The notes under the pieces: generated by a model
What the model saw: only the letters and a program-made list of their open reading frames with translations
The model's database searches: none
Told to the model about the DNA's origin: nothing
Position numbers and translations under genes: made by a program
Assembly (NCBI GenBank): GCA_030586155.1
Contig: CP130741.1
Coordinates: 2,412,680-2,476,679, forward strand
Direction of reading: 5' to 3'
Source: Eubacteriaceae bacterium ES3
Lineage (GTDB): Bacteria > Bacillota > Clostridia > Eubacteriales > Eubacteriaceae
Length of the DNA: 64,000 nt
Part shown: piece by piece, positions 1 to 64,000 of the stretch
Layout of the letters: each line of letters opens with the position of its first letter
How positions within the stretch are numbered: position 1 is the stretch's first letter

Positions 1-1115
1 GGATGCACTTCTTCACCGGTTAATTTGGCAAATTCTTCCAGAACTTTTTTCTGTTCCTTGTTAAGCTTTTTAGGTACTTCTATATTGACCAGAATAAACA
101 GATCGCCCCGTCCTCGTCCATTAACATTAGGAATTCCTTTGTTTTTCAGACGGAAAACCTTTCCGTTTTGAGTTCCTTCAGGAATCTTTAATTTGATTTT
201 ACCATCCAGAGTTGGAACTACAAGACTGTCACCCAGAGCTGCCTGAACAAAGGTTAGAGGCAGTTCATAATGAACGTCATCGCCTTCCCGTTTGAAGAGT
301 TCATCCTCTTCCACCGAGATATAAACGTAAAGATCACCTTTAGGTCCGTTTTTAGGACCGGTGTTTCCTTCTCCACGTAGTGGCAGAACGGATTCATCAT
401 CCACACCGGCAGGAATCTTAATACTGATGGTACGTTCCTTTAATTCCACGCCTGACCCATTACAATAGGTACATGGTTTTTCGATTATGGTTCCTTCGCC
501 GCCGCACTTTTCACAGGTATGAACCTGTTGAACGGTACCAAACGGAGTCTGCTGTCTCATGACAACCTGACCGGTGCCGCCGCACTGATCACAGGTTTTA
601 GACTCTGACCCAGCCTGAGCACCACTGCCGCCGCAATGTTCACAGGATTCCTTGCGTTTGATTTTGATCTTTTTCTCAGTTCCAAAAACGGCTTCCTTAA
701 AGGTCAGGTTAATACTGATCTTCATATCGCTGCCGCGATTAGACCGTCTTCGTCCCCGAGAGCTTCCGCCAAAGCCACCAAAGCCTCCGCCTCCGCCGCC
801 AAAAGCACCAAAAATATCACTGAAAATATCTTCAAAACCGCCAAAGCCGCCTCCGCCGCCATAGCCTGCACCGCCGCCAGCCATTCCATCCATGCCGGCA
901 TGACCATACTGATCATAAACAGACTTCTTTTCTTCATCACTTAAAACTTCGTAGGCTTCATTTGCTTCTTTAAATTTTTCTTCAGCTTCTTTGTCACCTG
1001 GATTTTTATCCGGATGATACTGCATTGCCTTTTTTCGATAGGCTTTTTTTATTTCATCTGCACTGGCCGATTTATCAACGCCCAGCACCTCATAATAATC
1101 ACGTTTCTCGCTCAT
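1..1115 (-). CDS. dnaJ: DnaJ co-chaperone (3' end outside window)
   Basis: Co-chaperone that delivers unfolded clients to DnaK and stimulates its ATPase. Translating the minus strand from the ATG at 1115 gives an N-terminal J domain with the HPD signature (YHPDKN), a long Gly/Phe-rich linker, a zinc-binding region with four CxxCxGxG-type motifs ([32 protein letters not shown]), and most of the C-terminal client-binding domain. About 371 codons are visible, close to the family's usual 370-380, so only a few residues are missing. It is the last visible gene of the hrcA-grpE-dnaK-dnaJ series, but a strong terminator separates it from dnaK, so it may be expressed partly by readthrough. Confidence 0.97.
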
Positions 1116-1275
1116 TGATTCAACTCACCTCTTTTATACTCGTTCTCTGCCAGAGACAACGCTTTATTATACCTTCAATCCTCTGCGATTCGCAAGTATT
1201 TTAAAGCTAATCCTCAATTCAGCAGTCGGTTTCACAAGGTTGACGATGCCTGTATTATGTTTTCTACACCTTCAA

Positions 1276-1310
1276 CGAAAATAAAGGCAGCTTTCGCTGC
1301 CAATTATTTT
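1276..1310 (-). terminator. Rho-independent terminator after dnaK
   Basis: A 6-bp perfect stem (GGCAGC/GCTGCC, 1286-1291 and 1296-1301) closes a GAAA tetraloop on the minus strand and is followed by TTTATTTT. T-rich sequence on the other side would let it work in both directions. It lies 28 bases after the dnaK stop and before dnaJ, so it probably lowers dnaJ transcription relative to dnaK. Confidence 0.8.
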
Positions 1311-1328
1311 TTTGTCTTACCCTATTGC

Positions 1329-3158
1329 TTAGTCATTTACTTCTTCGTATTCAGCATCCATGACTTCATCATCGTCATCAGATCCTTCCGCACCCTGAGC
1401 TTCTGCTCCCTGCTGTGCAGCTGCTTCTTCATACATCTTCTGGGCAATTGGATAGAAAGCTTCATTTAGTTCTTCAGTTGCTTTAGTGATTGCTTCAACG
1501 TCATCGCCTTCAGCCGTTGTTTTAAGTTTTTCAATGGCTGCCTGAACTTTTTCCTTTTCATCATCGGAAATTTTATCTTTGGCTTCTTCCAGTGACTGTT
1601 CCATCTGGTAAGCTGTTGAGTCGGCTGTGTTTTTCGCTTCGATCAGTGCTTTTTGTTTTTTATCTTCTTCAGCATGAAGTTCCGCTTCTTTTACAGCTTT
1701 TTCAATTTCTTCTTCATTCATGTTAGTGCTTGATTTAATAACCACATTCTGAGTTGTTCCTGTACCCATATCTTTAGCAGATACATTAACAATCCCATTG
1801 GCATCAATATCGAAGGTTACTTCAATTTGTGGAATACCGCGTCGAGCTGCAGGAATTCCAGTTAACTGGAAGCGACCAAGGGTTTTATTGTCTTTAGACA
1901 TTTCACGTTCACCCTGGAGGACGTGGATATCAACAGCGGTCTGATTGTCAGCTGCAGTTGAGAATACCTGACTTTTCTTGGTCGGAATGGTTGTATTTCT
2001 ATCAATTAATCGAGTGAACACACCACCCAAAGTTTCAATTCCCAATGACAGCGGTGTAACATCCAGAAGCAGGACATCGTTGACTTCGCCTGCCAGTACC
2101 CCAGCCTGAATTGAAGCACCAATAGCTACACATTCATCAGGATTAATACCTTTGTAAGCTTCTTCACCAGTTAAGTTTTTAACGGCTTCCTGAACAGCAG
2201 GAATACGAGTTGAACCACCAACCAGAATAACCTTGTCCAGTTCATGTTTCTTAAGTCCGGCATCTGCCATAGCTTTTTCAACTGGTCCGACTGTACTTTT
2301 TACTAAAGCAGCCGTAAGTTCATCAAATTTAGCTCGGGTTAAAGACAGTTCCAGATGCTGTGGGCCATCTGCTGTTGCGGTAATGAAAGGCAGGTTAATA
2401 TCTGATTTCATAACCGTTGATAATTCAATTTTTGCTTTTTCAGCTGCTTCTTTAAGTCGCTGCAGTGCCATTTTATCGTTTCTTAAATCAATCCCGTGAG
2501 ATTTTTTAAATTCGTCTGCCATCCAATCGATAATCTTCTGGTCAAAGTCATCTCCACCCAGATGATTGTTCCCATTGGTTGATTTTACTTCAAACACGCC
2601 ATCGCCCAGTTCCAGGATCGATACGTCAAATGTACCACCACCAAGGTCGTATACCATAATTTTTTGATTATCGCCTTTATCCAAGCCATATGCTAAAGCT
2701 GCAGCTGTTGGCTCATTGATAATTCTCAAGACTTCAAGACCGGCAATTCGACCAGCATCTTTAGTTGCCTGACGCTGTGCATCACTGAAATATGCAGGGA
2801 CTGTAATAACCGCTTTGCTGACAGTTTCTCCCAGATAAGCTTCAGCATCTGCTTTTAGTTTTTGTAAAACCATTGCTGAAATTTCCTGAGGGGTATAACT
2901 TTTATCATCAACGGATACTTTATGATCCGTTCCCATTTCACGTTTAATAGATGAAATGGTACGGTCCGGATTGGTTACTGCCTGACGTTTTGCGACCTGT
3001 CCTACCAGTCGTTCGCCATCTTTTGAAAAAGCGACAACCGATGGAGTTGTTCGATTTCCTTCCGCATTTGGGATTACAACTGCTTCACCGCCTTCAAGTA
3101 CGGCCACACATGAATTGGTTGTTCCTAAGTCAATACCGATAATTTTTTCTTTACTCAT
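1329..3158 (-). CDS. dnaK: Hsp70 chaperone DnaK
   Basis: ATP-dependent cytosolic chaperone. The 609-residue product has the family's normal Gram-positive length. Visible landmarks are the N-terminal phosphate loop [13 protein letters not shown], the second phosphate motif [10 protein letters not shown] near residue 170, the adenosine motif [12 protein letters not shown] near 310, the interdomain linker with [13 protein letters not shown] near 360, and an acidic C-terminal tail ending EEVND. AGGAGG stands about 9 bases before the ATG. It follows grpE by 54 bases and belongs to the HrcA/CIRCE-controlled heat-shock operon; a terminator follows it. Confidence 0.99.
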
Positions 3159-3212
3159 ATCTAATTCCTCCTAAGGGTTTAATTTCTTTTTTATCCAAAT
3201 TTCTGTTATTTT

Positions 3213-3779
3213 TTATTTGCTGCATATTTTAACCATTGCCGGTCGAATCAGTTTTCCTTTAAAGGTGTATCCCTTCTGGAATACCTCTAGAATATCCTGA
3301 TCCTCCCTATCGGGATGATCCTCAGTGGCTACTCCATGATGACAATTAGGATCAAAAGAACAGTCACAATCTACTTCTTCCAAACCTTCTTCGGTTAAAA
3401 CCGCCATCAGCTGTTTAAAGACCATCTGAACACCGTCTGCATAAGTTTTAGCTTCATCGGTAGAATCCTTAAACGAGGCCTGGGCCCGTTCCAGATTATC
3501 AAGTACCGGTAGAAGCTTTGTCGCAAACCGTTCTGCGGCAAATTGAGATATTTCTGTTTTTTCCTTTTGCGTTCTTTTTTTGTAATTTTCAAAGTCAGCC
3601 TGAAGGCGAAGGAGACGATTAATCACATCTTCATCTTCTTTTTTGGCTTCTTCTGCCACCTCCTTGACGGTTTCAATTTCTTCTTCTACCGCTTCTTCCG
3701 GTGAAATTTCTTCCTCCGACTTTTCACTGACAATTTCTTCTTCCATTACTTCTTCATTTTTCTGTTCTTCGCTAGCCAT
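3213..3779 (-). CDS. grpE: Nucleotide exchange factor GrpE
   Basis: Exchange factor that releases ADP from DnaK. The 188-residue product has a very acidic, Glu-rich disordered N-terminus (about residues 1-50), a long coiled-coil helix (about 50-110) containing RLQADFENYKKRTQKE, and a C-terminal beta domain ending FKGKLIRPAMVKI, the usual GrpE architecture. It starts 8 bases after the hrcA stop, so translation is probably coupled in the CIRCE-controlled operon. Confidence 0.97.
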   Translation of the reverse strand: MASEEQKNEEVMEEEIVSEKSEEEISPEEAVEEEIETVKEVAEEAKKEDEDVINRLLRLQADFENYKKRTQKEKTEISQFAAERFATKLLPVLDNLERAQASFKDSTDEAKTYADGVQMVFKQLMAVLTEEGLEEVDCDCSFDPNCHHGVATEDHPDREDQDILEVFQKGYTFKGKLIRPAMVKICSK

Positions 3780-3787
3780 TTAACCAC

Positions 3788-4822
3788 CTATTTCATTAAT
3801 AAATTTGAGATATGCAAGTTCAACTCATTTCTGATATAATTTAAAACCGATGAGACATTGTCATAATTCATCCTCGTGGGACCAATTACACCAAAAGCCC
3901 CCATCATCTCACCATCCAGTTCATAAGTTGATGTAATAATGCTAAAATCTTTTAAATTTTCATTGTCATTCTCATTTCCGATCCTGATATGGACCACTTT
4001 CCCACTCTCATTTCCAGTAAGGATTTCTGACAAGACATGTTTTTCCTGAACAATATTGACGACCTGTTTAATTTTTTCCACATCACTGAATTCCGGATAA
4101 TTAAACAGATTGGTCAAGCCGGTTGAATGGACTTCCGAGGCATCTTCAAGCAATGCTTTTTTAAGATGGGGAATGATTTCTCGAACCAGCCTGCTCTCAA
4201 GTTGCGACAGCTCCTGAATCTGATCGAAAAAACTGGCATTCATATCTTTTAAAAATGAATTCTTCAAAAATCCGTTGATCACATTGGAAAGTTTAAGCGC
4301 CATCATTTCACTGACTTCAGCTGAAAGCGACATCTCCACATTTTTGGCAATCCCTTCATAGGTTACCGCCACCATCAGCACACGATTTTTGATTAAGGGA
4401 ATAATCTGTACGTGTTTACAATTATAATTTGTAATCCGAGGTGCTAAAACCACCGAAGTATAATTGGTCAATTTAGACAAAACCTGTGCCGTATGTGAAA
4501 TGGTTGTTCCCAACTCATTGTTATAATCCAAAAACCCCCGATGAATATCAGTTCTGATTATTTTCTCAAGTTTTCTGATCTCCATAATCTCATCCACATA
4601 AAAGCGATAAGCCTGTTGCGTTGGGATCCGACCAGAAGAGGTATGGGGTTGAATTAAAAAACCCATTTCCTCAAGATCTGCCATTTCATTCCGGATCGTT
4701 GCCGGGCTAATCCCCAGATTACACCGCTTGGACAAAGTTCTTGATCCTACCGGTTCAGCTGAATTAATATAGTCCCTAATAATAACTTCCAGAATTTTCT
4801 TTTTTCGTTCACTTAGTTCCAT
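3788..4822 (-). CDS. hrcA: Heat-inducible transcription repressor HrcA
   Basis: Repressor that binds CIRCE and silences class I heat-shock genes; its folding is kept up by GroEL, which links it to chaperone supply. The 344-residue product opens with a winged-helix domain (LSERKKKILEVIIRDYI, then SPATIRNEMADLEEMGFL) and continues with the GAF-like HrcA domain to the end. It is the first gene of the operon and has a perfect CIRCE element directly upstream, so it represses itself. Confidence 0.98.
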   Translation of the reverse strand: MELSERKKKILEVIIRDYINSAEPVGSRTLSKRCNLGISPATIRNEMADLEEMGFLIQPHTSSGRIPTQQAYRFYVDEIMEIRKLEKIIRTDIHRGFLDYNNELGTTISHTAQVLSKLTNYTSVVLAPRITNYNCKHVQIIPLIKNRVLMVAVTYEGIAKNVEMSLSAEVSEMMALKLSNVINGFLKNSFLKDMNASFFDQIQELSQLESRLVREIIPHLKKALLEDASEVHSTGLTNLFNYPEFSDVEKIKQVVNIVQEKHVLSEILTGNESGKVVHIRIGNENDNENLKDFSIITSTYELDGEMMGAFGVIGPTRMNYDNVSSVLNYIRNELNLHISNLLMK

Positions 4823-4836
4823 GATTCACCTCGTTA

Positions 4837-4863
4837 TTAGCACTCACAAGAATTGAGTGCTAA
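4837..4863 (-). promoter_or_regulatory. CIRCE operator (HrcA binding site)
   Basis: Perfect inverted repeat TTAGCACTC (4837-4845), nine-base spacer, GAGTGCTAA (4855-4863), identical to the CIRCE consensus. It lies between the promoter -10 box and the hrcA start codon, so bound HrcA would block transcription initiation of hrcA-grpE-dnaK(-dnaJ). Confidence 0.98.
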
Positions 4864-4874
4864 CATCTGATATA

Positions 4875-4903
4875 AATATAGCACCTGGTTCTTACTTTGT
4901 CAA
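4875..4903 (-). promoter_or_regulatory. SigA-type promoter of the hrcA operon
   Basis: On the minus strand TTGACA (4898-4903), a 17-base spacer and TATATT (4875-4880) sit directly upstream of CIRCE. The expected start point falls at the CIRCE edge, matching simple steric repression by HrcA. Confidence 0.9.
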
Positions 4904-4965
4904 TAAGATTCTATAAGATCATGATCAATTTTTAAAGAAGGTTTAAGTTTTTTAACCTAATCTTC

Positions 4966-6114
4966 TTATATAAAAGCCATGAATACCTGATTGGCAAAAT
5001 CCTGTCCTTTTTTCGTGAGTTTAAGGTAATCACCCTCTTGTTCCAGTAGCTTTTCACTGAGCAGTTTTTTAATTTCTTCCTTATATAGAGTCATATAGTC
5101 GCAGGCAAAATGAGCATAAAAATTCGTACGGCTCAAACCGTCAAGTTTTCTTAAACCCAGGAACATCCATTCATCCATCTCCTCTTTTTTAGAGAGCTGA
5201 TGCATCTCAGTTCTTGGCAGCTCACCCCTTGTTAGCGCTTCCACATAATCAGTTCTTTTCGCAAGATTGGCAAAACGAACGCCCCCATAAAAACTGTGGG
5301 CACCCGCTCCCAAACCCAGGGTTTCTTTTAATTCCCAGTATTTTAAATTGTGACGGCTTTCATATCCGGCCTTTGCATAACTTGATATCTCATAATGATG
5401 AAAGCCATGCTTTTTTAAAGTCTCATCGATCATCCAGTGCATTTTTCGCTCAGTTTCCTCATCGGGACAAGAAATCTCCCCTTTTTCCACCCTATCTGTC
5501 ATCATTGTCCCCTCTTCAAGAATCAGACTGTAACAGGAAAAATGGGTCGGCTCAAATTTTAGCACTTCATCGATTGTTTCAAACATCATTGAAAGCGTCT
5601 GCCCCGGCAATCCATACATCAAATCCACGCTGATATTTTTAAATCCAGTCATTTTGAGTCCCTCCATGGTCTCAACAAACTGCCTCTGAGCATGAATCCG
5701 ACCCAATTTTTGCAAAAGATCATCCTGCCAGGCCTGCAGGCCCACACTGACACGATTAATTCCTGCTTGCTTATATATGGAAAGCTTTTCTTTTGTCACT
5801 GTTCCGGGATTGACTTCGATGGTTATCTCATTTTTTTCAGTAAAACAAAATGACGCTTTTAATCTTTGGATTAAATCATAAATTCTATCACCTTCTACAC
5901 TAGACGGAGTTCCGCCACCGATATAAAGGGTATCTACACTTTTATCTTTGCTTGCTGTCAAACAGACTTCTTTTGTTAAAGCTTTAAAGTAATTATCAAT
6001 CTGCTGCTGATCAAAGCAGGCTTCCGAATTAAAATCGCAGTAATCACATTTTTTTATGCAAAACGGAATATGACAGTATATTCCTAATTTTTCTTCCTGA
6101 CATTTTGCTTGCAT
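4966..6114 (-). CDS. hemW: Radical SAM HemW-like protein
   Basis: Radical SAM protein formerly annotated as oxygen-independent coproporphyrinogen III oxidase; HemW family members act as heme chaperones. The 382-residue product has the cluster motif CHIPFCIKKCDYC (CxxxCxxC) at residues 14-26, the SAM-binding YIGGGTPS near 65, and the C-terminal HemW domain. It lacks the extra N-terminal region of true HemN. It sits next to hrcA as in many Firmicutes but is separated by the hrcA promoter and CIRCE, so it has its own transcript. The enzymatic versus chaperone role cannot be settled from sequence. Confidence 0.93.
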   Translation of the reverse strand: MQAKCQEEKLGIYCHIPFCIKKCDYCDFNSEACFDQQQIDNYFKALTKEVCLTASKDKSVDTLYIGGGTPSSVEGDRIYDLIQRLKASFCFTEKNEITIEVNPGTVTKEKLSIYKQAGINRVSVGLQAWQDDLLQKLGRIHAQRQFVETMEGLKMTGFKNISVDLMYGLPGQTLSMMFETIDEVLKFEPTHFSCYSLILEEGTMMTDRVEKGEISCPDEETERKMHWMIDETLKKHGFHHYEISSYAKAGYESRHNLKYWELKETLGLGAGAHSFYGGVRFANLAKRTDYVEALTRGELPRTEMHQLSKKEEMDEWMFLGLRKLDGLSRTNFYAHFACDYMTLYKEEIKKLLSEKLLEQEGDYLKLTKKGQDFANQVFMAFI

Positions 6115-6153
6115 TTTTTCTCCACTTTTTTAAGGACTATTGTCCCAATATTT

Positions 6154-6177
6154 ATGCTATAATATCCATTATAGCAT
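6154..6177. promoter_or_regulatory. Palindromic divergent promoter, hemW / phosphatase
   Basis: Perfect 10-bp inverted repeat ATGCTATAAT with a 4-base spacer (6154-6163 and 6168-6177). Each arm contains an extended -10 box (TGcTATAAT), one on each strand, at suitable distance from the plus gene at 6202 and from hemW (start at 6114). No good -35 box is visible on either side, which fits extended -10 promoters. The two predicted start points would overlap, so use of the two directions may be mutually exclusive. Confidence 0.6.
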
Positions 6178-6201
6178 TCATCACCAGAAAGGAACCCTTA
6201 C

Positions 6202-7224
6202 ATGAACAAAAAATTCACGCTGGCAGTAATGACTGGAGCTTTTGCCGGTTTTTCGGCTTTTCTGTTTATGAAAAAAAGAAAAACTAAACAAGCAAGTGGA
6301 CAAGATCCTACCGCAACAAGCACACCAGGCTCAACTGCTTTTCAAGCTACAACCCCTTTTGAACTTCCGGAAAAAGAATCTCCTATCTATACCAGCGGTC
6401 CGGTTTCACCGACCGGCCAACCTCTTTACGATTTTAAGGATGAACACAATCTAATTTTCTGCGAGGAAACGCAATTATCTAAACGCCTGATTCAACTGGA
6501 AAATTCCATCAATATTCGTGATATTGGTGGTTATACCGGCTACCAGGGTGGTAAAGTCAAATGGCGCAAAGTCATCAGAAGTGAAGAACTGGCCCACTTA
6601 TCTGATAAAGATGTGGAATTTTTCCATGACTTAAGACTAAAACATGTTTTTGATTTCAGAAACGAATCAAAGGCCCGAAAACAGGTTGATCGTCTGCCAA
6701 GCTCGACCCAGTATCATCTAAATCCGATTTTTGACAGTCTTGGGGCTAGGACTTCAAGCATCGATTTTACTCAACCCGGTGCTGTAGACAGTTTTATGCG
6801 CGGTGTCTATCATGAACAAACCGAGCAACGCGCTCAACGCTTTGCCGACGTCTTAAAATATCTGACCATTCCTACCGAAACCCCACTATTATACCACTGC
6901 ACCAACGGTAAAGACCGAACCGGTTTTATGACCTATCTGCTTTTGGGGATTCTTGGCGTTAACGATGAAACGATTCTTTCTGATTATACCCTGACCAACT
7001 TGACCTTTGACGAAAGCTATCAGGTTTTAGGAAATATTATGTCTGAAGAGTTGGGCGTTGATAATCATCATCTCTGGGAATTCTACGGAGTCAAACCGGA
7101 CTGGCTGAAAATCTCAATGGATTATATCAATGGTAACTATGGTCATGTAGAAGCCTACCTGCTGGATCAGACCGATATGACCCAGACAGACTTTGAAAAA
7201 ATCAGAGACAACCTGCTTGAATAA
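6202..7224 (+). CDS. Membrane-anchored tyrosine/dual-specificity phosphatase
   Basis: Predicted protein-tyrosine phosphatase of the Y_phosphatase3 family. The 340-residue product has an N-terminal membrane segment (about residues 8-22) followed by a basic stop (KKRKTK), which would leave the rest extracytoplasmic or peripheral. The family motif NIRDIGGYTG lies near 108 and the catalytic CX5R loop HCTNGKDRTG near 232, with the nucleophile Cys at about 233. AGAAAGGAA lies before the ATG. It heads a short operon with proA (24-base gap) and a lipoprotein. The substrate is unknown; family members act on phosphotyrosine or on phosphoinositides. Confidence 0.85.
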   Translation: MNKKFTLAVMTGAFAGFSAFLFMKKRKTKQASGQDPTATSTPGSTAFQATTPFELPEKESPIYTSGPVSPTGQPLYDFKDEHNLIFCEETQLSKRLIQLENSINIRDIGGYTGYQGGKVKWRKVIRSEELAHLSDKDVEFFHDLRLKHVFDFRNESKARKQVDRLPSSTQYHLNPIFDSLGARTSSIDFTQPGAVDSFMRGVYHEQTEQRAQRFADVLKYLTIPTETPLLYHCTNGKDRTGFMTYLLLGILGVNDETILSDYTLTNLTFDESYQVLGNIMSEELGVDNHHLWEFYGVKPDWLKISMDYINGNYGHVEAYLLDQTDMTQTDFEKIRDNLLE

Positions 7225-7248
7225 ATTTAAAATTTAAAGGAGAGACCC

Positions 7249-8538
7249 ATGATAGAACGCGGAAAAATTGCCCGGGAAGCCGGTATTAAACTGGCTGCTA
7301 CCGACACCAAAACCAGAAATGATGCGCTTTTGGAAATTGCAAAAGGCTTAGAAGCTCATAAAGATGAGATTCTGGCTGCCAATGAAGCCGATCTTAAACG
7401 CAGTGAAGCTGAAAACCTGGCGGCTCCGCTTTTAAAACGCCTTGTTTTTAATGAAAGTAAAATAAATGATGTCATTGACGGTATCCACAGCCTGATTGAA
7501 CTGACAGATCCACTGGGAGCCACCCGACTGGCAACCGAACTTGACAAGGGGCTTGATCTATACAAAGTCACCTGTCCCATCGGTGTCATTGGCGTTATTT
7601 TTGAATCCCGTCCAGATGCCTTTGTTCAGATTTCAACCCTTTGTTTAAAAAGCGGCAACAGCGTCCTGTTAAAAGGCGGTCGCGAAGCTTTGGAAACCAA
7701 CCGGATGCTTTGTCAGGTCATTGAAGAAGCAACCCTTTCTGCCGGCATTCCCAAAGGCTTTATTCAAAATCTGGAAAGCCGTGATGAAGTTAACGCCATG
7801 CTGGCACTGGATGATTATATTGATCTGATTATCCCTCGCGGTTCTAATGAGTTTGTGCAGTATATTATGAACCATTCCAACATACCGGTTATGGGTCACG
7901 CTGACGGAATCTGCCATGTTTTTGTCAATGAAGATGCCGAAATACCCATGGCTATCGATCTCATCATTGATTCCAAGACCCAGTATGTCGCCGCCTGCAA
8001 CACCTTAGAAACCCTGCTGGTTCATGAATCTATTGCCAAAGACATCTTGCCACCGCTTAAAAGAGCTATGGAAGAGAAGAATGTTCATCTTAAAGGCGAT
8101 GCTGAAGTTTTAAAAATCATTGACATAGAAGCAGCAACCGAAGATGACTGGAAAACCGAATATCTGGATTATATTCTTTCCATTAAAATCGTCCCGGATC
8201 TTTCTTCTGCTATTTCTCATATTAATACCTATGGTTCCGGACATACCGATGTCATCATCACAAATGATGACGCGGCTATTAAAACTTTTATGACACTGGT
8301 CGATTCTGCCGGTGTCTTCAGTAATTGCTCAACCCGGTTTAGTGACGGCTTCCGTTTTGGGTTCGGTGCCGAAGTTGGAATCAGTACCTCCAAACTTCAC
8401 GCCCGCGGCCCGGTTGGTCTGGATGGGCTTTTAAGCTACAAGTACAAACTCATAGGTCATGGTCAGCGCGTTAGTGATTACGCCAGTGGACAGTCCCATT
8501 TCACCCACCAGCCTAAAAACGAAAACTGTCCTGTTTAG
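7249..8538 (+). CDS. proA: Glutamate-5-semialdehyde dehydrogenase
   Basis: NADPH-dependent reduction of gamma-glutamyl phosphate to glutamate-5-semialdehyde in proline synthesis. The 429-residue product is typical in length (about 415-430), with the family segments VIGVIFESRPDAFVQI, IIPRGSNEFVQYI and the catalytic-cysteine region QYVAACNTLETLLVH near residue 250, plus EVGISTSKLHARGPVGL near the C-terminus. AAAGGAGAG lies 8 bases before the ATG. No proB is visible nearby, which is unusual because proBA are normally adjacent. Confidence 0.96.
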   Translation: MIERGKIAREAGIKLAATDTKTRNDALLEIAKGLEAHKDEILAANEADLKRSEAENLAAPLLKRLVFNESKINDVIDGIHSLIELTDPLGATRLATELDKGLDLYKVTCPIGVIGVIFESRPDAFVQISTLCLKSGNSVLLKGGREALETNRMLCQVIEEATLSAGIPKGFIQNLESRDEVNAMLALDDYIDLIIPRGSNEFVQYIMNHSNIPVMGHADGICHVFVNEDAEIPMAIDLIIDSKTQYVAACNTLETLLVHESIAKDILPPLKRAMEEKNVHLKGDAEVLKIIDIEAATEDDWKTEYLDYILSIKIVPDLSSAISHINTYGSGHTDVIITNDDAAIKTFMTLVDSAGVFSNCSTRFSDGFRFGFGAEVGISTSKLHARGPVGLDGLLSYKYKLIGHGQRVSDYASGQSHFTHQPKNENCPV

Positions 8539-8554
8539 TACTCTGGAGGAAACG

Positions 8555-9037
8555 ATGAAACAAAATTTGACCTTTATTCTTTTTGTCGTTCTAATACTTG
8601 CTTTAACCGGCTGCAGCCAGTCGGACCAATCCGAAAGCACCGAAGAAAGCCTGCCCAATCCGATGACAGAAATTTCTTCTCTCGAGGCCATTAATGAAAG
8701 CCTGGGATTCACCTTTGATTCCCTGCCAGAGCCCTCATCAGATTCCAGCTATTATTTGATTGCTGATACCATCGCTCAGGTTGATTTGACTTTTGAGGGG
8801 ATCTCTTTTACTATCCGAAAAGCCAAACGCAGTGATGAAGACATCAGCGGTGTTTACACCCAATTTGATCACGGCGAAACAATCACCGATTCCCGGGGAA
8901 ACGCCGTTTTTTATCAATATAATGATGGCGCTGAAGGTTTAGCTACTTTCAGTACAACTGATTACGATTATTCAGTCTTTACCTCTGACGGTTTTGATCT
9001 GAATGTCATCCAGGCAGCTGTTAACAGCCTTTCCTGA
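8555..9037 (+). CDS. Small putative lipoprotein
   Basis: Unrecognised secreted protein of 160 residues. The start at 8555 is chosen because CTGGAGGAAACG immediately precedes the ATG and because this start gives a clean lipoprotein signal: a hydrophobic stretch followed by the lipobox LTGC (Cys near residue 20). The mature part begins with a Ser/Glu-rich linker and then a soluble domain of about 120 residues that resembles small beta-rich extracytoplasmic domains such as those of the DUF4367 type, though I cannot assign it. It follows proA by 16 bases and ends just before a terminator. Confidence 0.75.
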   Translation: MKQNLTFILFVVLILALTGCSQSDQSESTEESLPNPMTEISSLEAINESLGFTFDSLPEPSSDSSYYLIADTIAQVDLTFEGISFTIRKAKRSDEDISGVYTQFDHGETITDSRGNAVFYQYNDGAEGLATFSTTDYDYSVFTSDGFDLNVIQAAVNSLS

Positions 9038-9050
9038 TTTATTCCATAAA

Positions 9051-9075
9051 AAAACGCTCATCTGAGCGTTTTTTT
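9051..9075. terminator. Bidirectional terminator
   Basis: Stem CGCTCA/TGAGCG (9055-9060 and 9063-9068) flanked by A-rich sequence on the left and T8 on the right. It lies between two convergent genes (lipoprotein on plus, Tic20-like protein on minus) and can stop transcription from both. Confidence 0.88.
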
Positions 9076-9434
9076 TATTTAAGAATGACAATCTCTCCAA
9101 TCAGCGGCAATTTATTTGCCTTTCCATTTAAGGCATTAACAATCCCAAGAATCACAAAAGCCAGAATTGCCAAGCTGAATATTGGCAACAAGATCCATCC
9201 GATTACCGGAATCAGACTAAAAACAATGCTGCCTGCCACACTGATAATTAATAGTACCAGCCCCTGATTGGCATGAAATTTCCCATAGGCTGATTCCGGG
9301 CAGACAATCAATGGTAAAAAGAAAAGAATATAGGCCAAAGCCGCCATTACCTTATTATCCTCAATATCTTCCTGGGTAAACTCCTGGTACTCCATTACTT
9401 CATTCTCCTTTGGTTTTTGATTTGCGTTGTCCAT
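9075..9434 (-). CDS. DUF4870/Tic20-like membrane protein
   Basis: Small integral membrane protein of 119 residues. After a charged N-terminus (about 25 residues) come three or four hydrophobic segments: ALAYILFFLPLIVC, LVLLIISVAGSIVFSLIPV and WILLPIFSLAILAFVILGIV. The pattern, with YGKFHANQGL between the first two helices, matches the DUF4870 family of small bacterial membrane proteins of unknown function, related to the Tic20 fold. GGGAGG lies before the start. It is probably a single-gene unit ending at the shared terminator. Confidence 0.8.
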   Translation of the reverse strand: MDNANQKPKENEVMEYQEFTQEDIEDNKVMAALAYILFFLPLIVCPESAYGKFHANQGLVLLIISVAGSIVFSLIPVIGWILLPIFSLAILAFVILGIVNALNGKANKLPLIGEIVILK

Positions 9435-9507
9435 TTTTATTTCCCTCCTGGATTGATTATCCTTTCATTATTTTGTCTACCCGATTTCAAATTAATTATA
9501 GAAGATT

Positions 9508-9762
9508 TTATTTTTTTTCTTCCACAAACCATTTAGGCTCTTCATAAAAAAGCAGGACCTCCTGATTTTTTATCCGGCAAAGATAGCGAATTCCCTGTCC
9601 TCCAGCTTTTCTGGAAACTCCGGGACGCATATCCAAAACCCGGTCAATTGAAAACCGGCGCCCATCCTCCCAATAAATTTCCAGTGGTGTCATGCGTCCG
9701 CTTTCTTCAAACATCACCAGGACTGGTACATATTTTTTAACTCTTTTCTCTGAACTGTTCAT
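9508..9762 (-). CDS. Small conserved protein downstream of dinB
   Basis: Hypothetical protein of 84 residues from the ATG at 9762. This start is chosen over ATGs further upstream because AGAGGA stands 6 bases before it. The sequence (EIYWEDGRRFSIDRVLD, then GIRYLCRIKNQEVLLFYEE) looks like a small beta-barrel. I recall similar short genes beside DNA polymerase IV in other Clostridia, which suggests a repair- or translesion-linked role, but its function is unknown. It lies a few bases behind dinB and is almost certainly cotranscribed. Confidence 0.75.
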   Translation of the reverse strand: MNSSEKRVKKYVPVLVMFEESGRMTPLEIYWEDGRRFSIDRVLDMRPGVSRKAGGQGIRYLCRIKNQEVLLFYEEPKWFVEEKK

Positions 9763-9794
9763 CTTCATTCCTCTTTTGAAATTCATCACACAAC

Positions 9795-11048
9795 TTAAAA
9801 ATACCCAACCGGATGAATAACATGATCCTTCTTGGCATCAAGATCTCCCAGTTTATCACCAACGGTGATCGCCCGGCGAACCGAATGATTGCCAAAACGA
9901 CGCCGCAGCCTATCCACCGCCTGATCAAGCTTTTCCTGTCTGACCCGATCTTCTTCGCAGCCAAACAGATCCAGCTGAATCGGAACAGAATTGGGCATCA
10001 GCCTTTCCACCCGTACCCCGATAGAACGAATCGTCGGGCCAAACACATAATGGTCGTCAAAAATGGCCATCGCGGCCTGATAAATCTCCCGAGTTAAATC
10101 CGTTGGTTTAACAAGTTTTTTCTGTCTGGTAAAACTTTCCAGATCACAATTCCGGACATGGATTGCCACCGTCTGGCAAAAACAACCGGTCTCTCTTAAT
10201 CGCATAGCCACACTTTCTGCAAGCAGGCAGACAACCAGATTGACATCGTGGCGATTGACCAGGTCTCGAGCCGTTGTGACGCTGTTACCAATGCTTTTAA
10301 TGGCCCGCTCGTTGCCGTTACACGTTTCATCGAAAAACTTCACCGGACTTTGATCCAGACCGTTGGCAAAATCCCATAAGATCAAGCCCATTTTCCCCAG
10401 AGTGAACTTTAAAAAATCCCGATTAGACTGCGCCAGTTGACCAATTGTAAAAATCCCATGTCTATTAAGCTTCTTTTGCGTAGATCGTCCCACATATAAT
10501 AAATCACCAGCCTCCTGGCGCCAGATTATTTCCCGATAATTTTCTTTATTGATTTCAGTAATCGCGTTGGGTTTTTTATAATCTGAACCAAATTTGGCAA
10601 AAATTTTATTCCAGGAAACCCCAATCGATAAAGTCACACCCAACTCCTGATAAACCGCCTGACTAATGGCTTTGGCAATTTCAAATCCTGACCCGAACTG
10701 TTTATCGCTGTTTGTAACATCAATCCAGGCTTCATCCAGACCAAAAGACTCTACCTGATCAGAGTAACGATTATAAATTTTTCTGGCCAGGCGTGAAAAG
10801 CGCAAATATCGCGTATATTCAGGCCTCACGACTACCAGGCCCGGACATTTAGCAATGGCCTGAGCTAAAGTTTCACCCGTTTTTACCCCCGCCTTCTTGG
10901 CCAGCTGATTCTTAGCTAGAATAATCCCATGCCGCTTTTCTGGATTCCCCCCCACTGCCAATGGCTTTCCTTCCAGCTCTGGATGATAAAGGGCCTCCAC
11001 ACTGGCATAAAAACTGTTCATATCACAATGCAGAATGACACGCTCCAT
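9795..11048 (-). CDS. dinB: DNA polymerase IV (Y family)
   Basis: Error-prone translesion polymerase. The 417-residue product begins with the Y-family catalytic motif ILHCDMNSFYASVE, has FGLDEAWIDVT with the catalytic acidic pair near residue 105, and ends with the little-finger domain (about 240-350). The C-terminal QLDLFGCEED resembles a beta-clamp-binding box (QLDLF), supporting recruitment to the sliding clamp. It is transcribed divergently from an S24-type self-cleaving repressor, suggesting DNA-damage control. Confidence 0.96.
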   Translation of the reverse strand: MERVILHCDMNSFYASVEALYHPELEGKPLAVGGNPEKRHGIILAKNQLAKKAGVKTGETLAQAIAKCPGLVVVRPEYTRYLRFSRLARKIYNRYSDQVESFGLDEAWIDVTNSDKQFGSGFEIAKAISQAVYQELGVTLSIGVSWNKIFAKFGSDYKKPNAITEINKENYREIIWRQEAGDLLYVGRSTQKKLNRHGIFTIGQLAQSNRDFLKFTLGKMGLILWDFANGLDQSPVKFFDETCNGNERAIKSIGNSVTTARDLVNRHDVNLVVCLLAESVAMRLRETGCFCQTVAIHVRNCDLESFTRQKKLVKPTDLTREIYQAAMAIFDDHYVFGPTIRSIGVRVERLMPNSVPIQLDLFGCEEDRVRQEKLDQAVDRLRRRFGNHSVRRAITVGDKLGDLDAKKDHVIHPVGYF

Positions 11049-11086
11049 CTTCTCCTTCTTTCATCATAAATTATTTTATATTTTTA

Positions 11087-11114
11087 ATTATATCCTTTTG
11101 CGGTGTTTTGTCAA
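11087..11114 (-). promoter_or_regulatory. dinB promoter
   Basis: On the minus strand TTGACA (11109-11114), 16-base spacer, TATAAT (11087-11092), with the start codon at 11048. The consensus boxes imply a strong promoter that needs a repressor to stay off. Confidence 0.85.
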
Positions 11115-11159
11115 TAGCATATTTTCTTATATGATACCACTTGTTTGATAACTCTATAC

Positions 11160-11188
11160 TTGCTTTTCGCAGATAAATCCCTTATAAT
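11160..11188 (+). promoter_or_regulatory. Promoter of the XRE/S24 repressor gene
   Basis: TTGCTT (11160-11165), 17-base spacer, TATAAT (11183-11188) on the plus strand. The -10 lies inside an imperfect dyad CCCTT...AAGGG (11180-11200), a candidate operator for self-control. Confidence 0.7.
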
Positions 11189-11287
11189 AGCAATAAAGGG
11201 TGATGATTTCCATTCTGTTCTGACCTGTTGTGTCACAACAAATGCTTAGAAATCATTCACGGAAAGGAAAAGATATCAGAATCTTTA

Positions 11288-12016
11288 ATGATATCCGATG
11301 ATTTAATGATAAACGAAAAACTTCGCCAATTAAAAAAGCAGTCATCAATGACTACTCAGGAACTCTCAATGAAATCCAGGATTCCACTGCCAACTATTCA
11401 TAAATTATTATCTGGTGAAACAACCAACCCTAAATATAATACTTTAACCGCTTTTCTGGATGCGCTTGATCATGAGCTTATCATTCAAGCCATTCACGAA
11501 GAAGAACTGCCAACACTCTCTTTAATGGATCGTGATATTCTATCCCGCTACCAGACGCTTTCCAATGAAGGAAAAAAATTTATTTCCGATATATTGGATC
11601 AATTCAGTGACTACGAACAAAAAGAATTGAGCTTTCCGAATCCGGAAGCCTATCGCGAACTCCCTCTTTACCTGCTCCCCGCTTCTGCCGGTGTCGGCAG
11701 TTACCTTGATTCAGATCAATACGAATTCAAATCTTTCCCGGCAGACTCCGTTCCGGATAAAGCCAAATATGCTATCCGAGTTACCGGCGATAGTATGGAA
11801 CCAGCCTATTATCAGGATGACATAGTCTTTGTGGAACCCGTCAACCAGCTTAATCGGGGCGATGTGGGAATCATTATCATTAATGGTGATGCCTACATCA
11901 AACAGTATCGCGATGATGCTTTTATTTCATTCAACCCCTTATATGATTCCATTATTCCCAACGAGTATGATACTCTCCGTATCGTCGGCAGGGTTTTAGG
12001 CCGCTATTCCCTCTGA
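11288..12016 (+). CDS. XRE-HTH / S24 LexA-type self-cleaving repressor
   Basis: DNA-damage-type regulator of about 242 residues (HdiR/ImmR-like architecture). An N-terminal Cro/CI helix-turn-helix (INEKLRQLKKQ through LSMKSRIPLPTIHKLL) is joined to a C-terminal S24 peptidase domain. The cleavage site is PASAGVG (Ala-Gly), the catalytic Ser lies in TGDSMEP and the Lys in DAYIKQYR. In such proteins RecA-stimulated self-cleavage lifts repression. It is divergent from dinB, the likely target. Start uncertain: ATGs at 11288 and 11306 both lack a close ribosome site, and the frame stays open to a TTG at 11228; GGAAAGG lies at 11261-11267. Confidence 0.85.
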   Translation: MISDDLMINEKLRQLKKQSSMTTQELSMKSRIPLPTIHKLLSGETTNPKYNTLTAFLDALDHELIIQAIHEEELPTLSLMDRDILSRYQTLSNEGKKFISDILDQFSDYEQKELSFPNPEAYRELPLYLLPASAGVGSYLDSDQYEFKSFPADSVPDKAKYAIRVTGDSMEPAYYQDDIVFVEPVNQLNRGDVGIIIINGDAYIKQYRDDAFISFNPLYDSIIPNEYDTLRIVGRVLGRYSL

Positions 12017-12462
12017 CCCCGCCGCTTTTTTATCTGATAAGCAATAAAAACGCCAACCAGGGCGCCTAGTGTATCGATCAATACATCCGTCAACCGACCC
12101 GCTCTTCCCGCCACAAAAAGCTGATGAATTTCGTCGCTGGCAGCATAGATTAAACTGAATAAAACCGCTTTAAGTCCCGGGTTAGAGAATCCCCGGGATT
12201 TAAGTGCCAGATATGAAAAAATCCCTAAAATCAGATAGACAAAAAAATGAGCGTTCTTTCTGATAAAATGATCAAAGCCGGCCAGCTTTAAATTGATGCC
12301 AAACAAAGCTTCCAACTGCGTCATAATGAGGCTGCTTAAACCAGTGCTCAGGCTTCCGGAAATTTCCCCTGTTTGGCTGGAACTTAAAAAAATTACCCCC
12401 ATCCAAAGAATCGTCAAGATCCACCATCCATATTTTTTTATTATCTCCATACTATTCTCCAA
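12004..12462 (-). CDS. VanZ-like membrane protein
   Basis: Integral membrane protein of 152 residues with about four helices and the VanZ-family signatures RKNAHFFVYLILG near residue 68 and SDEIHQLFVAGRAGRLTDVLID near 110. VanZ relatives are linked to glycopeptide resistance and cell-surface stress, but the biochemical role is unknown. It is convergent with the repressor gene and overlaps its 3' end by 13 bases. A second VanZ protein lies at 50624-51244 within the polysaccharide locus. Confidence 0.88.
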   Translation of the reverse strand: MENSMEIIKKYGWWILTILWMGVIFLSSSQTGEISGSLSTGLSSLIMTQLEALFGINLKLAGFDHFIRKNAHFFVYLILGIFSYLALKSRGFSNPGLKAVLFSLIYAASDEIHQLFVAGRAGRLTDVLIDTLGALVGVFIAYQIKKRRGQRE

Positions 12463-12550
12463 CCATACTAATCAATTATTTATGATGCTGTTTTTTATCA
12501 TACCACTTCCTTCCTTTTTTTGCTATCCTCCTATATTTTAAATGTATTTG

Positions 12551-12579
12551 CTGACAACTTGTACTAGAAATGATACAAT
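12551..12579 (+). promoter_or_regulatory. Promoter of the PocR-MCP gene
   Basis: CTGACA (12551-12556), 17-base spacer, TACAAT (12574-12579). The predicted leader is about 180 bases and AT-rich; I saw no riboswitch in it. The remainder of the 12463-12768 gap holds nothing else I can support. Confidence 0.65.
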
Positions 12580-12768
12580 AAGGCGAATTAATTTGTTTCA
12601 GGTCAAAATACTCTAATATTTATTCTTATGATGAATATTCGATTTATATTATGGGTATTAACTAAAAATAACTTCCGACGACTGAGAGAAATAATATTTT
12701 GCATTTCTAAAAAATACGAGTTCTTGAATCAAAATATAATACAAAACCAATATTGGAGGAATGATTTA

Positions 12769-13824
12769 ATGGAAAAAAAATCACATTATTATGTTGACGA
12801 ATTGATTGATCTTAATGTCCTGCAAAAATTTCAGGATAGTTTTGCTACTGCTATGGGAATGGCCAGTATCACGGTTGACAATGAAAAAGGTTCCATCACC
12901 GAGCCCAGTAACTTCACTGATTTTTGTATGAAATTTACCCGTGGTTCAAAAGTAGGTAATGAGCGTTGCATCGGTTGTGATGTTTCAGGGGGAAAAAAAG
13001 CTGCCGCTACTGGAAGACCTGCTGTTTATGCCTGTCATGCCGGGCTGGTAGATTTTGCCGCACCAATTATTATTGATGGTAACCAGATTGGTGCCATTCT
13101 CGGAGGTCAGGTTCTAACTGAGCCCCCCGATGAAGACTACTTTAGAAAAGTTGCCCGGGAAATCGGTGTGGATGAAGATGAATATATTGCGGCTCTCAGA
13201 AAAGTAAAAATCGTTCCTCGAGACCAGGTTGATGCCGCTGCTGATATGCTCTATATTTTTGCCAATTCTATTTCCAGCATGGGACACCATAATCGTATGC
13301 TGGTCGAAGAAACTGAGAAATTCCAGGGACTGACTGAAAATATGTTTGAAAACATCCGTTCCGTCAGTGAAATGCTGGAAACATTCTCCAAACAGATCGA
13401 ATCATTAAATGACACTTCCAAGGAACTGATGAAGTCATCCACCCTTTCTAAAAATGAAGTCAAGGAAACCGACTCCATTTTAAAATTCATCCGCGATGTT
13501 GCCACTCAAACCAATTTATTGGGACTTAATGCCGCTATCGAAGCAACCCGCGCCGGTGAATATGGCCGAGGATTTAATGTCGTTGCTGACGAAGTTCGTA
13601 AACTGGCTGTCATGAGTGTGGACTCCGCAAAAAAAATTGAAAACATTCTCGATAATCTGGTTGCCAGCATGAATGGTGTTGAATCACAAGCTAATAAAGC
13701 TGGGAAAATCGTGATCGAGCACCAGGCTTCAATGGACGAAATTAACCAGAAACTGCAAATGCTTAATGACATTTCCAATAAAATGAAAGAAGAAATTGCC
13801 AATTTACAAAACATTGCTTATTAA
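12769..13824 (+). CDS. Soluble PocR-domain methyl-accepting chemotaxis protein
   Basis: Cytosolic chemoreceptor of 351 residues with no membrane segment. The start at 12769 is chosen because TTGGAGGA stands 8 bases upstream. Residues about 10-170 form a PocR ligand-sensing domain with conserved cysteines ([22 protein letters not shown]). Residues about 180-350 form an MCP signalling coiled coil with the hairpin tip [18 protein letters not shown]. PocR domains sense small hydrocarbon derivatives or redox state (PocR activates propanediol genes in Salmonella). The receptor probably signals to CheA from a cytoplasmic array; its ligand is unknown. A terminator follows. Confidence 0.88.
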
Positions 13825-13847
13825 AAACACACAATCAGCTCCTCCAA

Positions 13848-13880
13848 AAAAAGAGACCTCGCGGCCTCTTTTTTATTTGT
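13848..13880 (+). terminator. Terminator after the PocR-MCP gene
   Basis: GAGACC/GGCCTC stem with one mismatch around a TCGC loop, preceded by A7 and followed by T6. It is extended by the A/T flanks and could act in both directions between the convergent MCP and DUF2812 genes. Confidence 0.82.
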
Positions 13881-13977
13881 CTATCTGCTATCTTCAACTT
13901 TTATAAAAAATCCCAAATTATAGCCGTCAGTTAAAACATTTTAGACGACCTGATACAGCTCAGCCGTTTATCATGTT

Positions 13978-14532
13978 TTAATTTGTAGTCCGCTGGTCAA
14001 GTTTTTCTTTCATCCGTCTAATCCCATTGCCAATCCAGGCTGCCATCGCCAGAAATGCAATCGGTCCAACAATAAAAACCGCCTCATGGTCTTCCAGAAA
14101 ATGCAGTATATAGACCAAAGCCGCCACCAGTTCAAAAATCACGGCAACCCAGCCTACACGGATCCAACGCGAAAGCATACCATAATAGGATTCCTGATCG
14201 CTGTAAATTTCATACTCTGATTCCAGCACTTCACTTCGGACTAGTTTCCTAAAATAAGACCAGCCGTTAAAGGTGACATTGACAAATTCCCAGCCCTGAT
14301 CTTCGAAAAAGCTGATGTAACGCTCCTTTTCCTCGCGGCTTTTTAAAATGGTCGGATTGAAATCAATCCGATACCGATAAGTTACTGATTCATCCTGAAT
14401 AAACCGACTATGGAAGCAGCCTCCTTTTACAAGTTGCCAACCTTTTTTTGATTGCTCATCCAGATCCTGCTCTTCTTTGTCATAATTCCAGGCTGCGTAA
14501 GCTCTAAATGATGTTTTGTTGATTTTTCCCAT
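13978..14532 (-). CDS. DUF2812 membrane protein
   Basis: Protein of 184 residues with an N-terminal soluble DUF2812 domain (about 1-110: FRAYAAWNYDKEEQDLDE, GWQLVKGG, YRYRIDFN) and two C-terminal membrane helices (about 125-145 and 150-168). DUF2812 proteins are commonly encoded beside a PadR regulator, as here: the PadR gene ends 3 bases upstream, so the two form one operon. The function of the family is unknown; an envelope-stress or toxic-compound response is a common guess. Confidence 0.87.
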   Translation of the reverse strand: MGKINKTSFRAYAAWNYDKEEQDLDEQSKKGWQLVKGGCFHSRFIQDESVTYRYRIDFNPTILKSREEKERYISFFEDQGWEFVNVTFNGWSYFRKLVRSEVLESEYEIYSDQESYYGMLSRWIRVGWVAVIFELVAALVYILHFLEDHEAVFIVGPIAFLAMAAWIGNGIRRMKEKLDQRTTN

Positions 14533-14535
14533 TTG

Positions 14536-14859
14536 TCACTCCTCCTTCATAATCGTTTGTGCGCTTTCAATCAGCGCCTGTAAGCGCCTGTACTCACCCG
14601 ATAAAATATCTTCCCCCAATGGCGTAAGTTGATACATCCGTTTCCTGTCATCATTGGGACTCTTGATCTCCTGAATCCACTTTTTCTTAATCATCTTGCC
14701 CGTCGCTCCATACATGGTTCCTGAGCCGATATTCACCCGCTCATCAGAAAGCTCTTTGACCCGCTGCATGATACCGTAACCATGATTAGACCCCTCTTTA
14801 AGGCATAGAAGAATATAAAAATAACTCTCTGTTAAAGGTTCACTCACCTTCACATAACT
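14536..14859 (-). CDS. PadR-family transcriptional regulator
   Basis: Winged-helix regulator of about 107 residues: ESYFYILLCLKEGSNHGYGIMQRV, then the recognition segment with GSGTMYGATGKMIKKKWI and a wing DDRKRMYQLTPLGE, then a short dimerisation helix. The start is placed at the GTG at 14859, which has AGAAGG 8 bases upstream. The frame stays open to an ATG at 14958, but that start would place the N-terminus inside the promoter and operator, and 33 added residues would precede the conserved domain. It probably represses its own operon. Confidence 0.85.
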   Translation of the reverse strand, partial: SYVKVSEPLTESYFYILLCLKEGSNHGYGIMQRVKELSDERVNIGSGTMYGATGKMIKKKWIQEIKSPNDDRKRMYQLTPLGEDILSGEYRRLQALIESAQTIMKEE

Positions 14860-14897
14860 CACCTTCTTTACGTCGTTACTCGATATGTCGACTAGCG

Positions 14898-14945
14898 ATA
14901 TATCAGCTTTTGATATATTGTAGCATGACATATGTCGACTGTCAA
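14898..14945 (-). promoter_or_regulatory. PadR operon promoter with operator
   Basis: Minus-strand TTGACA (14940-14945), 17-base spacer, TACAAT (14917-14922). A perfect 8-bp inverted repeat ATATATCA, 5-base spacer, TGATATAT (14898-14918) overlaps the -10 box and the start point. The motif AGTCGACATAT occurs twice on this strand, once in the promoter spacer and once downstream of the start point, giving further candidate half-sites for autorepression. Confidence 0.85.
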
Positions 14946-15197
14946 CATAATAGTTCATAAAAAGTTTTTTAAAAACTTAACTGTTACTATCTGATTGCAG
15001 CAATTAACCGCTCTTGCAGTTTGACGATCATTTTTCCCGTTCTCTTTCCTTTACATTTTATATACAATACTATACAAATTTTCTGATTGAAAATCCAAAT
15101 TCCATAAGAATCAACACGCCTTGCAAAGGTCTTTCAACCCCCTTTATATAAACATTTAAGCAATTTTTACTGGTTCATGAAAACTTCACTTTTTAAT

Positions 15198-15226
15198 TGA
15201 CACCGTTACACAATAGTGATATCTTT
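15198..15226 (+). promoter_or_regulatory. Promoter of the amidase/glucosaminidase gene
   Basis: TTGACA (15198-15203), 17-base spacer, TATCTT (15221-15226), giving a leader of about 45 bases before the ATG at 15280, which has GAAAGGAA upstream. The rest of the interval 14959-15197 shows no gene. Confidence 0.75.
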
Positions 15227-15279
15227 GTTACATGAATAATAGGGTCATTAGACCTTCCAATCCCGAAAGGAAATAAAAA

Positions 15280-18114
15280 ATGAACTCAGCAACCATCAAA
15301 TACATTAAAAAATTAGCTGGCCTTTTACTGGCCTTCATTCTGATTTTTCTAACTTTTTCCATTTATTACACGCCTCCAGTACAAGCTGCCTCCAAACAGA
15401 CCATTATTATTAATCCCGGTCACCAGTCCGGAAGTGATACCGGAGCAGTTAATAAAACCACCGGGATTACTGAAGTGGAATTAAACAATGCCCTGGCCAT
15501 CAAGGTTGTGCAAAATCTTCGAAATGCCGGTTATAACGCCATGCTCAGCCATCAGGTTCCCGGCAATCCAGGACTGCCGACGCTGCTTTCAACCACTGTC
15601 AACACTTCAACGTCGGTCTGCAACGCTGCAAATAAACTTGGTGCCGACCTACTTGTCAGCATCCACCACAATTCCGGCGGAACAACTTCCAGTGGCTATG
15701 AATTTTACTGGTCCAGCTACCACCCAACACTCGATAATGATGGCCTTTACCAGAAGGCCAATGCCTGGTCGGATGGCTCCAGTGCTACCTTAGACTCCAC
15801 CCCACCGGCTATTGCCCTTAGTTCTAAAGAACTGGCCAACCTTTTCAACAGCAACTTTAAAGCCAGTCTTTCTTACATCCCCAGCCGTAACAGAATTGTC
15901 GAGCGGGATGATTCAATCCTAAAAAAAACCAGTATGCCTTCTGTTTTAATTGAAGCCGGATTTGTCTCAAACAATGCAGAATCCCTACTGCTTGCCAACG
16001 ACAGCAATCAGCAGGCGATGGCTAATCAGGTTCTTAAAAGTATTGATACCTTTTTTGGCAACGATACTCCAACCATAACCGCTTCTTCGGTAAAAGCCAG
16101 TACTTCCGGGGAAAAAATAACGGTTACCGCTTCAGGCATCACTACTACTACAAATGTTAAATCCCTATCCTTTGCGGTCTGGTCTGATAAAGGCGGACAG
16201 GATGATCTCAGGTGGTACACAGCCACTAAACAAAGTGATGGTTCCTATCAGGCTACCGTCGACATTAAAGATCATCAGAAACAGGACGGCTCTTATCAGA
16301 TTCATTGTTATGGCACCGATACAAATGGAAAACAGAACTTTTTGGGAAGTACCATTGCCTCAGTGGCAGTTGATAAAATGAGCTCCAGTGGCGTTATTTC
16401 TCAACTCCTGACTGATTCCACGTTTAAAGTCAGTGTCTCTGACATATATGCACCTGATGGTCTGACTGAAGTTGTATTTCCAGTCTGGAGTGAAACTGAC
16501 GGCCAGGACGACATCAAGTGGGTTACAGCCAGCAAACAAAGTGACGGTTCCTACCAGGCCACAATCGATATTAAAGACCACCGTTATGATGGCGGAACCT
16601 ATAACATTCATTGTTACGGCAAAGACTCCTATGGTAAGCTAAATTATCTGGGCAGCACCAGCCTGTCGATGACGGTCTCTACTATGTCAGTCAAAAAAAT
16701 ATCTGCCACCAGTTCCACCAGCGGGCAGATAACAATAACAGCAACTTCGGTTTCCGCGCCCTATGGACTTAAAGAAATCATTTTTCCGGTATGGAGCAAT
16801 ACAAACGGTCAAGATGATATTCAGTGGGTCACAGCCACCAGACAAAGTACTGGTGCCTATCAGGCGTCGATATCGGTTGCAGATCACCTGTATAACACTG
16901 GCTCTTACTCGATCCACTGTTACGGACGAGATTCCTATGATAAACTGACCTTCCTTGGAAATACCAGTGTTGATGTCAATCTGGATCCTATGAGTGCTGA
17001 AAAAGTAACTGCCAGTGTTTCCGGCCGTGAGATTACAGCTACCCTAACTGGCATTGAGGCTCCCGGAGGAATTGATTCCGTCTACTTCCCAGTCTGGACC
17101 AGCCAAAATGGTCAAGATGATGTAGAATGGGTAAAAGCCACTAAAAAAAGCAACGGTACTTATACCTGCACCATCAATACCAGTAACCACAACAATGAAA
17201 GCGGACAATATAATATTCACTGCTATGGAATGGATCTTGCATCTAAAACCTATCAATATTTAGGCCATACCAGTGTAAAAGTCACTTATACACCGGCAAC
17301 TGCAAAAAGCATTACCGCTACAGTTACTGAAAATATAGCCATTCTAAAAATTGATGGCTTGACCACACCAAATGGTGTCAGTAAAATCCTGGTTCCCAGC
17401 TGGAGTGAAGCCGGTGGTCAGGATGATATCAAATGGTATACTGCCACTAAACAAAGCGATGGTTCTTATCAGGTGATTGTAGATGCTAAAAACCATAAAG
17501 GCAACAGTGGTACTTATGACTTCCATGTATACTGCTATGAAAGTGATGGCACTGCCGTTTTTCTGGGTGCTAGCTCAGCCAGCATCCGCTATGTTGAAAC
17601 CCCCATTATGGGAAGCACTACTATAACATCCGCTCAGCTGGTTGCCTATTATAAAAGCACTGGTAAGGTCTACCCCCAGCTTTACAATGATCTGGGCGTA
17701 AACTTAGAGACCTTCTGTGATCTTTATGTAAAAGAAGCTAAAGCCGAAGGGGTTCGGGCAGAAGTAGCTTTTGCTCAGGCTATGCTGGAAACCGGTCATC
17801 TTCAGTTTGGTAAAGATGTTTCCGTTGGACAATTTAATTTTGCCGGACTTGGCGCGACCGGCAATGGGGCACCTGGCTTTAACTTTGCCGAAGCCTATGG
17901 CAATAATGCCACCGGTATCCAAATGGGGATTCGGGCTCATATTCAGCATCTTAAATGTTATGCCAGCAGTCTTTCTCTCAACAACACGAATGTCGATCCC
18001 CGTTGGAACGATAAGCTCAGAACTAAAGCCCTGTCAGTTGAAGAACTGGCTGGTACCTGGGCCGCCGATTTGACCTATGCCCCTAAAGTCAAGGCTATTA
18101 TGAACAAGTTTTAG
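15280..18114 (+). CDS. Secreted bifunctional autolysin: amidase + glucosaminidase
   Basis: Peptidoglycan hydrolase of 944 residues. A signal peptide (about 1-36, ending PVQA) leads into an Amidase_3 domain (about 40-255) with zinc ligands in NPGHQSG, TEVELNNA and VSIHHNSGG and the catalytic Glu in LIEAGFVSN. Five GBS_Bsp-like repeats of about 95 residues follow (about 260-745), each with a VWS..GQDD..W core and IHCYG or a close variant. The C-terminus (about 765-944) is an endo-beta-N-acetylglucosaminidase domain with the likely acid in AQAMLETGHLQFG. It would cut both stem peptides and glycan strands during cell separation. Transcribed alone. Confidence 0.92.
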   Translation: MNSATIKYIKKLAGLLLAFILIFLTFSIYYTPPVQAASKQTIIINPGHQSGSDTGAVNKTTGITEVELNNALAIKVVQNLRNAGYNAMLSHQVPGNPGLPTLLSTTVNTSTSVCNAANKLGADLLVSIHHNSGGTTSSGYEFYWSSYHPTLDNDGLYQKANAWSDGSSATLDSTPPAIALSSKELANLFNSNFKASLSYIPSRNRIVERDDSILKKTSMPSVLIEAGFVSNNAESLLLANDSNQQAMANQVLKSIDTFFGNDTPTITASSVKASTSGEKITVTASGITTTTNVKSLSFAVWSDKGGQDDLRWYTATKQSDGSYQATVDIKDHQKQDGSYQIHCYGTDTNGKQNFLGSTIASVAVDKMSSSGVISQLLTDSTFKVSVSDIYAPDGLTEVVFPVWSETDGQDDIKWVTASKQSDGSYQATIDIKDHRYDGGTYNIHCYGKDSYGKLNYLGSTSLSMTVSTMSVKKISATSSTSGQITITATSVSAPYGLKEIIFPVWSNTNGQDDIQWVTATRQSTGAYQASISVADHLYNTGSYSIHCYGRDSYDKLTFLGNTSVDVNLDPMSAEKVTASVSGREITATLTGIEAPGGIDSVYFPVWTSQNGQDDVEWVKATKKSNGTYTCTINTSNHNNESGQYNIHCYGMDLASKTYQYLGHTSVKVTYTPATAKSITATVTENIAILKIDGLTTPNGVSKILVPSWSEAGGQDDIKWYTATKQSDGSYQVIVDAKNHKGNSGTYDFHVYCYESDGTAVFLGASSASIRYVETPIMGSTTITSAQLVAYYKSTGKVYPQLYNDLGVNLETFCDLYVKEAKAEGVRAEVAFAQAMLETGHLQFGKDVSVGQFNFAGLGATGNGAPGFNFAEAYGNNATGIQMGIRAHIQHLKCYASSLSLNNTNVDPRWNDKLRTKALSVEELAGTWAADLTYAPKVKAIMNKF

Positions 18115-18131
18115 CAAACAAAAGTAAAACT

Positions 18132-18186
18132 AAGAAGGCGTTGAAAATTCAAGTGTACTTGAAAATTTTCAACGCCTTCTTTTTAT
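18132..18186 (+). terminator. Strong terminator after the autolysin
   Basis: A stem of about 18 bp runs from AAGAAGGCGTTGAAAATT (18132-18149) to its complement ending at 18181, followed by a T-rich run. It is an unusually long stem and also reads as a hairpin on the minus strand, downstream of the endolysin gene. Confidence 0.9.
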
Positions 18187-18310
18187 TATCCGTAACCTAT
18201 TAACAGGTCGAGCGATAAGAGCATTTTGCTGCTGACTTAATGACCATCTCCATCAATACTATTTAATTTTATAAATAACCCATCAAATCGGATAATTAAT
18301 ACTCGTCTTT

Positions 18311-18865
18311 TTACAATTGCAGATGACAAAATCCTTCTGCTTGATAAAGAATTACCGACAATCCTTCTTTTTCCGCTGCCGCCTTTAACTGATGGACTGA
18401 AAATCCCGGAGCATAGCAATCCACCGCATTACCTGATAAATGTCTGGAATTGTCAATCCCACCGACCTCTCGATTTCTGATGACACACCTGACCCCGGAT
18501 GTTACGATAACCGCTGTTCCAAGGCTTAAGCGCACACTTTCCAGTTTATCAATTAAGCTCCAATTCATCTCCGCCGGAAAACCGGTGCAATAACGACCCT
18601 GGCAGCAGCAGCGAAATTCCTCTCGTCTAAAATGATCTGAAAGGTATTCAGATTGTTGGTCCGCAACTGTATTTGTGAATTGATGCTGATTAAATAAAAA
18701 AGCCATTGTCAGGTGTCCGACCAGACCATCAGCTTCAAGTCCAGCCAGTTTCTGAAAAGAAATAACCGCTTGTCGTGTCTGTGGGCCGCAGATCCCATCT
18801 ACCGGACCCGGTTTAAATCCCTTTTCAAGCAAAGCCACCTGTACTTTTTTTATAAATTCATCCAT
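18311..18865 (-). CDS. Endolysin-like PG-binding / M15 D-Ala-D-Ala peptidase
   Basis: Peptidoglycan peptidase of 184 residues without a signal peptide. Residues about 1-58 are a PG_binding_1 domain (GFKPGPVDGICGPQTRQAV); residues about 75-184 are a Peptidase_M15_3 domain with zinc ligands in SRHLSGNAVDC (His and Asp) and the terminal FCHLQL. Lack of an export signal fits a phage-type endolysin that needs a holin. Its start overlaps the 3' end of the holin gene upstream by 8 bases, so the two are translationally coupled. Confidence 0.88.
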   Translation of the reverse strand: MDEFIKKVQVALLEKGFKPGPVDGICGPQTRQAVISFQKLAGLEADGLVGHLTMAFLFNQHQFTNTVADQQSEYLSDHFRREEFRCCCQGRYCTGFPAEMNWSLIDKLESVRLSLGTAVIVTSGVRCVIRNREVGGIDNSRHLSGNAVDCYAPGFSVHQLKAAAEKEGLSVILYQAEGFCHLQL

Positions 18866-19268
18866 CTTCTTCCTCCTTTATCTGAAGCAGCACTTTTCTA
18901 AGTTTTCGGGGAATCGGAAACCCCATCGCTCCAAGGTTTTCTGTAATACTGATTCCTTCATTGGCAGAATAAAAAAATATTACGCCGGTTCTAAGCACCT
19001 GCCCTCCACCTAAAAGATTTACATCCAATAAATGTGAAAGACCAACTATCAAGAGAACCATCACCTTTTTTAATATCCCCCAAAAGCCAACGCTACTCGA
19101 GACTTTTCTTTCATAAGCGGCCCTGACTACTCCCGTTAAATAGTCGAACAGAATAAAGATCAACAAGGTATATAACGTTGCGTCCCAACCACCGAAAAAA
19201 GCCGCCAGCAAAGAACCAGTCAATGCCAAAATACTTTTTAAAGCCATCATCATCTGATTTAGTTCCAT
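18858..19268 (-). CDS. Phage-type holin (phage_holin_4 family)
   Basis: Membrane protein of 136 residues with hydrophobic segments around 10-25, 28-48, 68-85 and 88-104 and the family-typical FDYLTGVVRAAYERKVSS and GVIFFYSANEGISITENL. Holins make pores that release endolysins, and in Clostridia relatives such as TcdE export other proteins. Its ribosome site AGGAGG lies inside a hairpin (see separate entry). Only the endolysin partner is present; no other phage genes flank it, so this is a domesticated lysis or secretion cassette or a remnant. Confidence 0.88.
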   Translation of the reverse strand: MELNQMMMALKSILALTGSLLAAFFGGWDATLYTLLIFILFDYLTGVVRAAYERKVSSSVGFWGILKKVMVLLIVGLSHLLDVNLLGGGQVLRTGVIFFYSANEGISITENLGAMGFPIPRKLRKVLLQIKEEEDG

Positions 19269-19301
19269 AAAAAAACCTCCTATCTGCTAATAGATAGAAG
19301 G
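19269..19301 (-). terminator. Terminator hairpin overlapping holin ribosome site
   Basis: On the minus strand CCTTCTATCT (19292-19301) pairs with AGATAGGAGG (19276-19285) over a 6-base loop: ten pairs with one G-U. T7 follows directly, then the holin ATG. The hairpin therefore looks like the terminator of the CHAP gene (stop at 19332) and at the same time buries the holin AGGAGG Shine-Dalgarno in its stem. Confidence 0.8.
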
Positions 19302-19331
19302 TTTATGATCAATATGACATTTTAATTAATA

Positions 19332-20774
19332 TTAAAGACTCTGAATATAGGCTTTTGCCGTTTCTCCCGGCGCTGCCGAACCTTTTGGCACCACTCTGAC
19401 TTCAATACTTTCGAGACGGTAACCAAAACCGGCTGTTCCAGAATCTGCACCATTGCTGGCCCAATCCAGCCAACCGACATTCTGGGCATGAACCCTATAA
19501 TAAACATCAAAGAGCTTGGCATCTGTTCCCGTTAACTCAATTCGAATCGCTTCCAGCCTTAACCCCCGGCCTTCGGTCCCGCTCATCACACCATTTGTCC
19601 TATAATCCTGCCAGCCAATGTTTTCAATATGTGTTGAATAGGCGATCCCCAAATCATAACCCTGAGCATCAAGGCTAATCTCTATTCCTTCAAGACGCTT
19701 GCCCTCTCCCATGGTACCACTTAAGTCTCCGTTTGTCTTCCAGTCCTGCCAACCGAAATCCTGAACATGAGTACGATATGAAACATCTACCGTTCCCTGC
19801 GGTATGGCAATAGAGGTTCCCAATACAGACAACAGATTCTGTGTATTGTAGGTATAGGCATGGACTAAATAAATCCCTCTTTCGTCGTTATGCTCAGCGA
19901 AGGAAATACGTTTTGAAGCAATCCCATCGACCACATTAGCGACATACCAGATCAGATCATCCTGATCATTATTCTCGGTCCAGGTTGGAAAGAGTACCCG
20001 CTCAATACCTGATTCATCATCAGAGACATTGCAGGAAACAGTGAACCCTGAATCATCTACATTGGAAATAACCAGATTACTAATCAGCGGTGCACTGGTA
20101 TCTGACACCACATCTTCTCCATTATCAGCAGACTCGTCTTCTTCATTTGTAAAATCCCCGAGATAAATATATCCCTGAAAATCACCAAGTGAGACATTGT
20201 CTTCATTTCCGATAGTATAGGTTCGGGTCTGGAAATACACACCGCTCCAGGTTGATTCGGAATACGTGACTGTGTTGCCTTCGATTTTTTCAACTACAGC
20301 CACATGACCACATTCTCCGCCACCCCAGCAGATTACAGCCCCAACTTCAGGGGTACTGCCGGACTCATAATAGCCCCTGGAAAGATTATAATCCCACCAC
20401 TGATTAGCATTACCCATGCAAAGATTCGGCTTGCTTCCAAGAATTTCATAAGCCCTCCCATAAGCATAAGCCGTACAGTTAGGCATTCCGTATCCTGACA
20501 GATAATAACTGTTATAATCAAAATAATAAGGATTTCCCGACTCAGGAGCAGTCAGGCGCGGTGAAAAGAGCTCATTGGTTCTAATTATTGCCGGATCTGC
20601 ACCATCATATTCAGTCGCCACATCTCCAGGCATCATCTCCCGCGCTTCTATTACATTCTGCCCAGTATCCGAGACAACAATCACTTCTTCAGCAAACACA
20701 TTGGCCGGAAAGATCCCTAAACTGAGGGCAAGCACCAGTCCGATACATGATTTTTTTAAGGTTTTTAATTCCAT
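19332..20774 (-). CDS. Secreted CHAP-domain protein with ChW repeats
   Basis: Putative cell-wall amidase/endopeptidase of 480 residues. A signal peptide (about 1-28, ending NVFA) precedes a CHAP domain (about 75-210) with the catalytic Cys in GMPNCTAYAYGR and His in ECGHVAVVE. One GBS_Bsp-like repeat follows (about 230-320) and then three clostridial hydrophobic W (ChW) repeats (about 335-370, 380-415, 425-465) with the pattern H.Q..GW..W..NG..SGT.G.G.RLE.I. The same repeat types occur in the autolysin and in other secreted proteins of this window. ChW repeats probably mediate surface attachment. Confidence 0.9.
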   Translation of the reverse strand: MELKTLKKSCIGLVLALSLGIFPANVFAEEVIVVSDTGQNVIEAREMMPGDVATEYDGADPAIIRTNELFSPRLTAPESGNPYYFDYNSYYLSGYGMPNCTAYAYGRAYEILGSKPNLCMGNANQWWDYNLSRGYYESGSTPEVGAVICWGGGECGHVAVVEKIEGNTVTYSESTWSGVYFQTRTYTIGNEDNVSLGDFQGYIYLGDFTNEEDESADNGEDVVSDTSAPLISNLVISNVDDSGFTVSCNVSDDESGIERVLFPTWTENNDQDDLIWYVANVVDGIASKRISFAEHNDERGIYLVHAYTYNTQNLLSVLGTSIAIPQGTVDVSYRTHVQDFGWQDWKTNGDLSGTMGEGKRLEGIEISLDAQGYDLGIAYSTHIENIGWQDYRTNGVMSGTEGRGLRLEAIRIELTGTDAKLFDVYYRVHAQNVGWLDWASNGADSGTAGFGYRLESIEVRVVPKGSAAPGETAKAYIQSL

Positions 20775-21080
20775 TTTACTCTCCTGTTGACAAAGATCAG
20801 TCTTTATATCATTTTTCAGTTTAAAAACGAACCGAATTGTTACAATTTGTTTACTTTATTTTACAACAATCGGCCCTTTTTTGCAAACTTTTTATGATTT
20901 GAAAGTTTTCAGATATTTCTTTACTCAAATAGAAACAGCAATAAACCCGCCAGGACAAAAAAATTGTCCGCGACGGGCTTGTTCTTAATGTATTTACTCA
21001 ATTCAAATTAACGATACAAAAAACTCAGCTATTCCAATATTCTGACCGTCTACACAAAGCAAAAGCCTGCCCGACAAAGG
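20775..21080. other. Intergenic region between CHAP gene and aldolase
   Basis: Holds the CHAP upstream region, including the small palindrome AATTGTTACAATT near 20839, and a hairpin at 20946-20977 (GGACAA/TTGTCC inner stem, CCCG/CGGG outer stem) that may end the aldolase operon on the minus strand, although its T run is poor. No gene is visible. Confidence 0.5.
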
Positions 21081-21941
21081 TCAATCTTTATTATTTTTAA
21101 ACAATTTTAATTTTGATTCCGTATGCTTCTGCATCACCAGTCGCCCACATTCAGATATTTCGTCAAAACGCAGGAACTTTTTTTGTTGATAAAGTTCAGC
21201 GACAGCCTCACCGCCAGCCAGTGACAGGTAGGTAAAATAATTTACCTTATTAATACCAGCGTCAATCGCTTTTAAAAAATCCTGCTGGGATAAACCCGAT
21301 CCCCCGTGCATAACAAGTGGTATATCGGTTTTTTTGCGAATCATCTGAATCCGATTAAAATCCAGCATAGGTGCGATATCATAAAGGCCATGAGCGGTTC
21401 CAAACGAAATAGCCAAAGCATCAATCCCAGTCTCATCACTAAAATCCTTGGCCTTTTGAGGATCTGTATAGTAATTTTCGGGATTTAGATCTTCCTCCGC
21501 AGGATCAACCCCTCCGCCTTCCGGCCTCAACACTCGCCCCAGTTCAGCCTCAACACTGACATTTTTAGCATGGGCAATTTTTACAATCGCCTTTGTCTTA
21601 TTTAGATTTTCTTGATAGGACAGTTTTGAACCATCAAACATCGCTGAAGTAAACCCCATCTCAATCGCCCGTCTGATATATTCCTCATCTTCTCCATGAT
21701 CCAGGTGAACACAAATCTCTGCTGAACTTTTTTGAGCCAGTTTAACCATTAAAGGACCAATCAAATCAAGCGGCGCGATTTTATCATGAATCTGGGCGTG
21801 ATTTAAAATCACTGGTATACCAGTGATTTCAGCTGCTGTTATTACCGCCTGAATAGTTTCCAGATTGGGGGTATTAAAAGCACCAATCGCATAATTACCT
21901 TTGACAGCTTTTTCAAGAATTTCTTTTAAATTGACTAACAT
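21081..21941 (-). CDS. Class II ketose-(bis)phosphate aldolase
   Basis: Zinc-dependent aldolase of 286 residues, typical for the FbaA/GatY/KbaY-type family. Visible metal and substrate motifs are the HLDHG segment near residue 81, VEAELGRVLRPEGGG near 131, ISFGTAHG near 179 and VMHGGSGLS near 208. It would split a ketose 1-phosphate or bisphosphate into DHAP and an aldehyde. It is the last gene of the operon starting at the FGGY kinase, so it probably acts on that pathway's product and not in central glycolysis. The exact substrate cannot be read from sequence. Confidence 0.9.
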   Translation of the reverse strand: MLVNLKEILEKAVKGNYAIGAFNTPNLETIQAVITAAEITGIPVILNHAQIHDKIAPLDLIGPLMVKLAQKSSAEICVHLDHGEDEEYIRRAIEMGFTSAMFDGSKLSYQENLNKTKAIVKIAHAKNVSVEAELGRVLRPEGGGVDPAEEDLNPENYYTDPQKAKDFSDETGIDALAISFGTAHGLYDIAPMLDFNRIQMIRKKTDIPLVMHGGSGLSQQDFLKAIDAGINKVNYFTYLSLAGGEAVAELYQQKKFLRFDEISECGRLVMQKHTESKLKLFKNNKD

Positions 21942-21944
21942 CGT

Positions 21945-22310
21945 TTATCCTTTCACGGTTTTACAGGCCACAATATCAGCGCCAGAACAACAGATATCCG
22001 GAATAACAACTTGACCAATCTTTACAGCATTATCTATTTGTGTCTCATGAATTTGCTTCATCGCATCCATCATATTTCTTAAGGCAATCGGTTGGCTGCT
22101 TTTAACTGGCACCGAAATCTCTCCGGTTGAACTTTTCAAAATCACCGTACTGGTTAAGGTCCTGACAGGATCGGTCATTTCTTTTTCGGCAAATACAATT
22201 CCTCTCTTACAGCTGTTTCCTTCGATTTTGATAATCTGTCCCCCATCTGAGAAGACTGATATTCGACATTCTGAAGGACAAGTCGTACAGCATATCTGAT
22301 CACACTTCAT
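21945..22310 (-). CDS. DUF1667 protein, FAD-dehydrogenase partner
   Basis: Protein of 121 residues. The start at 22310 is chosen because GAGGAGG lies 6 bases upstream and the conserved region begins there; the start overlaps the 3' end of the flavoprotein gene. Five early cysteines (CDQICCTTCPSEC, then GNSCKRG) suggest an iron-sulfur or metal site; CCSGADIVAC lies near the end. DUF1667 proteins are regularly encoded behind a GlpA-like dehydrogenase and a pyridine-nucleotide-type flavoprotein in Clostridia, forming a presumed three-subunit polyol-phosphate dehydrogenase. Confidence 0.88.
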   Translation of the reverse strand: MKCDQICCTTCPSECRISVFSDGGQIIKIEGNSCKRGIVFAEKEMTDPVRTLTSTVILKSSTGEISVPVKSSQPIALRNMMDAMKQIHETQIDNAVKIGQVVIPDICCSGADIVACKTVKG

Positions 22311-23562
22311 CCTCAACCTCCTCGATAATAATTCTGATCGACTGTTTTCCATTTATTTCTACTAAATTAACGGGAAATTCTTCCATAATACTGGGCTTAA
22401 ATGATTTTATTTTGCTCTCTGAAATAATTTTATCACCATTGATTACCTTAATGACACCAGAATCAAGGGGTTTTTTAACTCTGAATTTAATCTGCAGGTC
22501 CTGAGCAGCGACCTGGTCAAAATAAGACGGTACCGTATAGGCAATATTTTCACCATGTTCAATAGCACTCTTTTCACCCTCTGATGGCTGTCGGTCTGAC
22601 AAAGCATAGGCTGCGGCCTTCCCTCCTGCCTGGATTGCTTCAACCGTCACCTTATCAACCAGATCATGAACATGAAGTACATTGCCACAAGCAAAGACGC
22701 CGCTGACAGATGTTTCCAGATCCTGGTTGACTAAAGGACCATTGGTCCGCTGATCTAGGACTACACCTAATTTTTGTGACAATTCATTTTCCGGAATTAA
22801 GCCAACCGACAAAAGCAGCGTATCACAGGGAACTATTTTTTCTTTTCCCGGTATCGGACAACCGCACGCATCGACCTGACAGACTTCGACCGCTTCCACC
22901 CGAGGATAACCGATTACCCTGGTAACCGTAGTTGATAAATGAAGAGGAATACAAAAATCATCCAAACAGTTTTTCACGTTTCTGAACAGGCCATTGGCAT
23001 AAGGCATCAGCTCATAAACACCGACGACCTCCATTCCTTCAAGAGCCAGTCGCCTGGCCATGATCAGTCCAATATCACCAGACCCAAGTATAACTATCCG
23101 GTTTCCCGGCTTCAGATTTTCCATGTTAACATAGCGTTGTGCAAGCCCCGCTGTCAGTACTCCTGCCGGACGGCTTCCAGGAATTTTAATGGCACCCCTG
23201 GTCCGCTCCCGACATCCCATCGATAAAACAATTGCCCCGGCTTGAAGAGTTATGATACCTTGAGTACTGACCGCCACGACTTCTTTATGAGCTTTAATCT
23301 CTGTCACCATCGTATTTAGAAAAACTTTAATCCGAGCCTTCTCAACCTGGTTTTTAAAATTTTCCGCATACTCCGGTCCGGTTAGTTCTTCTTTAAAATA
23401 CTGTAGACCAAAACCACTGTGAATACACTGATTTAAAATACCACCCAGCTCATCATTTCGCTCAAGGATGGCAACGCTGGCACCTTTCCTTGACGCTTCT
23501 ACCGCTGCCCCCATACCAGCAGGACCGCCGCCGACCACGACAACATCAAATTTATACATCAC
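22300..23562 (-). CDS. FAD/NAD(P)-dependent oxidoreductase subunit
   Basis: Flavoprotein of 420 residues with an N-terminal FAD Rossmann motif (VVVGGGPAGMGAA, residues 6-18), a second nucleotide-binding motif ILGSGDIGLIMARRL near 155, and the family motif GVFACGNVLHVHDLVDKV near 285. The segment GGILNQCIHSGFG near 42 recalls the flavoprotein subunits of anaerobic glycerol-3-phosphate dehydrogenases. It sits directly between the GlpA-like and DUF1667 genes, with contact or overlap at both junctions, which points to a stoichiometric complex passing electrons from the substrate-oxidising subunit. Confidence 0.9.
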   Translation of the reverse strand: MMYKFDVVVVGGGPAGMGAAVEASRKGASVAILERNDELGGILNQCIHSGFGLQYFKEELTGPEYAENFKNQVEKARIKVFLNTMVTEIKAHKEVVAVSTQGIITLQAGAIVLSMGCRERTRGAIKIPGSRPAGVLTAGLAQRYVNMENLKPGNRIVILGSGDIGLIMARRLALEGMEVVGVYELMPYANGLFRNVKNCLDDFCIPLHLSTTVTRVIGYPRVEAVEVCQVDACGCPIPGKEKIVPCDTLLLSVGLIPENELSQKLGVVLDQRTNGPLVNQDLETSVSGVFACGNVLHVHDLVDKVTVEAIQAGGKAAAYALSDRQPSEGEKSAIEHGENIAYTVPSYFDQVAAQDLQIKFRVKKPLDSGVIKVINGDKIISESKIKSFKPSIMEEFPVNLVEINGKQSIRIIIEEVEDEV

Positions 23563-25008
23563 TCATCCCTTGACCTTTCCGAAAATCAGCTGCGACCCCT
23601 CATCTTCAAGAAGGACCTGTTCAACCGGCAAACCATGCACTTTGGCCAGAATCGATAAAACCTTATACTGACAAAAACCGCTCTGACAACGTCCCATGCC
23701 GGCACGAGTCCGCCTTTTAATCCCATCTACCGTTGTCGCCGGAATACTGCTTTGGATTGCCGCCAAAATTTCTCCCTCGGTGACTGATTCACAACGGCAG
23801 ACCATATGACCGAACGCGATGTTTTCTTTGATTAAAAGATCCTGCTCAACTTCTGGCAATTGGTTGAAAATTGTCGGCGCTTTGCGATAAGGGTTAAAAG
23901 ACTTCTTATCACGCAAATCCAATCCGGCATTGTTTAAAAGATCTCTGACTCGCTCGGCGATTGCCGGTGCCGATGCCATTCCCGGCGACTGAATCCCGGC
24001 AGCATGAATAAAGTGCTGGTCTACTGTTGAGATTTCAATGAAAAAGTCGTTGTTATGGTCAAGAACCACCGGTCTTAAGCCGGCAAAGGTTCGAATAATT
24101 TTTCGTTCATCCAGTTCTGGTAAAATATGGTGAACACCTTTAATCAGCGCTTCGATTCCCTTTTTATAATTGGAAACATCCTCTTTATCATTCATCATAG
24201 TAGCGGTAGAACCGACAATAGTGTTGCCATGAATGGTGGGAATACAGGCGATACCCTTGGTATCAGGACCCGGACAGGGAAACATCACTGTTTGCGGTTT
24301 AATTCTCATATCCCGGTCAAATACCAGTAAATCCCCATGGCGAGGCTGCATCCGATATTCTTCAATCCCTGCCAGTTTCGCCACATCATCAGCATGATTT
24401 CCGGCAGCATTAACAATGTATTTTGTTTTATATTGAGATGACTCGGTCATAATTAAGAAATCTTCGCCCATTTTTTCAATTTTTCCAACCGTTTCTCCCA
24501 GAAAAACCTCAACCCCATTATCAACTGCATTTTCAGCAAAAGCCAAAGCCACTTCAAAGGGATCTACGACCGTCGTTGTTGGTACCGATAAGCCATGTGT
24601 GACATTGGAATTAATATGCGGCTCTTTCTCTTTAACCGTTTCTTTATCAACAATGCGGATATCTTTAATTCCATTTCTAATGCCATAATCCAGTTTGTGT
24701 TTTAGTACTTCCAGGTCAGCCGCACCAAAACCCAAAACAAAAAGTCCCGGATTACTAATTTCAAAACCCAGTTCCCTGGAAAGCTGGGGAAACTGTCTGG
24801 CGCCTTCAGCGTTGATCTTGGCTTTCACCGAACCGGGCACCGGATCATATCCCTGGTGAACAACTCCACCATTACCCTTGGTTGCCCCCATTCCAATATC
24901 CAGACCTTTTTCCAGCAGAGCAACTTTCAATTCAAATCGCGACAACTCTCTGGCAATCGCTGAACCGGTAATGCCACCACCGATGATGATTACGTCATAT
25001 CTAGTCAT
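23563..25008 (-). CDS. GlpA-like FAD dehydrogenase with C-terminal BFD domain
   Basis: FAD-dependent dehydrogenase of the DAO/glycerol-3-phosphate dehydrogenase family, 481 residues. FAD binding is shown by VIIIGGGITGSAIAREL at the start; the DAO domain runs to about 360. The C-terminus carries a BFD-like [2Fe-2S] domain with HMVCRCESVTEGE near 405 and RAGMGRCQSGFC near 440, four cysteines in all. Family members oxidise sn-glycerol 3-phosphate, but EryB-type relatives oxidise other polyol phosphates. With the kinase upstream, a phosphorylated polyol is the likely substrate; glycerol 3-phosphate remains possible. Confidence 0.9.
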   Translation of the reverse strand: MTRYDVIIIGGGITGSAIARELSRFELKVALLEKGLDIGMGATKGNGGVVHQGYDPVPGSVKAKINAEGARQFPQLSRELGFEISNPGLFVLGFGAADLEVLKHKLDYGIRNGIKDIRIVDKETVKEKEPHINSNVTHGLSVPTTTVVDPFEVALAFAENAVDNGVEVFLGETVGKIEKMGEDFLIMTESSQYKTKYIVNAAGNHADDVAKLAGIEEYRMQPRHGDLLVFDRDMRIKPQTVMFPCPGPDTKGIACIPTIHGNTIVGSTATMMNDKEDVSNYKKGIEALIKGVHHILPELDERKIIRTFAGLRPVVLDHNNDFFIEISTVDQHFIHAAGIQSPGMASAPAIAERVRDLLNNAGLDLRDKKSFNPYRKAPTIFNQLPEVEQDLLIKENIAFGHMVCRCESVTEGEILAAIQSSIPATTVDGIKRRTRAGMGRCQSGFCQYKVLSILAKVHGLPVEQVLLEDEGSQLIFGKVKG

Positions 25009-25106
25009 TTGATTTCCTTTCTTAATTTACTTTATCCAGGTGTGATAATAACTACCTTGTTAGTAGTAGGATGTCGGTACTTTAATAATAAATAAGTATC
25101 GTTTGT

Positions 25107-25134
25107 GCGGTGAACAGTCCAAACTGTTCACCGC
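25107..25134. repeat. Perfect 12-bp inverted repeat between SDR and dehydrogenase genes
   Basis: GCGGTGAACAGT (25107-25118), a 4-base spacer and its exact complement (25123-25134). No T run follows on the minus strand; a long A/T tract precedes it. It could be an operator for an internal promoter, or an mRNA-stabilising hairpin that tunes expression of the dehydrogenase subunits relative to kinase and SDR. Confidence 0.7.
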
Positions 25135-25183
25135 TTATAAACTTAAAAAAAAAATTTATAGTGCTAAATCGGCATATCCCACT

Positions 25184-25957
25184 TTATCTCATCAACATCC
25201 CACCTGTTGCGTCTATGGTTGCCCCGGTTAAATAGGCTGATCTGGCCGAAGCCAGAAAAACGACAATATCAGCAATTTCTTCTGGCTGCGCCACTCGCCC
25301 TATAGGGATTCGACCTTCATAATAGCCGGGGTTTTCTTCAATTTGGGATCTGATCATATCTGTTTCCACCACCCCCAAAGCAACGGCATTTACGGTGATC
25401 CCTTTTTTTGAAAGTTCTCTGGCCATTGAGATTGTCAAGGCGGTCATTCCGGCCTTACTGGCTGCGTAGTGGGCATGGCCAGTAGTCGAACCATTAAAGG
25501 CCGCCTGGGAATTAATATTGATAATTCGCCCTTCTTTTCCCGATTTAAGATTTGACTTTGCAAAATACTGTGATAATACAAAGGGAGCTTTGAGATTCAC
25601 ATCCATTGAAAGATCCCAATCTTCAACAGGGATATCTTCAATCCATCCCTGCAGCCAGATACCAGCATTATTAACCAGAATATCAAGGCTCCCAAGAAAA
25701 TCTTCTGCGGATTTAATCATCACCAGTGCCGCCTGACTGTCTTTAAGATCCACCGCCATAACCCGAGCCTTAACGCCATAGCTTTGAATCATTTTTAGGG
25801 TTTCGTCAACTTCAGGTGTCAATCGGGTAGCTGTAAAGACAATATTGACCCCTTCTTGAGCCAAACCCAAGGCAATCGCCCTGCCTACCCCACGTGACCC
25901 TCCGGTTATTACCGCGTTTTTTCCTTTTAAATGTAAATCCATTTGTTTCCTTTCCAT
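25184..25957 (-). CDS. SDR-family NAD(P)-dependent oxidoreductase
   Basis: Classical short-chain dehydrogenase of 257 residues: cofactor motif TGGSRGVGRAIA near 18, NNAG near 95, catalytic YAASKAGM (Tyr-x3-Lys) near 167, and a C-terminal GATIDATGGMLM typical of the FabG/polyol dehydrogenase branch. It would interconvert a polyol and a ketose, or reduce a keto intermediate. It lies between the FGGY kinase and the flavoprotein dehydrogenase, so it most likely acts on the free sugar or polyol of this pathway. The substrate is not predictable from sequence. Confidence 0.9.
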   Translation of the reverse strand: MERKQMDLHLKGKNAVITGGSRGVGRAIALGLAQEGVNIVFTATRLTPEVDETLKMIQSYGVKARVMAVDLKDSQAALVMIKSAEDFLGSLDILVNNAGIWLQGWIEDIPVEDWDLSMDVNLKAPFVLSQYFAKSNLKSGKEGRIININSQAAFNGSTTGHAHYAASKAGMTALTISMARELSKKGITVNAVALGVVETDMIRSQIEENPGYYEGRIPIGRVAQPEEIADIVVFLASARSAYLTGATIDATGGMLMR

Positions 25958-26007
25958 TTTCGAATCGTGTATTTCAGGTAAATATCATGTTATGGCGATT
26001 ATGCTTT

Positions 26008-27510
26008 TTAATACTCATCCCAGATCCCATCAAGTGCATCGATGACCTTTAAATAGCGCTTATATTTCTTATCGTACATGAGAAATTTTTCCGGATCAGG
26101 CTCAGCGGTATAAGCGATTTTGACCATCTCATCAGAAGCTTCTTTAAAACCGGAAAATTCCTGAGTTGCCACGCCAGCACAAATGGCTGCTCCCAAAGCA
26201 CCCAGTTCCTTACAATCGGTAACCTCAATTGGCAGCTGTAAAATGTTTGCAAACATCTGCACCCAAACTTTTGATTTTGCCACCCCACCAGCAATTCTGA
26301 TACTCTTAGGTGCTTGCCGATATTTAAGTAGTTTTTCAATATGATATTTATGACTGAATACAATCCCTTCATAGACAGCTCTAAGCATATTATCCCGATT
26401 ATGGTGGGCACTTAAGCCAATAAAACAGGCTTTAGCATTGATATTGACATTGCTGGCATAAAGAAAAGGCAAAAAGACAATTCCACAATCCTCATCAGCC
26501 ACGCAATTGACACAGTGGTTTGAAAAATCATAAACGTCCTGATCATGAAGATCCACATCTTTAAGGATTTCGGTTAAAAACCATTCAAGATTGCTGGCAG
26601 AGGTGGGACTTCCCTCAAGTATCATCCAGTAGCCCGGCATTGTATAGATAGAAGTCATAAAGAGATCTTTATCAACCACTGGTTCTTTACTGATATATTC
26701 ATTAATAGACCAGGTTCCTGCCACAACACACATTTTTTCTTCATCAGTAATACCCACTGCCATCGCTGAAGCATGGATGTCCATACATCCGCCAGCGACT
26801 GGTGTTCCTTCTTTAAGTCCAGTCAGCTCTGCTACCTCTTTGGTAATCGTCCCACAGACCTCTCCAGAATAGCGAAGCGGCGGCAGCTTATCATAAATCA
26901 TCTCCAAGCCCATATCGGCAAGAAGTTCTTTATCATATTTAACATCCCGAACATTCATCAGACTGGACCCGGACATATCAGCAATTTCTCCATAGGCCTC
27001 ACCGGTCATTCTAAACCGCACATAATCTTTACACATAAAAACCCAGCGGGTTTCATCAATGACCTCAGGTCGATGTTCTAAAAACCATTTTAAAAGGGTT
27101 GTCGGCTGACCTGCCCATACCGACTGCATAGTCTTAGGAAGAATTTTTTCAAACGTTCCATCTTTCATCCATTCGATGACATAATCTTTGCCGCGAACAT
27201 CTGTTGAAATCATGCCGTTATAGGCTTGACTGCCATCCTCCTTAACCAGATACATCCCATTGCCATGACCGGTAACCGATAAACCAGCCACCTCTTCGCC
27301 TTTGATACCCGCCTTTTCAAGTACACCTTTAATGGCAGTGACATTGGCCTGCCACATCTCTTCCAGATCCCTCTCTGTAAACCCGGGCTGGGGCTGAAAC
27401 ATGGCCGTTTTAGAACTGGAAATTGCCACCTCATTCCCCTTCATATCATATAAAGCCGCTTTGATCATGGTTCCCCCATTATCCAGTCCAATCAAATACT
27501 TTGCCATCAC
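26008..27510 (-). CDS. FGGY-family carbohydrate kinase (xylulokinase/erythritol-kinase-like)
   Basis: Sugar or polyol kinase of 500 residues with two actin-like domains. ATP/phosphate motifs are LIGLDNGGTMIKAALYD at the start and the C-terminal signature RIAGGVAKSKVWVQMFANIL followed by ELGALGAA. The N-terminal motif differs from glycerol kinase (usually DQGTTSS), and the closest resemblance is to L-xylulose and erythritol kinases. AAAGGAGG precedes the ATG. It is the first enzyme gene after a GlpP-type antiterminator and a leader hairpin, so its transcription is probably controlled by terminator readthrough. Confidence 0.88.
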   Translation of the reverse strand: MMAKYLIGLDNGGTMIKAALYDMKGNEVAISSSKTAMFQPQPGFTERDLEEMWQANVTAIKGVLEKAGIKGEEVAGLSVTGHGNGMYLVKEDGSQAYNGMISTDVRGKDYVIEWMKDGTFEKILPKTMQSVWAGQPTTLLKWFLEHRPEVIDETRWVFMCKDYVRFRMTGEAYGEIADMSGSSLMNVRDVKYDKELLADMGLEMIYDKLPPLRYSGEVCGTITKEVAELTGLKEGTPVAGGCMDIHASAMAVGITDEEKMCVVAGTWSINEYISKEPVVDKDLFMTSIYTMPGYWMILEGSPTSASNLEWFLTEILKDVDLHDQDVYDFSNHCVNCVADEDCGIVFLPFLYASNVNINAKACFIGLSAHHNRDNMLRAVYEGIVFSHKYHIEKLLKYRQAPKSIRIAGGVAKSKVWVQMFANILQLPIEVTDCKELGALGAAICAGVATQEFSGFKEASDEMVKIAYTAEPDPEKFLMYDKKYKRYLKVIDALDGIWDEY

Positions 27511-27545
27511 ATAATCCTCCTTTAAATTTTTTGTATCAGCCTCAC

Positions 27546-27601
27546 AAAAAAAGAGTCCTGCTTAACAGACGCAAGTAATTTGCGTCTGTTAAGCAGGACT
27601 C
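27546..27601 (-). promoter_or_regulatory. Conditional leader terminator upstream of the FGGY kinase
   Basis: Perfect 22-bp stem (27553-27574 with 27580-27601) and a 5-base loop, followed on the minus strand by T7 (27546-27552). It stands between glpP and the kinase, 36 bases before the kinase start. In Bacillus, GlpP binds leader RNA and prevents termination at such hairpins; the gene order here makes this hairpin the obvious target. No separate promoter is visible between glpP and the hairpin. Confidence 0.88.
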
Positions 27602-27634
27602 ACCAATTCACCGTCCGGCTGATTTATTTTGTTG

Positions 27635-28186
27635 TTACCATAATGTTTTATCGCTAACTGTCATCCCGCTAAAGCCTGATTCCCGAATAACTTTTATCAT
27701 TTGCTGATCATGAATGAAGCCTCCGGCCAATAAGGGAATATCGGTGACAGATGAGATCTTTTCAATAAAATCGATAGCAATTTTTGACGGCAATAGCTCT
27801 GCCGCATCCACGGTACTTTTTTCAAGCAGTCGCAGACTTGTTTCTAAGGCCCTTGAATCATGAAGAAAAAACCGCTGAATTGTGAACAATCCATTGTGTC
27901 TGGCCAAATTAAGTTTCGACTGATCTGTCGACATAACGCCATCAACCTGGTAATAGTTTTTCATCAGTTTGATCCCGATCTGATCTTTACCAAACCCACC
28001 AACCAATTCAAGATTAACCAGAACCAGTTTGTTTTTCTGGTGGGCGATCTTGACTAAATCTTTTAGGTTAGCAATATGGGCCTCAGTTAAGAGTACAATA
28101 TCTGACTGGCTGTTGAGCCCGGCTTCAAGATCACTCAATCTTCGAATCGATGGAATAATCTGGAATGTATCAAATTTATTTTTCAT
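27635..28186 (-). CDS. glpP: GlpP-family antiterminator
   Basis: Ligand-responsive RNA-binding antiterminator (PF04309) of about 183 residues. The TIM-barrel-like sequence contains IVLLTEAHIANLKDLV, KNKLVLVNLELVGGFGKD, DGVMSTDQSKLNLA and PLLAGGFIHDQQMI, all typical of GlpP. The start at 28186 is preferred over the two ATGs at 28198 and 28195, which lie in the -10 box; the predicted transcript would begin at or next to the 28186 ATG. GlpP proteins respond to glycerol 3-phosphate; because the operon kinase is not GlpK, this one may sense another polyol phosphate. Confidence 0.9.
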   Translation of the reverse strand: MKNKFDTFQIIPSIRRLSDLEAGLNSQSDIVLLTEAHIANLKDLVKIAHQKNKLVLVNLELVGGFGKDQIGIKLMKNYYQVDGVMSTDQSKLNLARHNGLFTIQRFFLHDSRALETSLRLLEKSTVDAAELLPSKIAIDFIEKISSVTDIPLLAGGFIHDQQMIKVIRESGFSGMTVSDKTLW

Positions 28187-28193
28187 TACTAGC

Positions 28194-28223
28194 ATCATAG
28201 CACATTTCTAATTAAAAGGTCAA
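28194..28223 (-). promoter_or_regulatory. glpP promoter, apparently leaderless
   Basis: Minus-strand TTGACC (28218-28223), 18-base spacer, extended -10 TGcTATGAT with TATGAT at 28194-28199. The predicted start point is about 28187, one base before the ATG at 28186, and no Shine-Dalgarno can fit. Confidence 0.65.
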
Positions 28224-28239
28224 CATATTTTTCTGCTGG

Positions 28240-28656
28240 TTAATAATAGTACATACTGCTCATCATTGAAGCCATAATCGCCCCGATTACCCCACTTAAA
28301 AGAATACTCAAGACAATCCCAATCAGCATCATAATCAGATAAGCCCGGGCAAAATTCTTTTTATTAGGGCCGGACTGGCTCCCAAATCCCCAGACAAAGA
28401 GCATCACAATCCCAACAATTGGAACTGCTGTAAGTAAAAACATAATTAAGTACTGACCCATGCTGAGAACATCAACTTCGCCATTTTGCTGTGTTGAAGA
28501 CTGACGATATTCCTTACGCTCCTGCTGCGCTGAGCTATTTTGTATCACTGGCTGTGAAGGCTGTACAGAACCCGACGAACTGGTCTGTTTAGCTCCGCAG
28601 TTAGTACAAAATACTGAATTATCCGGGATTTCCTTTCCACAATTTTTGCAATACAT
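28240..28656 (-). CDS. Zinc-ribbon membrane protein
   Basis: Protein of 138 residues. The N-terminal zinc ribbon MYCKNCGKEIPDNSVFCTNCG (two CxxC pairs) is followed by a Ser/Gln-rich linker (about 25-60) and two membrane segments (about 72-92 and 105-130). This zinc_ribbon-plus-TM layout is common in Firmicutes, with no established function. CAGGAGG precedes the start. It lies 41 bases upstream of glpP but the glpP promoter is in between, so it is probably a separate unit. Confidence 0.85.
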   Translation of the reverse strand: MYCKNCGKEIPDNSVFCTNCGAKQTSSSGSVQPSQPVIQNSSAQQERKEYRQSSTQQNGEVDVLSMGQYLIMFLLTAVPIVGIVMLFVWGFGSQSGPNKKNFARAYLIMMLIGIVLSILLSGVIGAIMASMMSSMYYY

Positions 28657-28952
28657 AGTCTATCCTCCTGTCAATTTTTTGGGTGTTTTTTAGACCCGAC
28701 CACTTTGGCATCCGGTATTAATATAAATTAATCATTCCAGTTTACTTTCAAATCTAAAAACATACCAATTGCTTTATAAATACCCAATTTAAATACACCT
28801 ATTCATATAAACTTAATGCTCATTGAAATTTGATTTTCATCAAAAAACAAAAGCAATTATTGGCCAGTATTATCTACTACTCCTAATTTACTTCGTCCTT
28901 CGAACCTGATTAAATACTTATCGCAGAGGCACTTAATTGGTATTGAATTTTT
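28657..28952. other. AT-rich intergenic region
   Basis: No gene, RNA or clear terminator is visible. It marks the boundary between the GlpP/catabolic region and the 3' end of the polysaccharide locus. Confidence 0.5.
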
Positions 28953-29663
28953 TTAGTCAACTAAGTCATATTCAAGCAGCAAATCATCAAGCTGCTTTCG
29001 AGAATTGAACATCATCACATCAATGATTGACAGGTTTGGGACAAATACATTGCCAAACTGCTTGTATTTTAAAGAATCTCTCGTTTTTATGAATTTTAAT
29101 TCTAAATTATTTTTTTGAAAAGGTGTGGCTGAATACAGATTTTTCCCGCCAATTGCATTAATATAGCGGTCTGCATTCTTTATCTTACAGATATATATAA
29201 TTTTCTCCTGAGCATTTAGTTCAGCTGACAGTTTCATTTCCGACTCTCTTTCAGTGCAGCTTATAATCCCCAAATAATTACAAATTTGCTTTAAACTATT
29301 GTCAGTAAAATCTGCTACATTTTTATTATTAAAATCAAGTATTGTTTCAACTAATTGATAAACCTGTTCAAAATACTGTGCTTTACGATAAGCATAGTAA
29401 ATGGTATTAAGCATTTTTCTTTCAAATTTTCTGGCAGGGTCATCGACATAATAACGCGCATTAATATTTAGGCGGTATCTATCCTTTACTACTGGCAAAG
29501 TAATTAAACGGCCTTTACCATCTACTAGAATCTGATTCCTGTTGATCCAACCATGTTGGATATACTGAACACTATCTGAAATAATAAAATAATCTGATGC
29601 TTTAATCATCTGGAAATACCCAATATATGGAAAAAGATAGGGTTGCATAATAGAAATATCCAT
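28953..29663 (-). CDS. WbqC-family protein, copy 1
   Basis: WbqC-like protein (PF08889) of 236 residues, the 3'-most of three tandem paralogues. All open with ISIMQPYLFPYIGYFQMI and share GWINRNQILVDGK near 40, LPVVKD, and the C-terminal PNLSIIDVMMFNS. WbqC proteins are found in O-antigen and polysaccharide clusters; as I recall, the name comes from a cluster whose 4-amino sugar carries a glycyl-type amide, so a role in amide decoration of an amino sugar is plausible but unproven. Its ATG overlaps the stop of copy 2 (TAATG). Confidence 0.9.
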   Translation of the reverse strand: MDISIMQPYLFPYIGYFQMIKASDYFIISDSVQYIQHGWINRNQILVDGKGRLITLPVVKDRYRLNINARYYVDDPARKFERKMLNTIYYAYRKAQYFEQVYQLVETILDFNNKNVADFTDNSLKQICNYLGIISCTERESEMKLSAELNAQEKIIYICKIKNADRYINAIGGKNLYSATPFQKNNLELKFIKTRDSLKYKQFGNVFVPNLSIIDVMMFNSRKQLDDLLLEYDLVD

Positions 29664-30382
29664 TAATTCTTCCCATCTATCAAATCATATTCTGACAGCA
29701 GTGTTTTTATCTGCTCCGGAGAATTAAACATCATCACATCAATGATTGATAAATTAGGTATAAAATCATACCAGAATTGCTGGTATCTTATGGTCTCTCT
29801 TGTTTTAATAAATCTTAATTCTATATTGTTCTCACTGAACTTTCTTGCTGAATACAGTTCCATGCCGCCGATAGCATTAATATAGCAATCTGCCTCCATT
29901 TGTTTACAGACATAAATCACAGAATCCTGATAATTCACGTCCGGGGGAGGATTTAATTTAGATTTAAATAACATTTTTGTTTCAATTTCTAAATAATTAC
30001 AAACCTCTTTCAAACTATTTGCTGTATATTCTGCAACATTTTTATTCTTAAAAGATAATATATATTTAATCAAATCATAGCAATCTGAATAGTAGGGCGC
30101 TTTATGGTATGCATAATAAATGGTGTCCAATATTTTTTCTTCGTTTATATTCTCCTGTTCTTCTACAAAATAGCGTTCATTTATTTTTAAACGATAACTA
30201 TCCTTTACAACCGGCATTGTTATAAAATGGTCTTTGCCGTTTAACAAGATTCTATTTCTATTAATCCAACCTCGCTGAATATACTGATCGCTATCATCAA
30301 AGACAAAATAATCAGAACAGTTTATCATTTGGAAATAGCCTATATATGGAAATAGATAGGGTTGCATAATTGAAATTCTCAT
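29663..30382 (-). CDS. WbqC-family protein, copy 2
   Basis: Second of three tandem WbqC paralogues, 239 residues from the ATG at 30382; that start is chosen because the paralogues begin at the same MxISIMQPYL segment, although the frame stays open to 30397. It shares YFQMINCSDYFV, RGWINRNRILLNGKD and the terminal PNLSIIDVMMFN, and copies 2 and 3 both carry NPPPD or NPPKN with YQDSVIYVC near 150. The conserved polar residues near the N-terminus (Gln, Asp, Asn) are kept in all copies. Three divergent copies suggest three related acceptor or donor specificities. Confidence 0.9.
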   Translation of the reverse strand: MRISIMQPYLFPYIGYFQMINCSDYFVFDDSDQYIQRGWINRNRILLNGKDHFITMPVVKDSYRLKINERYFVEEQENINEEKILDTIYYAYHKAPYYSDCYDLIKYILSFKNKNVAEYTANSLKEVCNYLEIETKMLFKSKLNPPPDVNYQDSVIYVCKQMEADCYINAIGGMELYSARKFSENNIELRFIKTRETIRYQQFWYDFIPNLSIIDVMMFNSPEQIKTLLSEYDLIDGKN

Positions 30383-30469
30383 AATACCATCTCTCATTCT
30401 TCATACGTTATAACACTTTATCATTCTGTCAGACAAAACACACAATTTAATAATAGATTTGCTCGTTTA

Positions 30470-31189
30470 TTAATTTTTTCCGCTTATCAGATCATATTCT
30501 GTAAGCAAGGCTTTAATTTCCTCAAGAGAATTAAACATCATCACATCGATGATCGAAAGGTTTGGAATAAAAGTATTCCAATATTGTTTGTATTCCAGGG
30601 ATTCTCGTGTTTTGATGAATTTTAAAGTCAGGTCGTTCTCATCAAACACACGATTAGAATAGAGTTCTGTTCCACCGATTGCATTGATATAGCAGCTAGC
30701 CTCCATTTCTTTACAAATGTAGATGACTGAATCCTGATAATCCAGGTTTTTGGGTGGATTAATTTCAGACTGGTAACGCATCGGCGTTTCTATTTCCAGA
30801 TAACGACAAATTTTATTCAGACTATTGCCAGTAAATTCTGCTACATTTTTATTATCAAAACGTAGTATTTCTTTAATCAATTCATAACACGCTCCAAAAT
30901 TTGGTGCCTTTTTATAAGCGTGTTCAATTGTCTTTAAAAATTTTTCCTCAATTTTATTATCCGGATCATCTACATAATAGCGCTCATTAATACCTAAACG
31001 GTAATTATCTTTAACTACAGGTAAAGTAATCATATAATCTTTACCATCGACCAAAATCCTGTTTCTGTTAATCCAGCCTCTTTTTATATATTGATCTTCA
31101 TCATCTATCACAAAATAATCGGAACAGTTTATCATCTGAAAATATCCTATATACGGAAACAAATAAGGCTGCATAATTGAAATATTCAT
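30470..31189 (-). CDS. WbqC-family protein, copy 3
   Basis: First-transcribed of the three WbqC paralogues, 239 residues and full length. It has MNISIMQPYLFPYIGYFQ, SDYFVIDDEDQYIKRGW and PNLSIIDVMMFNSLEE near the end. It follows the DegT-type aminotransferase by 57 bases on the same strand, which couples an amino-sugar-forming enzyme to a WbqC series. Closest in sequence to copy 2, so the array probably grew by tandem duplication followed by divergence. Confidence 0.9.
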   Translation of the reverse strand: MNISIMQPYLFPYIGYFQMINCSDYFVIDDEDQYIKRGWINRNRILVDGKDYMITLPVVKDNYRLGINERYYVDDPDNKIEEKFLKTIEHAYKKAPNFGACYELIKEILRFDNKNVAEFTGNSLNKICRYLEIETPMRYQSEINPPKNLDYQDSVIYICKEMEASCYINAIGGTELYSNRVFDENDLTLKFIKTRESLEYKQYWNTFIPNLSIIDVMMFNSLEEIKALLTEYDLISGKN

Positions 31190-31246
31190 TACTTTTCATC
31201 CCCCACCAACGTTCATTAAACATCATATTCAGCAGACATTGCCGTC

Positions 31247-32347
31247 TTACAATGGTTTCTTGATAATATCACAAATCCAGTCAACATCTTCAAGTGCCAG
31301 ATCCGGATAGATCGGAAGTGTTAAAACCCGGTCGGCAATATATTTTGCAACTGGGGTATTATCTGAATTGAATTGACCCTCATAACATTCATAATCTGTT
31401 ATGATCGGATAAAAATACTTCCTCGGATGAATGTTTTTTCCTTCCAGCTCCTTAAAAATCTGGTCTCTAGACTTATGATATCCGTCGAAAACAACCGGCA
31501 TATAAGCATAATTCCCTTGTACCCCAGCCTGGTTTTTGACCAGTTTGATCCCAGGAGTTTTACCCAGGTTTTGCTGATAACGGTCTGTCACCTTTTTGCG
31601 TTTACTGATATCTTCATCAACATGGCGAAGATTACAAATTCCCATTGCAGCCTGAAATTCGCTCATTTTGGCATTCCCCCCAACATATTCCACCGATTCC
31701 GGCCCAGTAATACCAAAGTTTTTAAGATAATACAATATTTGTTGAATATATTCCTCACGATATGAAGCCGCTCCACCTTCAATGGTGTTAAAAACCTTAG
31801 TCGCATGAAAACTAAACATTGAGGCGTCTCCGAAATTACCAATTCCTACGCCGTTAACTTTTACTCCGAATGCGTGAGCCGCATCATAAATGACTTTAAG
31901 ATTGTATTTCTTAGCAATTTTATCAATATCTTCCAGATTACAGATATTCCCATAAACATGAACAGGAATAATTGCAGATGTCTTTTCGGTAATCAGGCTT
32001 TCAATCTGCTTAACATCAATGGTATAGTCTTCCTCATTAATATCACAAAATACTGGTACTAAACCATTTCTGATAACCGCATGGGTCGTTGATGCAAATG
32101 TATATGGCGTGGTAATAGCCTCACCCTCTAATTCAAGTGCAGCCAGAATACATTCAAGTGCCAGATGGCCATTGGTAAAAAGCGAAACATACGGCACACT
32201 CAGATAAGATCTTAAACAAGCGCTGAATTTTTCATGTTTTTCTCCCATATTAGTCAACCAATGACTATCCCATAAGCTTCTAATTTCTTCTATATACTCC
32301 TCAAATTCAGGCATTGATGAACGTGTAACATTTATTCTCTTTCCCAT
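31247..32347 (-). CDS. DegT/DnrJ/EryC1 sugar aminotransferase
   Basis: PLP-dependent aminotransferase of 366 residues that places an amino group on a nucleotide-linked keto-sugar. The PLP lysine lies in MFSFHATKVFNTIEGG near residue 185, with YDAAHAFG (PLP Asp) near 158. Overall it recalls VioA/QdtB-type enzymes making 4- or 3-amino-dideoxy sugars, but which sugar is made cannot be read. It lies between Aat-like and WbqC genes, suggesting the three protein types work on one amino sugar. Confidence 0.9.
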   Translation of the reverse strand: MGKRINVTRSSMPEFEEYIEEIRSLWDSHWLTNMGEKHEKFSACLRSYLSVPYVSLFTNGHLALECILAALELEGEAITTPYTFASTTHAVIRNGLVPVFCDINEEDYTIDVKQIESLITEKTSAIIPVHVYGNICNLEDIDKIAKKYNLKVIYDAAHAFGVKVNGVGIGNFGDASMFSFHATKVFNTIEGGAASYREEYIQQILYYLKNFGITGPESVEYVGGNAKMSEFQAAMGICNLRHVDEDISKRKKVTDRYQQNLGKTPGIKLVKNQAGVQGNYAYMPVVFDGYHKSRDQIFKELEGKNIHPRKYFYPIITDYECYEGQFNSDNTPVAKYIADRVLTLPIYPDLALEDVDWICDIIKKPL

Positions 32348-32404
32348 ATTATAGCTCCATTATTAGAAACAAGTAAGCAATTATATCAGCCGATTATAAC
32401 TTCA

Positions 32405-33283
32405 TTAAATTTGTGAACTGTTATCCTTTTCCCAGGCAAGCGTCCTCTCTACACGATGTTTTTCAACTGCAGATTTTAAATCCCAGTTTTCAAATAGTCT
32501 GTCCCATTCTTTTACGATATCAGGTTTTTCAAGACTTTCTTTTAATATTTTATGAAATTCTTCACGCGGAATCACCTCAGCGCCCATGCTTATTAGGTGA
32601 TCAGTGGGCCATATCCCCATATCATAAAGGTTGTAGTGTAATTCTTTTAGTCGTAGGGCCAAGGCAATCGTAGCAGCCTTTCCAGCATTACTTACCCTTG
32701 AGAATTTTGATTCACTCAAAAAATATGCGCCAAAAGCCACGCCAAAATTTCCAGCAATTAGATTATCATCCTGCCACAATTCAATCGAATGGGCGATTCC
32801 TTGCTGATATAATTTATAAGCCACGTCTTTTCTTTCCGGTGTCAGCCATGTCAGTCCCGTTCTTTCTTCCGAGCAAGCATCGACTACTTTTTCAAAAACC
32901 TGATCGACTGTAAACCGAAAGGTATTTCTTTCAATAAATCGTCGAGCCCCCTTTGAAATATGGATATTAGGTGGAAATAACACACACCTGCCTTCAGATG
33001 TCCACCAGAGAATCGGTTCATCCTTGGAAATCGTCATATCAATCCCATTCTTATATGAGAAGATCATCCGCTCTAGTGATAAATCTCCGCCAATCGCCAG
33101 TAGTTCCCCTAATGGTCCCAACCGAACTTCTTTGTTGGCATCTGTGTGAGGAGGGAAATATAGGTCTTCTGTCAAATGATAGGCTTTATTTTGATATAGC
33201 ATATGCCGCCTATAAAAAGCCTTCATCTTTCCATGAAAAAACTTCTGATCAATCTTTTTCAGCCCACCTATTTTATTTCCCAT
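32405..33283 (-). CDS. Aat-like aminoacyl-tRNA transferase, copy 1
   Basis: Homologue of leucyl/phenylalanyl-tRNA-protein transferase, 292 residues. Family landmarks are LLAIGGDLSLERMIFSYKNGI near 60, PILWWTSEGRCVLFPPNIHIS near 85, CSEERTGLTWLTPERKDVAY near 140, and HSIELWQDDNLIAGNFGVAFGAYFLSESKFS near 170. It has about 40 extra N-terminal residues. Canonical Aat tags proteins for the N-end rule; the polysaccharide context and two further copies nearby suggest an aminoacyl-tRNA donor reaction on another acceptor. Aat belongs to the GNAT-like fold shared with FemX-type peptidoglycan transferases. Confidence 0.82.
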   Translation of the reverse strand: MGNKIGGLKKIDQKFFHGKMKAFYRRHMLYQNKAYHLTEDLYFPPHTDANKEVRLGPLGELLAIGGDLSLERMIFSYKNGIDMTISKDEPILWWTSEGRCVLFPPNIHISKGARRFIERNTFRFTVDQVFEKVVDACSEERTGLTWLTPERKDVAYKLYQQGIAHSIELWQDDNLIAGNFGVAFGAYFLSESKFSRVSNAGKAATIALALRLKELHYNLYDMGIWPTDHLISMGAEVIPREEFHKILKESLEKPDIVKEWDRLFENWDLKSAVEKHRVERTLAWEKDNSSQI

Positions 33284-33313
33284 TTCTAAATCCCCCCGCT
33301 GATAGACTTGATA

Positions 33314-34159
33314 TCATAATTTCAGATGACGATGTTTTTTAATAGCAGATTTTAAATCCCAATCTTTAAATATATCTACCCAATCACCTTTAAAACCAGA
33401 CTCATCGTGACACTTTTTCATTTCCTTCATATAATCTTCACGACAGATTTGTGTCGATCCATATCGCAGCAAATTATCAGTTGGCCAGTCTCCTAAATCC
33501 ATTGTCCGAAAATTCAGTTCTTTTAACCTAAGTGCCGAAGCTGTCATCGCAACTTTTGACCCGGAATCCCTTCGGGTAAACATGGATTCATTGTAGAAAC
33601 AAGAACCAATCACAACCCCAAACAAACCACCAATCAATTCATTATTCTGCCACACTTCAACAGAGTGAGCCTTGCCCATCTCATATAACTGAAAAGCGGC
33701 TTCTTTTCTTTCTTTCGTCAGCCAGGTTTGACCTTGTCTGTTTTCTGAGCAGGCATTGACAACTTCATAGTAAGCTTTGTCAGCAGTTATGCTGAAATTA
33801 TCATTTCTGATAAATTTCCTGACATCTGTTGCAATATGTAACTTATCCAGGTATAAAATTAAATAAGTATCCGACGTCCACCAGAGTAATGGCTGACCTT
33901 CGTAGGATAAAGGATAAATCCCGTTTTGATAAGCCAAAATAATCCGCTCTGGAGAGAAAGCTCCCCCAATAGCCAGTAATTTGCCATATGGACCCATTTT
34001 AAATTTTTCATTCGCCGCTTCATGGGGTGGAAAATACAGGTCTTCCGTCAACTGATATACTTTGTTCCGATATCTAAAATGTCGAGATTAAAATATTTTT
34101 AACGTCCCTTTTAAAAAAATCTTATCAATCTTTGATAATAATGACATTAATTTCCCCAT
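33314..34159 (-). pseudogene. Aat-like transferase, copy 2, nonsense mutation
   Basis: Homologous to copies at 32405 and 39026. Reading from the ATG at 34159, preceded by AAAGGTGATG, the N-terminus matches copy 3 up to codon 24, which is TAA (plus-strand tta at 34088-34090) where copies 1 and 3 have Tyr; the frame then continues intact to 33314. Removing the stop gives 281 residues, exactly the length of copy 3. The remaining open stretch (from about 34051) lacks the first 36 residues but keeps PPHEAANEKFKMGPYGKLL and HSVEVWQNNELIGGLFGV. It also has GGAFSPER where the others have GGDxS. Probably a recent pseudogene unless translation restarts internally. Confidence 0.85.
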
Positions 34160-34179
34160 TTTCATCACCTTTTATTTTT

Positions 34180-35694
34180 TTAATTATGTTTCGAATTTTT
34201 TCTGCTGTAAAAAATTTCTTTGCCCGTTATTATCAGATAAGTGAAACTCTCCAATTTCATTATCTTTGCCAGTCCAAAATATATAATTATCCCTGCAGAA
34301 ACTTGTACAATTATCGTTATCAGGGGACTCAAACCCAAAAATGAAAAGACATAAATACCGGCTCCCATTATCATGGACAATAATAATGAAGGTAAAATAT
34401 CTTTCAGTTGCTCTTTATAACTGTAATTTAAAAGCTTTAAATTAGGATATGCATTGATAAATGAGGCAATCAAACTCGACACTACCATCGCCCAGGCGAT
34501 TGCATAAATCCCGAAAAACAGGGCTATTACTAACAGCAAGCCATCAACGACTGTTTTAATAATCTCCAGTTTCAAGAAAATGTCGCTGCGTCCCAGAGCA
34601 TTAATTGCCTGCAAATTTGCCGTATGAATCGGCACTAAAGCTAGACTGGCACAGGCAATCTGCAAAAACGGAACACTAGGAAGCCACTTATCAGTTAATA
34701 AAACCTTAACCATAGGTTCAGCAATAATTGCCATCCCCACCATCATTGGGAAAACTAAAAATGAACTGGTCACAATGCTTCTTCTGGCCATCCCTTTTAG
34801 CCGCTCCCTGTTTTCCTGCTGCGAGGCCATAGCTGGAAACATCACCGACTGAATCGAACCATTAACATTCTTCACCACTAATTGCGGAAATTGTTGTCCT
34901 CTGTTAAAATACCCCAACATTTCCGGACTATACAGTTTTCCGATAACAAAAGTATATATATTGGTATAAAACGTATTAATTAAAGCTGACAGCAGTAATT
35001 TCCAACCAAAAGAAAATAAACTCTTAAGACTTTCAAATGAAAAAAGTAGTCTGGGCCGCCATTTTACTGTAAACCACAAAATTAAAGCAATTGTCACCTG
35101 ATTGGACAATTGCTGAAAAACCAGCGCCCATATTCCCAAGCCCCTATATGCCATGAAAATCCCAACAACTCCAGAAATGATAATTGCCCCTAAACTACTG
35201 TAAAACAATTTCTTAAATTCCAGATTTCTGGCCACAATGGCATTTTGGATCGAATTTAAGGCCCCAATAAACAAAGTTAATGACAAGACCCTCATTAACG
35301 GTATTATCATTTCATTTTCATAAAAGTCAGCAATTACAGGTACTGTAAAAAACAATATAATATAAATCACTCCAGCAACTACCAGACTTGAATAAAATAC
35401 CGTTGAAAAATCCGTCTCATCAGCATCTTTTTTTTGAATGAGAGAGGTATTAAAACCATACTGCACAAATACATTGGCCAGTGCTATAAAAACAAGTAAA
35501 ATTGCCAATACGCCATATTCTTCAGGCAAAAGTAGCCGGGCCAACACAATCTGAACAATAAATTGAATACCCTGTGTTCCTCCACGCTCCATTAATTTCC
35601 AGAATAGTGATGTAATGACTTTCGATTTTATCTGTTTATCTTCCATGAATGCTTTTACCATTTCCTGTTTAAGAGTTAGTATCATTATACCCAA
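34180..35694 (-). CDS. Oligosaccharide flippase (Wzx-like, MOP family)
   Basis: Polytopic membrane protein of up to 504 residues with 12-14 predicted helices, of the polysaccharide transport/MOP group that flips undecaprenyl-linked repeat units. The domain begins with SKVITSLFWKLMERGGTQGIQFIVQ and has LPEEYGVLAILLVF and LGYFNRGQQFPQLVVKN near 270, the region typical of WzxC/TuaB-like exporters. The first ATG (35694) lacks a clear ribosome site; ATGs at 35661 or 35646 would fit the start of homology better. A second flippase lies at 51298-52713. Confidence 0.88.
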   Translation of the reverse strand: MGIMILTLKQEMVKAFMEDKQIKSKVITSLFWKLMERGGTQGIQFIVQIVLARLLLPEEYGVLAILLVFIALANVFVQYGFNTSLIQKKDADETDFSTVFYSSLVVAGVIYIILFFTVPVIADFYENEMIIPLMRVLSLTLFIGALNSIQNAIVARNLEFKKLFYSSLGAIIISGVVGIFMAYRGLGIWALVFQQLSNQVTIALILWFTVKWRPRLLFSFESLKSLFSFGWKLLLSALINTFYTNIYTFVIGKLYSPEMLGYFNRGQQFPQLVVKNVNGSIQSVMFPAMASQQENRERLKGMARRSIVTSSFLVFPMMVGMAIIAEPMVKVLLTDKWLPSVPFLQIACASLALVPIHTANLQAINALGRSDIFLKLEIIKTVVDGLLLVIALFFGIYAIAWAMVVSSLIASFINAYPNLKLLNYSYKEQLKDILPSLLLSMIMGAGIYVFSFLGLSPLITIIVQVSAGIIIYFGLAKIMKLESFTYLIITGKEIFYSRKNSKHN

Positions 35695-35842
35695 TTATTT
35701 ATAAACTAAAAGTAGTCTTCAAAAACTTAATATATAAAAAAAGAAGTTCGCCATATGGTTTATGATAGAATCAACTCATATGCAAAACTTCTTTAGGGTT
35801 TATTTTTCTACTGCGCCCAAAATCTGCAGTAGTATTTCATTT

Positions 35843-36793
35843 TTATTTATGAACCTGAAGCTTTTTAACTAGAAAGGGAAAATGCTCCCTTAAAAATATA
35901 CTCCATCGCTTCCGTTTTGACAAAGACCGATAAATCTCCTGGTATTTTCCGCGTTTTAACTCATCATATCTTTTTGCATGAATTAATAACTCAAATTCAT
36001 TTCTACTCTTTGCATTAAGTATTGTATCCTGATAAAGATAGTCTGTGTAACGATCCAACTCGTCAAGCATCTCTGCAATTTCACGATAATGCTTTGTTCG
36101 CTTCTCTAAGGTTTTCATTTCCGTTTCAGTCCATGAACCAGCAACACCGACTCGATATGCTGACATCTTTTTCCCAATATAGTAGACCTCTCCTTTTAAG
36201 GCTAAATGAATAACCAGTGGATAGTCTCCAGTCGGTGATATTTTATAAAATTCCGGCATATTTCCATCAAAACATTGTCGATAAAAAAGAGAACTTGTTG
36301 CAAATAAAGCACCTCCACCAACAATAATTTCTTCGACAGAAAATTTCCGACTTTTTCTAAGTCGCATTGAAACATCTTTTCTTTTTCCAGAAGCATAAAC
36401 TATATAAGCATCATGAACACATAAACTGCATGCTGGACAAGATTCCATATAGTCATACTGTTGCTGCAGTTTTGTCGGATCAGTCCAAAAATCATCACCT
36501 TCACACATAGCAATATATTTACCTTTTGCTCTGCAGGTATTTATTTCGTCAACATCCAAGCCTTGTGAATACTTATTTTCGGTCTGATAAATTGGCTTTA
36601 TTAAGTCTGGATAACGTTCTTCATATTCTTTGATGATTCTCGCTGTTGCGTCAGTAGAAGCATCATCGTGAATTAAAATCTCAAATTTAAAGTTCGTTTT
36701 TTGCATCAGAAAGCTTTCTATAGCGTCAGCTATATATTTTTCATGATTATATGTGATGCAAGCAACACTTACCATTACTTCGTTTTCCAACAA
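35843..36793 (-). CDS. Glycosyltransferase family 2
   Basis: GT-A-fold glycosyltransferase of 316 residues. The N-terminal nucleotide-binding strand VSVACITYNHEKYIADAIE, then HDDASTDATARII near 43, and the metal-binding region CEGDDFWTDPTKLQ near 97 place it in GT2. No membrane helix is visible, so it acts at the cytoplasmic face on lipid-linked intermediates. It lies upstream of the flippase in the distal polysaccharide module; the sugar added is unknown. Confidence 0.9.
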   Translation of the reverse strand: MLENEVMVSVACITYNHEKYIADAIESFLMQKTNFKFEILIHDDASTDATARIIKEYEERYPDLIKPIYQTENKYSQGLDVDEINTCRAKGKYIAMCEGDDFWTDPTKLQQQYDYMESCPACSLCVHDAYIVYASGKRKDVSMRLRKSRKFSVEEIIVGGGALFATSSLFYRQCFDGNMPEFYKISPTGDYPLVIHLALKGEVYYIGKKMSAYRVGVAGSWTETEMKTLEKRTKHYREIAEMLDELDRYTDYLYQDTILNAKSRNEFELLIHAKRYDELKRGKYQEIYRSLSKRKRWSIFLREHFPFLVKKLQVHK

Positions 36794-36950
36794 TTTCTCC
36801 CTCTTATCTTTTAATTAATAATTCACTCTCAAAACTTCTAAATCCAACACTTTAGATCCATTCTTTTAAATAATATAATTTTATCCAAAATCTTATGCAA
36901 TGTCAATATAGATCATTCTCAGCTTGATAGCTGCAAAAATTGAATAACTC

Positions 36951-36983
36951 AAAAGGGTTGTCAATTCATATTATTGACAACCC
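36951..36983 (-). terminator. Terminator after beta-helix gene 1
   Basis: Perfect 11-bp stem GGGTTGTCAAT / ATTGACAACCC (36955-36965 and 36973-36983) followed by TTTT on the minus strand. Related hairpins follow the two other beta-helix genes, so it is part of the duplicated unit. Confidence 0.75.
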
Positions 36984-37048
36984 CGAAGTTTTGAAATTAA
37001 CTTTATGTTTTCCTTAAATATCTGGTAATTTTAACACTCTTTATTGAC

Positions 37049-38626
37049 TTATACAAAGCTCAATGTTCCGATATAAGAACCTGCTGCATTTCCAGAGAAG
37101 CTACAGCTTGAATCTACTGTTACACCACTAATGGTTGATGAAGAACCCATTGTTAAGCCATATCTCTGAGTTGCTACTGACTGATTATCGATAAACTGTA
37201 CATTTCTGAAAGCAATATCTGTCATAACCCCAGTCGAATCATAACTGTCGATTCTTACACCATCCATCGTTGCCGGAGAACCTTGACTGCTGTTTGAAAT
37301 GACACTGTCTTCAAACACGATATTCTGAACGCCAGAGCTTTGTCTTGAAGTTACCATTGATACGCCGCGCGACCTGTTGTTGGTAATGGTCATATTAGTA
37401 AATGATGCATTTGTAAGGTTTCTCGGAATATCAATTCCATAACTGTTGTTTGAAATCACGACACTGTCTGCACTTACATCATTGGCAGTATCCAGTTTTA
37501 AACCGACTTCGTTGTTGTCACTTATTTCACTGTTGCTGATTTCAACGCCCTGAACAGTTCCGTTTGTTCCCAGTAACTGAATTCCCATACCCATATTATT
37601 ATTAGTCTGTACATTGATGATTGTTATTTGTGAAGCTGACTGACCGCCGTTTGGTTCGATATCAATTCCGGCCTGTGGTGCTGTTCCATTTGTGTTACTG
37701 AAAACACTGTTGCTGACAGCTACATTGCTGGCGTTTGTAATTGACATTCCCTGTCTTCGGTTATTATCACTGACTACATTATCAACCGTTACTGCGCTTA
37801 CCGCCGGAGTACCACCCAGGTAAATGCCATCTCCCCAACAGTCAGTAATTGTCATATTGCTGATATCAATTCCACTGGCACCATCCAGAATGGTTACGCC
37901 CATTCCCCAGGCACCGGTTGTTCCTAAATGACCGTATCTTTCACCGACAATACTTCCACCAGCGATTGTGATATTATTCTGACCACTGATGCGGATTACT
38001 GCATTTGTCGAATTTGAGCTTGGAATGGCTTTTAATACTGCGTTTTCAGCAAGTGTTATGGTTTGTCCTGAGTTTGGTTCTAATGATGTGTTGACATCAA
38101 TCATGTAGGTTCCGTCGGGAATATAAACGGCTGAGTTGGCATTAAGTGCCGCCTGGATTGCCGATGTGTCATTCGTTACGCCATCACCTTTAGCCCCAAA
38201 ATCCAATACACTGACGCCACTTCCTGTATCAACTGGTTCACTCTGTTCCGGCACTGTCTCTTCCGGTGTTGTTTCATCCACTACTGGTTCTTCCACTACT
38301 ATTTCTTCCGGTGTTGTTTCATCCACTACCGGTTCTTCGACTACTACTTCTTCCGGTGTTGTTTCATCCACTACCGGTTCTTCGACTACTGCTTCTTCCG
38401 GTGTTGTTTCATCCACTGCTGGTTCTTCTACAGCTGATTCCTCAGGTGTTGTAGTTTCTTCTGGGGAAGCTGTTTCTTCTTCCTCTACCGGATTCCAAAT
38501 TTCATGCCATTTCGTAGGATTCCAGATCTTACTCCAATCCCATCTATCCCATCTTGACTTCGCCTGTACTGGCGAAGCACTAAATAACATCACTGCAACC
38601 AATAAAAGTGCCGATAGCTTTTTCAT
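37049..38626 (-). CDS. Secreted right-handed beta-helix protein 1
   Basis: Secreted protein of 525 residues. The signal peptide (about 1-22, ending PVQA) is followed by an acidic Pro/Glu/Thr linker (about 45-165) containing four 15-residue repeats of the type VVDETTPEEVVVEEP, then a Pectate_lyase_3-type parallel beta-helix (about 170-525: VSVLDFGAKGDGVTNDTSA, ISNMTITDCWGDGIYLGG). No sortase motif or ChW repeat is seen. The beta-helix is almost identical to those at 40157 and 42268. It may cleave or bind the exopolysaccharide; catalytic residues cannot be assigned. The ATG lies 15 bases from a GEMM-I riboswitch, with AAGGAG in between. Confidence 0.88.
   Translation of the reverse strand: MKKLSALLLVAVMLFSASPVQAKSRWDRWDWSKIWNPTKWHEIWNPVEEEETASPEETTTPEESAVEEPAVDETTPEEAVVEEPVVDETTPEEVVVEEPVVDETTPEEIVVEEPVVDETTPEETVPEQSEPVDTGSGVSVLDFGAKGDGVTNDTSAIQAALNANSAVYIPDGTYMIDVNTSLEPNSGQTITLAENAVLKAIPSSNSTNAVIRISGQNNITIAGGSIVGERYGHLGTTGAWGMGVTILDGASGIDISNMTITDCWGDGIYLGGTPAVSAVTVDNVVSDNNRRQGMSITNASNVAVSNSVFSNTNGTAPQAGIDIEPNGGQSASQITIINVQTNNNMGMGIQLLGTNGTVQGVEISNSEISDNNEVGLKLDTANDVSADSVVISNNSYGIDIPRNLTNASFTNMTITNNRSRGVSMVTSRQSSGVQNIVFEDSVISNSSQGSPATMDGVRIDSYDSTGVMTDIAFRNVQFIDNQSVATQRYGLTMGSSSTISGVTVDSSCSFSGNAAGSYIGTLSFV
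38261..38440 (-). repeat. Four 45-bp tandem repeats in beta-helix gene 1
   Basis: Units begin at 38261, 38306, 38351 and 38396 (motif TTCCGGTGTTG on the plus strand) with a constant 45-bp period, coding 15 residues each in the acidic linker. The unit is in frame, so copy-number change by slippage would alter linker length without breaking the gene. Confidence 0.9.
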
Positions 38627-38640
38627 TTTTTACTCCTTTT

Positions 38641-38710
38641 CGGTAGCCGGCTGCCATTTTACAGGCCCATGGCTTTGCGTCCCGGTCTTTCGCCCGGTTT
38701 GCCATTATCG
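38641..38710 (-). ncRNA. GEMM-I (cyclic di-GMP-I) riboswitch, copy A
   Basis: Minus-strand sequence has the GEMM-I core: GCAAACC, a GAAA-capped hairpin, GGGACGCAAAGCC, GGGCCT, and TGGCAGCCGGCTACC at the 3' end. It lies directly upstream of the ribosome site and ATG of beta-helix gene 1. No terminator is visible between aptamer and gene, so translational control is likely. The base two 5' of the conserved CAAACC (Vc2 position 20 by my alignment) is G (38703), as expected for c-di-GMP binding. Confidence 0.92.
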
Positions 38711-38762
38711 TGGAATAATCACACACGACATATTAAAAAATTCACAATAAAAAACTTCCTTT

Positions 38763-38833
38763 CGGTGACTGGCTGCCATTTTACAGGCCCTCTAGTTTTG
38801 CGTCCCAACCTTTCGACTGGTTTGCTATTATCG
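38763..38833 (-). ncRNA. GEMM-I riboswitch, copy B (tandem, distal)
   Basis: Second aptamer, 52 bases upstream of copy A on the same predicted transcript. The core elements GCAAACC, GAAA loop, GGGACGCAAAAC, GGGCCT and TGGCAGCC are kept, with compensating changes in the first hairpin (CCAGTC instead of CCGGGC). The ligand-discriminating base is A (38826), unlike copy A. Confidence 0.88.
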
Positions 38834-38856
38834 TTGAAAGTTTACTTCTTGACGTA

Positions 38857-38885
38857 ACTATATCATCTGACAATCGCGGCGTCAA
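38857..38885 (-). promoter_or_regulatory. Promoter of riboswitch array / beta-helix gene 1
   Basis: Minus-strand TTGACG (38880-38885), 17-base spacer, TATAGT (38857-38862), about 17 bases upstream of where copy B begins. The matching promoter before gene 3 at 44109-44137 has the same layout. Confidence 0.82.
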
Positions 38886-39025
38886 CATTTTTATCTATTT
38901 TTGTTCTTTTTCTTTTTTTAAACCAATATATGTTGTTTATATCTCTACTATGTTTATAATTTGTGGTTTTTAAACCTTTTCAATGCATTCAATTGCCGAC
39001 TATTCTCCCCCTGTTGAGCTTCAAA

Positions 39026-39871
39026 TCATTGTTCCCGATATCGCTGTTTATTAACCGCGGATTTAAAATCCCAGTCTTTAAATAGCTCGCTCCAGTCACA
39101 TTCATAACAAGGTGAATTAAGACATTTTTTCATCTCATCTATATGTTCCTCCCGACAAATCTGCGTTGATCCATATCGTCTCAAATTCTCAGTGGGCCAC
39201 ATACCTAAATCCATTATCCTAAAATTCAGTTCTTTTAATCTAAGTGCCAGTGCAGTCATGGCTATTTTCGAACCGCAATCCTTGCGGGTAAACATTGATT
39301 CATTGTAAAAACAAGCCCCAACTATAACGCCAAACAAACCTCCAATCAGCTGGTCATCCTGCCACACTTCAACAGAGTGGGCCTTACCCATCTCGAATAG
39401 CTTAACGGCAGCTTCTTTTCTTTTATTTGTTATCCATGTTGGCCCTTTTCTGTTTTCAGAGCAGGCATTGACAACTTCAAAATAGGCTCTATCTGCAGTG
39501 ATTCGAAAATTATCGTTCTTAATAAATTTACAAACCGTTCTTCTGATGTGTAAATCCTCAAGAAATAAAACACAATAGGTATCCGTCGTCCACCATAACA
39601 GCGGCTGACCTTCGTAGGACAAAGGATAAATCCCGTTTTTATATGCTAAAATGATTCGTTCCGGGGAGAAATCACCACCAAATGCTAACAATTTACCATT
39701 TGGGCCCATTTTAAATTTCTCATTTGCCGCTTCATGGGGCGGAAAATACAGCTCTTCTGTTAATTGATATACTTTTTTTCGATATCTTAGATGCCGAGAA
39801 TAAAATGTATTCAAATTTCCTTTGAAATATTTTTTATCAATCTTAGAAATTTCTGAAATTAATTTTCCCAT
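39026..39871 (-). CDS. Aat-like aminoacyl-tRNA transferase, copy 3
   Basis: Leucyl/phenylalanyl-tRNA transferase homologue of 281 residues, inserted between beta-helix genes 1 and 2. It has GKLLAFGGDFSPERIILAYK near 60, QPLLWWTTDTYCVLF near 85, CSENRKGPTWITNKRKEA near 130, HSVEVWQDDQLIGGLFGVIV near 160 and NESMFTRKDCGSKIAM near 185. It is very close to broken copy 2, so one probably arose from the other. Acceptor unknown; location again ties the family to the polysaccharide locus. Upstream, 39872-40056 is AT-rich with no gene. Confidence 0.83.
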   Translation of the reverse strand: MGKLISEISKIDKKYFKGNLNTFYSRHLRYRKKVYQLTEELYFPPHEAANEKFKMGPNGKLLAFGGDFSPERIILAYKNGIYPLSYEGQPLLWWTTDTYCVLFLEDLHIRRTVCKFIKNDNFRITADRAYFEVVNACSENRKGPTWITNKRKEAAVKLFEMGKAHSVEVWQDDQLIGGLFGVIVGACFYNESMFTRKDCGSKIAMTALALRLKELNFRIMDLGMWPTENLRRYGSTQICREEHIDEMKKCLNSPCYECDWSELFKDWDFKSAVNKQRYREQ

Positions 39872-40056
39872 TTTTATCCCCCCAGCTTAAAATTTATACA
39901 ATCTGACTCACTTTATCGCAGTTAACCAAATTCATATCTATTATTAAATACCCCATTATTTCCTTACTATAGCATTTATCAATAATAAAATTATATTTAG
40001 ACGCATTCTTTGCGAGCCTTTCAGAGCGTTTATATCTTCATTCTAATTTTAAACAA

Positions 40057-40098
40057 CAAAAGGGGTGCCAATTCATTCGATTGACAGCCCTTTTTTTT
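40057..40098 (-). terminator. Terminator after beta-helix gene 2
   Basis: Imperfect stem GGGGTGCCAAT with ATTGACAGCCC (two mismatches), T-rich on both sides (T8 at 40091-40098 on plus; TTTTGTTGTTT on minus). Related to the hairpins at 36951 and 42171. Confidence 0.65.
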
Positions 40099-40156
40099 TA
40101 GCTATTAATTTTGTTTACTCCTTTAATATGAGGAGATACTGACACGCTTTATTGAC

Positions 40157-41986
40157 TTATACAAAACTCAATGCTCCAATATAAGATCCTGCTGCGTTAC
40201 CTGCAAAACTGCAGCTTGAATCAACTGTTACACCGCTAATGGTTGATGAAGAACCCATTGTTAAACCATACCTCTGAGTTGCTACTGACTGATTATCGAC
40301 AAATTTTACATTTTTAAAGGCTATATTAGACATAACACCAGTCGAATCATAACTGTCAATTCTTACACCATCCATCGTTGCCGGAGAACCTTGACTGCTG
40401 TTTGAAATAACACTGTCTCTAAATACAATGTTTTGAACGCCAGAGCTTTGTCTTGAAGTTACCATTGATACGCCGCGTGACCTGTTGTTGGTGATGGTCA
40501 TATTAGAAAATGATGCATTTATCAGATTTCTCGGAATATCAATTCCATAACTGTTGTTTGAAATCTCGACATAATCAGCACTTACATCACTGGCAGTATC
40601 CAGTTTTAAACCGACTTCGTTGTTGTCACTTAACCTACTATTGATAATGTCGACTCCCTGAACACTTCCGTTTGTTCCCAGTAGCTGAATTCCCATACCT
40701 TTATTGTTATAAGACTGTACATTGATGATTGTTATTTGTGAAGCTGACTGACCGCCGTTTGGTTCGATATCAATTCCAGCCTGTGGTGCTGTTCCATTGG
40801 TGTTACTGAAAACACTGTTGCTGACAGTTACATTACTGGCGTTTGTAATTGACATTCCCTGTCTCCGGTTATTATCACTGACTACATTATCAACCGTTAC
40901 TGCGCTTACCGCCGGAGTACCACCCAGGTAAATGCCATCTCCCCAACAGTCAGTAATTGTCATATTGCTGATATCAATTCCACTGGCACCATCCAGAATG
41001 GTTACGCCCATTCCCCAGGCACCGGTTGTTCCAAAGTGACCGTATCTTTCACCGACAATACTTCCACCTGTGATTGTAATATTATTCTGACCACTGATGC
41101 GGATTACTGCATTTGTCGAATTTGAGCTTGGAATGGCTTTTAATACTGCATTTTCAGCAAGCGTAATGGTTTGTCCTGATTGAGGTTTTAACGAGGTGTT
41201 GACATCAATCATGTAGGTTCCGTCGGGTATGTAAACGGCTGAGTTGGCATTAAGTGCCGCCTGGATTGCTGATGTGTCATTCGCTACGCCATCACCTTTA
41301 GCTCCAAAATCCAATACACTGACGCCGCTTCCTGTATCAACTGGTTCACTCTGTTCTGGTACTGTCTCTTCCGGTATTGTTTCTTCTTGTGTCTGGTCAG
41401 TTGACACATTTGTCGAACCGCTATTTCCTAAATTATCACTAGCTGCAGCTTTTTCTTCAATTACAACTTCAATCGCTTCCAGACGCAAGCCTTTTCCTTC
41501 TGATCCAGCCATGGCACCATCATATACCCAGCCTTGCTCCCAACCTTCATTCTGGATGTGAGTACGATATTTTACTGAGTAATTCTGAGCTTCTTGTCCA
41601 GTCAAACGGATTTCAATACCTTCCAGTCTTAGGCCCTGGCCTTCCGAACCTGAAAAATCTCCATTTGAAGCAAATTCTTCTTCCCAACCAATGTTCTGGA
41701 TATGAGTGCGGTATTCAATTCCCAGATCTCCGGGAACATCACCTGTCAGTTTAATTTCAATGCCTTCCAATCGCAGGCCTTTTCCTTCTGAACCGGAAAG
41801 ATCGCCATCATTGACAAAGCCCTGAGCCCATCCTTCGTTCTGAATATGAGTTCGATAAGATACCCCAAAATCGGTTACTTGAGCTGCTGCCACTTTCTCC
41901 ATCGGCATTGAAAGATTTAGAAAACTGATCATCAAAAATAAAAGACTTAAAAATCCTGCATTAACTTTACTATATTGTTTTAACAT
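40157..41986 (-). CDS. Secreted ChW-repeat beta-helix protein 2
   Basis: Secreted protein of 609 residues. After a signal peptide (about 1-35) come three ChW repeats (about 42-80, 90-128, 138-176), each with YRTHIQN.GW and SEG.GLRLE.IE, then a short Thr/Glu linker and the Pectate_lyase_3 beta-helix (about 240-609) nearly identical to proteins 1 and 3. The ChW repeats replace the acidic repeat linker of the paralogues, so the same beta-helix is presented through a different anchor. One intact GEMM-I aptamer precedes the gene, followed upstream by a degenerate second one. Confidence 0.9.
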   Translation of the reverse strand: MLKQYSKVNAGFLSLLFLMISFLNLSMPMEKVAAAQVTDFGVSYRTHIQNEGWAQGFVNDGDLSGSEGKGLRLEGIEIKLTGDVPGDLGIEYRTHIQNIGWEEEFASNGDFSGSEGQGLRLEGIEIRLTGQEAQNYSVKYRTHIQNEGWEQGWVYDGAMAGSEGKGLRLEAIEVVIEEKAAASDNLGNSGSTNVSTDQTQEETIPEETVPEQSEPVDTGSGVSVLDFGAKGDGVANDTSAIQAALNANSAVYIPDGTYMIDVNTSLKPQSGQTITLAENAVLKAIPSSNSTNAVIRISGQNNITITGGSIVGERYGHFGTTGAWGMGVTILDGASGIDISNMTITDCWGDGIYLGGTPAVSAVTVDNVVSDNNRRQGMSITNASNVTVSNSVFSNTNGTAPQAGIDIEPNGGQSASQITIINVQSYNNKGMGIQLLGTNGSVQGVDIINSRLSDNNEVGLKLDTASDVSADYVEISNNSYGIDIPRNLINASFSNMTITNNRSRGVSMVTSRQSSGVQNIVFRDSVISNSSQGSPATMDGVRIDSYDSTGVMSNIAFKNVKFVDNQSVATQRYGLTMGSSSTISGVTVDSSCSFAGNAAGSYIGALSFV

Positions 41987-41997
41987 CCTTATCCTTT

Positions 41998-42067
41998 CGG
42001 TAGCCGGCTGCCATCTTACAGGCCCTTGGCTTTGCGTCCCGGTCTTTCGCCCGGTTTGCTATTATCG
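41998..42067 (-). ncRNA. GEMM-I riboswitch, copy C
   Basis: All core elements are intact: GCAAACC, GAAA loop with the CCGGGC/CCGGG stem, GACGCAAAGCC, GGGCCT and TGGCAGCCGGCTACCG. It ends 11 bases before the ATG of beta-helix gene 2, with AAAGGAT in between. The discriminating base is A (42060), unlike the proximal aptamers of genes 1 and 3. Confidence 0.9.
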
Positions 42068-42122
42068 TGGAATAATTTACTCACGATGACTTAAATTTAC
42101 TATGAAAACTTTTTAAAATTAC

Positions 42123-42168
42123 AAACTGCCATCTTTCAGGCCCTATACCAATCTTTCAACTAATTTAC
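42123..42168 (-). ncRNA. Degenerate GEMM-I aptamer remnant, copy D
   Basis: Matches the distal-type aptamers at TGGCAGTTTGT, GGGCCTGAAAG and the TTGAAAGATTGG hairpin, but lacks the whole GGGACGCAAAAC segment and the conserved GCAAACC. It is presumably non-functional. It lies directly next to the terminator of gene 3, so the recombination that duplicated the unit probably ended here and removed the original promoter. Confidence 0.7.
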
Positions 42169-42170
42169 TT

Positions 42171-42206
42171 TTTAAGGGCTGTCAATTCGAATGATTGACA
42201 ACCCTT
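42171..42206 (-). terminator. Terminator after beta-helix gene 3
   Basis: 13-bp stem (42174-42186 with 42194-42206) with one G-U on the minus strand, followed by TTAAAAAG. The poor T run suggests leaky termination; readthrough could help transcribe gene 2, whose own promoter is not obvious. Confidence 0.6.
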
Positions 42207-42267
42207 AAGTTTAAAATTAAATGTATGTATCCTCTGTTATCAGGAAATGTTAACACTCTTTATTGAC

Positions 42268-43722
42268 TTATACAAAGCTCAATGTTCCGATATAAGAACC
42301 TGCTGCATTTCCAGAGAAGCTACAGCTTGAATCTACTGTTACACCACTAATGGTTGATGAAGACCCCATTGTTAAGCCATATCTCTGAGTTGCTACTGAC
42401 TGATTATCGATAAACTGTACATTTCTGAAAGCAATATCTGTCATAACGCCAGTCGAATCATAACTGTCAATTCTTACACCATCCATCGTTGCCGGAGAAC
42501 CTTGACTGCTGTTTGAAATGACACTGTCTTCAAACACGATATTCTGAACGCCAGAGCTTTGTCTTGAAGTTACCATTGATACGCCGCGTGACCTGTTGTT
42601 GGTAATGGTCATATTAGTAAATGATGCATTTGTAAGGTTTCTCGGAATATCAATTCCATAACTGTTGTTTGAAATCACGACACTGTCTGCACTTACATCA
42701 CTGGCAGTATCCAGTTTTAAACCGACTTCGTTGTTGTCACTTATTTCACTGTTGCTGATTTCAACACCCTGAACAGTTCCGTTTGTTCCCAGTAACTGAA
42801 TTCCCATACCCATATTATTATTAGTCTGTACATTGTTGATTGTTATTTCTGAAGCTGACTGACCGCCGTTTGGTTCGATATCAATTCCGGCCTGTGGTGC
42901 TGTTCCATTTGTGTTACTGAAAACACTGTTGCTGACAGCTACATTGCTGGCGTTTGTAATTGACATTCCCTGTCTTCGGTTATTATCACTGACTACATTA
43001 TCAACCGTTACTGCGCTTACCGCCGGAGTACCACCCAGGTAAATGCCATCTCCCCAACAGTCAGTAATTGTCATATTGCTGATATCAATTCCACTGGCAC
43101 CATCCAGAATGGTTACGCCCATTCCCCAGGCACCGGTTGTTCCTAAATGACCGTATCTTTCACCGACAATACTTCCACCAGCGATTGTGATATTATTCTG
43201 ACCACTGATGCGGATTACTGCATTTGTCGAATTTGAGCTTGGAATGGCTTTTAATACTGCGTTTTCAGCAAGTGTTATGGTTTGTCCTGAGTTTGGTTCT
43301 AATGATGTGTTGACATCAATCATGTAGGTTCCGTCGGGAATATAAACGGCTGAGTTGGCATTAAGTGCCGCCTGGATTGCCGATGTGTCATTCGTTACGC
43401 CATCACCTTTAGCCCCAAAATCCAATACACTGACGCCACTTCCTGTATCAACTGGTTCACTCTGTTCCGGCACTGTCTCTTCCGGTGTTGTTTCATCCAC
43501 TACTGGTTCTTCCACTACTATTTCTTCCGGTGTTGTTACATCCACTACCGGTTCTTCGACTACCGGATCTTCCACTACCGGTTCTTCGACTACTGCTTCT
43601 TCTGTTACAGTTTCCTTGGCTGGTTTATTGGGATTCCAAGTTTTATCTTTAGGTGCTGCATAAACTGATACGCTACTGAACAACATCACTACAATCACTA
43701 AAAGTGCAGATAACTTTTTCAT
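42268..43722 (-). CDS. Secreted right-handed beta-helix protein 3
   Basis: Secreted protein of 484 residues with a signal peptide (about 1-22, ending VYA), a shorter acidic linker (about 35-120) built from VVEEPVV and DVTTPEEIVVEEP units, and the Pectate_lyase_3 beta-helix (about 125-484). The beta-helix differs from protein 1 by only a few residues. The upstream region has three tandem GEMM-I aptamers and a consensus-like promoter. Function is presumed to be matrix polysaccharide modification or a structural matrix role; no catalytic residues can be named. Confidence 0.88.
   Translation of the reverse strand: MKKLSALLVIVVMLFSSVSVYAAPKDKTWNPNKPAKETVTEEAVVEEPVVEDPVVEEPVVDVTTPEEIVVEEPVVDETTPEETVPEQSEPVDTGSGVSVLDFGAKGDGVTNDTSAIQAALNANSAVYIPDGTYMIDVNTSLEPNSGQTITLAENAVLKAIPSSNSTNAVIRISGQNNITIAGGSIVGERYGHLGTTGAWGMGVTILDGASGIDISNMTITDCWGDGIYLGGTPAVSAVTVDNVVSDNNRRQGMSITNASNVAVSNSVFSNTNGTAPQAGIDIEPNGGQSASEITINNVQTNNNMGMGIQLLGTNGTVQGVEISNSEISDNNEVGLKLDTASDVSADSVVISNNSYGIDIPRNLTNASFTNMTITNNRSRGVSMVTSRQSSGVQNIVFEDSVISNSSQGSPATMDGVRIDSYDSTGVMTDIAFRNVQFIDNQSVATQRYGLTMGSSSTISGVTVDSSCSFSGNAAGSYIGTLSFV
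43480..43600 (-). repeat. 45-bp and 15-bp repeats in beta-helix gene 3
   Basis: Two copies of the same 45-bp unit as in gene 1 (starting at 43480 and 43525), then shorter imperfect 15-bp units (TCCACTACCGG, TCTTCGACTACCGG). Fewer units than gene 1, showing length change since duplication. Confidence 0.8.
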
Positions 43723-43737
43723 TTTTTTACTCCTTTT

Positions 43738-43807
43738 CGGTAGCCGGCTGCCATCTTACAGGCCCTTGGCTTTGCGTCCCGGTCTTTCGCCCGGTTTGCC
43801 ATTATCG
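43738..43807 (-). ncRNA. GEMM-I riboswitch, copy E (proximal)
   Basis: Nearly identical to copy A: GGCAAACC, GAAA loop, GGGACGCAAAGCC, GGGCCT, TGGCAGCCGGCTACCG. It ends 15 bases before the beta-helix gene 3 ATG with AAAAGGAG in between. The discriminating base is G (43800). Confidence 0.92.
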
Positions 43808-43859
43808 TGGAATAATCACACACGACATATTAAAAAATTCACAATAAAAAACTTCCTTT

Positions 43860-43930
43860 CGGTAACTGGCTGCCATTTTACAGGCCCTTTAGTTTTGCGT
43901 CCCAGCCTTTCGACTGGTTTGCTATTATCG
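43860..43930 (-). ncRNA. GEMM-I riboswitch, copy F (middle)
   Basis: Distal-type aptamer like copy B: AGCAAACC, CCAGTC hairpin with GAAA loop, GGGACGCAAAAC, GGGCCTG, TGGCAGCCAGTTACC. The discriminating base is A (43923). It is 52 bases from copy E, the same spacing as B to A. Confidence 0.9.
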
Positions 43931-43997
43931 TTGAAAGTTCACTTCAACATTATATTTAGTTTGCGGTCCGAGTATTAGAAAATCCTTCGCTTCCTTT

Positions 43998-44068
43998 CGA
44001 CAACTGGCTGCCATTTTACAGGCCCTTTAGTTTTGCGTCCCAGTCTTTCGACTGGTTTGCTTTTGTCA
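43998..44068 (-). ncRNA. GEMM-I riboswitch, copy G (first transcribed)
   Basis: Third tandem aptamer: AGCAAACC, CCAGTC hairpin with GAAA loop, GGGACGCAAAAC, GGGCCTG and TGGCAGCCAGTTGTCG. The 5' flank differs from the other copies (AAAAGC), and the discriminating base is A (44061). Confidence 0.87.
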
Positions 44069-44108
44069 ATACTTCGAATTTTATCGTTTCCGTTCGTTCC
44101 TTGACATA

Positions 44109-44137
44109 ACTATATCACCTGACAATACCCAAGTCAA
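44109..44137 (-). promoter_or_regulatory. Promoter of triple riboswitch array / beta-helix gene 3
   Basis: Minus-strand TTGACT (44132-44137), 17-base spacer, TATAGT (44109-44114), same architecture and similar sequence as the promoter before gene 1. Upstream, 44138-44518 is AT-rich and shows no gene or clear terminator. Confidence 0.82.
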
Positions 44138-44518
44138 TATTTTTATCGATTTTCGTTGTTGTTTCTTATTTTACACACATTAAATTTATTTCATCTCACA
44201 TATTGCTCTTTTGTTTAATCTTATGTGGATGTTCCAAATATTAATTTATTTTATCTCTATATATGTTAAGAAAACTTTAATTTCCTTTAGATAGCCCTTT
44301 TAAAAATCTGAATCTAAACCAGGTTATTTCAAATTTTTCGCGAATCAAGAATAATATTATTCTCTCAAATTTCCCGGACAAAAAATACAAAAAGATCATC
44401 TTAACTAAAATCATCCTCGTTTTCTGCTACCTGAGTGTCCAGAAACGAATAATTTTTTAGTAACCTAGATGACCCCGGAAATATGGAATTAAATGCTCAG
44501 CAATATCGGTTATAAGTT

Positions 44519-45538
44519 TTATTTTCTAACAACATCATTGGCAAAAAATATCAAAAATAATCTTCTATATCTGCCTTTTTTCAAAAGATCATAGATACTT
44601 TTGAGTCTTCCTCTGGTTATGTAATCCGTTTGCAAAGCCCTTTGAAATTCTTTAGTTTCAATGATGCGTTTCATTTCGTTGAATTTGTATTGAGCATTTT
44701 CATTGCTTGAAAACAGCTTTTCGATAGCAATCATGTAATATCTGATAATCATCCCATTAATTTTTTTACCATTAACTCCTTCGTCCAATTCATACTTTTT
44801 TGCAAAATACCGCAGCTGCTGATCAAGGATCTGAAAATTTCTCATAAAATCAATATTTGGTCTTCTTTTCAGAGTGGAAACTTCCAGATCGTGGTAATAT
44901 TCATATAACGGCTTGGACAATACCGATATTCTTTCAACTTTATCAAGAACATCCAACGAAAATTTGAAATCCTCGAGAAGTGACATCTCATTTTCGAAGC
45001 TGATTTTATTTTCTTTTATCACTTTAGTTCTAATTACTTTGTTCCAAACCGGACTTAAATAATTATTATCATACAACGTTAAAAAATACGTTTTTAGCTC
45101 ATTTTTATTAATATTATAACTTTTTTCAACAGACCTGATTACCCTTTTTTTGAGCACTTCTTTCTTATAATAGTCAAAACTCATCCCAAACATCACAATA
45201 TCAATTGAATAATCTGCCAGGATTTCCATTACCTCTTTGTAAGCATTTGCGTTAAGAATATCATCCGCATCAACAAATGATATGAACTCACCAACCGCGT
45301 TTCGAATCCCGGTATTTCTTGCTTCACTTACCCTCAAATTTTTCTGGTGAATAGCCTTTACTCTTGGGTCAAGGGCAGAATACTCATCACATATTTGCGG
45401 CGATAAATCTCTTGAGCCGTCATCTACCAAGATCAATTCAAAATTTTTATATGTTTGAGCCAGAATACTGTCGATTGAAATCCGCATTCTTTTTTCCGCA
45501 TTATATACTGGCATAATTATACTAATTAAAGGCTCCAT
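44519..45538 (-). CDS. Glycosyltransferase family 2
   Basis: GT2 enzyme of about 339 residues from the ATG at 45538 (GAGG stands 9 bases upstream; the frame continues to 45559). PLISIIMPVYNAEKRMRIS opens the GT-A fold, with LVDDGSRDLSPQICDE near 40 and the metal site ISFVDADDILN near 85. The C-terminal half is typical of EpsJ/WcaA-type capsular glycosyltransferases. It adds one sugar to the lipid-linked repeat; specificity unknown. Transcribed with the polymerase gene 29 bases upstream. Confidence 0.88.
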   Translation of the reverse strand: MEPLISIIMPVYNAEKRMRISIDSILAQTYKNFELILVDDGSRDLSPQICDEYSALDPRVKAIHQKNLRVSEARNTGIRNAVGEFISFVDADDILNANAYKEVMEILADYSIDIVMFGMSFDYYKKEVLKKRVIRSVEKSYNINKNELKTYFLTLYDNNYLSPVWNKVIRTKVIKENKISFENEMSLLEDFKFSLDVLDKVERISVLSKPLYEYYHDLEVSTLKRRPNIDFMRNFQILDQQLRYFAKKYELDEGVNGKKINGMIIRYYMIAIEKLFSSNENAQYKFNEMKRIIETKEFQRALQTDYITRGRLKSIYDLLKKGRYRRLFLIFFANDVVRK

Positions 45539-45567
45539 AAAACCTAACCTCATTCCCAATAGAATTT

Positions 45568-46746
45568 CTATCTTAGTAACTCAACGTTGTATGAATCAAC
45601 CAGTTCTAATACCTCATCCTCTTTTTTATGAACTGCGTAAATCCAAATGATCAGGTAAAGAAAGTTTCTATTAAAAAATATTTGATCACTGGCTAAAATA
45701 AACATTAGAATAAACCACATGACCCGATATTCATATTGGATATTCCTATAAAGAATAACACATAAATAGATGAAGATTAAAAAACCAATTACACCAAACG
45801 AGAACATCATAAATACTACAGAATTCGAATAGTTTCTACCATAGCTTATCCCATTCAAATAAAGCCATTCTGCCAGTCTGTTAAACCCAATTCCAAAAAT
45901 CCATTCCTTAATCGAAAAATACTGAAAATAATCCAGAGTGCCAAACAACCTGGTATTTTGCAATAAGCTGGAAAGCCCAAGTTTATTTAAGTATTGTTCG
46001 GTAAAAACAGCCAGCTGACTGATTATACCCATAGCAATCAGTAAAACGCCTGAGGTAATGATCAGTGAGATTGAATTCTTGATTGCTATGATAACCGGAA
46101 TAGCAAACAGCAGAACAAAGCCAGTCGTGCTCGTTGATAAAATTGTCCCAATCGCTAAAAATATTGATAACCAATATTCCTTTTTGATAATTGACATTGC
46201 ATAGACTGGCATAATATAAATAATAAAATGTGCCGGTTCATAGAAAAAAGAATTGGGTCGTCCATTTTCCATCGATGTAAATCCATCTTCAACCTGCGTT
46301 AAAAAAGGGATTTTTCCCCAAACCGTAACATCTAAAAGATTATAGGCTAGAAATTGATAGATCAAAAACAAAGTCGCTGCTATACTAACCACTTTACAGG
46401 CTTTATATAGTTTTTCCGGTTCAATATAACCCGGACAACACAAAACAATGGCTATAATCGTAAACACAATCATCCCTGCTGTATTATTTAGGGTACTTGT
46501 TATTGACAGATATTTTGTGCCTCCAACGAAAAAATTAAGCAGTATAAAAGCTGTCATGACCAGCAACAACTGAATATTTATTTCAACAATCAAATTATCT
46601 TTTATAACTTTTATAAAAATAATCAGCATCAAAAATAAATAACCCAAATTAACGAGTGGGATAAACTGATACAGTGCCAACACTGGAACAAGAGCAATAA
46701 AAAAATATCGATAATCTTCTATATTAGTATTAATCGCAGTATTCAT
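45568..46746 (-). CDS. Wzy-like polysaccharide polymerase
   Basis: Polytopic membrane protein of 392 residues with about ten to twelve helices and a long extracytoplasmic loop around residues 240-300 (EWIFGIGFNRLAEWLYLNG), the usual layout of O-antigen/EPS polymerases and ligases. Sequence conservation in this family is low, so assignment rests on topology and on its place between glycosyltransferase genes. It starts 2 bases after the upstream glycosyltransferase stop. It would join flipped repeat units outside the membrane. Confidence 0.78.
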   Translation of the reverse strand: MNTAINTNIEDYRYFFIALVPVLALYQFIPLVNLGYLFLMLIIFIKVIKDNLIVEINIQLLLVMTAFILLNFFVGGTKYLSITSTLNNTAGMIVFTIIAIVLCCPGYIEPEKLYKACKVVSIAATLFLIYQFLAYNLLDVTVWGKIPFLTQVEDGFTSMENGRPNSFFYEPAHFIIYIMPVYAMSIIKKEYWLSIFLAIGTILSTSTTGFVLLFAIPVIIAIKNSISLIITSGVLLIAMGIISQLAVFTEQYLNKLGLSSLLQNTRLFGTLDYFQYFSIKEWIFGIGFNRLAEWLYLNGISYGRNYSNSVVFMMFSFGVIGFLIFIYLCVILYRNIQYEYRVMWFILMFILASDQIFFNRNFLYLIIWIYAVHKKEDEVLELVDSYNVELLR

Positions 46747-46748
46747 AT

Positions 46749-47858
46749 CTACACCTTATTCTCAGCGAATATTTTTAAATAATACGCCTGAAGCCATTCC
46801 ACGCTCGAATGAATGTCATAACCATTATTTTTTATTTCATCCTGCGCGTTTAACCTTACTGCCCTGTTTTTCAAGACTTCATCTGCCCATGTTTCTGGTT
46901 CATCCTCCAGTAAAACAAATGTAATCAACTCATCTTTCATCACGATTTCCCTGGTTATAGTATCGGATATCACACACGGCAACCCTGCAGCTTGTGCTTC
47001 TACTAGAGTCAGCGGCAACCCTTCAAACAACGAAGGAAATAAAAACACATCAACTGCCTGTAAAAGCTCTGGTACGTCTGATCTCACCCCTGTAAAAATC
47101 ACCGTCTTCTCTAAACCAAGGTCATTTACTTTTTTTTCGATACTGTTTTTCAGCCCACCATCCCCAATGAGGACCAGGGTGGCGTTCTCCCACTTCAAGT
47201 TGATTACCTTAAATATGTCAATTAAAAATGTATGGTTCTTTTGCGGATCGAACCGACCAACATGACCGATCACCAATCTATCAGTCACGTTTAGCTCAGC
47301 TCTTTTTGTCTGCCGTATTTCTTCGTTGAACCTGAATTTATCAGTATCAATAGCATTTTTGAGAATATGAAAGTGACATTTATTACCGAACAGCCATTCG
47401 CCGGCATCTTTAGAACAGGCAAACAAATCATCAGCGATATATCTTAGCCGATATTGAAGGATATTTTTAGCTATTGAGGAAACACCCGAACCTGACGATG
47501 TATTATGGCTGTGAGCAATCGTGTATATACCACGCTTTCTTGCCATTGCCAAATAGATCGATGCTGTACTTCGCACATGACTATGTATTATTTTATAGCT
47601 GCTATGTTCAATAAAGAAATCCCGCCATGCTTTTTTATATTTGAAATGATTTTTACCGGTATATTGAGGGACATGATGAATTATGCCTCCTAAAGATTCA
47701 ATTTCAAGATTATAATCGCATTCTTCTTCAGTGTGAATAACAAAGTCAAACTGAATCTTCGATCGGTCAATTTCGCGATAAAGATTCATTATCATTGTTT
47801 CTGCCCCACCTCTATTCAATTTACCAAAAACATGGAGTATTCTCACTGGCTCTTTCAT
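46749..47858 (-). CDS. Glycosyltransferase family 4 (EpsF-like)
   Basis: GT-B-fold glycosyltransferase of 369 residues. The N-terminus RILHVFGKLNRGGAETMI is typical of EpsF-type enzymes; the C-terminal nucleotide-sugar site is shown by VIGHVGRFDPQKNHTFLI near 197 and FLFPSLFEGLPLTLVEAQAAGLP near 280 (the E-x7-E region). It acts in the cytoplasm on the growing repeat unit. It lies 10 bases after another GT4 gene in the same operon. Confidence 0.92.
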   Translation of the reverse strand: MKEPVRILHVFGKLNRGGAETMIMNLYREIDRSKIQFDFVIHTEEECDYNLEIESLGGIIHHVPQYTGKNHFKYKKAWRDFFIEHSSYKIIHSHVRSTASIYLAMARKRGIYTIAHSHNTSSGSGVSSIAKNILQYRLRYIADDLFACSKDAGEWLFGNKCHFHILKNAIDTDKFRFNEEIRQTKRAELNVTDRLVIGHVGRFDPQKNHTFLIDIFKVINLKWENATLVLIGDGGLKNSIEKKVNDLGLEKTVIFTGVRSDVPELLQAVDVFLFPSLFEGLPLTLVEAQAAGLPCVISDTITREIVMKDELITFVLLEDEPETWADEVLKNRAVRLNAQDEIKNNGYDIHSSVEWLQAYYLKIFAENKV

Positions 47859-47868
47859 ATGTTCCCCC

Positions 47869-48987
47869 TTATGATTTTCCCTCTATCAACCCCATAATTG
47901 ACAGCATATGTTTGTTCACTAAATTAACATCATATTTTTCCTGGCATAACTTTCTACCATTTTCTCCCATAGCCTTAGCTTTTTGTGGTTCTTCAATCAT
48001 TTTTTTCATCGCCAGGCTTAAACTAATTGGATCCCTGGGTTTAACCAGGTATCCATTAACACCATTTTCCACAGCATCTCTACATCCCTGCCAGTCTGTG
48101 GTAATTACAGGACGACCCATTGCCATAGATTCAAGTATTGTTCTCGGTAAACCTTCTCCATAATATGATGGCAGTACAAAAATCCTTGCTTCTTTAAGAT
48201 AGGGAACTACATCCTTAACTTCACCTGGAAATTCGATTGTACCCTCACTAATGTAGGGTTCGAGGTCTTCCTGTCTTATTGCACCGATAGATTTATCATA
48301 GCCCCCAAGTAAAATAAAACAGGCTTCTGGATAATCTATTTTTACAATTCGTGCTGCCTCTGCAAAATCAAGGACACCTTTTTCTTTAATAATTCTGGCA
48401 ATCATCAAAAAGATATTTTCATTGGGTAAACTGGCTACCTGAAAACGTTGTAGATTGACACCTGAGCCATCAACACGCACCGTTTTTTCTTCTGTTGTGT
48501 ATTTCAGATTAACAAATTTCATTCGATCATCGTCATTCTGAAATATAACTCGATCGCATCCTTTAAAGGCACTTTTATATAATATACCGGTGACCACTCT
48601 TAGTAATTTTGACTTCATACTATTGGATGAATACACCCTACCAAGTCCTGTTACCATCGCGTATATTTTTCTGACTCCTGCCCTTTTAGCCGCCAAACTC
48701 CCATAAATAACCGGTTTTATCGTAAAAGCAAAAACCACATCCGGTTTTTCCTTAAGAAAAACTTTTTTTAAATTCTGATAGTATTTTAGGTCTCCCCAAA
48801 TACTTGTATTATCTTTCACCAATGGAACTTCAATAAAATCAGCTCCTAATGCTAAAATATCATCTAAATTATCTTGATTCGGACCGGTTGCAACAACTTC
48901 ATGTCCTTGTCTGATCATTTCTTTTATTAAATCACCTCTAAAATTAAATATCGCTTTGTTTTTTGGAGAAATCACCATTACTTTCAT
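47869..48987 (-). CDS. Glycosyltransferase family 4 (PglA/EpsD-like)
   Basis: GT4 enzyme of 372 residues: MKVMVISPKNKAIFNFRGDLI at the start, IFLMIARIIKEKGVLDFAEA near 195 and FVLPSYYGEGLPRTILESMAMGRPVI near 275. Its N-terminal half resembles N-acetylgalactosaminyl- or fucosyl-transferases that act second after the initiating sugar, but donor prediction is not reliable. Cotranscribed with the GT4 gene downstream. Confidence 0.9.
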   Translation of the reverse strand: MKVMVISPKNKAIFNFRGDLIKEMIRQGHEVVATGPNQDNLDDILALGADFIEVPLVKDNTSIWGDLKYYQNLKKVFLKEKPDVVFAFTIKPVIYGSLAAKRAGVRKIYAMVTGLGRVYSSNSMKSKLLRVVTGILYKSAFKGCDRVIFQNDDDRMKFVNLKYTTEEKTVRVDGSGVNLQRFQVASLPNENIFLMIARIIKEKGVLDFAEAARIVKIDYPEACFILLGGYDKSIGAIRQEDLEPYISEGTIEFPGEVKDVVPYLKEARIFVLPSYYGEGLPRTILESMAMGRPVITTDWQGCRDAVENGVNGYLVKPRDPISLSLAMKKMIEEPQKAKAMGENGRKLCQEKYDVNLVNKHMLSIMGLIEGKS

Positions 48988-49125
48988 ATCTACACTCCCA
49001 GTTAAAATCAGGTCAACTATTTCAAATTATGTCCTTAAGATCCCATCAACTCGTTTACTAACCTATTTTTTCTTTGACAAAAATATATTATTGGTAATAT
49101 GCTGTAAAAATTCGCGTTCGTCCAA

Positions 49126-49962
49126 TCACTTTTTACGTTTTGAGGCAATTCGTTCAACAATATTAGCCACTTTTTCTTTAATCATTACCGAATTTTCATC
49201 AAAAAAAGGGCCCTCTTTATCTCCCAGTGCTTTTTCATAATCTCGTATCTCTGAAACGCCTGATTGAAACAAATCTTTTATTTGACTACGATCATTAATT
49301 TTATTTAAATTACAAAAACTTCTCGACAAAATAGCCATTTCTGAACCCAATCTATAATGCTCAGCAATAATCAATTCCGCCGGCAACTCCCCTTCGCCCA
49401 ATCGAGCAATGCCGCCAAAGCCATAAGCTATCTTCTTATCTCGAAATTTTTCACATAAGCGTTCAACTGTTCCATTTGACAATAATTCAAACATAAAGTC
49501 CATTCCGTAACCCAGATGTAAATCATTTAATCCAATATGAATGAAATCAATTCCTTCAATGGATAATATACCCTCCAGGCATTCGACTGCTTCCGGAGTC
49601 TCCAAAAGCAGACACGTTTTTGCTCGACCAGCTACGATATCAATAAAAGTCTCTACCTCTCCGGCTGTTTTAAAAAAAGGCAGCATCACAATATCCGCAC
49701 CATCATTTATGACCTTGTTAATTTCTTCCTCTGATTCTTCATAAATAGGATTGATGCGTACCAGAAGCTTTGACTGGGTTAAAGCCCTCCGAACTTTTTC
49801 GACATCATCAATTGAGTGTCTCGAAATTACCGTATCCAAATGACCTTGACGTTCTTCTTTGCCGTTAATTTCCAAATCAATAAACACCCAATCCACGCCA
49901 GCAACTTCTGCCACCTTTGCAACCTCTGGATCATTAGTAATATACATCAATTTCAAATTCAT
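49126..49962 (-). CDS. HpcH/HpaI-family aldolase in polysaccharide locus
   Basis: Metal-dependent aldolase/citrate-lyase-fold protein of 278 residues, starting at the ATG at 49962 with AGAAGG 7 bases upstream. Barrel landmarks are WVFIDLEINGKEERQGH near 24, LLLETPEAVECL near 130 and IDFIHIGLNDLHLGYG near 148, the Glu and Asp being the usual metal ligands. Such enzymes join or split pyruvate-like and aldehyde parts. It is unusual in a polysaccharide cluster and might supply an acidic substituent or a modified sugar precursor. It overlaps the region behind the sugar transferase, so it belongs to the operon. Confidence 0.83.
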   Translation of the reverse strand: MNLKLMYITNDPEVAKVAEVAGVDWVFIDLEINGKEERQGHLDTVISRHSIDDVEKVRRALTQSKLLVRINPIYEESEEEINKVINDGADIVMLPFFKTAGEVETFIDIVAGRAKTCLLLETPEAVECLEGILSIEGIDFIHIGLNDLHLGYGMDFMFELLSNGTVERLCEKFRDKKIAYGFGGIARLGEGELPAELIIAEHYRLGSEMAILSRSFCNLNKINDRSQIKDLFQSGVSEIRDYEKALGDKEGPFFDENSVMIKEKVANIVERIASKRKK

Positions 49963-49976
49963 TATTTTATACCTTC

Positions 49977-50594
49977 TCACTCATTTGTTTTATTTGACTT
50001 TTTATCTACCGTCTCATGTGTGTTTACATTGTCTTTCATTCTTATGACTTTTGAAATAGTTTTAAAAAATATCAGAAGATCAAAGGTTAATGACATTTTC
50101 TCTACATATTCAACACTGAGTTCAATCCGTCTATTCCATTCAACATCTTTTCTACCATTTACCTGTGCCCAACCTGTTACCCCAGGACGAACATCAAACA
50201 TTCTTTTCTGTTCATCACTATATTCTTCAAAAGGCCAGGGATGATAGGTCAAGGGCGGTCTCGGTCCAATTAAAGACATATCACCTTTTAAAATATTCAT
50301 AAACTGCGGAAATTCATCAATACTCGTTTTGCGGATAATACGACCAACTTTAGTGACTCTTTTATCGCCTTTTTTTTCATACACGCCGCCTTTTTCAGCG
50401 CCCACACACATTGAGCGAAATTTATAAATCTCAAAGACTTTTCCATTTTTTCCCAAACGCTGCTGCTTAAAAATGATTGGTCCCTCTGAGTCAATCCTTA
50501 TTGCCAGCATGGCAATTAATAAAACCGGACTAAGTAATATTAAACCAAACAGTGCAATCACTATATCACCCATTCGTTTTACAACAGGATACAT
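49977..50594 (-). CDS. Initiating undecaprenyl-phosphate sugar transferase
   Basis: Monotopic phosphoglycosyl transferase of 205 residues that puts the first sugar phosphate on undecaprenyl phosphate. One membrane segment (about 9-30) is followed by the catalytic domain: GPIIFKQQRLGKNGKVFEIYKFRSM near 55, TSIDEFPQFMNILKGDMSLIGPRPP near 95 (Asp-Glu catalytic pair) and RPGVTGWAQVNGR near 138. Short form without extra N-terminal helices, like EpsL/PglC. It lies upstream of the aldolase and GT4 genes, in line with initiating repeat-unit synthesis. Confidence 0.94.
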   Translation of the reverse strand: MYPVVKRMGDIVIALFGLILLSPVLLIAMLAIRIDSEGPIIFKQQRLGKNGKVFEIYKFRSMCVGAEKGGVYEKKGDKRVTKVGRIIRKTSIDEFPQFMNILKGDMSLIGPRPPLTYHPWPFEEYSDEQKRMFDVRPGVTGWAQVNGRKDVEWNRRIELSVEYVEKMSLTFDLLIFFKTISKVIRMKDNVNTHETVDKKSNKTNE

Positions 50595-50623
50595 ATTTCC
50601 ACCTCCATCACGTCTTCAATCCA

Positions 50624-51244
50624 TTACAACATGGTAATAAGTAAAGCCAATCCAACGGCAACCATTGGCAAAAAATACCGATGCACTTCCCAAAATTTTT
50701 TCCCCATCATCCATAGAAAAAGGCCGTATCCCCAAACTAGACCAATCATATTGTGCATAATGTCATCCCATTCAAAAAAACCTGTTTTTGTTACTAATTG
50801 CAGACATTCCACGGAAATCGAAACAATCAGCCCAAACAGCATAACTGTATTGCGCTCCCTGACCATTTCCTCATGCAAATAGTTTCTGTATGCCCAGGGA
50901 ACCAAAATTCCTACTGGAACAAACATCAAACAATTTATCAGAACTTCCAGCACAATGTAGAAATCATGGGTAGAATAGATATGTTGATATGACCAGAATA
51001 AAAGCAGATTTTTACCAGCTTCTTCATTAGATGAGCGAGCTAAAAACGTAAACAAAAATATCAAATATAAATAGAACCACACTGCCATTCTTCCAACCTT
51101 TTCACGGGCTGACCATTTTTCCTTATTAAAAATTAGCAACGTTATGATTAATAAAACGACAATTACTGTTTCAATAATCGTTTTTCGACTTGAAAATATT
51201 CCATGCTGTATAAAAAAATTATAATAACGAAGCACTTCTTCCAT
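50624..51244 (-). CDS. VanZ-like membrane protein (polysaccharide locus)
   Basis: Membrane protein of 206 residues with about five helices and VanZ-like motifs: NCLMFVPVGILVPWAYRNYL near 105, VSISVECLQLVTKTGFFEWDDIMHNMIG near 145. It lies between the flippase and the initiating transferase in the same direction. VanZ proteins in such loci have no known biochemical role; a function in lipid-carrier or cell-wall homeostasis is conjecture. Confidence 0.83.
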   Translation of the reverse strand: MEEVLRYYNFFIQHGIFSSRKTIIETVIVVLLIITLLIFNKEKWSAREKVGRMAVWFYLYLIFLFTFLARSSNEEAGKNLLLFWSYQHIYSTHDFYIVLEVLINCLMFVPVGILVPWAYRNYLHEEMVRERNTVMLFGLIVSISVECLQLVTKTGFFEWDDIMHNMIGLVWGYGLFLWMMGKKFWEVHRYFLPMVAVGLALLITML

Positions 51245-51297
51245 TAAAATTCCTCAAATAAATATTCTAAATTATAAAATATGACCTACATTTTTCA

Positions 51298-52713
51298 TCA
51301 TTTTTTAAGTAAAAAAAGCAGCTGTTTGTACTCTCTGCTTACAAATATTGAACCTATAAAAAAAATGCCTAAATAGACGCATTTTACAAAGATAGACAGC
51401 AACACTGATTCAATCGAAAACGGATATAAAACAACCCCGGCAATCATCGCCAAAAGCACAAATAGCACTGGAACCAGGTCCTTTATATATGCAATCAACT
51501 GATATTTAAATCCAAGTTTTATCAGCATTACTGATGCGGTTATAAAATGAAAGAGATAGGCAGCCGCGACACAGATTGATACCGTTTCAATGCTTCCTCC
51601 CACAAAAACCCCAATTAATATAGCGATAACCGTTACACAGGTATTGATCAGGCCGTTTGCAAAGAGTTGTCTGGTATTACCAAGAGACTGAAAAATAGCT
51701 CCAGAACTTGAGTTGATCATCTGAGGAACAATTGCAATCGACAAATACTGGAAGCAGCTCACTGAGGCACCCCAGTTCCTGCCATAAAAAATATTTATTA
51801 TCTCATTGGCTCCAAGGAAACACACCGGTGCTATGTATAATCCAACACAGGCTAACAGATGTACAATTTTCATGTATTTTCTATATATAATATCTAACTG
51901 TTGCTGATAATCCGAAAGAACTGGATGCAATACCGGTGAAATAACGCCCGTTAGATTATTTACCGGATACACCATTAGGGTATAGGCTTTATTGTAATAT
52001 CCTAACTCTGCACTTCCCATAAACTTTCCAATCAGCAAATTATCAAGATTTTTTGAAAAATAATTAATCAGATTAAAAGCAAACTGGTAACTTGAATAAT
52101 TTATAACTTTTTTTATACTGTCCATATCAATTTTAAAACGAAATCTTGGACGTGTTGTCCCAAAATTCCAAATAAAAGTGAATAATGCCACTAAAATAGC
52201 CTGAATTGCCAGGGCATAATAACGGAAGCCCATAAATGCCAGAAAAATACTAATTACCGAAGCGCCTACATAGACCACAACTGTTCTGACGGCAATACTT
52301 GCAAACTTCTTTTCCCTGTTCAGAATTCCGTTGGGAACCATATTTAAAGCATTAAATAAAAGAGCAATACTTAACATTTGTCCCAATGAGATAAATACAT
52401 CATCTTCATAAAAAGATGCAATCGGATAAGCACACAAGATAAACACAAACATCAATACCACTGAAACATAAACAGTAAATGAATAGATATTATTAATATC
52501 CTCTTTTGTAAGATCTTTTTTCTGGATAATAGCAGGTCCAAACCCCATATCTGAAAAAGTTGTGAAAAAGGTGGAAAATACAGTAACAACGGCGACAATT
52601 CCGTAATCCTCAGGTGATAAAATTCTTGCTAATACAGCGTTCACTAGAAGCGATAAAACTACTTTTGTATACTTTCCGGAAGCATTGATTAATACTGACT
52701 TTTTTAATTCCAT
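51298..52713 (-). CDS. Oligosaccharide flippase (Wzx-like), second copy
   Basis: Polytopic membrane protein of 471 residues, MOP/polysaccharide exporter family. It begins with LKKSVLINASGKYTKVVLSLLV, then ILSPEDYGIVAVVTVFSTFF and DMGFGPAIIQKKDLT near 57, all typical of WzxC/TuaB-type flippases. It differs clearly from the flippase at 34180, which suggests two distinct lipid-linked oligosaccharides are exported or that one gene is redundant. It follows a GT2 gene by 6 bases. Confidence 0.9.
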   Translation of the reverse strand: MELKKSVLINASGKYTKVVLSLLVNAVLARILSPEDYGIVAVVTVFSTFFTTFSDMGFGPAIIQKKDLTKEDINNIYSFTVYVSVVLMFVFILCAYPIASFYEDDVFISLGQMLSIALLFNALNMVPNGILNREKKFASIAVRTVVVYVGASVISIFLAFMGFRYYALAIQAILVALFTFIWNFGTTRPRFRFKIDMDSIKKVINYSSYQFAFNLINYFSKNLDNLLIGKFMGSAELGYYNKAYTLMVYPVNNLTGVISPVLHPVLSDYQQQLDIIYRKYMKIVHLLACVGLYIAPVCFLGANEIINIFYGRNWGASVSCFQYLSIAIVPQMINSSSGAIFQSLGNTRQLFANGLINTCVTVIAILIGVFVGGSIETVSICVAAAYLFHFITASVMLIKLGFKYQLIAYIKDLVPVLFVLLAMIAGVVLYPFSIESVLLSIFVKCVYLGIFFIGSIFVSREYKQLLFLLKK

Positions 52714-52719
52714 AGTTTC

Positions 52720-53661
52720 TCAGTGTTCTCTGCCAACAGTATTTTTGTCTTTAAACTGCTCCACGAAATAATATCCATCCACCAGATATTGTCTTTGCGT
52801 AAAATAAAACTCACGATATTTAAACAGTTTGAGCCATGCAAAGAACTTTTTTTCTGTCAAAAGTTTATTTCGAAGATCACACCAAATATTTAAACTTTCT
52901 ATCAGCTTCCTTTTTTCCGGTTTATAGTATTCTGATTTAAGATACCACTGATTAATCCGAATTGTTCTAACTATTTCATTTACTGTATATAAATAATTAT
53001 ATTTAATTGAGCGTGAAGCATTATTTGCATGTCTCCGGTATTCGATAAAGGTTTGGTCATAAAGAAATAGTTTATCTAACAATGCTGCAACAACCCATAA
53101 AACCACATCATGTGGCGTACCTTTTTCCCAGTTTTCTTCAAACATCGGCAATAGATCTTTACGAAAGGCCATTGTACATCCAGGTCGAAGAATTTTATAA
53201 TAATGCTTATCAAATGTAACTTTACTCACAATTCCCTGACTTTCAGTCTTTACAGACTGCTGATAGATCATCTCTCCACCAGTCTCAGTAAAAGCATGAA
53301 AACCAGAAGCCAGCAGCCAAATATCATCATTTTCTTCAAAAGCTCTGGTCATTTTCTCGATTCGTTCCTCGTGCCAGATATCATCCTGATCACAAAGGAA
53401 AATAACATCGCCTGTCGCCTTTTTAAGGCCCTGAAAAAAATTCCGTTCCCAGCCCAGATTTGTTTTATTTACTTTTAATTTCCATTTAACCAACTTATGT
53501 TCGGCAATATATTTATCGATATAAGAAACAGTCTCATCACTTGATTTATCATCATAAATCAGAACTTCATCTATTTCTCTTGTCTGTTTTCTTATAGAAT
53601 CCAACATTTCAGGCAAATATCGTCTTCCATTGTATGTCGACATTACAGTTGATACTTTCAT
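52720..53661 (-). CDS. Glycosyltransferase family 2 (rhamnosyltransferase-like)
   Basis: GT2 enzyme of 313 residues with VSTVMSTYNGRRYLPEMLDSI, YDDKSSDETVSYIDKYI near 35 and the metal site VIFLCDQDDIWHEERIEKM near 88. The DQDDIW form is frequent in rhamnosyltransferase-like and RfbF-like GT2 proteins, but donor identity is uncertain. First gene of the minus-strand run that continues to 44519, divergent from the wzz-like gene at 53949. Confidence 0.88.
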   Translation of the reverse strand: MKVSTVMSTYNGRRYLPEMLDSIRKQTREIDEVLIYDDKSSDETVSYIDKYIAEHKLVKWKLKVNKTNLGWERNFFQGLKKATGDVIFLCDQDDIWHEERIEKMTRAFEENDDIWLLASGFHAFTETGGEMIYQQSVKTESQGIVSKVTFDKHYYKILRPGCTMAFRKDLLPMFEENWEKGTPHDVVLWVVAALLDKLFLYDQTFIEYRRHANNASRSIKYNYLYTVNEIVRTIRINQWYLKSEYYKPEKRKLIESLNIWCDLRNKLLTEKKFFAWLKLFKYREFYFTQRQYLVDGYYFVEQFKDKNTVGREH

Positions 53662-53877
53662 TTTTTTCTCCTGTGTTATTTTACCAATAACAATATTTTT
53701 ATATTTAATACCCTTTAAATGTAAAATTTAAACTATATTTAATTTATTTGACTTGAAATAAGTCTTCTTGCGAATAATTATAATATAATCTGTTCAAATT
53801 TCCAACCTGAATAAAAGCTGGAAACTAATATTTAAAAATCAGACCGCATCAGAAAAATTTGATAAAATTAGAATTAT

Positions 53878-53906
53878 TTGTTATTTTTTAAAGAATCGGG
53901 TAAAAT
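53878..53906 (+). promoter_or_regulatory. Promoter of the first Wzz-like gene
   Basis: TTGTTA (53878-53883), 17-base spacer, TAAAAT (53901-53906), with AAAGGAGAC before the ATG at 53949. The remaining part of the 53662-53877 interval is AT-rich and shows no gene. Confidence 0.7.
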
Positions 53907-53948
53907 ACAAGAAAGATCTTAGGTTTGTAAAGGTACAAAGGAGACCCA

Positions 53949-54623
53949 ATGAAAGAGACAATAGTAATAGATTTAAAGAAAATTACAGCAGTTTTAATAA
54001 AAAAATGGTGGCTGATCCTGATCTTTACGACTATCAGTTTTGGAACTTCCTACCTGGTCGCCGATCGATACCTTACACCCATTTATGAAGCTACTACGGT
54101 TTTATTTCTCGGAACAGAAAACACCAGTTTAGCAGACCTTGATTCTTCTCTAATGGACACTGACAGACAACTCATTACCGATTATCAGCATATTGCCCTA
54201 TCACACTCGGTCATTGATCCTATCATTAGTAATTTAAATCTTCAAATGACGTATGCGGAATTTCTTGAAAATATCTTTATTACTGCCGTTGAAGGTTCAC
54301 GCTTATTTACAATCAGTTTTCAATCTCCCGATCCCATCATCGCAAACTCTGTCGCGAATTCATTAGCTAATCAACTCTTGCAGTCAATTTCCGCAACTGT
54401 CGGAGTTGAGAATATTCAAATCCTTGATTCGGCACCAGTTCCTGACGCTCCAATTTTCCCCAGAATGCTTAACGTTCTAATCTTAGGGACTTCTTTGGGT
54501 ATTTTGCTTGCACTAGCCATTATAATTTTTGCGTTTCTTTTAGATAATACCGTCAAAAATGAAGATGATGTCGAAAATTTAATTGGAACATCTGTATTAG
54601 GAAATATTCCAAAAGTTAAATAA
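53949..54623 (+). CDS. Wzz/YveK-family polysaccharide copolymerase, copy 1
   Basis: Chain-length regulator of 224 residues with two membrane helices (about 20-40 and 175-200) enclosing an extracytoplasmic alpha-helical domain. It starts ITAVLIKKWWLILIFTT and has the Pro-rich entry to the second helix, VPDAPIFPRMLNVLILG. In Firmicutes these proteins partner a separate CpsD kinase and activate it, and control polymer length. The gene is on the strand opposite to the rest of the locus and has its own promoter. Its C-terminal tail ends at VLGNIPKVK. Confidence 0.9.
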   Translation: MKETIVIDLKKITAVLIKKWWLILIFTTISFGTSYLVADRYLTPIYEATTVLFLGTENTSLADLDSSLMDTDRQLITDYQHIALSHSVIDPIISNLNLQMTYAEFLENIFITAVEGSRLFTISFQSPDPIIANSVANSLANQLLQSISATVGVENIQILDSAPVPDAPIFPRMLNVLILGTSLGILLALAIIIFAFLLDNTVKNEDDVENLIGTSVLGNIPKVK

Positions 54624-54822
54624 TTTTCCTCACTTAAAATAAACGCTCTCCTTTTAATATTCAAAAAACAATAGTCAACTTGTTAAATTTAATATTTGAG
54701 GGATAAATCTCTAAAAAGAGGGTAGATAGTAATTAATTAGCTAACTTCAGACGTTCAAACTGGAATATGAAATAAAGGAATTTTACTCGGACTAAACATC
54801 ATCTGCAATTCATGGAGGTATT

Positions 54823-55512
54823 ATGGAAAACAAAAAGGAACTGCAACTCAAAGATATTTTTCAAACCTTATTTAAAAAATGGTGGCTCGTCCTGCTGCTG
54901 ATGACAGTAGGATTCGGTTCAGCTTTTGTTATTGCAACTCAAGTCATTACACCTGTTTATGAAGCTGACACCGTTTTATTTATCGGTAAAGAAAATTCCG
55001 GTCTGGGTAATGTTGACATTTCATTGGGAACCCTTAATGCCAATAATCAGTTAATCGTTGATTATCAGCAAATCGCCTTAACTCGACTGGTTATCGATCA
55101 AGTCATCAACAACACTAATCTGGATATTAGCTATGAAGAATTCCGGGATAGTGTTGTCATTCAAACAGTTGAAGACTCCAGGTTATTTACCGTTGGCTTT
55201 ATGTATCCTGATCCTGCAATTGCTAAAAGTGTTTCTGACGAGTTAGCTAAACAACTGACTTTAGCGGTTTTCGAAATCGTAGGTGTCGAAAACATCCGGA
55301 TTATTGATCAAGCCCAAGTTCCTACGGATCCTGTTTCACCAGTTTTATTAAGCTATTTACTTATTGGTACATTAATCGGTTTTTTAATTTCATTGTTCAC
55401 TATTTTAGTTTTATTTTTAGGTGATGATACGGTTAAAAATGAAGATGATATCGAAAAGCTGCTCGGGGTCACCGTACTAGGGGCTATCCCCGAACTCAGC
55501 GAAAAAAGGTAA
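54823..55512 (+). CDS. Wzz/YveK-family polysaccharide copolymerase, copy 2
   Basis: Paralogue of the preceding gene, 229 residues, same topology: first helix at about 20-40 (KKWWLVLLLMTVGFGSAFV), second at about 180-202, with GDDTVKNEDDIEKLLGVTVLGAIPEL at the end matching copy 1. ATGGAGGTATT precedes the start. The 199-base spacer after copy 1 holds no terminator I can support. Two copies may give two modal chain lengths or work with the two flippases. Confidence 0.9.
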   Translation: MENKKELQLKDIFQTLFKKWWLVLLLMTVGFGSAFVIATQVITPVYEADTVLFIGKENSGLGNVDISLGTLNANNQLIVDYQQIALTRLVIDQVINNTNLDISYEEFRDSVVIQTVEDSRLFTVGFMYPDPAIAKSVSDELAKQLTLAVFEIVGVENIRIIDQAQVPTDPVSPVLLSYLLIGTLIGFLISLFTILVLFLGDDTVKNEDDIEKLLGVTVLGAIPELSEKR

Positions 55513-55543
55513 TTTGTGCAATTCAAAATATAAGGTTACAATT

Positions 55544-56710
55544 CTAATCTCTGCTGAACAGGTCTCGCGTGTACACTTTATCAACAACATCGCTTATTTC
55601 ATCAGATAAACGGTTTGCAACGATGATGTCAGATATTTCTTTAAACTCTTCCAATGAGCTAATCACCTGCGAATTAAAGAAAGTATCTTCTTTCATGGCG
55701 GGCTCGTAAACCACCACATCTATCCCTTTGGCTTTAATCCGCTTCATAACCCCTTGAACAGCCGATTCCCGGAAATTATCTGAATTGGTCTTCATCGTTA
55801 ACCGATAAATACCAACCGTTTTCGGGGATTTTTGAATAATCATTTCAGCAATATGATCTTTTCGGGTCCGGTTTGCATCAACAATGGCCGACATGATGTT
55901 TTGCGGTACATCCGAATAATTTGCAAGCAGCTGCTTTGTATCTTTTGGCAGACAATATCCCCCATAACCAAATGAAGGGTTATTATAATGATCTCCAATT
56001 CGCGGGTCCATCGATACCCCTTTAATAATATCATGCGTATTAAGGCCACGCACCTCAGCATAGGAATCCAATTCGTTAAAATAGGCAATTCTCAGGGCCA
56101 GATAGGTATTGGCAAAAAGTTTAATAGCCTCTGCTTCTGTGGAATTGGTAAAAAGTACTTCTATTTCTTCCTTTAATGCGCCATCTTTAAGCAAGTTGGC
56201 AAAAACTTCGGCTCTTTTGGAATCTTCGCCAACAATGATTCTGGAAGGATAGAGATTATCATAAAGAGCTTTTCCCTCTCTCAGGAATTCAGGTGAGAAA
56301 ATGACATTTTCCGTTTCAAATTTTTCTCTAATTGTTTTTGTATAGCCTACCGGAACCGTTGATTTTATGATCATCACAGCATCTGAATTAATAGCCAGTA
56401 CATTAGCAATGACTGCCTCAACTGATCGGGTATTAAAATAGTTTTTCTGTGGATCATAATTAGTCGGTGTGCAAATAATGACATAATCTGCTTCAATATA
56501 AGCCTCATAATTATCATAAGTTGCCCTTAAATTCAGTTCTTTTGATGAAAGGTATTCTTCAATTTCCTTATCAATAATCGGCGATTCTCTTCTATTAATC
56601 TGTTCAACTCTTTCCCTGATAATGTCGACGGCAATTACTTCGTTATGCTGCGACAGCAGAATCGCATTTGACAGCCCCACATAACCAATTCCTGCGATAG
56701 TTATTTTCAT
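55544..56710 (-). CDS. ugd: UDP-glucose 6-dehydrogenase
   Basis: NAD-dependent oxidation of UDP-glucose to UDP-glucuronate. The 388-residue product has the Rossmann motif [32 protein letters not shown] near 75, [16 protein letters not shown] near 140 and the catalytic cysteine in [15 protein letters not shown] near 255. The length and SNAILLS pattern fit the shorter bacterial Ugd form. It is upstream-adjacent to an epimerase that would use its product, giving the polymer uronic acid and so negative charge. Confidence 0.94.
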
Positions 56711-56790
56711 AATATGACTCCTTATTGATTTTTGTCATTTCTCAATCAACCTTTGGGGTTAGTTTCTTCGATAAAAAAAGATACCCGAAA

Positions 56791-57813
56791 TCAGATCTGC
56801 TCTGTTATTATGTTATAGTAATCCAGATACCATTCAACAAACTTTTTAAGCCCCTCTTCTATCGTGGTATCTGGTTTAAAACCGGTATCTCGTGAAAGAT
56901 CACTTACCTCAGCATAAGTCCTTAAAACATCACCCGGCTGCATTTCCATAAATATTTTCTGACCCTCTTTCCCTAATGCCTTCTCTAAAGCCGTTATAAA
57001 ATACATTAACTGAATTGGCTTGTTGTTTCCAATATTGTAAATCTTATAGGGAGCAAAGCTCGTACTGATATCATCAACACTTTCATCCCAGTTTTTATTA
57101 GCCACCGGGACTTTCTCGATAAGTCTTTCAATTCCTGTTACTATGTCATCAATGTAAGTAAAGTCTCGTTCCATTTTTCCATTGTTGTAAACTTTGATCG
57201 GTCTTCCTGCCAAAATTTCTTTGGTAAAACTAAAATAGGCCATATCTGGCCTGCCATAGGGGCCATACACTGTAAAGAAACGTAACCCTGTTGTTGGAAT
57301 GCCATAGAGATGGCTGTATGTGTGGGCCATCAGTTCATTAGCTTTCTTCGTAGCCGCATACAAGGATACCGGATGATCCACATTATGAGCAGTGGAAAAA
57401 GGAACCCTTTTATTTCCACCATAAACGGAGCTTGATGATGCATACAGCAGATGTTTTACGGGATAGTTTCTGCAGGCTTCCAAAATATTCACAAAACCGA
57501 CCAGATTTGAATCAACATAGGCATAGGGATTTTCAATCGAATATCGCACACCTGCCTGCGCCGCCAGATTTACCACATATTCTGGCCGACTGTTTTCAAA
57601 CAATTCATCCAGCGATTCCTTGTCTTTCAGATCAATCTTATGAAAAATAAAATTTTTTTTCTGTTTTAAAATAGCCAGACGATCTTCCTTTAATCCAGTA
57701 TCATAATAATTATTGAGATTGTCAATCCCAATTACTTCAACGTTTTTTGACAGCAATAAATCAGACAAGTGAAAACCAATAAAACCAGCTGCTCCAGTAA
57801 TTAATATTTTCAT
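56791..57813 (-). CDS. UDP-glucuronate 4-epimerase-like NAD-dependent epimerase
   Basis: Extended SDR epimerase of 340 residues. TGAAGFIGFHLSDLLL at the N-terminus binds NAD; the catalytic triad includes SSSVYGG near 128 and YAATKKANELM near 151 (Tyr-x3-Lys). The segment GLRFFTVYGPYGRPDMAYFSFTKEIL is typical of UDP-glucuronate epimerases making UDP-galacturonate. Position next to Ugd supports that reaction. The gap 57814-58039 upstream shows no gene or clear signal. Confidence 0.92.
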   Translation of the reverse strand: MKILITGAAGFIGFHLSDLLLSKNVEVIGIDNLNNYYDTGLKEDRLAILKQKKNFIFHKIDLKDKESLDELFENSRPEYVVNLAAQAGVRYSIENPYAYVDSNLVGFVNILEACRNYPVKHLLYASSSSVYGGNKRVPFSTAHNVDHPVSLYAATKKANELMAHTYSHLYGIPTTGLRFFTVYGPYGRPDMAYFSFTKEILAGRPIKVYNNGKMERDFTYIDDIVTGIERLIEKVPVANKNWDESVDDISTSFAPYKIYNIGNNKPIQLMYFITALEKALGKEGQKIFMEMQPGDVLRTYAEVSDLSRDTGFKPDTTIEEGLKKFVEWYLDYYNIITEQI

Positions 57814-58039
57814 CTCATTCGTCCTTTCACTTAAATAATCTGTCTGTTATTGGGATCACGCAACACTCCAGGATACTTCTGTTACCCACGAACCTTTAAA
57901 TAAATGGCACCATTGCGATACGTGTTCAACAAAAAACTGCTGGTTTTTTTCGTTCTGAAAAAAACACAGCAAATTTTCATAAACACTATCTTACAATGGC
58001 ATCAGCATCAATTCCTTCCTGCATAATCAGGTTGATTTG

Positions 58040-58732
58040 CTAAAAAAAATGACGCTTGCGTTTCTTATAGTCGTAATGGTAATACTCCAAGTTCTTTTTA
58101 AACTCTACCTTTGTCAGAATTACCCCCATCAGATTTGCACCAACTTTTTCCAGATTTTTTTTGGCCTCAACCATCATCGTCTTTTTGGTCTCTCCAGCTG
58201 CAATAACCAGGAGCACCCCATCGACAACTCGCGAAATAATTAAAGCGTCAGCAAAACTTAATATTGGCGGCGTATCAATCAAAATCAGATCATATTCAGC
58301 TCTACAGGCTTCAATAAGTTCCTCAAAATCCTGCGAATTTAATAGTTCTGTTGGAGAAACCTGTTTACTTCCTGCCGTCATGACATGTAAACTAAAATTG
58401 CCGATTTTATTGATTGCTGTTTCTATTGGTAAATTATCAACCACAAGGTTTGACAGACCTGTTTTCATTTTATTAATTCCGAAAATTTCACCTATTTTAG
58501 GTTGCCTTAAATCACAGTCAATCAGAAGGACTTTTTTCTGAGCCTGAGCAAAAGACGCAGCAAGATTTGAAATTGTAGTACTCTTACCTTCATGTTTACC
58601 CGAGCTGGTTATCAGCATCACCTGATTTAATTTCTTTGAGTTTTTAAAATCCAAGTTAGTCCGCAAGAGTTTATAACTTTCTGCAACAAACGAATCTGAA
58701 TCATAGAGTACAACGAGTTTTGATGTATTCAT
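58040..58732 (-). CDS. CpsD/CapB-type bacterial tyrosine kinase
   Basis: Cytoplasmic BY-kinase of 230 residues. Walker A is SSGKHEGKSTTISNLA near 45, Walker A' VLLIDCDLRQP near 75, and Walker B LILIDTPPILSF near 150. A Tyr-rich tail (LEYYHYDYKK) provides autophosphorylation sites. Such kinases need a Wzz-type membrane partner (encoded at 53949 and 54823) and are reset by a CpsB phosphatase (61770), together controlling polymer assembly. Confidence 0.94.
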   Translation of the reverse strand: MNTSKLVVLYDSDSFVAESYKLLRTNLDFKNSKKLNQVMLITSSGKHEGKSTTISNLAASFAQAQKKVLLIDCDLRQPKIGEIFGINKMKTGLSNLVVDNLPIETAINKIGNFSLHVMTAGSKQVSPTELLNSQDFEELIEACRAEYDLILIDTPPILSFADALIISRVVDGVLLVIAAGETKKTMMVEAKKNLEKVGANLMGVILTKVEFKKNLEYYHYDYKKRKRHFF

Positions 58733-58756
58733 TCTTTCCTCCTTTAGATAATTCCT

Positions 58757-59704
58757 TTATTCCCAGTTATCCTGATGCAAATCGGGATCCTGGAATAATG
58801 CTTTTATCGTATCCAGATCCTCCTGAGTATAAACTTCATACCAGATGCCGTCAATTAAAGCGCCGCTGGTATTCAAACGATATGTCTCATATGTTATATC
58901 AGTATCTCGTGTACCCAGGTTAATATATTCCTGAATTTTAGAGAAATTAGCATTAGTTTCCATTCCATTATTATAATATTTTTCTATCAGCTTATCAATT
59001 TCCTGAAGACTGGTTTTAGATAGAGTATCTACAAGAGAAATGATAACTTCCTGCTGTCTGCCAATCCGTCCAAAATCATTGTCTGAATCCCGACGAAAGC
59101 GAACGTAGAACAAAGCATCTTCACTGTCTAATATCTGTTCTCCTGCCGCTATTGCTAAAGAACCGTCTTCATAATGAAAATCCTTCTGCACATTCACAAA
59201 TACCCCGCCCACATCATCAATAATTTTTGAAAAAGTAACAAAATTAGTTTTCACAGAAAAATCAAGCTGGATATCAAGAAAATTCTCAACGGTCTGATCC
59301 AGAAGTTCCTGGCCGCCAAAAGCATAGGAATGATTAATCTTATCCAGTCCATATCCAGGTATTTCAACCATGGTATCCCGGGGAATAGAAGCAATCACTG
59401 CCACCTTGGTCTGAGGGTTATATTTTACAACCATAATAATGTCCCCTCGAGACACTTCATCTTCTCGTTCATCGGTTCCGTAGAGGCCAAATATTACAGT
59501 TTTACGGGTATCAACCTCTTTCAACAGTTCTTCATTATTCTGATTCAATGTATCCAGCAACGAGCCACCAGATGATTCTGCATTAGTATCAGTATTTTGG
59601 CTTGCTGACATATTATTCTGATTATACAGATAAAGACCGGCTCCACCAAGGATCACCAGTCCGATGACGGAAAATAGGATAATCCATTTTTTTGACCCAT
59701 TCAT
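58757..59704 (-). CDS. LytR-CpsA-Psr (LCP) family protein
   Basis: Membrane-anchored phosphotransferase of 315 residues that in other Gram-positives attaches lipid-linked glycopolymers to peptidoglycan. One N-terminal helix (about 8-28), a Ser/Asn-rich linker, then the LCP domain (about 65-260) with ERGDI-like DEVSRGDIIMVVKY, SIPRDTMVEIPGYG and DKINHSYAFGG, where the conserved Arg/Asp residues bind pyrophosphate and metal. It suggests the polysaccharide is anchored to the wall and not only released. Confidence 0.93.
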   Translation of the reverse strand: MNGSKKWIILFSVIGLVILGGAGLYLYNQNNMSASQNTDTNAESSGGSLLDTLNQNNEELLKEVDTRKTVIFGLYGTDEREDEVSRGDIIMVVKYNPQTKVAVIASIPRDTMVEIPGYGLDKINHSYAFGGQELLDQTVENFLDIQLDFSVKTNFVTFSKIIDDVGGVFVNVQKDFHYEDGSLAIAAGEQILDSEDALFYVRFRRDSDNDFGRIGRQQEVIISLVDTLSKTSLQEIDKLIEKYYNNGMETNANFSKIQEYINLGTRDTDITYETYRLNTSGALIDGIWYEVYTQEDLDTIKALFQDPDLHQDNWE

Positions 59705-59769
59705 TTCCTCACACCTAATCTATCCTTTCAAAGATCAGAAAAGCATTTTTTCATATTTTTGCTAAAATA

Positions 59770-61689
59770 TCAGGAAAAATTGTAACCTTCTTTTCCAGTA
59801 ACAATATTCTGATTAAGGGACTCCATATTCTCTCTAATCTTTTCCTGATTGACCTCACGGTTATCCCGATAATTAGGTAGAATTTTCTGCACTTCGAGCA
59901 GTAGACGATCGTGATCAGAATCTTTAAGCCAATCTTTTAATCCTTCTACCGAATCCAGGAACTCATTGATATCAATATCGAGGGGATGACCAACACGGAT
60001 TTTATCATGTGCTGTTCCCTTTAGTCCTTCCTCATCCATCAGAAGCTCTTCATAAAGTTTTTCGCCAGGCCGTAGTCCGATAATTTCAATTTCTATATCT
60101 TCGCCCAGTTTAAGTCCTGAAAGTTTAATCATATCAACTGCCAGATCATAAATCTTAACTGGCTTGCCCATATCCAAGACAAAAATTTCACCGCCCTTGG
60201 CCATGGCCCCAGACTGCATAACCAGCTGAGTGGCTTCAGGTATTGTCATAAAATAGCGGATAATTTCCCGATGGGTAACAGTGACCGGTCCACCTTCGCG
60301 AATCTGTTTTTTAAACAGGGGAACGACAGACCCATTACTGCCCAGAACATTACCAAAACGTACAGCCGTAAACTTGGTCTTACTCTGTTTGTCCATCACC
60401 TGAATGTACATTTCACAGATCCGCTTACTGGCCCCCATAATATTGGTGGGATTGACCGCTTTATCTGTGGAAACCATGACAAACCTGCCAACACCGCATT
60501 TATGTGCTGCTTCAGCGACATTTCTGGTGCCAAAAACATTATTTTTGATGGCCTCGTTAGGTGAGCGTTCCATCAGCGGAACATGTTTATGCGCCGCCGC
60601 ATGAAAAATGATGTTGGGCTGTTGCGAATCTATCAAAGAAAATATCGCTTCCCTATCAGTTACCGAAGCAATAACGACATCCAAATTTAGTCTGGAACCA
60701 TAATCCTGATTCAGCTCATGCTGAATCTCATAGGCGCTGTTTTCATAGATATCAAGGATGATTAGCTTTTTGGGATTAAAACGGGCAATTTGTCGGCACA
60801 GTTCCGACCCGATTGAGCCCCCTCCACCGGTGACCAATACTACTTTTCCTTCGATTGAATCAACGACTTCGCGGATATTCAAATTAACGGCTTCGCGGCC
60901 CAGTAAATCCTCGATTTCAACATCTCGGATTTTACTCAGTGACACCTGGCCGTCAATAATCTCCTTAATCCCCGGAGTAATCCGTACCTTGGCACTGGTC
61001 CGTTTTGCTTCTTCGAGGATCATTCGCAGGGTTCCCTGTCCCACTGTAGGCACTGCTACAATAATTTCATCAATTTCAAAACGATAGGCAACACTGCCAA
61101 TATCATGGAAGTTTCCGATAACCTTAACACCGGAAATCACCTTGTGAAGATTTTTATCATCCTCGTCAAGAAAACCGATCACATCTCCATAGGTATCTTT
61201 GTGATTTCTGATTTCATCGGCGATTAATGATGCTGTTGCGCCACTTCCAATAATTAGAATTTTTTTTTCGAATTGATTCCTGATAAAGAAATGTCTATTT
61301 TTGATACTGCGATATAAACGGAAACTGGCTCTAAATACACCAACAAAAACCAGTTCAAACAAGTACATGGTAAAATATATACCATAGAAAAAATCCGCTC
61401 CACGATAGATCAGAAAAGCTGTAGTAAATAATGATGATACAGTAACAGCCAAAAATACCTTGACTAACTCTTCCAGTGTTGCATAAGCCCAGATACTCTT
61501 ATACATCCCAAAGTATCTGTAGACTATAATCTCTCCTATGGTTATAAACAGAACATTATTAAAATAGACTTGCCAGACATCTTCCGGCACAATGCCTTCA
61601 TAATGAAGAAAAAAGGTCAGCAAGATTGCCCCGTTTATTAAAAGACCATCAGCTAATATCATTAGAAATTCTTTTAGTCGATTATTCAT
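59770..61689 (-). CDS. CapD/EpsC-type UDP-sugar 4,6-dehydratase/epimerase
   Basis: Membrane-bound nucleotide-sugar dehydratase of 639 residues. Four N-terminal helices (about 10-120) and a CoA-binding-like Rossmann fold (about 140-260) precede the extended SDR domain (about 280-570) with VTGGGGSIGSELCRQIA, FHAAAHKHVPLMERSP and VSTDKAVNPTNIMGASKR. Family members convert UDP-GlcNAc to 4-keto-6-deoxy sugars, precursors of FucNAc, QuiNAc or bacillosamine-type amino sugars. This could supply the keto-sugar used by the aminotransferase at 31247. Confidence 0.93.
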   Translation of the reverse strand: MNNRLKEFLMILADGLLINGAILLTFFLHYEGIVPEDVWQVYFNNVLFITIGEIIVYRYFGMYKSIWAYATLEELVKVFLAVTVSSLFTTAFLIYRGADFFYGIYFTMYLFELVFVGVFRASFRLYRSIKNRHFFIRNQFEKKILIIGSGATASLIADEIRNHKDTYGDVIGFLDEDDKNLHKVISGVKVIGNFHDIGSVAYRFEIDEIIVAVPTVGQGTLRMILEEAKRTSAKVRITPGIKEIIDGQVSLSKIRDVEIEDLLGREAVNLNIREVVDSIEGKVVLVTGGGGSIGSELCRQIARFNPKKLIILDIYENSAYEIQHELNQDYGSRLNLDVVIASVTDREAIFSLIDSQQPNIIFHAAAHKHVPLMERSPNEAIKNNVFGTRNVAEAAHKCGVGRFVMVSTDKAVNPTNIMGASKRICEMYIQVMDKQSKTKFTAVRFGNVLGSNGSVVPLFKKQIREGGPVTVTHREIIRYFMTIPEATQLVMQSGAMAKGGEIFVLDMGKPVKIYDLAVDMIKLSGLKLGEDIEIEIIGLRPGEKLYEELLMDEEGLKGTAHDKIRVGHPLDIDINEFLDSVEGLKDWLKDSDHDRLLLEVQKILPNYRDNREVNQEKIRENMESLNQNIVTGKEGYNFS

Positions 61690-61769
61690 CGCTACTCCTT
61701 CGAACAGTTATAAGATCTAACTTCCAATATAAGATTTTATTCTCAAATTCATCTTTTTACCTTAAACAT

Positions 61770-62510
61770 TTAAAATAATCTCCAACGCTTTTGACTGACC
61801 ATGACGGAATCGATCGGTCTGTTTTCAATAACTGCTCGCGGATTCTCTTTGAATAAGCGAATGGCGGCACATTCTCCAAAACGTCCTTCAATTATCTCGT
61901 AGGCCTTCTTCATTTGCGGCGGCCGATACTTAATATCATGGGCGTCTGTCGCAACAATATGAACCCAACCAGTCTTAATCCAGTCGATGCCCTTCTTACG
62001 GGTCTTACGTTCAATAAGATATTTAGCAGTCACCTGGGCAAACATACCCGCTTCGATAAATTGGCCAAGCTTTTCCGGACGATCCTCAAAGATCCGATAG
62101 CGCTCGATATGTGCCAAAATTATTTTATATCCTTTTTCAAGCAAATTATAGAGAAACGCTTCATGAAACTCATAAAAATGGTAGGTTGGCAGTTCAATTA
62201 AAACATAGTCACTGCCTGCCATGGTATTGGCCACCCCAGAAAAAATAGCCTCCACATTTTCTTCGGATAAATGAATCTCATTGCCAAGACGAATCTTCAA
62301 ACTAATATTTTCTTCCTCCAACACCTGCGACAAAAGTTCAAACTGCTGTCTGGCATTAGTCTGATAATCTATATTATTAACAAAATGAGGTGTTACAATC
62401 ATTTGTGAAATTCCTTCATCAACAGCTCTTTTTGCCATTTGTCGGGATATCTCAAGATCATTAGCACCATCATCAACTGCTGGTAATAAATGAATATGCG
62501 TATCAATCAT
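61770..62510 (-). CDS. CpsB/YwqE-type tyrosine phosphatase (PHP family)
   Basis: Metal-dependent phosphotyrosine phosphatase of about 246 residues from the ATG at 62510 (AGAGAG upstream; the frame opens at 62519). PHP metal ligands are visible in IDTHIHLLPAVDDG near the start, TPHFVNNIDYQ near 45, LAHIERYRIFED near 132 and VATDAHDIKYR near 190. It dephosphorylates the CpsD kinase tail. First gene of the polysaccharide operon, so it sets the on/off cycle of chain assembly. Confidence 0.93.
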   Translation of the reverse strand: MIDTHIHLLPAVDDGANDLEISRQMAKRAVDEGISQMIVTPHFVNNIDYQTNARQQFELLSQVLEEENISLKIRLGNEIHLSEENVEAIFSGVANTMAGSDYVLIELPTYHFYEFHEAFLYNLLEKGYKIILAHIERYRIFEDRPEKLGQFIEAGMFAQVTAKYLIERKTRKKGIDWIKTGWVHIVATDAHDIKYRPPQMKKAYEIIEGRFGECAAIRLFKENPRAVIENRPIDSVMVSQKRWRLF

Positions 62511-62592
62511 TAGAATCACTCTCTTTTGATTTATTTATATGCTTATTTACCCACTTCTAAATAAAATATTCTATTAAATATTAGATAAACTT

Positions 62593-62635
62593 AAAAAACA
62601 CCCACTTTTGTTTGTAATGTTTAACAAAAGTGGGT
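62593..62635 (-). terminator. Terminator after ChW/FIVAR surface protein gene
   Basis: Perfect 13-bp stem ACCCACTTTTGTT / AACAAAAGTGGGT (62600-62612 with 62623-62635), followed on the minus strand by GTTTTTTAAG. It separates the surface protein transcript from the CpsB-led operon. Confidence 0.88.
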
Positions 62636-62650
62636 CTTCCTAAAAATCTG

Positions 62651-64000
62651 TTATGCAATTTCCAAACCTATATTAATAGTATTAGCAGCTGCGCCACCAT
62701 CGTTTGGTGTAATTGTAAAATATACGGTCGTTCCAACATCTCCGACACTTGTTATTTCACCGGTTTCTTCATTAATCACAGTAGATCCTGAATCCACACG
62801 GATAAAGGTTACTGTATAATCTGCAGAATCGATTCCTGCTGCTTCGATAAATTCATTTGCAATTGTTAAAATGTTATCGCCGACAGTAAGTTCACCAAAT
62901 TCGGAACCCGTCATACCTGCATGGCTGACTACATATGAAGCCTTGTAAACCAGGTCCGTTTGAGCTGCAATAATATTAGCCGTAGCAGTCGATACCTGGG
63001 CTTGCGTATTATCAACACTGACGACATTTTCGTCCACTACTGCCTGGTAGATCGTCCAGGAAGCTGATGTAAAATCACTTTCTTCAACTGCTGCCAGTGC
63101 CATTTCATATTGACTGAGATCAGCTCCATAAACCAGAATCTCTTCCTGCAGGGCAAGCAAAGTTGCTGTATAACCATCAACTACGCCTTGAGAATAGCCC
63201 TTCATTGTCGCTGTCGGAACCTCCACAATAGCAATGACTCGGGAATCAGCCTGATAAGCTTCAAATGAAGCTGTCGTGTAATTGCCCTGTTCAATATTCT
63301 TGGCGGCACTAAAAGCAGAAAGGTCAGCTGCCGATTCTAATTCCAGCCAAACAGCCTCAATGACTTCTGTGGCATCATCCACTACTTCCTGGGAACTTTC
63401 TTTAGAAATCACATCGTATTCCCATTCGCCATCAGAAAGACTTCCATATTCCTCACAGACCGCCACATAAGCATCCCAGGTATCGATGGAATAAGGGGTA
63501 TAAGTACTGTCTGCACCATAAAGAACATACAATTGAATAGCATCATTAAAAGCAGTTAAATCGGAATAAAACACCAAATCTTTCTGAGCGGCAAGAATAT
63601 TTGCAGTCGCTGTATCAACTTCTTCCTGAGTATTCTGAGCCGTCATCACATTGGCATCAACCACAGCCTGATAGGCAGTCCATCCTTCTTTTACCTGGTC
63701 TTCAGTCACTGCTGCCAGTGCTGCTTCATAGGCTGTCAGATCTGATTTAGAGACAAGATTTTTTTGCGCCTTTAAAATACTGATGGTCGCCACATAGACT
63801 TCTTCCTGAGTATTCAATTTAGTCACAGTATTGGCTTCAACCACGTCCTGATAGACAGTCCATGATTCTTCAGTATAATTTTCTTCTGAAACACTGTCCA
63901 GAGCTTCCTGATAATCTGTCAGATCGGCATCTTTAGTAATAATAATTTTTATTGCTTCAAGACGAAGGCTTTCTCCTTCAGTCCCAGCCGCTTCACCGTC
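62651..64000 (-). CDS. Large cell-surface protein, ChW + FIVAR-like repeats (5' end outside window)
   Basis: Partial secreted protein; the frame runs open from the stop at 62651 through the window edge (450 codons visible). At the edge is the end of a ChW repeat (DGEAAGTEGESLRLEAIKI). Then come several alpha-helical FIVAR-like repeats of about 70-80 residues, with AYEAALAAV, GWTAYQAVVDAN and NTQEEVDTATANILAAQKDLV as recurring parts, and a C-terminal beta domain (about the last 90 residues: GELTVGDNILTIANEFIEAAG, VYFTITPNDGG). FIVAR-type repeats often bind carbohydrate or form surface stalks. It would link the ChW surface system to the polysaccharide locus next to it. Confidence 0.85.
   Translation of the reverse strand, partial: DGEAAGTEGESLRLEAIKIIITKDADLTDYQEALDSVSEENYTEESWTVYQDVVEANTVTKLNTQEEVYVATISILKAQKNLVSKSDLTAYEAALAAVTEDQVKEGWTAYQAVVDANVMTAQNTQEEVDTATANILAAQKDLVFYSDLTAFNDAIQLYVLYGADSTYTPYSIDTWDAYVAVCEEYGSLSDGEWEYDVISKESSQEVVDDATEVIEAVWLELESAADLSAFSAAKNIEQGNYTTASFEAYQADSRVIAIVEVPTATMKGYSQGVVDGYTATLLALQEEILVYGADLSQYEMALAAVEESDFTSASWTIYQAVVDENVVSVDNTQAQVSTATANIIAAQTDLVYKASYVVSHAGMTGSEFGELTVGDNILTIANEFIEAAGIDSADYTVTFIRVDSGSTVINEETGEITSVGDVGTTVYFTITPNDGGAAANTINIGLEIA

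Follow-up and report, generated by a model that had tools for sequence, protein, structure and literature searches.

Riboswitch aptamers that stand side by side in one leader and differ at a ligand-contacting base may read different signals, or the same signal at different strengths. This question is raised by the window analysed here, a stretch of 64,000 nucleotides from Eubacteriaceae bacterium ES3, in which six GEMM-I (c-di-GMP-I) aptamers were identified with cmscan and Rfam, all on the minus strand and with scores of 59.8-66.7 bits. They lead three genes for beta-helix proteins, and the 394-aa domain of gene 3 is 99% identical to that of gene 1. The genes, the aptamers and one remnant are as follows.

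37049..38626, minus strand: gene 1, right-handed beta-helix / pectate-lyase-like protein, 525 aa (PF13229, PF12708)
38638..38712, minus strand: aptamer A, gene 1, gene-proximal; core G20/A47/C92; RF03167, 65.4 bits
38761..38836, minus strand: aptamer B, gene 1, promoter-proximal; core A20/A47/C92; RF01051, 59.8 bits
40157..41986, minus strand: gene 2, beta-helix protein with three N-terminal ChW repeats, 609 aa (PF07538, PF13229, PF12708)
41996..42070, minus strand: aptamer C, sole intact copy of gene 2; core A20/A47/C92; RF01051, 62.9 bits
42121..42168, minus strand: remnant of an aptamer D upstream of C, lacking the GGGACGCAAAG segment (J2/3); read by eye
42268..43722, minus strand: gene 3, beta-helix protein, 484 aa
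43735..43809, minus strand: aptamer E, gene 3, gene-proximal; core G20/A47/C92; RF03167, 65.5 bits
43857..43932, minus strand: aptamer F, gene 3, middle; core A20/A47/C92; RF03167, 61 bits
43996..44071, minus strand: aptamer G, gene 3, promoter-proximal; core A20/A47/U92; RF01051, 66.7 bits

RF01051 is the model reported for B, C and G (59.8-66.7 bits; cut-off 35), and all six copies score above this cut-off in the covariance model search. The remnant of D was matched neither by cmscan with Rfam nor by the custom aptamer model R1. From promoter to gene, the order is B-A in the leader of gene 1 and G-F-E in that of gene 3.

The sequence-only reading had placed the variable base of these aptamers at position 20 of the Vc2 aptamer by hand alignment. 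In the structure-based alignment of Rfam, position 20 is the base immediately 5' of the pair that opens P2 (column 11 of RF01051, column 10 of RF03167), a column that we take to be Vc2 position 20 on the basis of the Vc2 structure. This alignment returns identical coordinates for all six copies, with G at 38703 (A) and 43800 (E), and A at 38826 (B), 42060 (C), 43923 (F) and 44061 (G). The idea that another base varies was therefore rejected, and the split into G20 and A20 copies holds, as does the description of genes 1 and 3 as carrying mixed arrays (B-A and G-F-E) and of gene 2 as having one intact aptamer of the A type (C). The helix limits given in the Geobacter structure paper also agree with the assignment (PMC6274999).

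The three bases that contact c-di-GMP, G20, A47 and C92, are all present in A and E. A20 with A47 and C92, the base set of GEMM-Ib, is present in B, C and F, while copy G is the only one in the window that combines A20 with U92 (position 92 at 44000), as in the engineered G20A/C92U set. Two of these points go beyond the sequence-only reading, namely the U92 of copy G and the fact that position 20 is the sole difference between E and C across 77 aligned bases, which makes them a natural G20A pair.

That a change at this position shifts selectivity, as had been claimed, is borne out by published work. The single change A20G switches the Gmet_0970 riboswitch from cGAMP to c-di-GMP (PMC6456294), and a natural Desulfobacca variant with the pocket base typical of c-AMP-GMP riboswitches gained affinity for c-AMP-GMP, with c-di-GMP binding perhaps slightly weaker (PMC9481103). 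A possible two-signal gate had been proposed, with the A20 copies as genuine 3',3'-cGAMP riboswitches and the G20 copies as c-di-GMP riboswitches; genes 1 and 3 would then require low levels of both signals, and gene 2 would follow cGAMP alone. The A20 base shared with GEMM-Ib and the single-base difference between E and C speak for such a gate, as does the presence of pilus and polysaccharide genes among the Geobacter cGAMP targets (PMC6456294). Overall, it is considered doubtful, for reasons that lie in the enzymes of the cell and in the distribution of position 20 across relatives.

The sequence-only reading had pointed to the synthases as the place to look. A Hypr-type GGDEF check covering the home genome, which is complete, showed that 0 of its 64 GGDEF domains combine an intact motif with Ser/Thr at the position of PleD D344. 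A DncV-like enzyme is present, but it lies in a CBASS locus alongside E1-E2, JAB and a phosphoesterase-SAVED effector, in a setting that also has a second SMODS gene with a 4TM effector, and no DncV-like enzyme was found outside CBASS in this genome. The proposed gate thus lacks a recognised everyday source of its second signal. Within the genus, the DncV-like family (PF21654 match) occurs in 2/19 genomes versus 16/18 for A20 among the matches listed, and one of these two genomes, G010, has no A20 aptamer among the matches listed. For these reasons, the defence arrangement and the rarity of PF21654, cGAMP from the home DncV-like enzyme was rejected as the cause of A20. Since no recognisable everyday enzyme for a second signal is evident, the copies may read the same signal at different strengths. 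A cGAMP synthase of some unfamiliar kind may nevertheless escape a sequence search.

The genus set comprises 19 genomes with 184 counted matches, and the alignment contains 145 aptamers from 18 genomes, none of them from G007. Among the matches listed, A20 occurs in 37/145 aptamers, spread over 16 of the 18 genomes. After omission of four degenerate aptamers (L189:5629, L162:3040, L210:3222 and L172:5467, which are kept in the 145-row counts), 141 intact aptamers among the matches listed have G (107) or A (34) at position 20 and never a pyrimidine, and positions 21-23, 25 and 46-49 are invariant. In 6 of the 141 rows, the position-92 column reads G because of an extra P3 base, and C by eye. 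The A/G split at position 20 is more than chance, and the restriction to G or A, together with the invariance of the other core positions, argues for working aptamers rather than decay.

This bears on a further explanation, according to which A20 is near-neutral drift or a first step of decay, with upstream copies losing their sensing function but retaining an outer stem that serves the structure or stability of the RNA. In several relatives, the most upstream copy has a broken core but can still form a long P1 (with A20 in G004, G008 and G013, and with G20 in G002), and both the remnant D and the frequent changes of position 20 on the tree described below fit such a process. However, the absence of pyrimidines among the 141 intact copies, the intact cores of B, C and F, and the retention of A20 in most Tad-like arrays stand against it, and it is regarded as unlikely. 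The narrower proposal that A20 copies are merely decayed upstream copies holds for some relatives and fails for B, C and F.

An aptamer tandem before a Tad-pilus-like operon was found in 14 genomes, in which the upstream aptamer has A20 in 13/14 and the downstream aptamer has G20 in 11/14; 10/14 are mixed. This recurrence favours the two-signal gate. So does the fact that A20 and G20 aptamers also stand next to each other outside the genus, namely in G028 and G036, which belong to one other genus, and in G079, which belongs to a second. In those three genomes, however, the order is reversed, with G20 upstream and A20 downstream, and orthologous aptamers within the genus flip between G (L176:5639) and A (L227:4071) with only one further difference, both of which count against the gate. 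A quick tree derived from roughly 80 short columns requires 19 changes at position 20. A paired column with the same base composition requires 15, and six of the seven other columns tried require 4-8, while column 27, with 23, lies above position 20. The 19 changes are easier to reconcile with a tuning of affinity than with a new messenger at every change. The retention of A20 before the Tad-like operon, seen in 13/14 genomes, would be compatible with a genuine second ligand as well.

The leaders contain candidate platforms through which ligand binding could act.

43846..43856, minus strand: F platform, terminator-like; 3' half of the extended P1, GGAAGUU, running into UUUUUU, with the 5' half AACUUUC at 43933-43939
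38749..38759, minus strand: B platform, extended P1 as in the F platform, with U-tract; 5' half at 38836-38842
43730..43733, minus strand: Shine-Dalgarno GGAG of gene 3, able to pair with UUAUUCC at 43809-43815, part of E's extended P1
38633..38636, minus strand: Shine-Dalgarno GGAG of gene 1, able to pair with UUAUUCC at 38712-38718, part of A's extended P1
44109..44137, minus strand: promoter-like TTGACT-17-TATAGT upstream of copy G; such matches are no commoner in the region than in shuffles
38857..38885, minus strand: promoter-like TTGACG-17-TATAGT upstream of copy B, likewise no commoner than in shuffles

Relative to 200 mononucleotide shuffles, the platform duplex of F reaches -7.6 kcal/mol (z -2.1); that of B reaches -7.2 kcal/mol (z -2.0 against shuffles). 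The Shine-Dalgarno duplexes of E with gene 3 and of A with gene 1 both have -7.6 kcal/mol (z -3.2 and -2.2, respectively, again against shuffles). The extended P1 of copy C has a z of -0.5, and the competing hairpin of copy B, with z -0.1, is not above chance. For the F and E stretches, the minimum-energy folds do not exceed shuffles in stability (z -0.8 and -0.7) and lack the extended P1. A simple terminator scan did not find the proposed terminators of the window; the scan uses loops of 3-8 bases, and here the whole aptamer would form the loop. Across the terminator-type copies, a run of at least five U directly follows the extended P1 in 19/19 aligned copies, drawn from the 20 that were scored with L176:3882 left out, in a MAFFT alignment that sets the 3' strands of the extended P1 one base out of register. 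The 20 scored copies have mean z values of -2.5 for the extended P1 and -3.6 for the competing hairpin, and support for the extended P1 is weak in the Shine-Dalgarno-type copies (mean z -0.8, n=28).

In the explanation favoured here, the genuine GEMM-I riboswitches that lead each gene would act as OFF switches, and those of genes 1 and 3 would do so in series. Once bound by ligand, copies B and F would tend to form the extended P1 that runs into the U-tract, leading to transcription termination, and in the gene-proximal copies, the extended P1 would cover the Shine-Dalgarno sequence and block translation, so that a terminator would come first in the array and a Shine-Dalgarno block last. Without ligand, an upstream hairpin would compete for the 5' strand of P1 in most terminator-type copies. 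The G20 copies would be tight readers of c-di-GMP and the A20 copies functional, weaker and more promiscuous readers of cyclic dinucleotides, whose everyday ligand in the cell is most probably c-di-GMP at a higher threshold. The observations behind this are the aptamers with their A/G split, the platform sequences, the return of A20 in relatives and a home genome without a recognisable everyday cGAMP synthase. We infer the OFF direction, the affinities and the ligand of the A20 copies. The U-runs and mean z values of the terminator-type copies count in favour of this arrangement, and the values for the Shine-Dalgarno-type copies, the hairpin of copy B and the folds of F and E count against it. 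This arrangement of serial switches, the best explanation at present, is given about an even chance of being correct. cGAMP or c-di-AMP may also serve as an input.

Copy G requires separate consideration, since it could be a natural c-di-AMP-responsive GEMM-I aptamer that adds an input to the array of gene 3. The same double change allows Vc2 to bind c-di-AMP according to two studies (PMC9049102, PMC7288161), one of which lists Kd values of 0.011 nM for the wild type and 4900 nM for the double mutant, evidently with c-di-GMP as ligand (PMC9049102). The home genome has one diadenylate cyclase domain, and the predicted structure of the G stretch exceeds shuffles in stability (z -2.25). On the other hand, A20 with U92 was matched only once in 391 genomes of the class by a pattern set that recovers 110 of 145 known aptamers, and U92 occurs with G20 three times in the genus among the matches listed, so that U92 is not tied to A20. 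In addition, the predicted fold pairs U92 and G91 with J1/2, which could lock the pocket shut, and copy G has no clear platform (duplex z -0.7, hairpin z -0.3). A role as c-di-AMP sensor is therefore very improbable. The same low expectation applies to a triple-input array in the leader of gene 3, in which G would read c-di-AMP, F cGAMP or either signal, and E c-di-GMP. If it were true, one leader would combine the inputs of all three bacterial cyclic dinucleotides through termination in series and a translation block, with specificity set by one or two bases between near-identical copies.

Aptamers E and C provide a natural G20/A20 pair from the same genome and from related genes, and since they differ by one base, what A20 GEMM-I aptamers outside Geobacter sense becomes directly testable. 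The conserved A20-G20 tandem before the Tad-like genes is a second test case. If A20 copies still answer to c-di-GMP, base 20 by itself would predict cGAMP riboswitches poorly. A response of these copies to cGAMP would mean that the lineage possesses an unrecognised type of cGAMP synthase.

Compared to known systems, the window copies share with c-di-GMP-I (GEMM-Ia, RF01051, type Vc2) the fold, the P2/P3 architecture, A47, the GAAA loop and, in five of six copies, C92, with scores well above the cut-off. They differ from it by the A20 of four copies out of six, the U92 of one copy, the mixed G20/A20 arrays and a P3 reduced to a small hairpin. Copies A, E and F are reported under c-di-GMP-I-GGC (RF03167), above its cut-off. 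The GGC of this name would seem to refer to bases 20/47/92, and the consensus G47 is replaced by A47 in 6/6 window copies. Another ligand class was therefore rejected as the meaning of these matches, also because F, an A20 copy, scores there, which makes the label independent of position 20.

B, C and F resemble the GEMM-Ib c-AMP-GMP riboswitches of Geobacter in A20, A47 and C92, and both groups are linked to surface genes. However, the first P2 pair is G21-C46 in 141/141 intact genus aptamers among the matches listed, including the A20 copies of the window, whereas P2 of the crystallised Geobacter cGAMP RNA starts with C15-G40 (PMC6274999). The pair may or may not define the class, and the difference is a further point against the two-signal gate. 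The window platforms also appear to be of the OFF type, whereas the Geobacter reporter was induced (PMC6456294), and the home genome lacks a recognised Hypr synthase. The c-di-GMP-I / c-AMP-GMP / AdoCbl clusters of Desulfobacca acetoxidans likewise contain highly similar aptamers within one region, one with a pocket base of the c-AMP-GMP type (PMC9481103). This variant belongs to a separate cluster, together with an AdoCbl riboswitch, whereas G20 and A20 copies share one leader in the window. The triple array of gene 3 is similar to a known leader with three complete GEMM-I riboswitches and a stringent digital response. The window arrays are mixed at position 20 and seem to end in a translational platform.

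The Rfam search identified six GEMM-I (c-di-GMP-I) aptamers in the window, all on the minus strand and placed in the leaders of three genes for beta-helix proteins:

37049-38626, minus strand: gene 1, right-handed beta-helix, pectate-lyase-like protein
38712-38638, minus strand: aptamer A, leader of gene 1 (Rfam)
38836-38761, minus strand: aptamer B, leader of gene 1 (Rfam)
40157-41986, minus strand: gene 2, right-handed beta-helix, pectate-lyase-like protein with three ChW repeats
42070-41996, minus strand: aptamer C, leader of gene 2 (Rfam)
about 42121-42168: aptamer D, a remnant whose J2/3 segment is gone (by eye)
42268-43722, minus strand: gene 3, right-handed beta-helix, pectate-lyase-like protein
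43809-43735, minus strand: aptamer E, leader of gene 3 (Rfam)
43932-43857, minus strand: aptamer F, leader of gene 3 (Rfam)
44071-43996, minus strand: aptamer G, leader of gene 3 (Rfam)

The Rfam alignments put position 20 (Vc2 numbering) just before the first P2 pair; copies A and E have G there and copies B, C, F and G have A, at exactly the coordinates given by the sequence-only reading (38703 and 43800; 38826, 42060, 43923 and 44061). This observation is confirmed. Its interpretation is partly supported as a whole: the assignment to position 20 and the mixed arrays are correct, and the two-signal gate, with G20 copies reading c-di-GMP and A20 copies 3',3'-cGAMP, is not supported. Position 20 is the sole difference between copies E and C across 77 aligned bases. 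All six aptamers carry A47, and position 92 is C in five of them and U in copy G (window 44000).

Genes 1 and 3 share a 394-aa domain with 99% identity and near-identical leaders, pointing to a recent duplication or gene conversion; in the same comparison, the domain of gene 2 shows 93% identity. Glycosyltransferase-like and other exopolysaccharide-type genes, named from their translations, adjoin the three genes. Among them stand three paralogous leucyl/phenylalanyl-tRNA-protein transferase-like genes (PF03588; minus strand, 32405-33283, 33314-34051 and 39026-39871), one of them between two riboswitch-led genes, a number and setting unusual for an N-end-rule enzyme.

The best-supported reading is a series of OFF switches that would successively silence the beta-helix enzymes at high cyclic dinucleotide levels, in which the A20 copies would either respond only at higher c-di-GMP levels or bind promiscuously. 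In B and F, GGAAGUU 3' of the aptamer leads directly into UUUUUU and can pair with AACUUUC on the 5' side of the aptamer; in 19/19 aligned copies of this type from the genus, five or more consecutive U come after this extended P1. Measured against 200 mononucleotide shuffles, the 20 copies scored as terminator-type average z -2.5 for the extended-P1 duplex, and an upstream hairpin that could sequester its 5' strand averages -3.6. The respective values are -2.1 and -2.6 for copy F, whose predicted minimum-energy fold contains the upstream hairpin, as expected for the ligand-free state, and -2.0 and only -0.1 for copy B. In A and E, the Shine-Dalgarno sequence GGAG can pair with UUAUUCC before the aptamer (z -2.2 and -3.2). 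This pairing is weaker in copy C (z -0.5), which the scoring left untyped; seven copies, including G and C, were assigned to neither platform by the script. Since the 28 copies scored as Shine-Dalgarno type average only z -0.8, this half of the model is the weaker one. Either arrangement would make its aptamer an OFF switch. When the F and E stretches were folded without constraints, their stability did not exceed that of dinucleotide-shuffled controls (z -0.8 and -0.7). Promoter-like sequences occur before G and B but are equally common in shuffles.

The home genome, complete as a single 3.39 Mb contig, contains 16 aptamers above the cut-off, six of them with A20: the four in the window, one at 213435 in the leader of a pilin-like gene, and one in an A20/G20 tandem ahead of a Tad-pilus-like operon (G000:C1:1161790-1162032; locus L291 3791-4033), both names coming from reading of translations. 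A terminator-like hairpin follows each aptamer of this tandem (by eye), which has orthologues in loci L159, L161, L175, L179, L191, L193, L197, L205 and L209. Among 145 aptamers collected from 18 genomes of the genus, A47 is universal and A20 occurs in 37, spread over 16 of the genomes. Once four degenerate copies are left out, position 20 is G in 107 and A in 34 with zero pyrimidines, and positions 21-23, 25 and 46-49 are invariant. When aptamers were grouped by downstream gene, the Tad-like tandem was found in 14 genomes, with A20 in the upstream copy in 13, G20 in the downstream copy in 11 and a mixed pair in 10, counting the G006 tandem as G/G although its second copy fell outside the cluster. 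Of the aptamers in beta-helix leaders, 11/52 have A20 (a cluster including one other copy, from G006); the figures are 4/6 for the L001 family, 2/9 for pilin-like genes and 0/13 for the L002 family. The gene-proximal copy was always G20 among the mixed genus arrays read. On a quick tree, position 20 requires 19 changes. A paired column with matching base composition requires 15, and among seven further columns, six require 4-8 and one requires 23. In four relatives (G004, G008, G013 and G002), the core of the most upstream copy is broken while a long P1 is still possible (L172:5467-5544, L189:5629-5706, L210:3222-3299 and L162:3040-3116), indicating that an upstream copy can persist after it has ceased to sense. 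No U-tract follows the long P1 of these copies, which would fit a separate role for the outer stem.

A survey of 391 genomes of the class used exact patterns, which recover 110/145 known aptamers and miss copy B among others. The G20/C92 pattern was found in 72 genomes, A20/C92 in 15, G20/U92 in three and A20/U92 in one, the last being copy G. In three genomes of two other genera (G028 and G036; G079), an A20 and a G20 aptamer lie less than 200 bases apart, in the order opposite to that of the genus arrays.

The synthase inventory, obtained by searching for GGDEF, SMODS, PF21654 and PF02457 domains, bears on the proposed cGAMP signal. Hypr enzymes are described as having Ser or Thr at the PleD D344 position (PMC9140294), where 59 of the 64 GGDEF domains in the home genome have Asp; the remaining five (Gly, Asn, Leu, Asn and Ser) all lack an intact GG(D/E)EF motif. 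No Hypr-type domain was recognised among the 64. Activity is reported for a GGDDF enzyme of Geobacter that carries the Hypr Ser (PMC8835794); the sole GGDDF domain here has Asp. A triple array of G20 GEMM-I aptamers (G000:C1:1859998-1860483, L002) has two GGDEF domains (1861389 and 1863311) no more than about 4 kb away. Both SMODS synthases, one of which matches a DncV-like domain, have defence partners beside them. They belong to two neighbouring CBASS-like units (L294 3000-9922), the first comprising the DncV-like synthase, E1-E2, JAB and a phosphoesterase-SAVED effector and the second a SMODS synthase and a 4TM effector. The DncV-like family occurs in 2/19 genus genomes, and the second of these, G010, has no A20 among its seven aptamers in the collected set. 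One diadenylate cyclase domain was found. Because of this inventory, c-di-GMP and c-di-AMP are expected in this cell, and cGAMP has no recognisable everyday source in the genome.

It is possible but unlikely that copy G responds to c-di-AMP. The same A20/U92 combination, engineered into Vc2, makes that aptamer bind c-di-AMP (PMC9049102, PMC7288161); the Kd quoted for the double mutant is 4900 nM and for the wild type 0.011 nM, both evidently for c-di-GMP (PMC9049102). However, J1/2 pairs with U92 and G91 in its predicted fold, forming a continuous stem across the pocket, so copy G may be locked instead. Furthermore, U92 recurs three times in the genus, each time with G20 (L195:4004-4081, L196:1200-1288 and L222:2239-2322); such a pocket might accommodate cGAMP bound the other way round. 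C at position 16 is common to copy G, both G20/U92 copies in beta-helix leaders and one C92 copy (L219:2850).

The open-licence literature searched showed no published case of one leader combining G20 with A20 aptamers, a scope outside which the main GEMM-Ib papers fall. That base 20 matters is backed by the literature: in Gmet_0970, A20G reportedly moves selectivity from cGAMP to c-di-GMP (PMC6456294), and a natural Desulfobacca variant with the c-AMP-GMP-type pocket base is described as gaining c-AMP-GMP affinity, with c-di-GMP binding perhaps slightly weaker (PMC9481103). The cited sections do not say that A20 in the present background excludes c-di-GMP. This background also differs from that of the Geobacter RNA, in which P2 begins with C15-G40 (PMC6274999), whereas the A20 copies in the window retain G21-C46.
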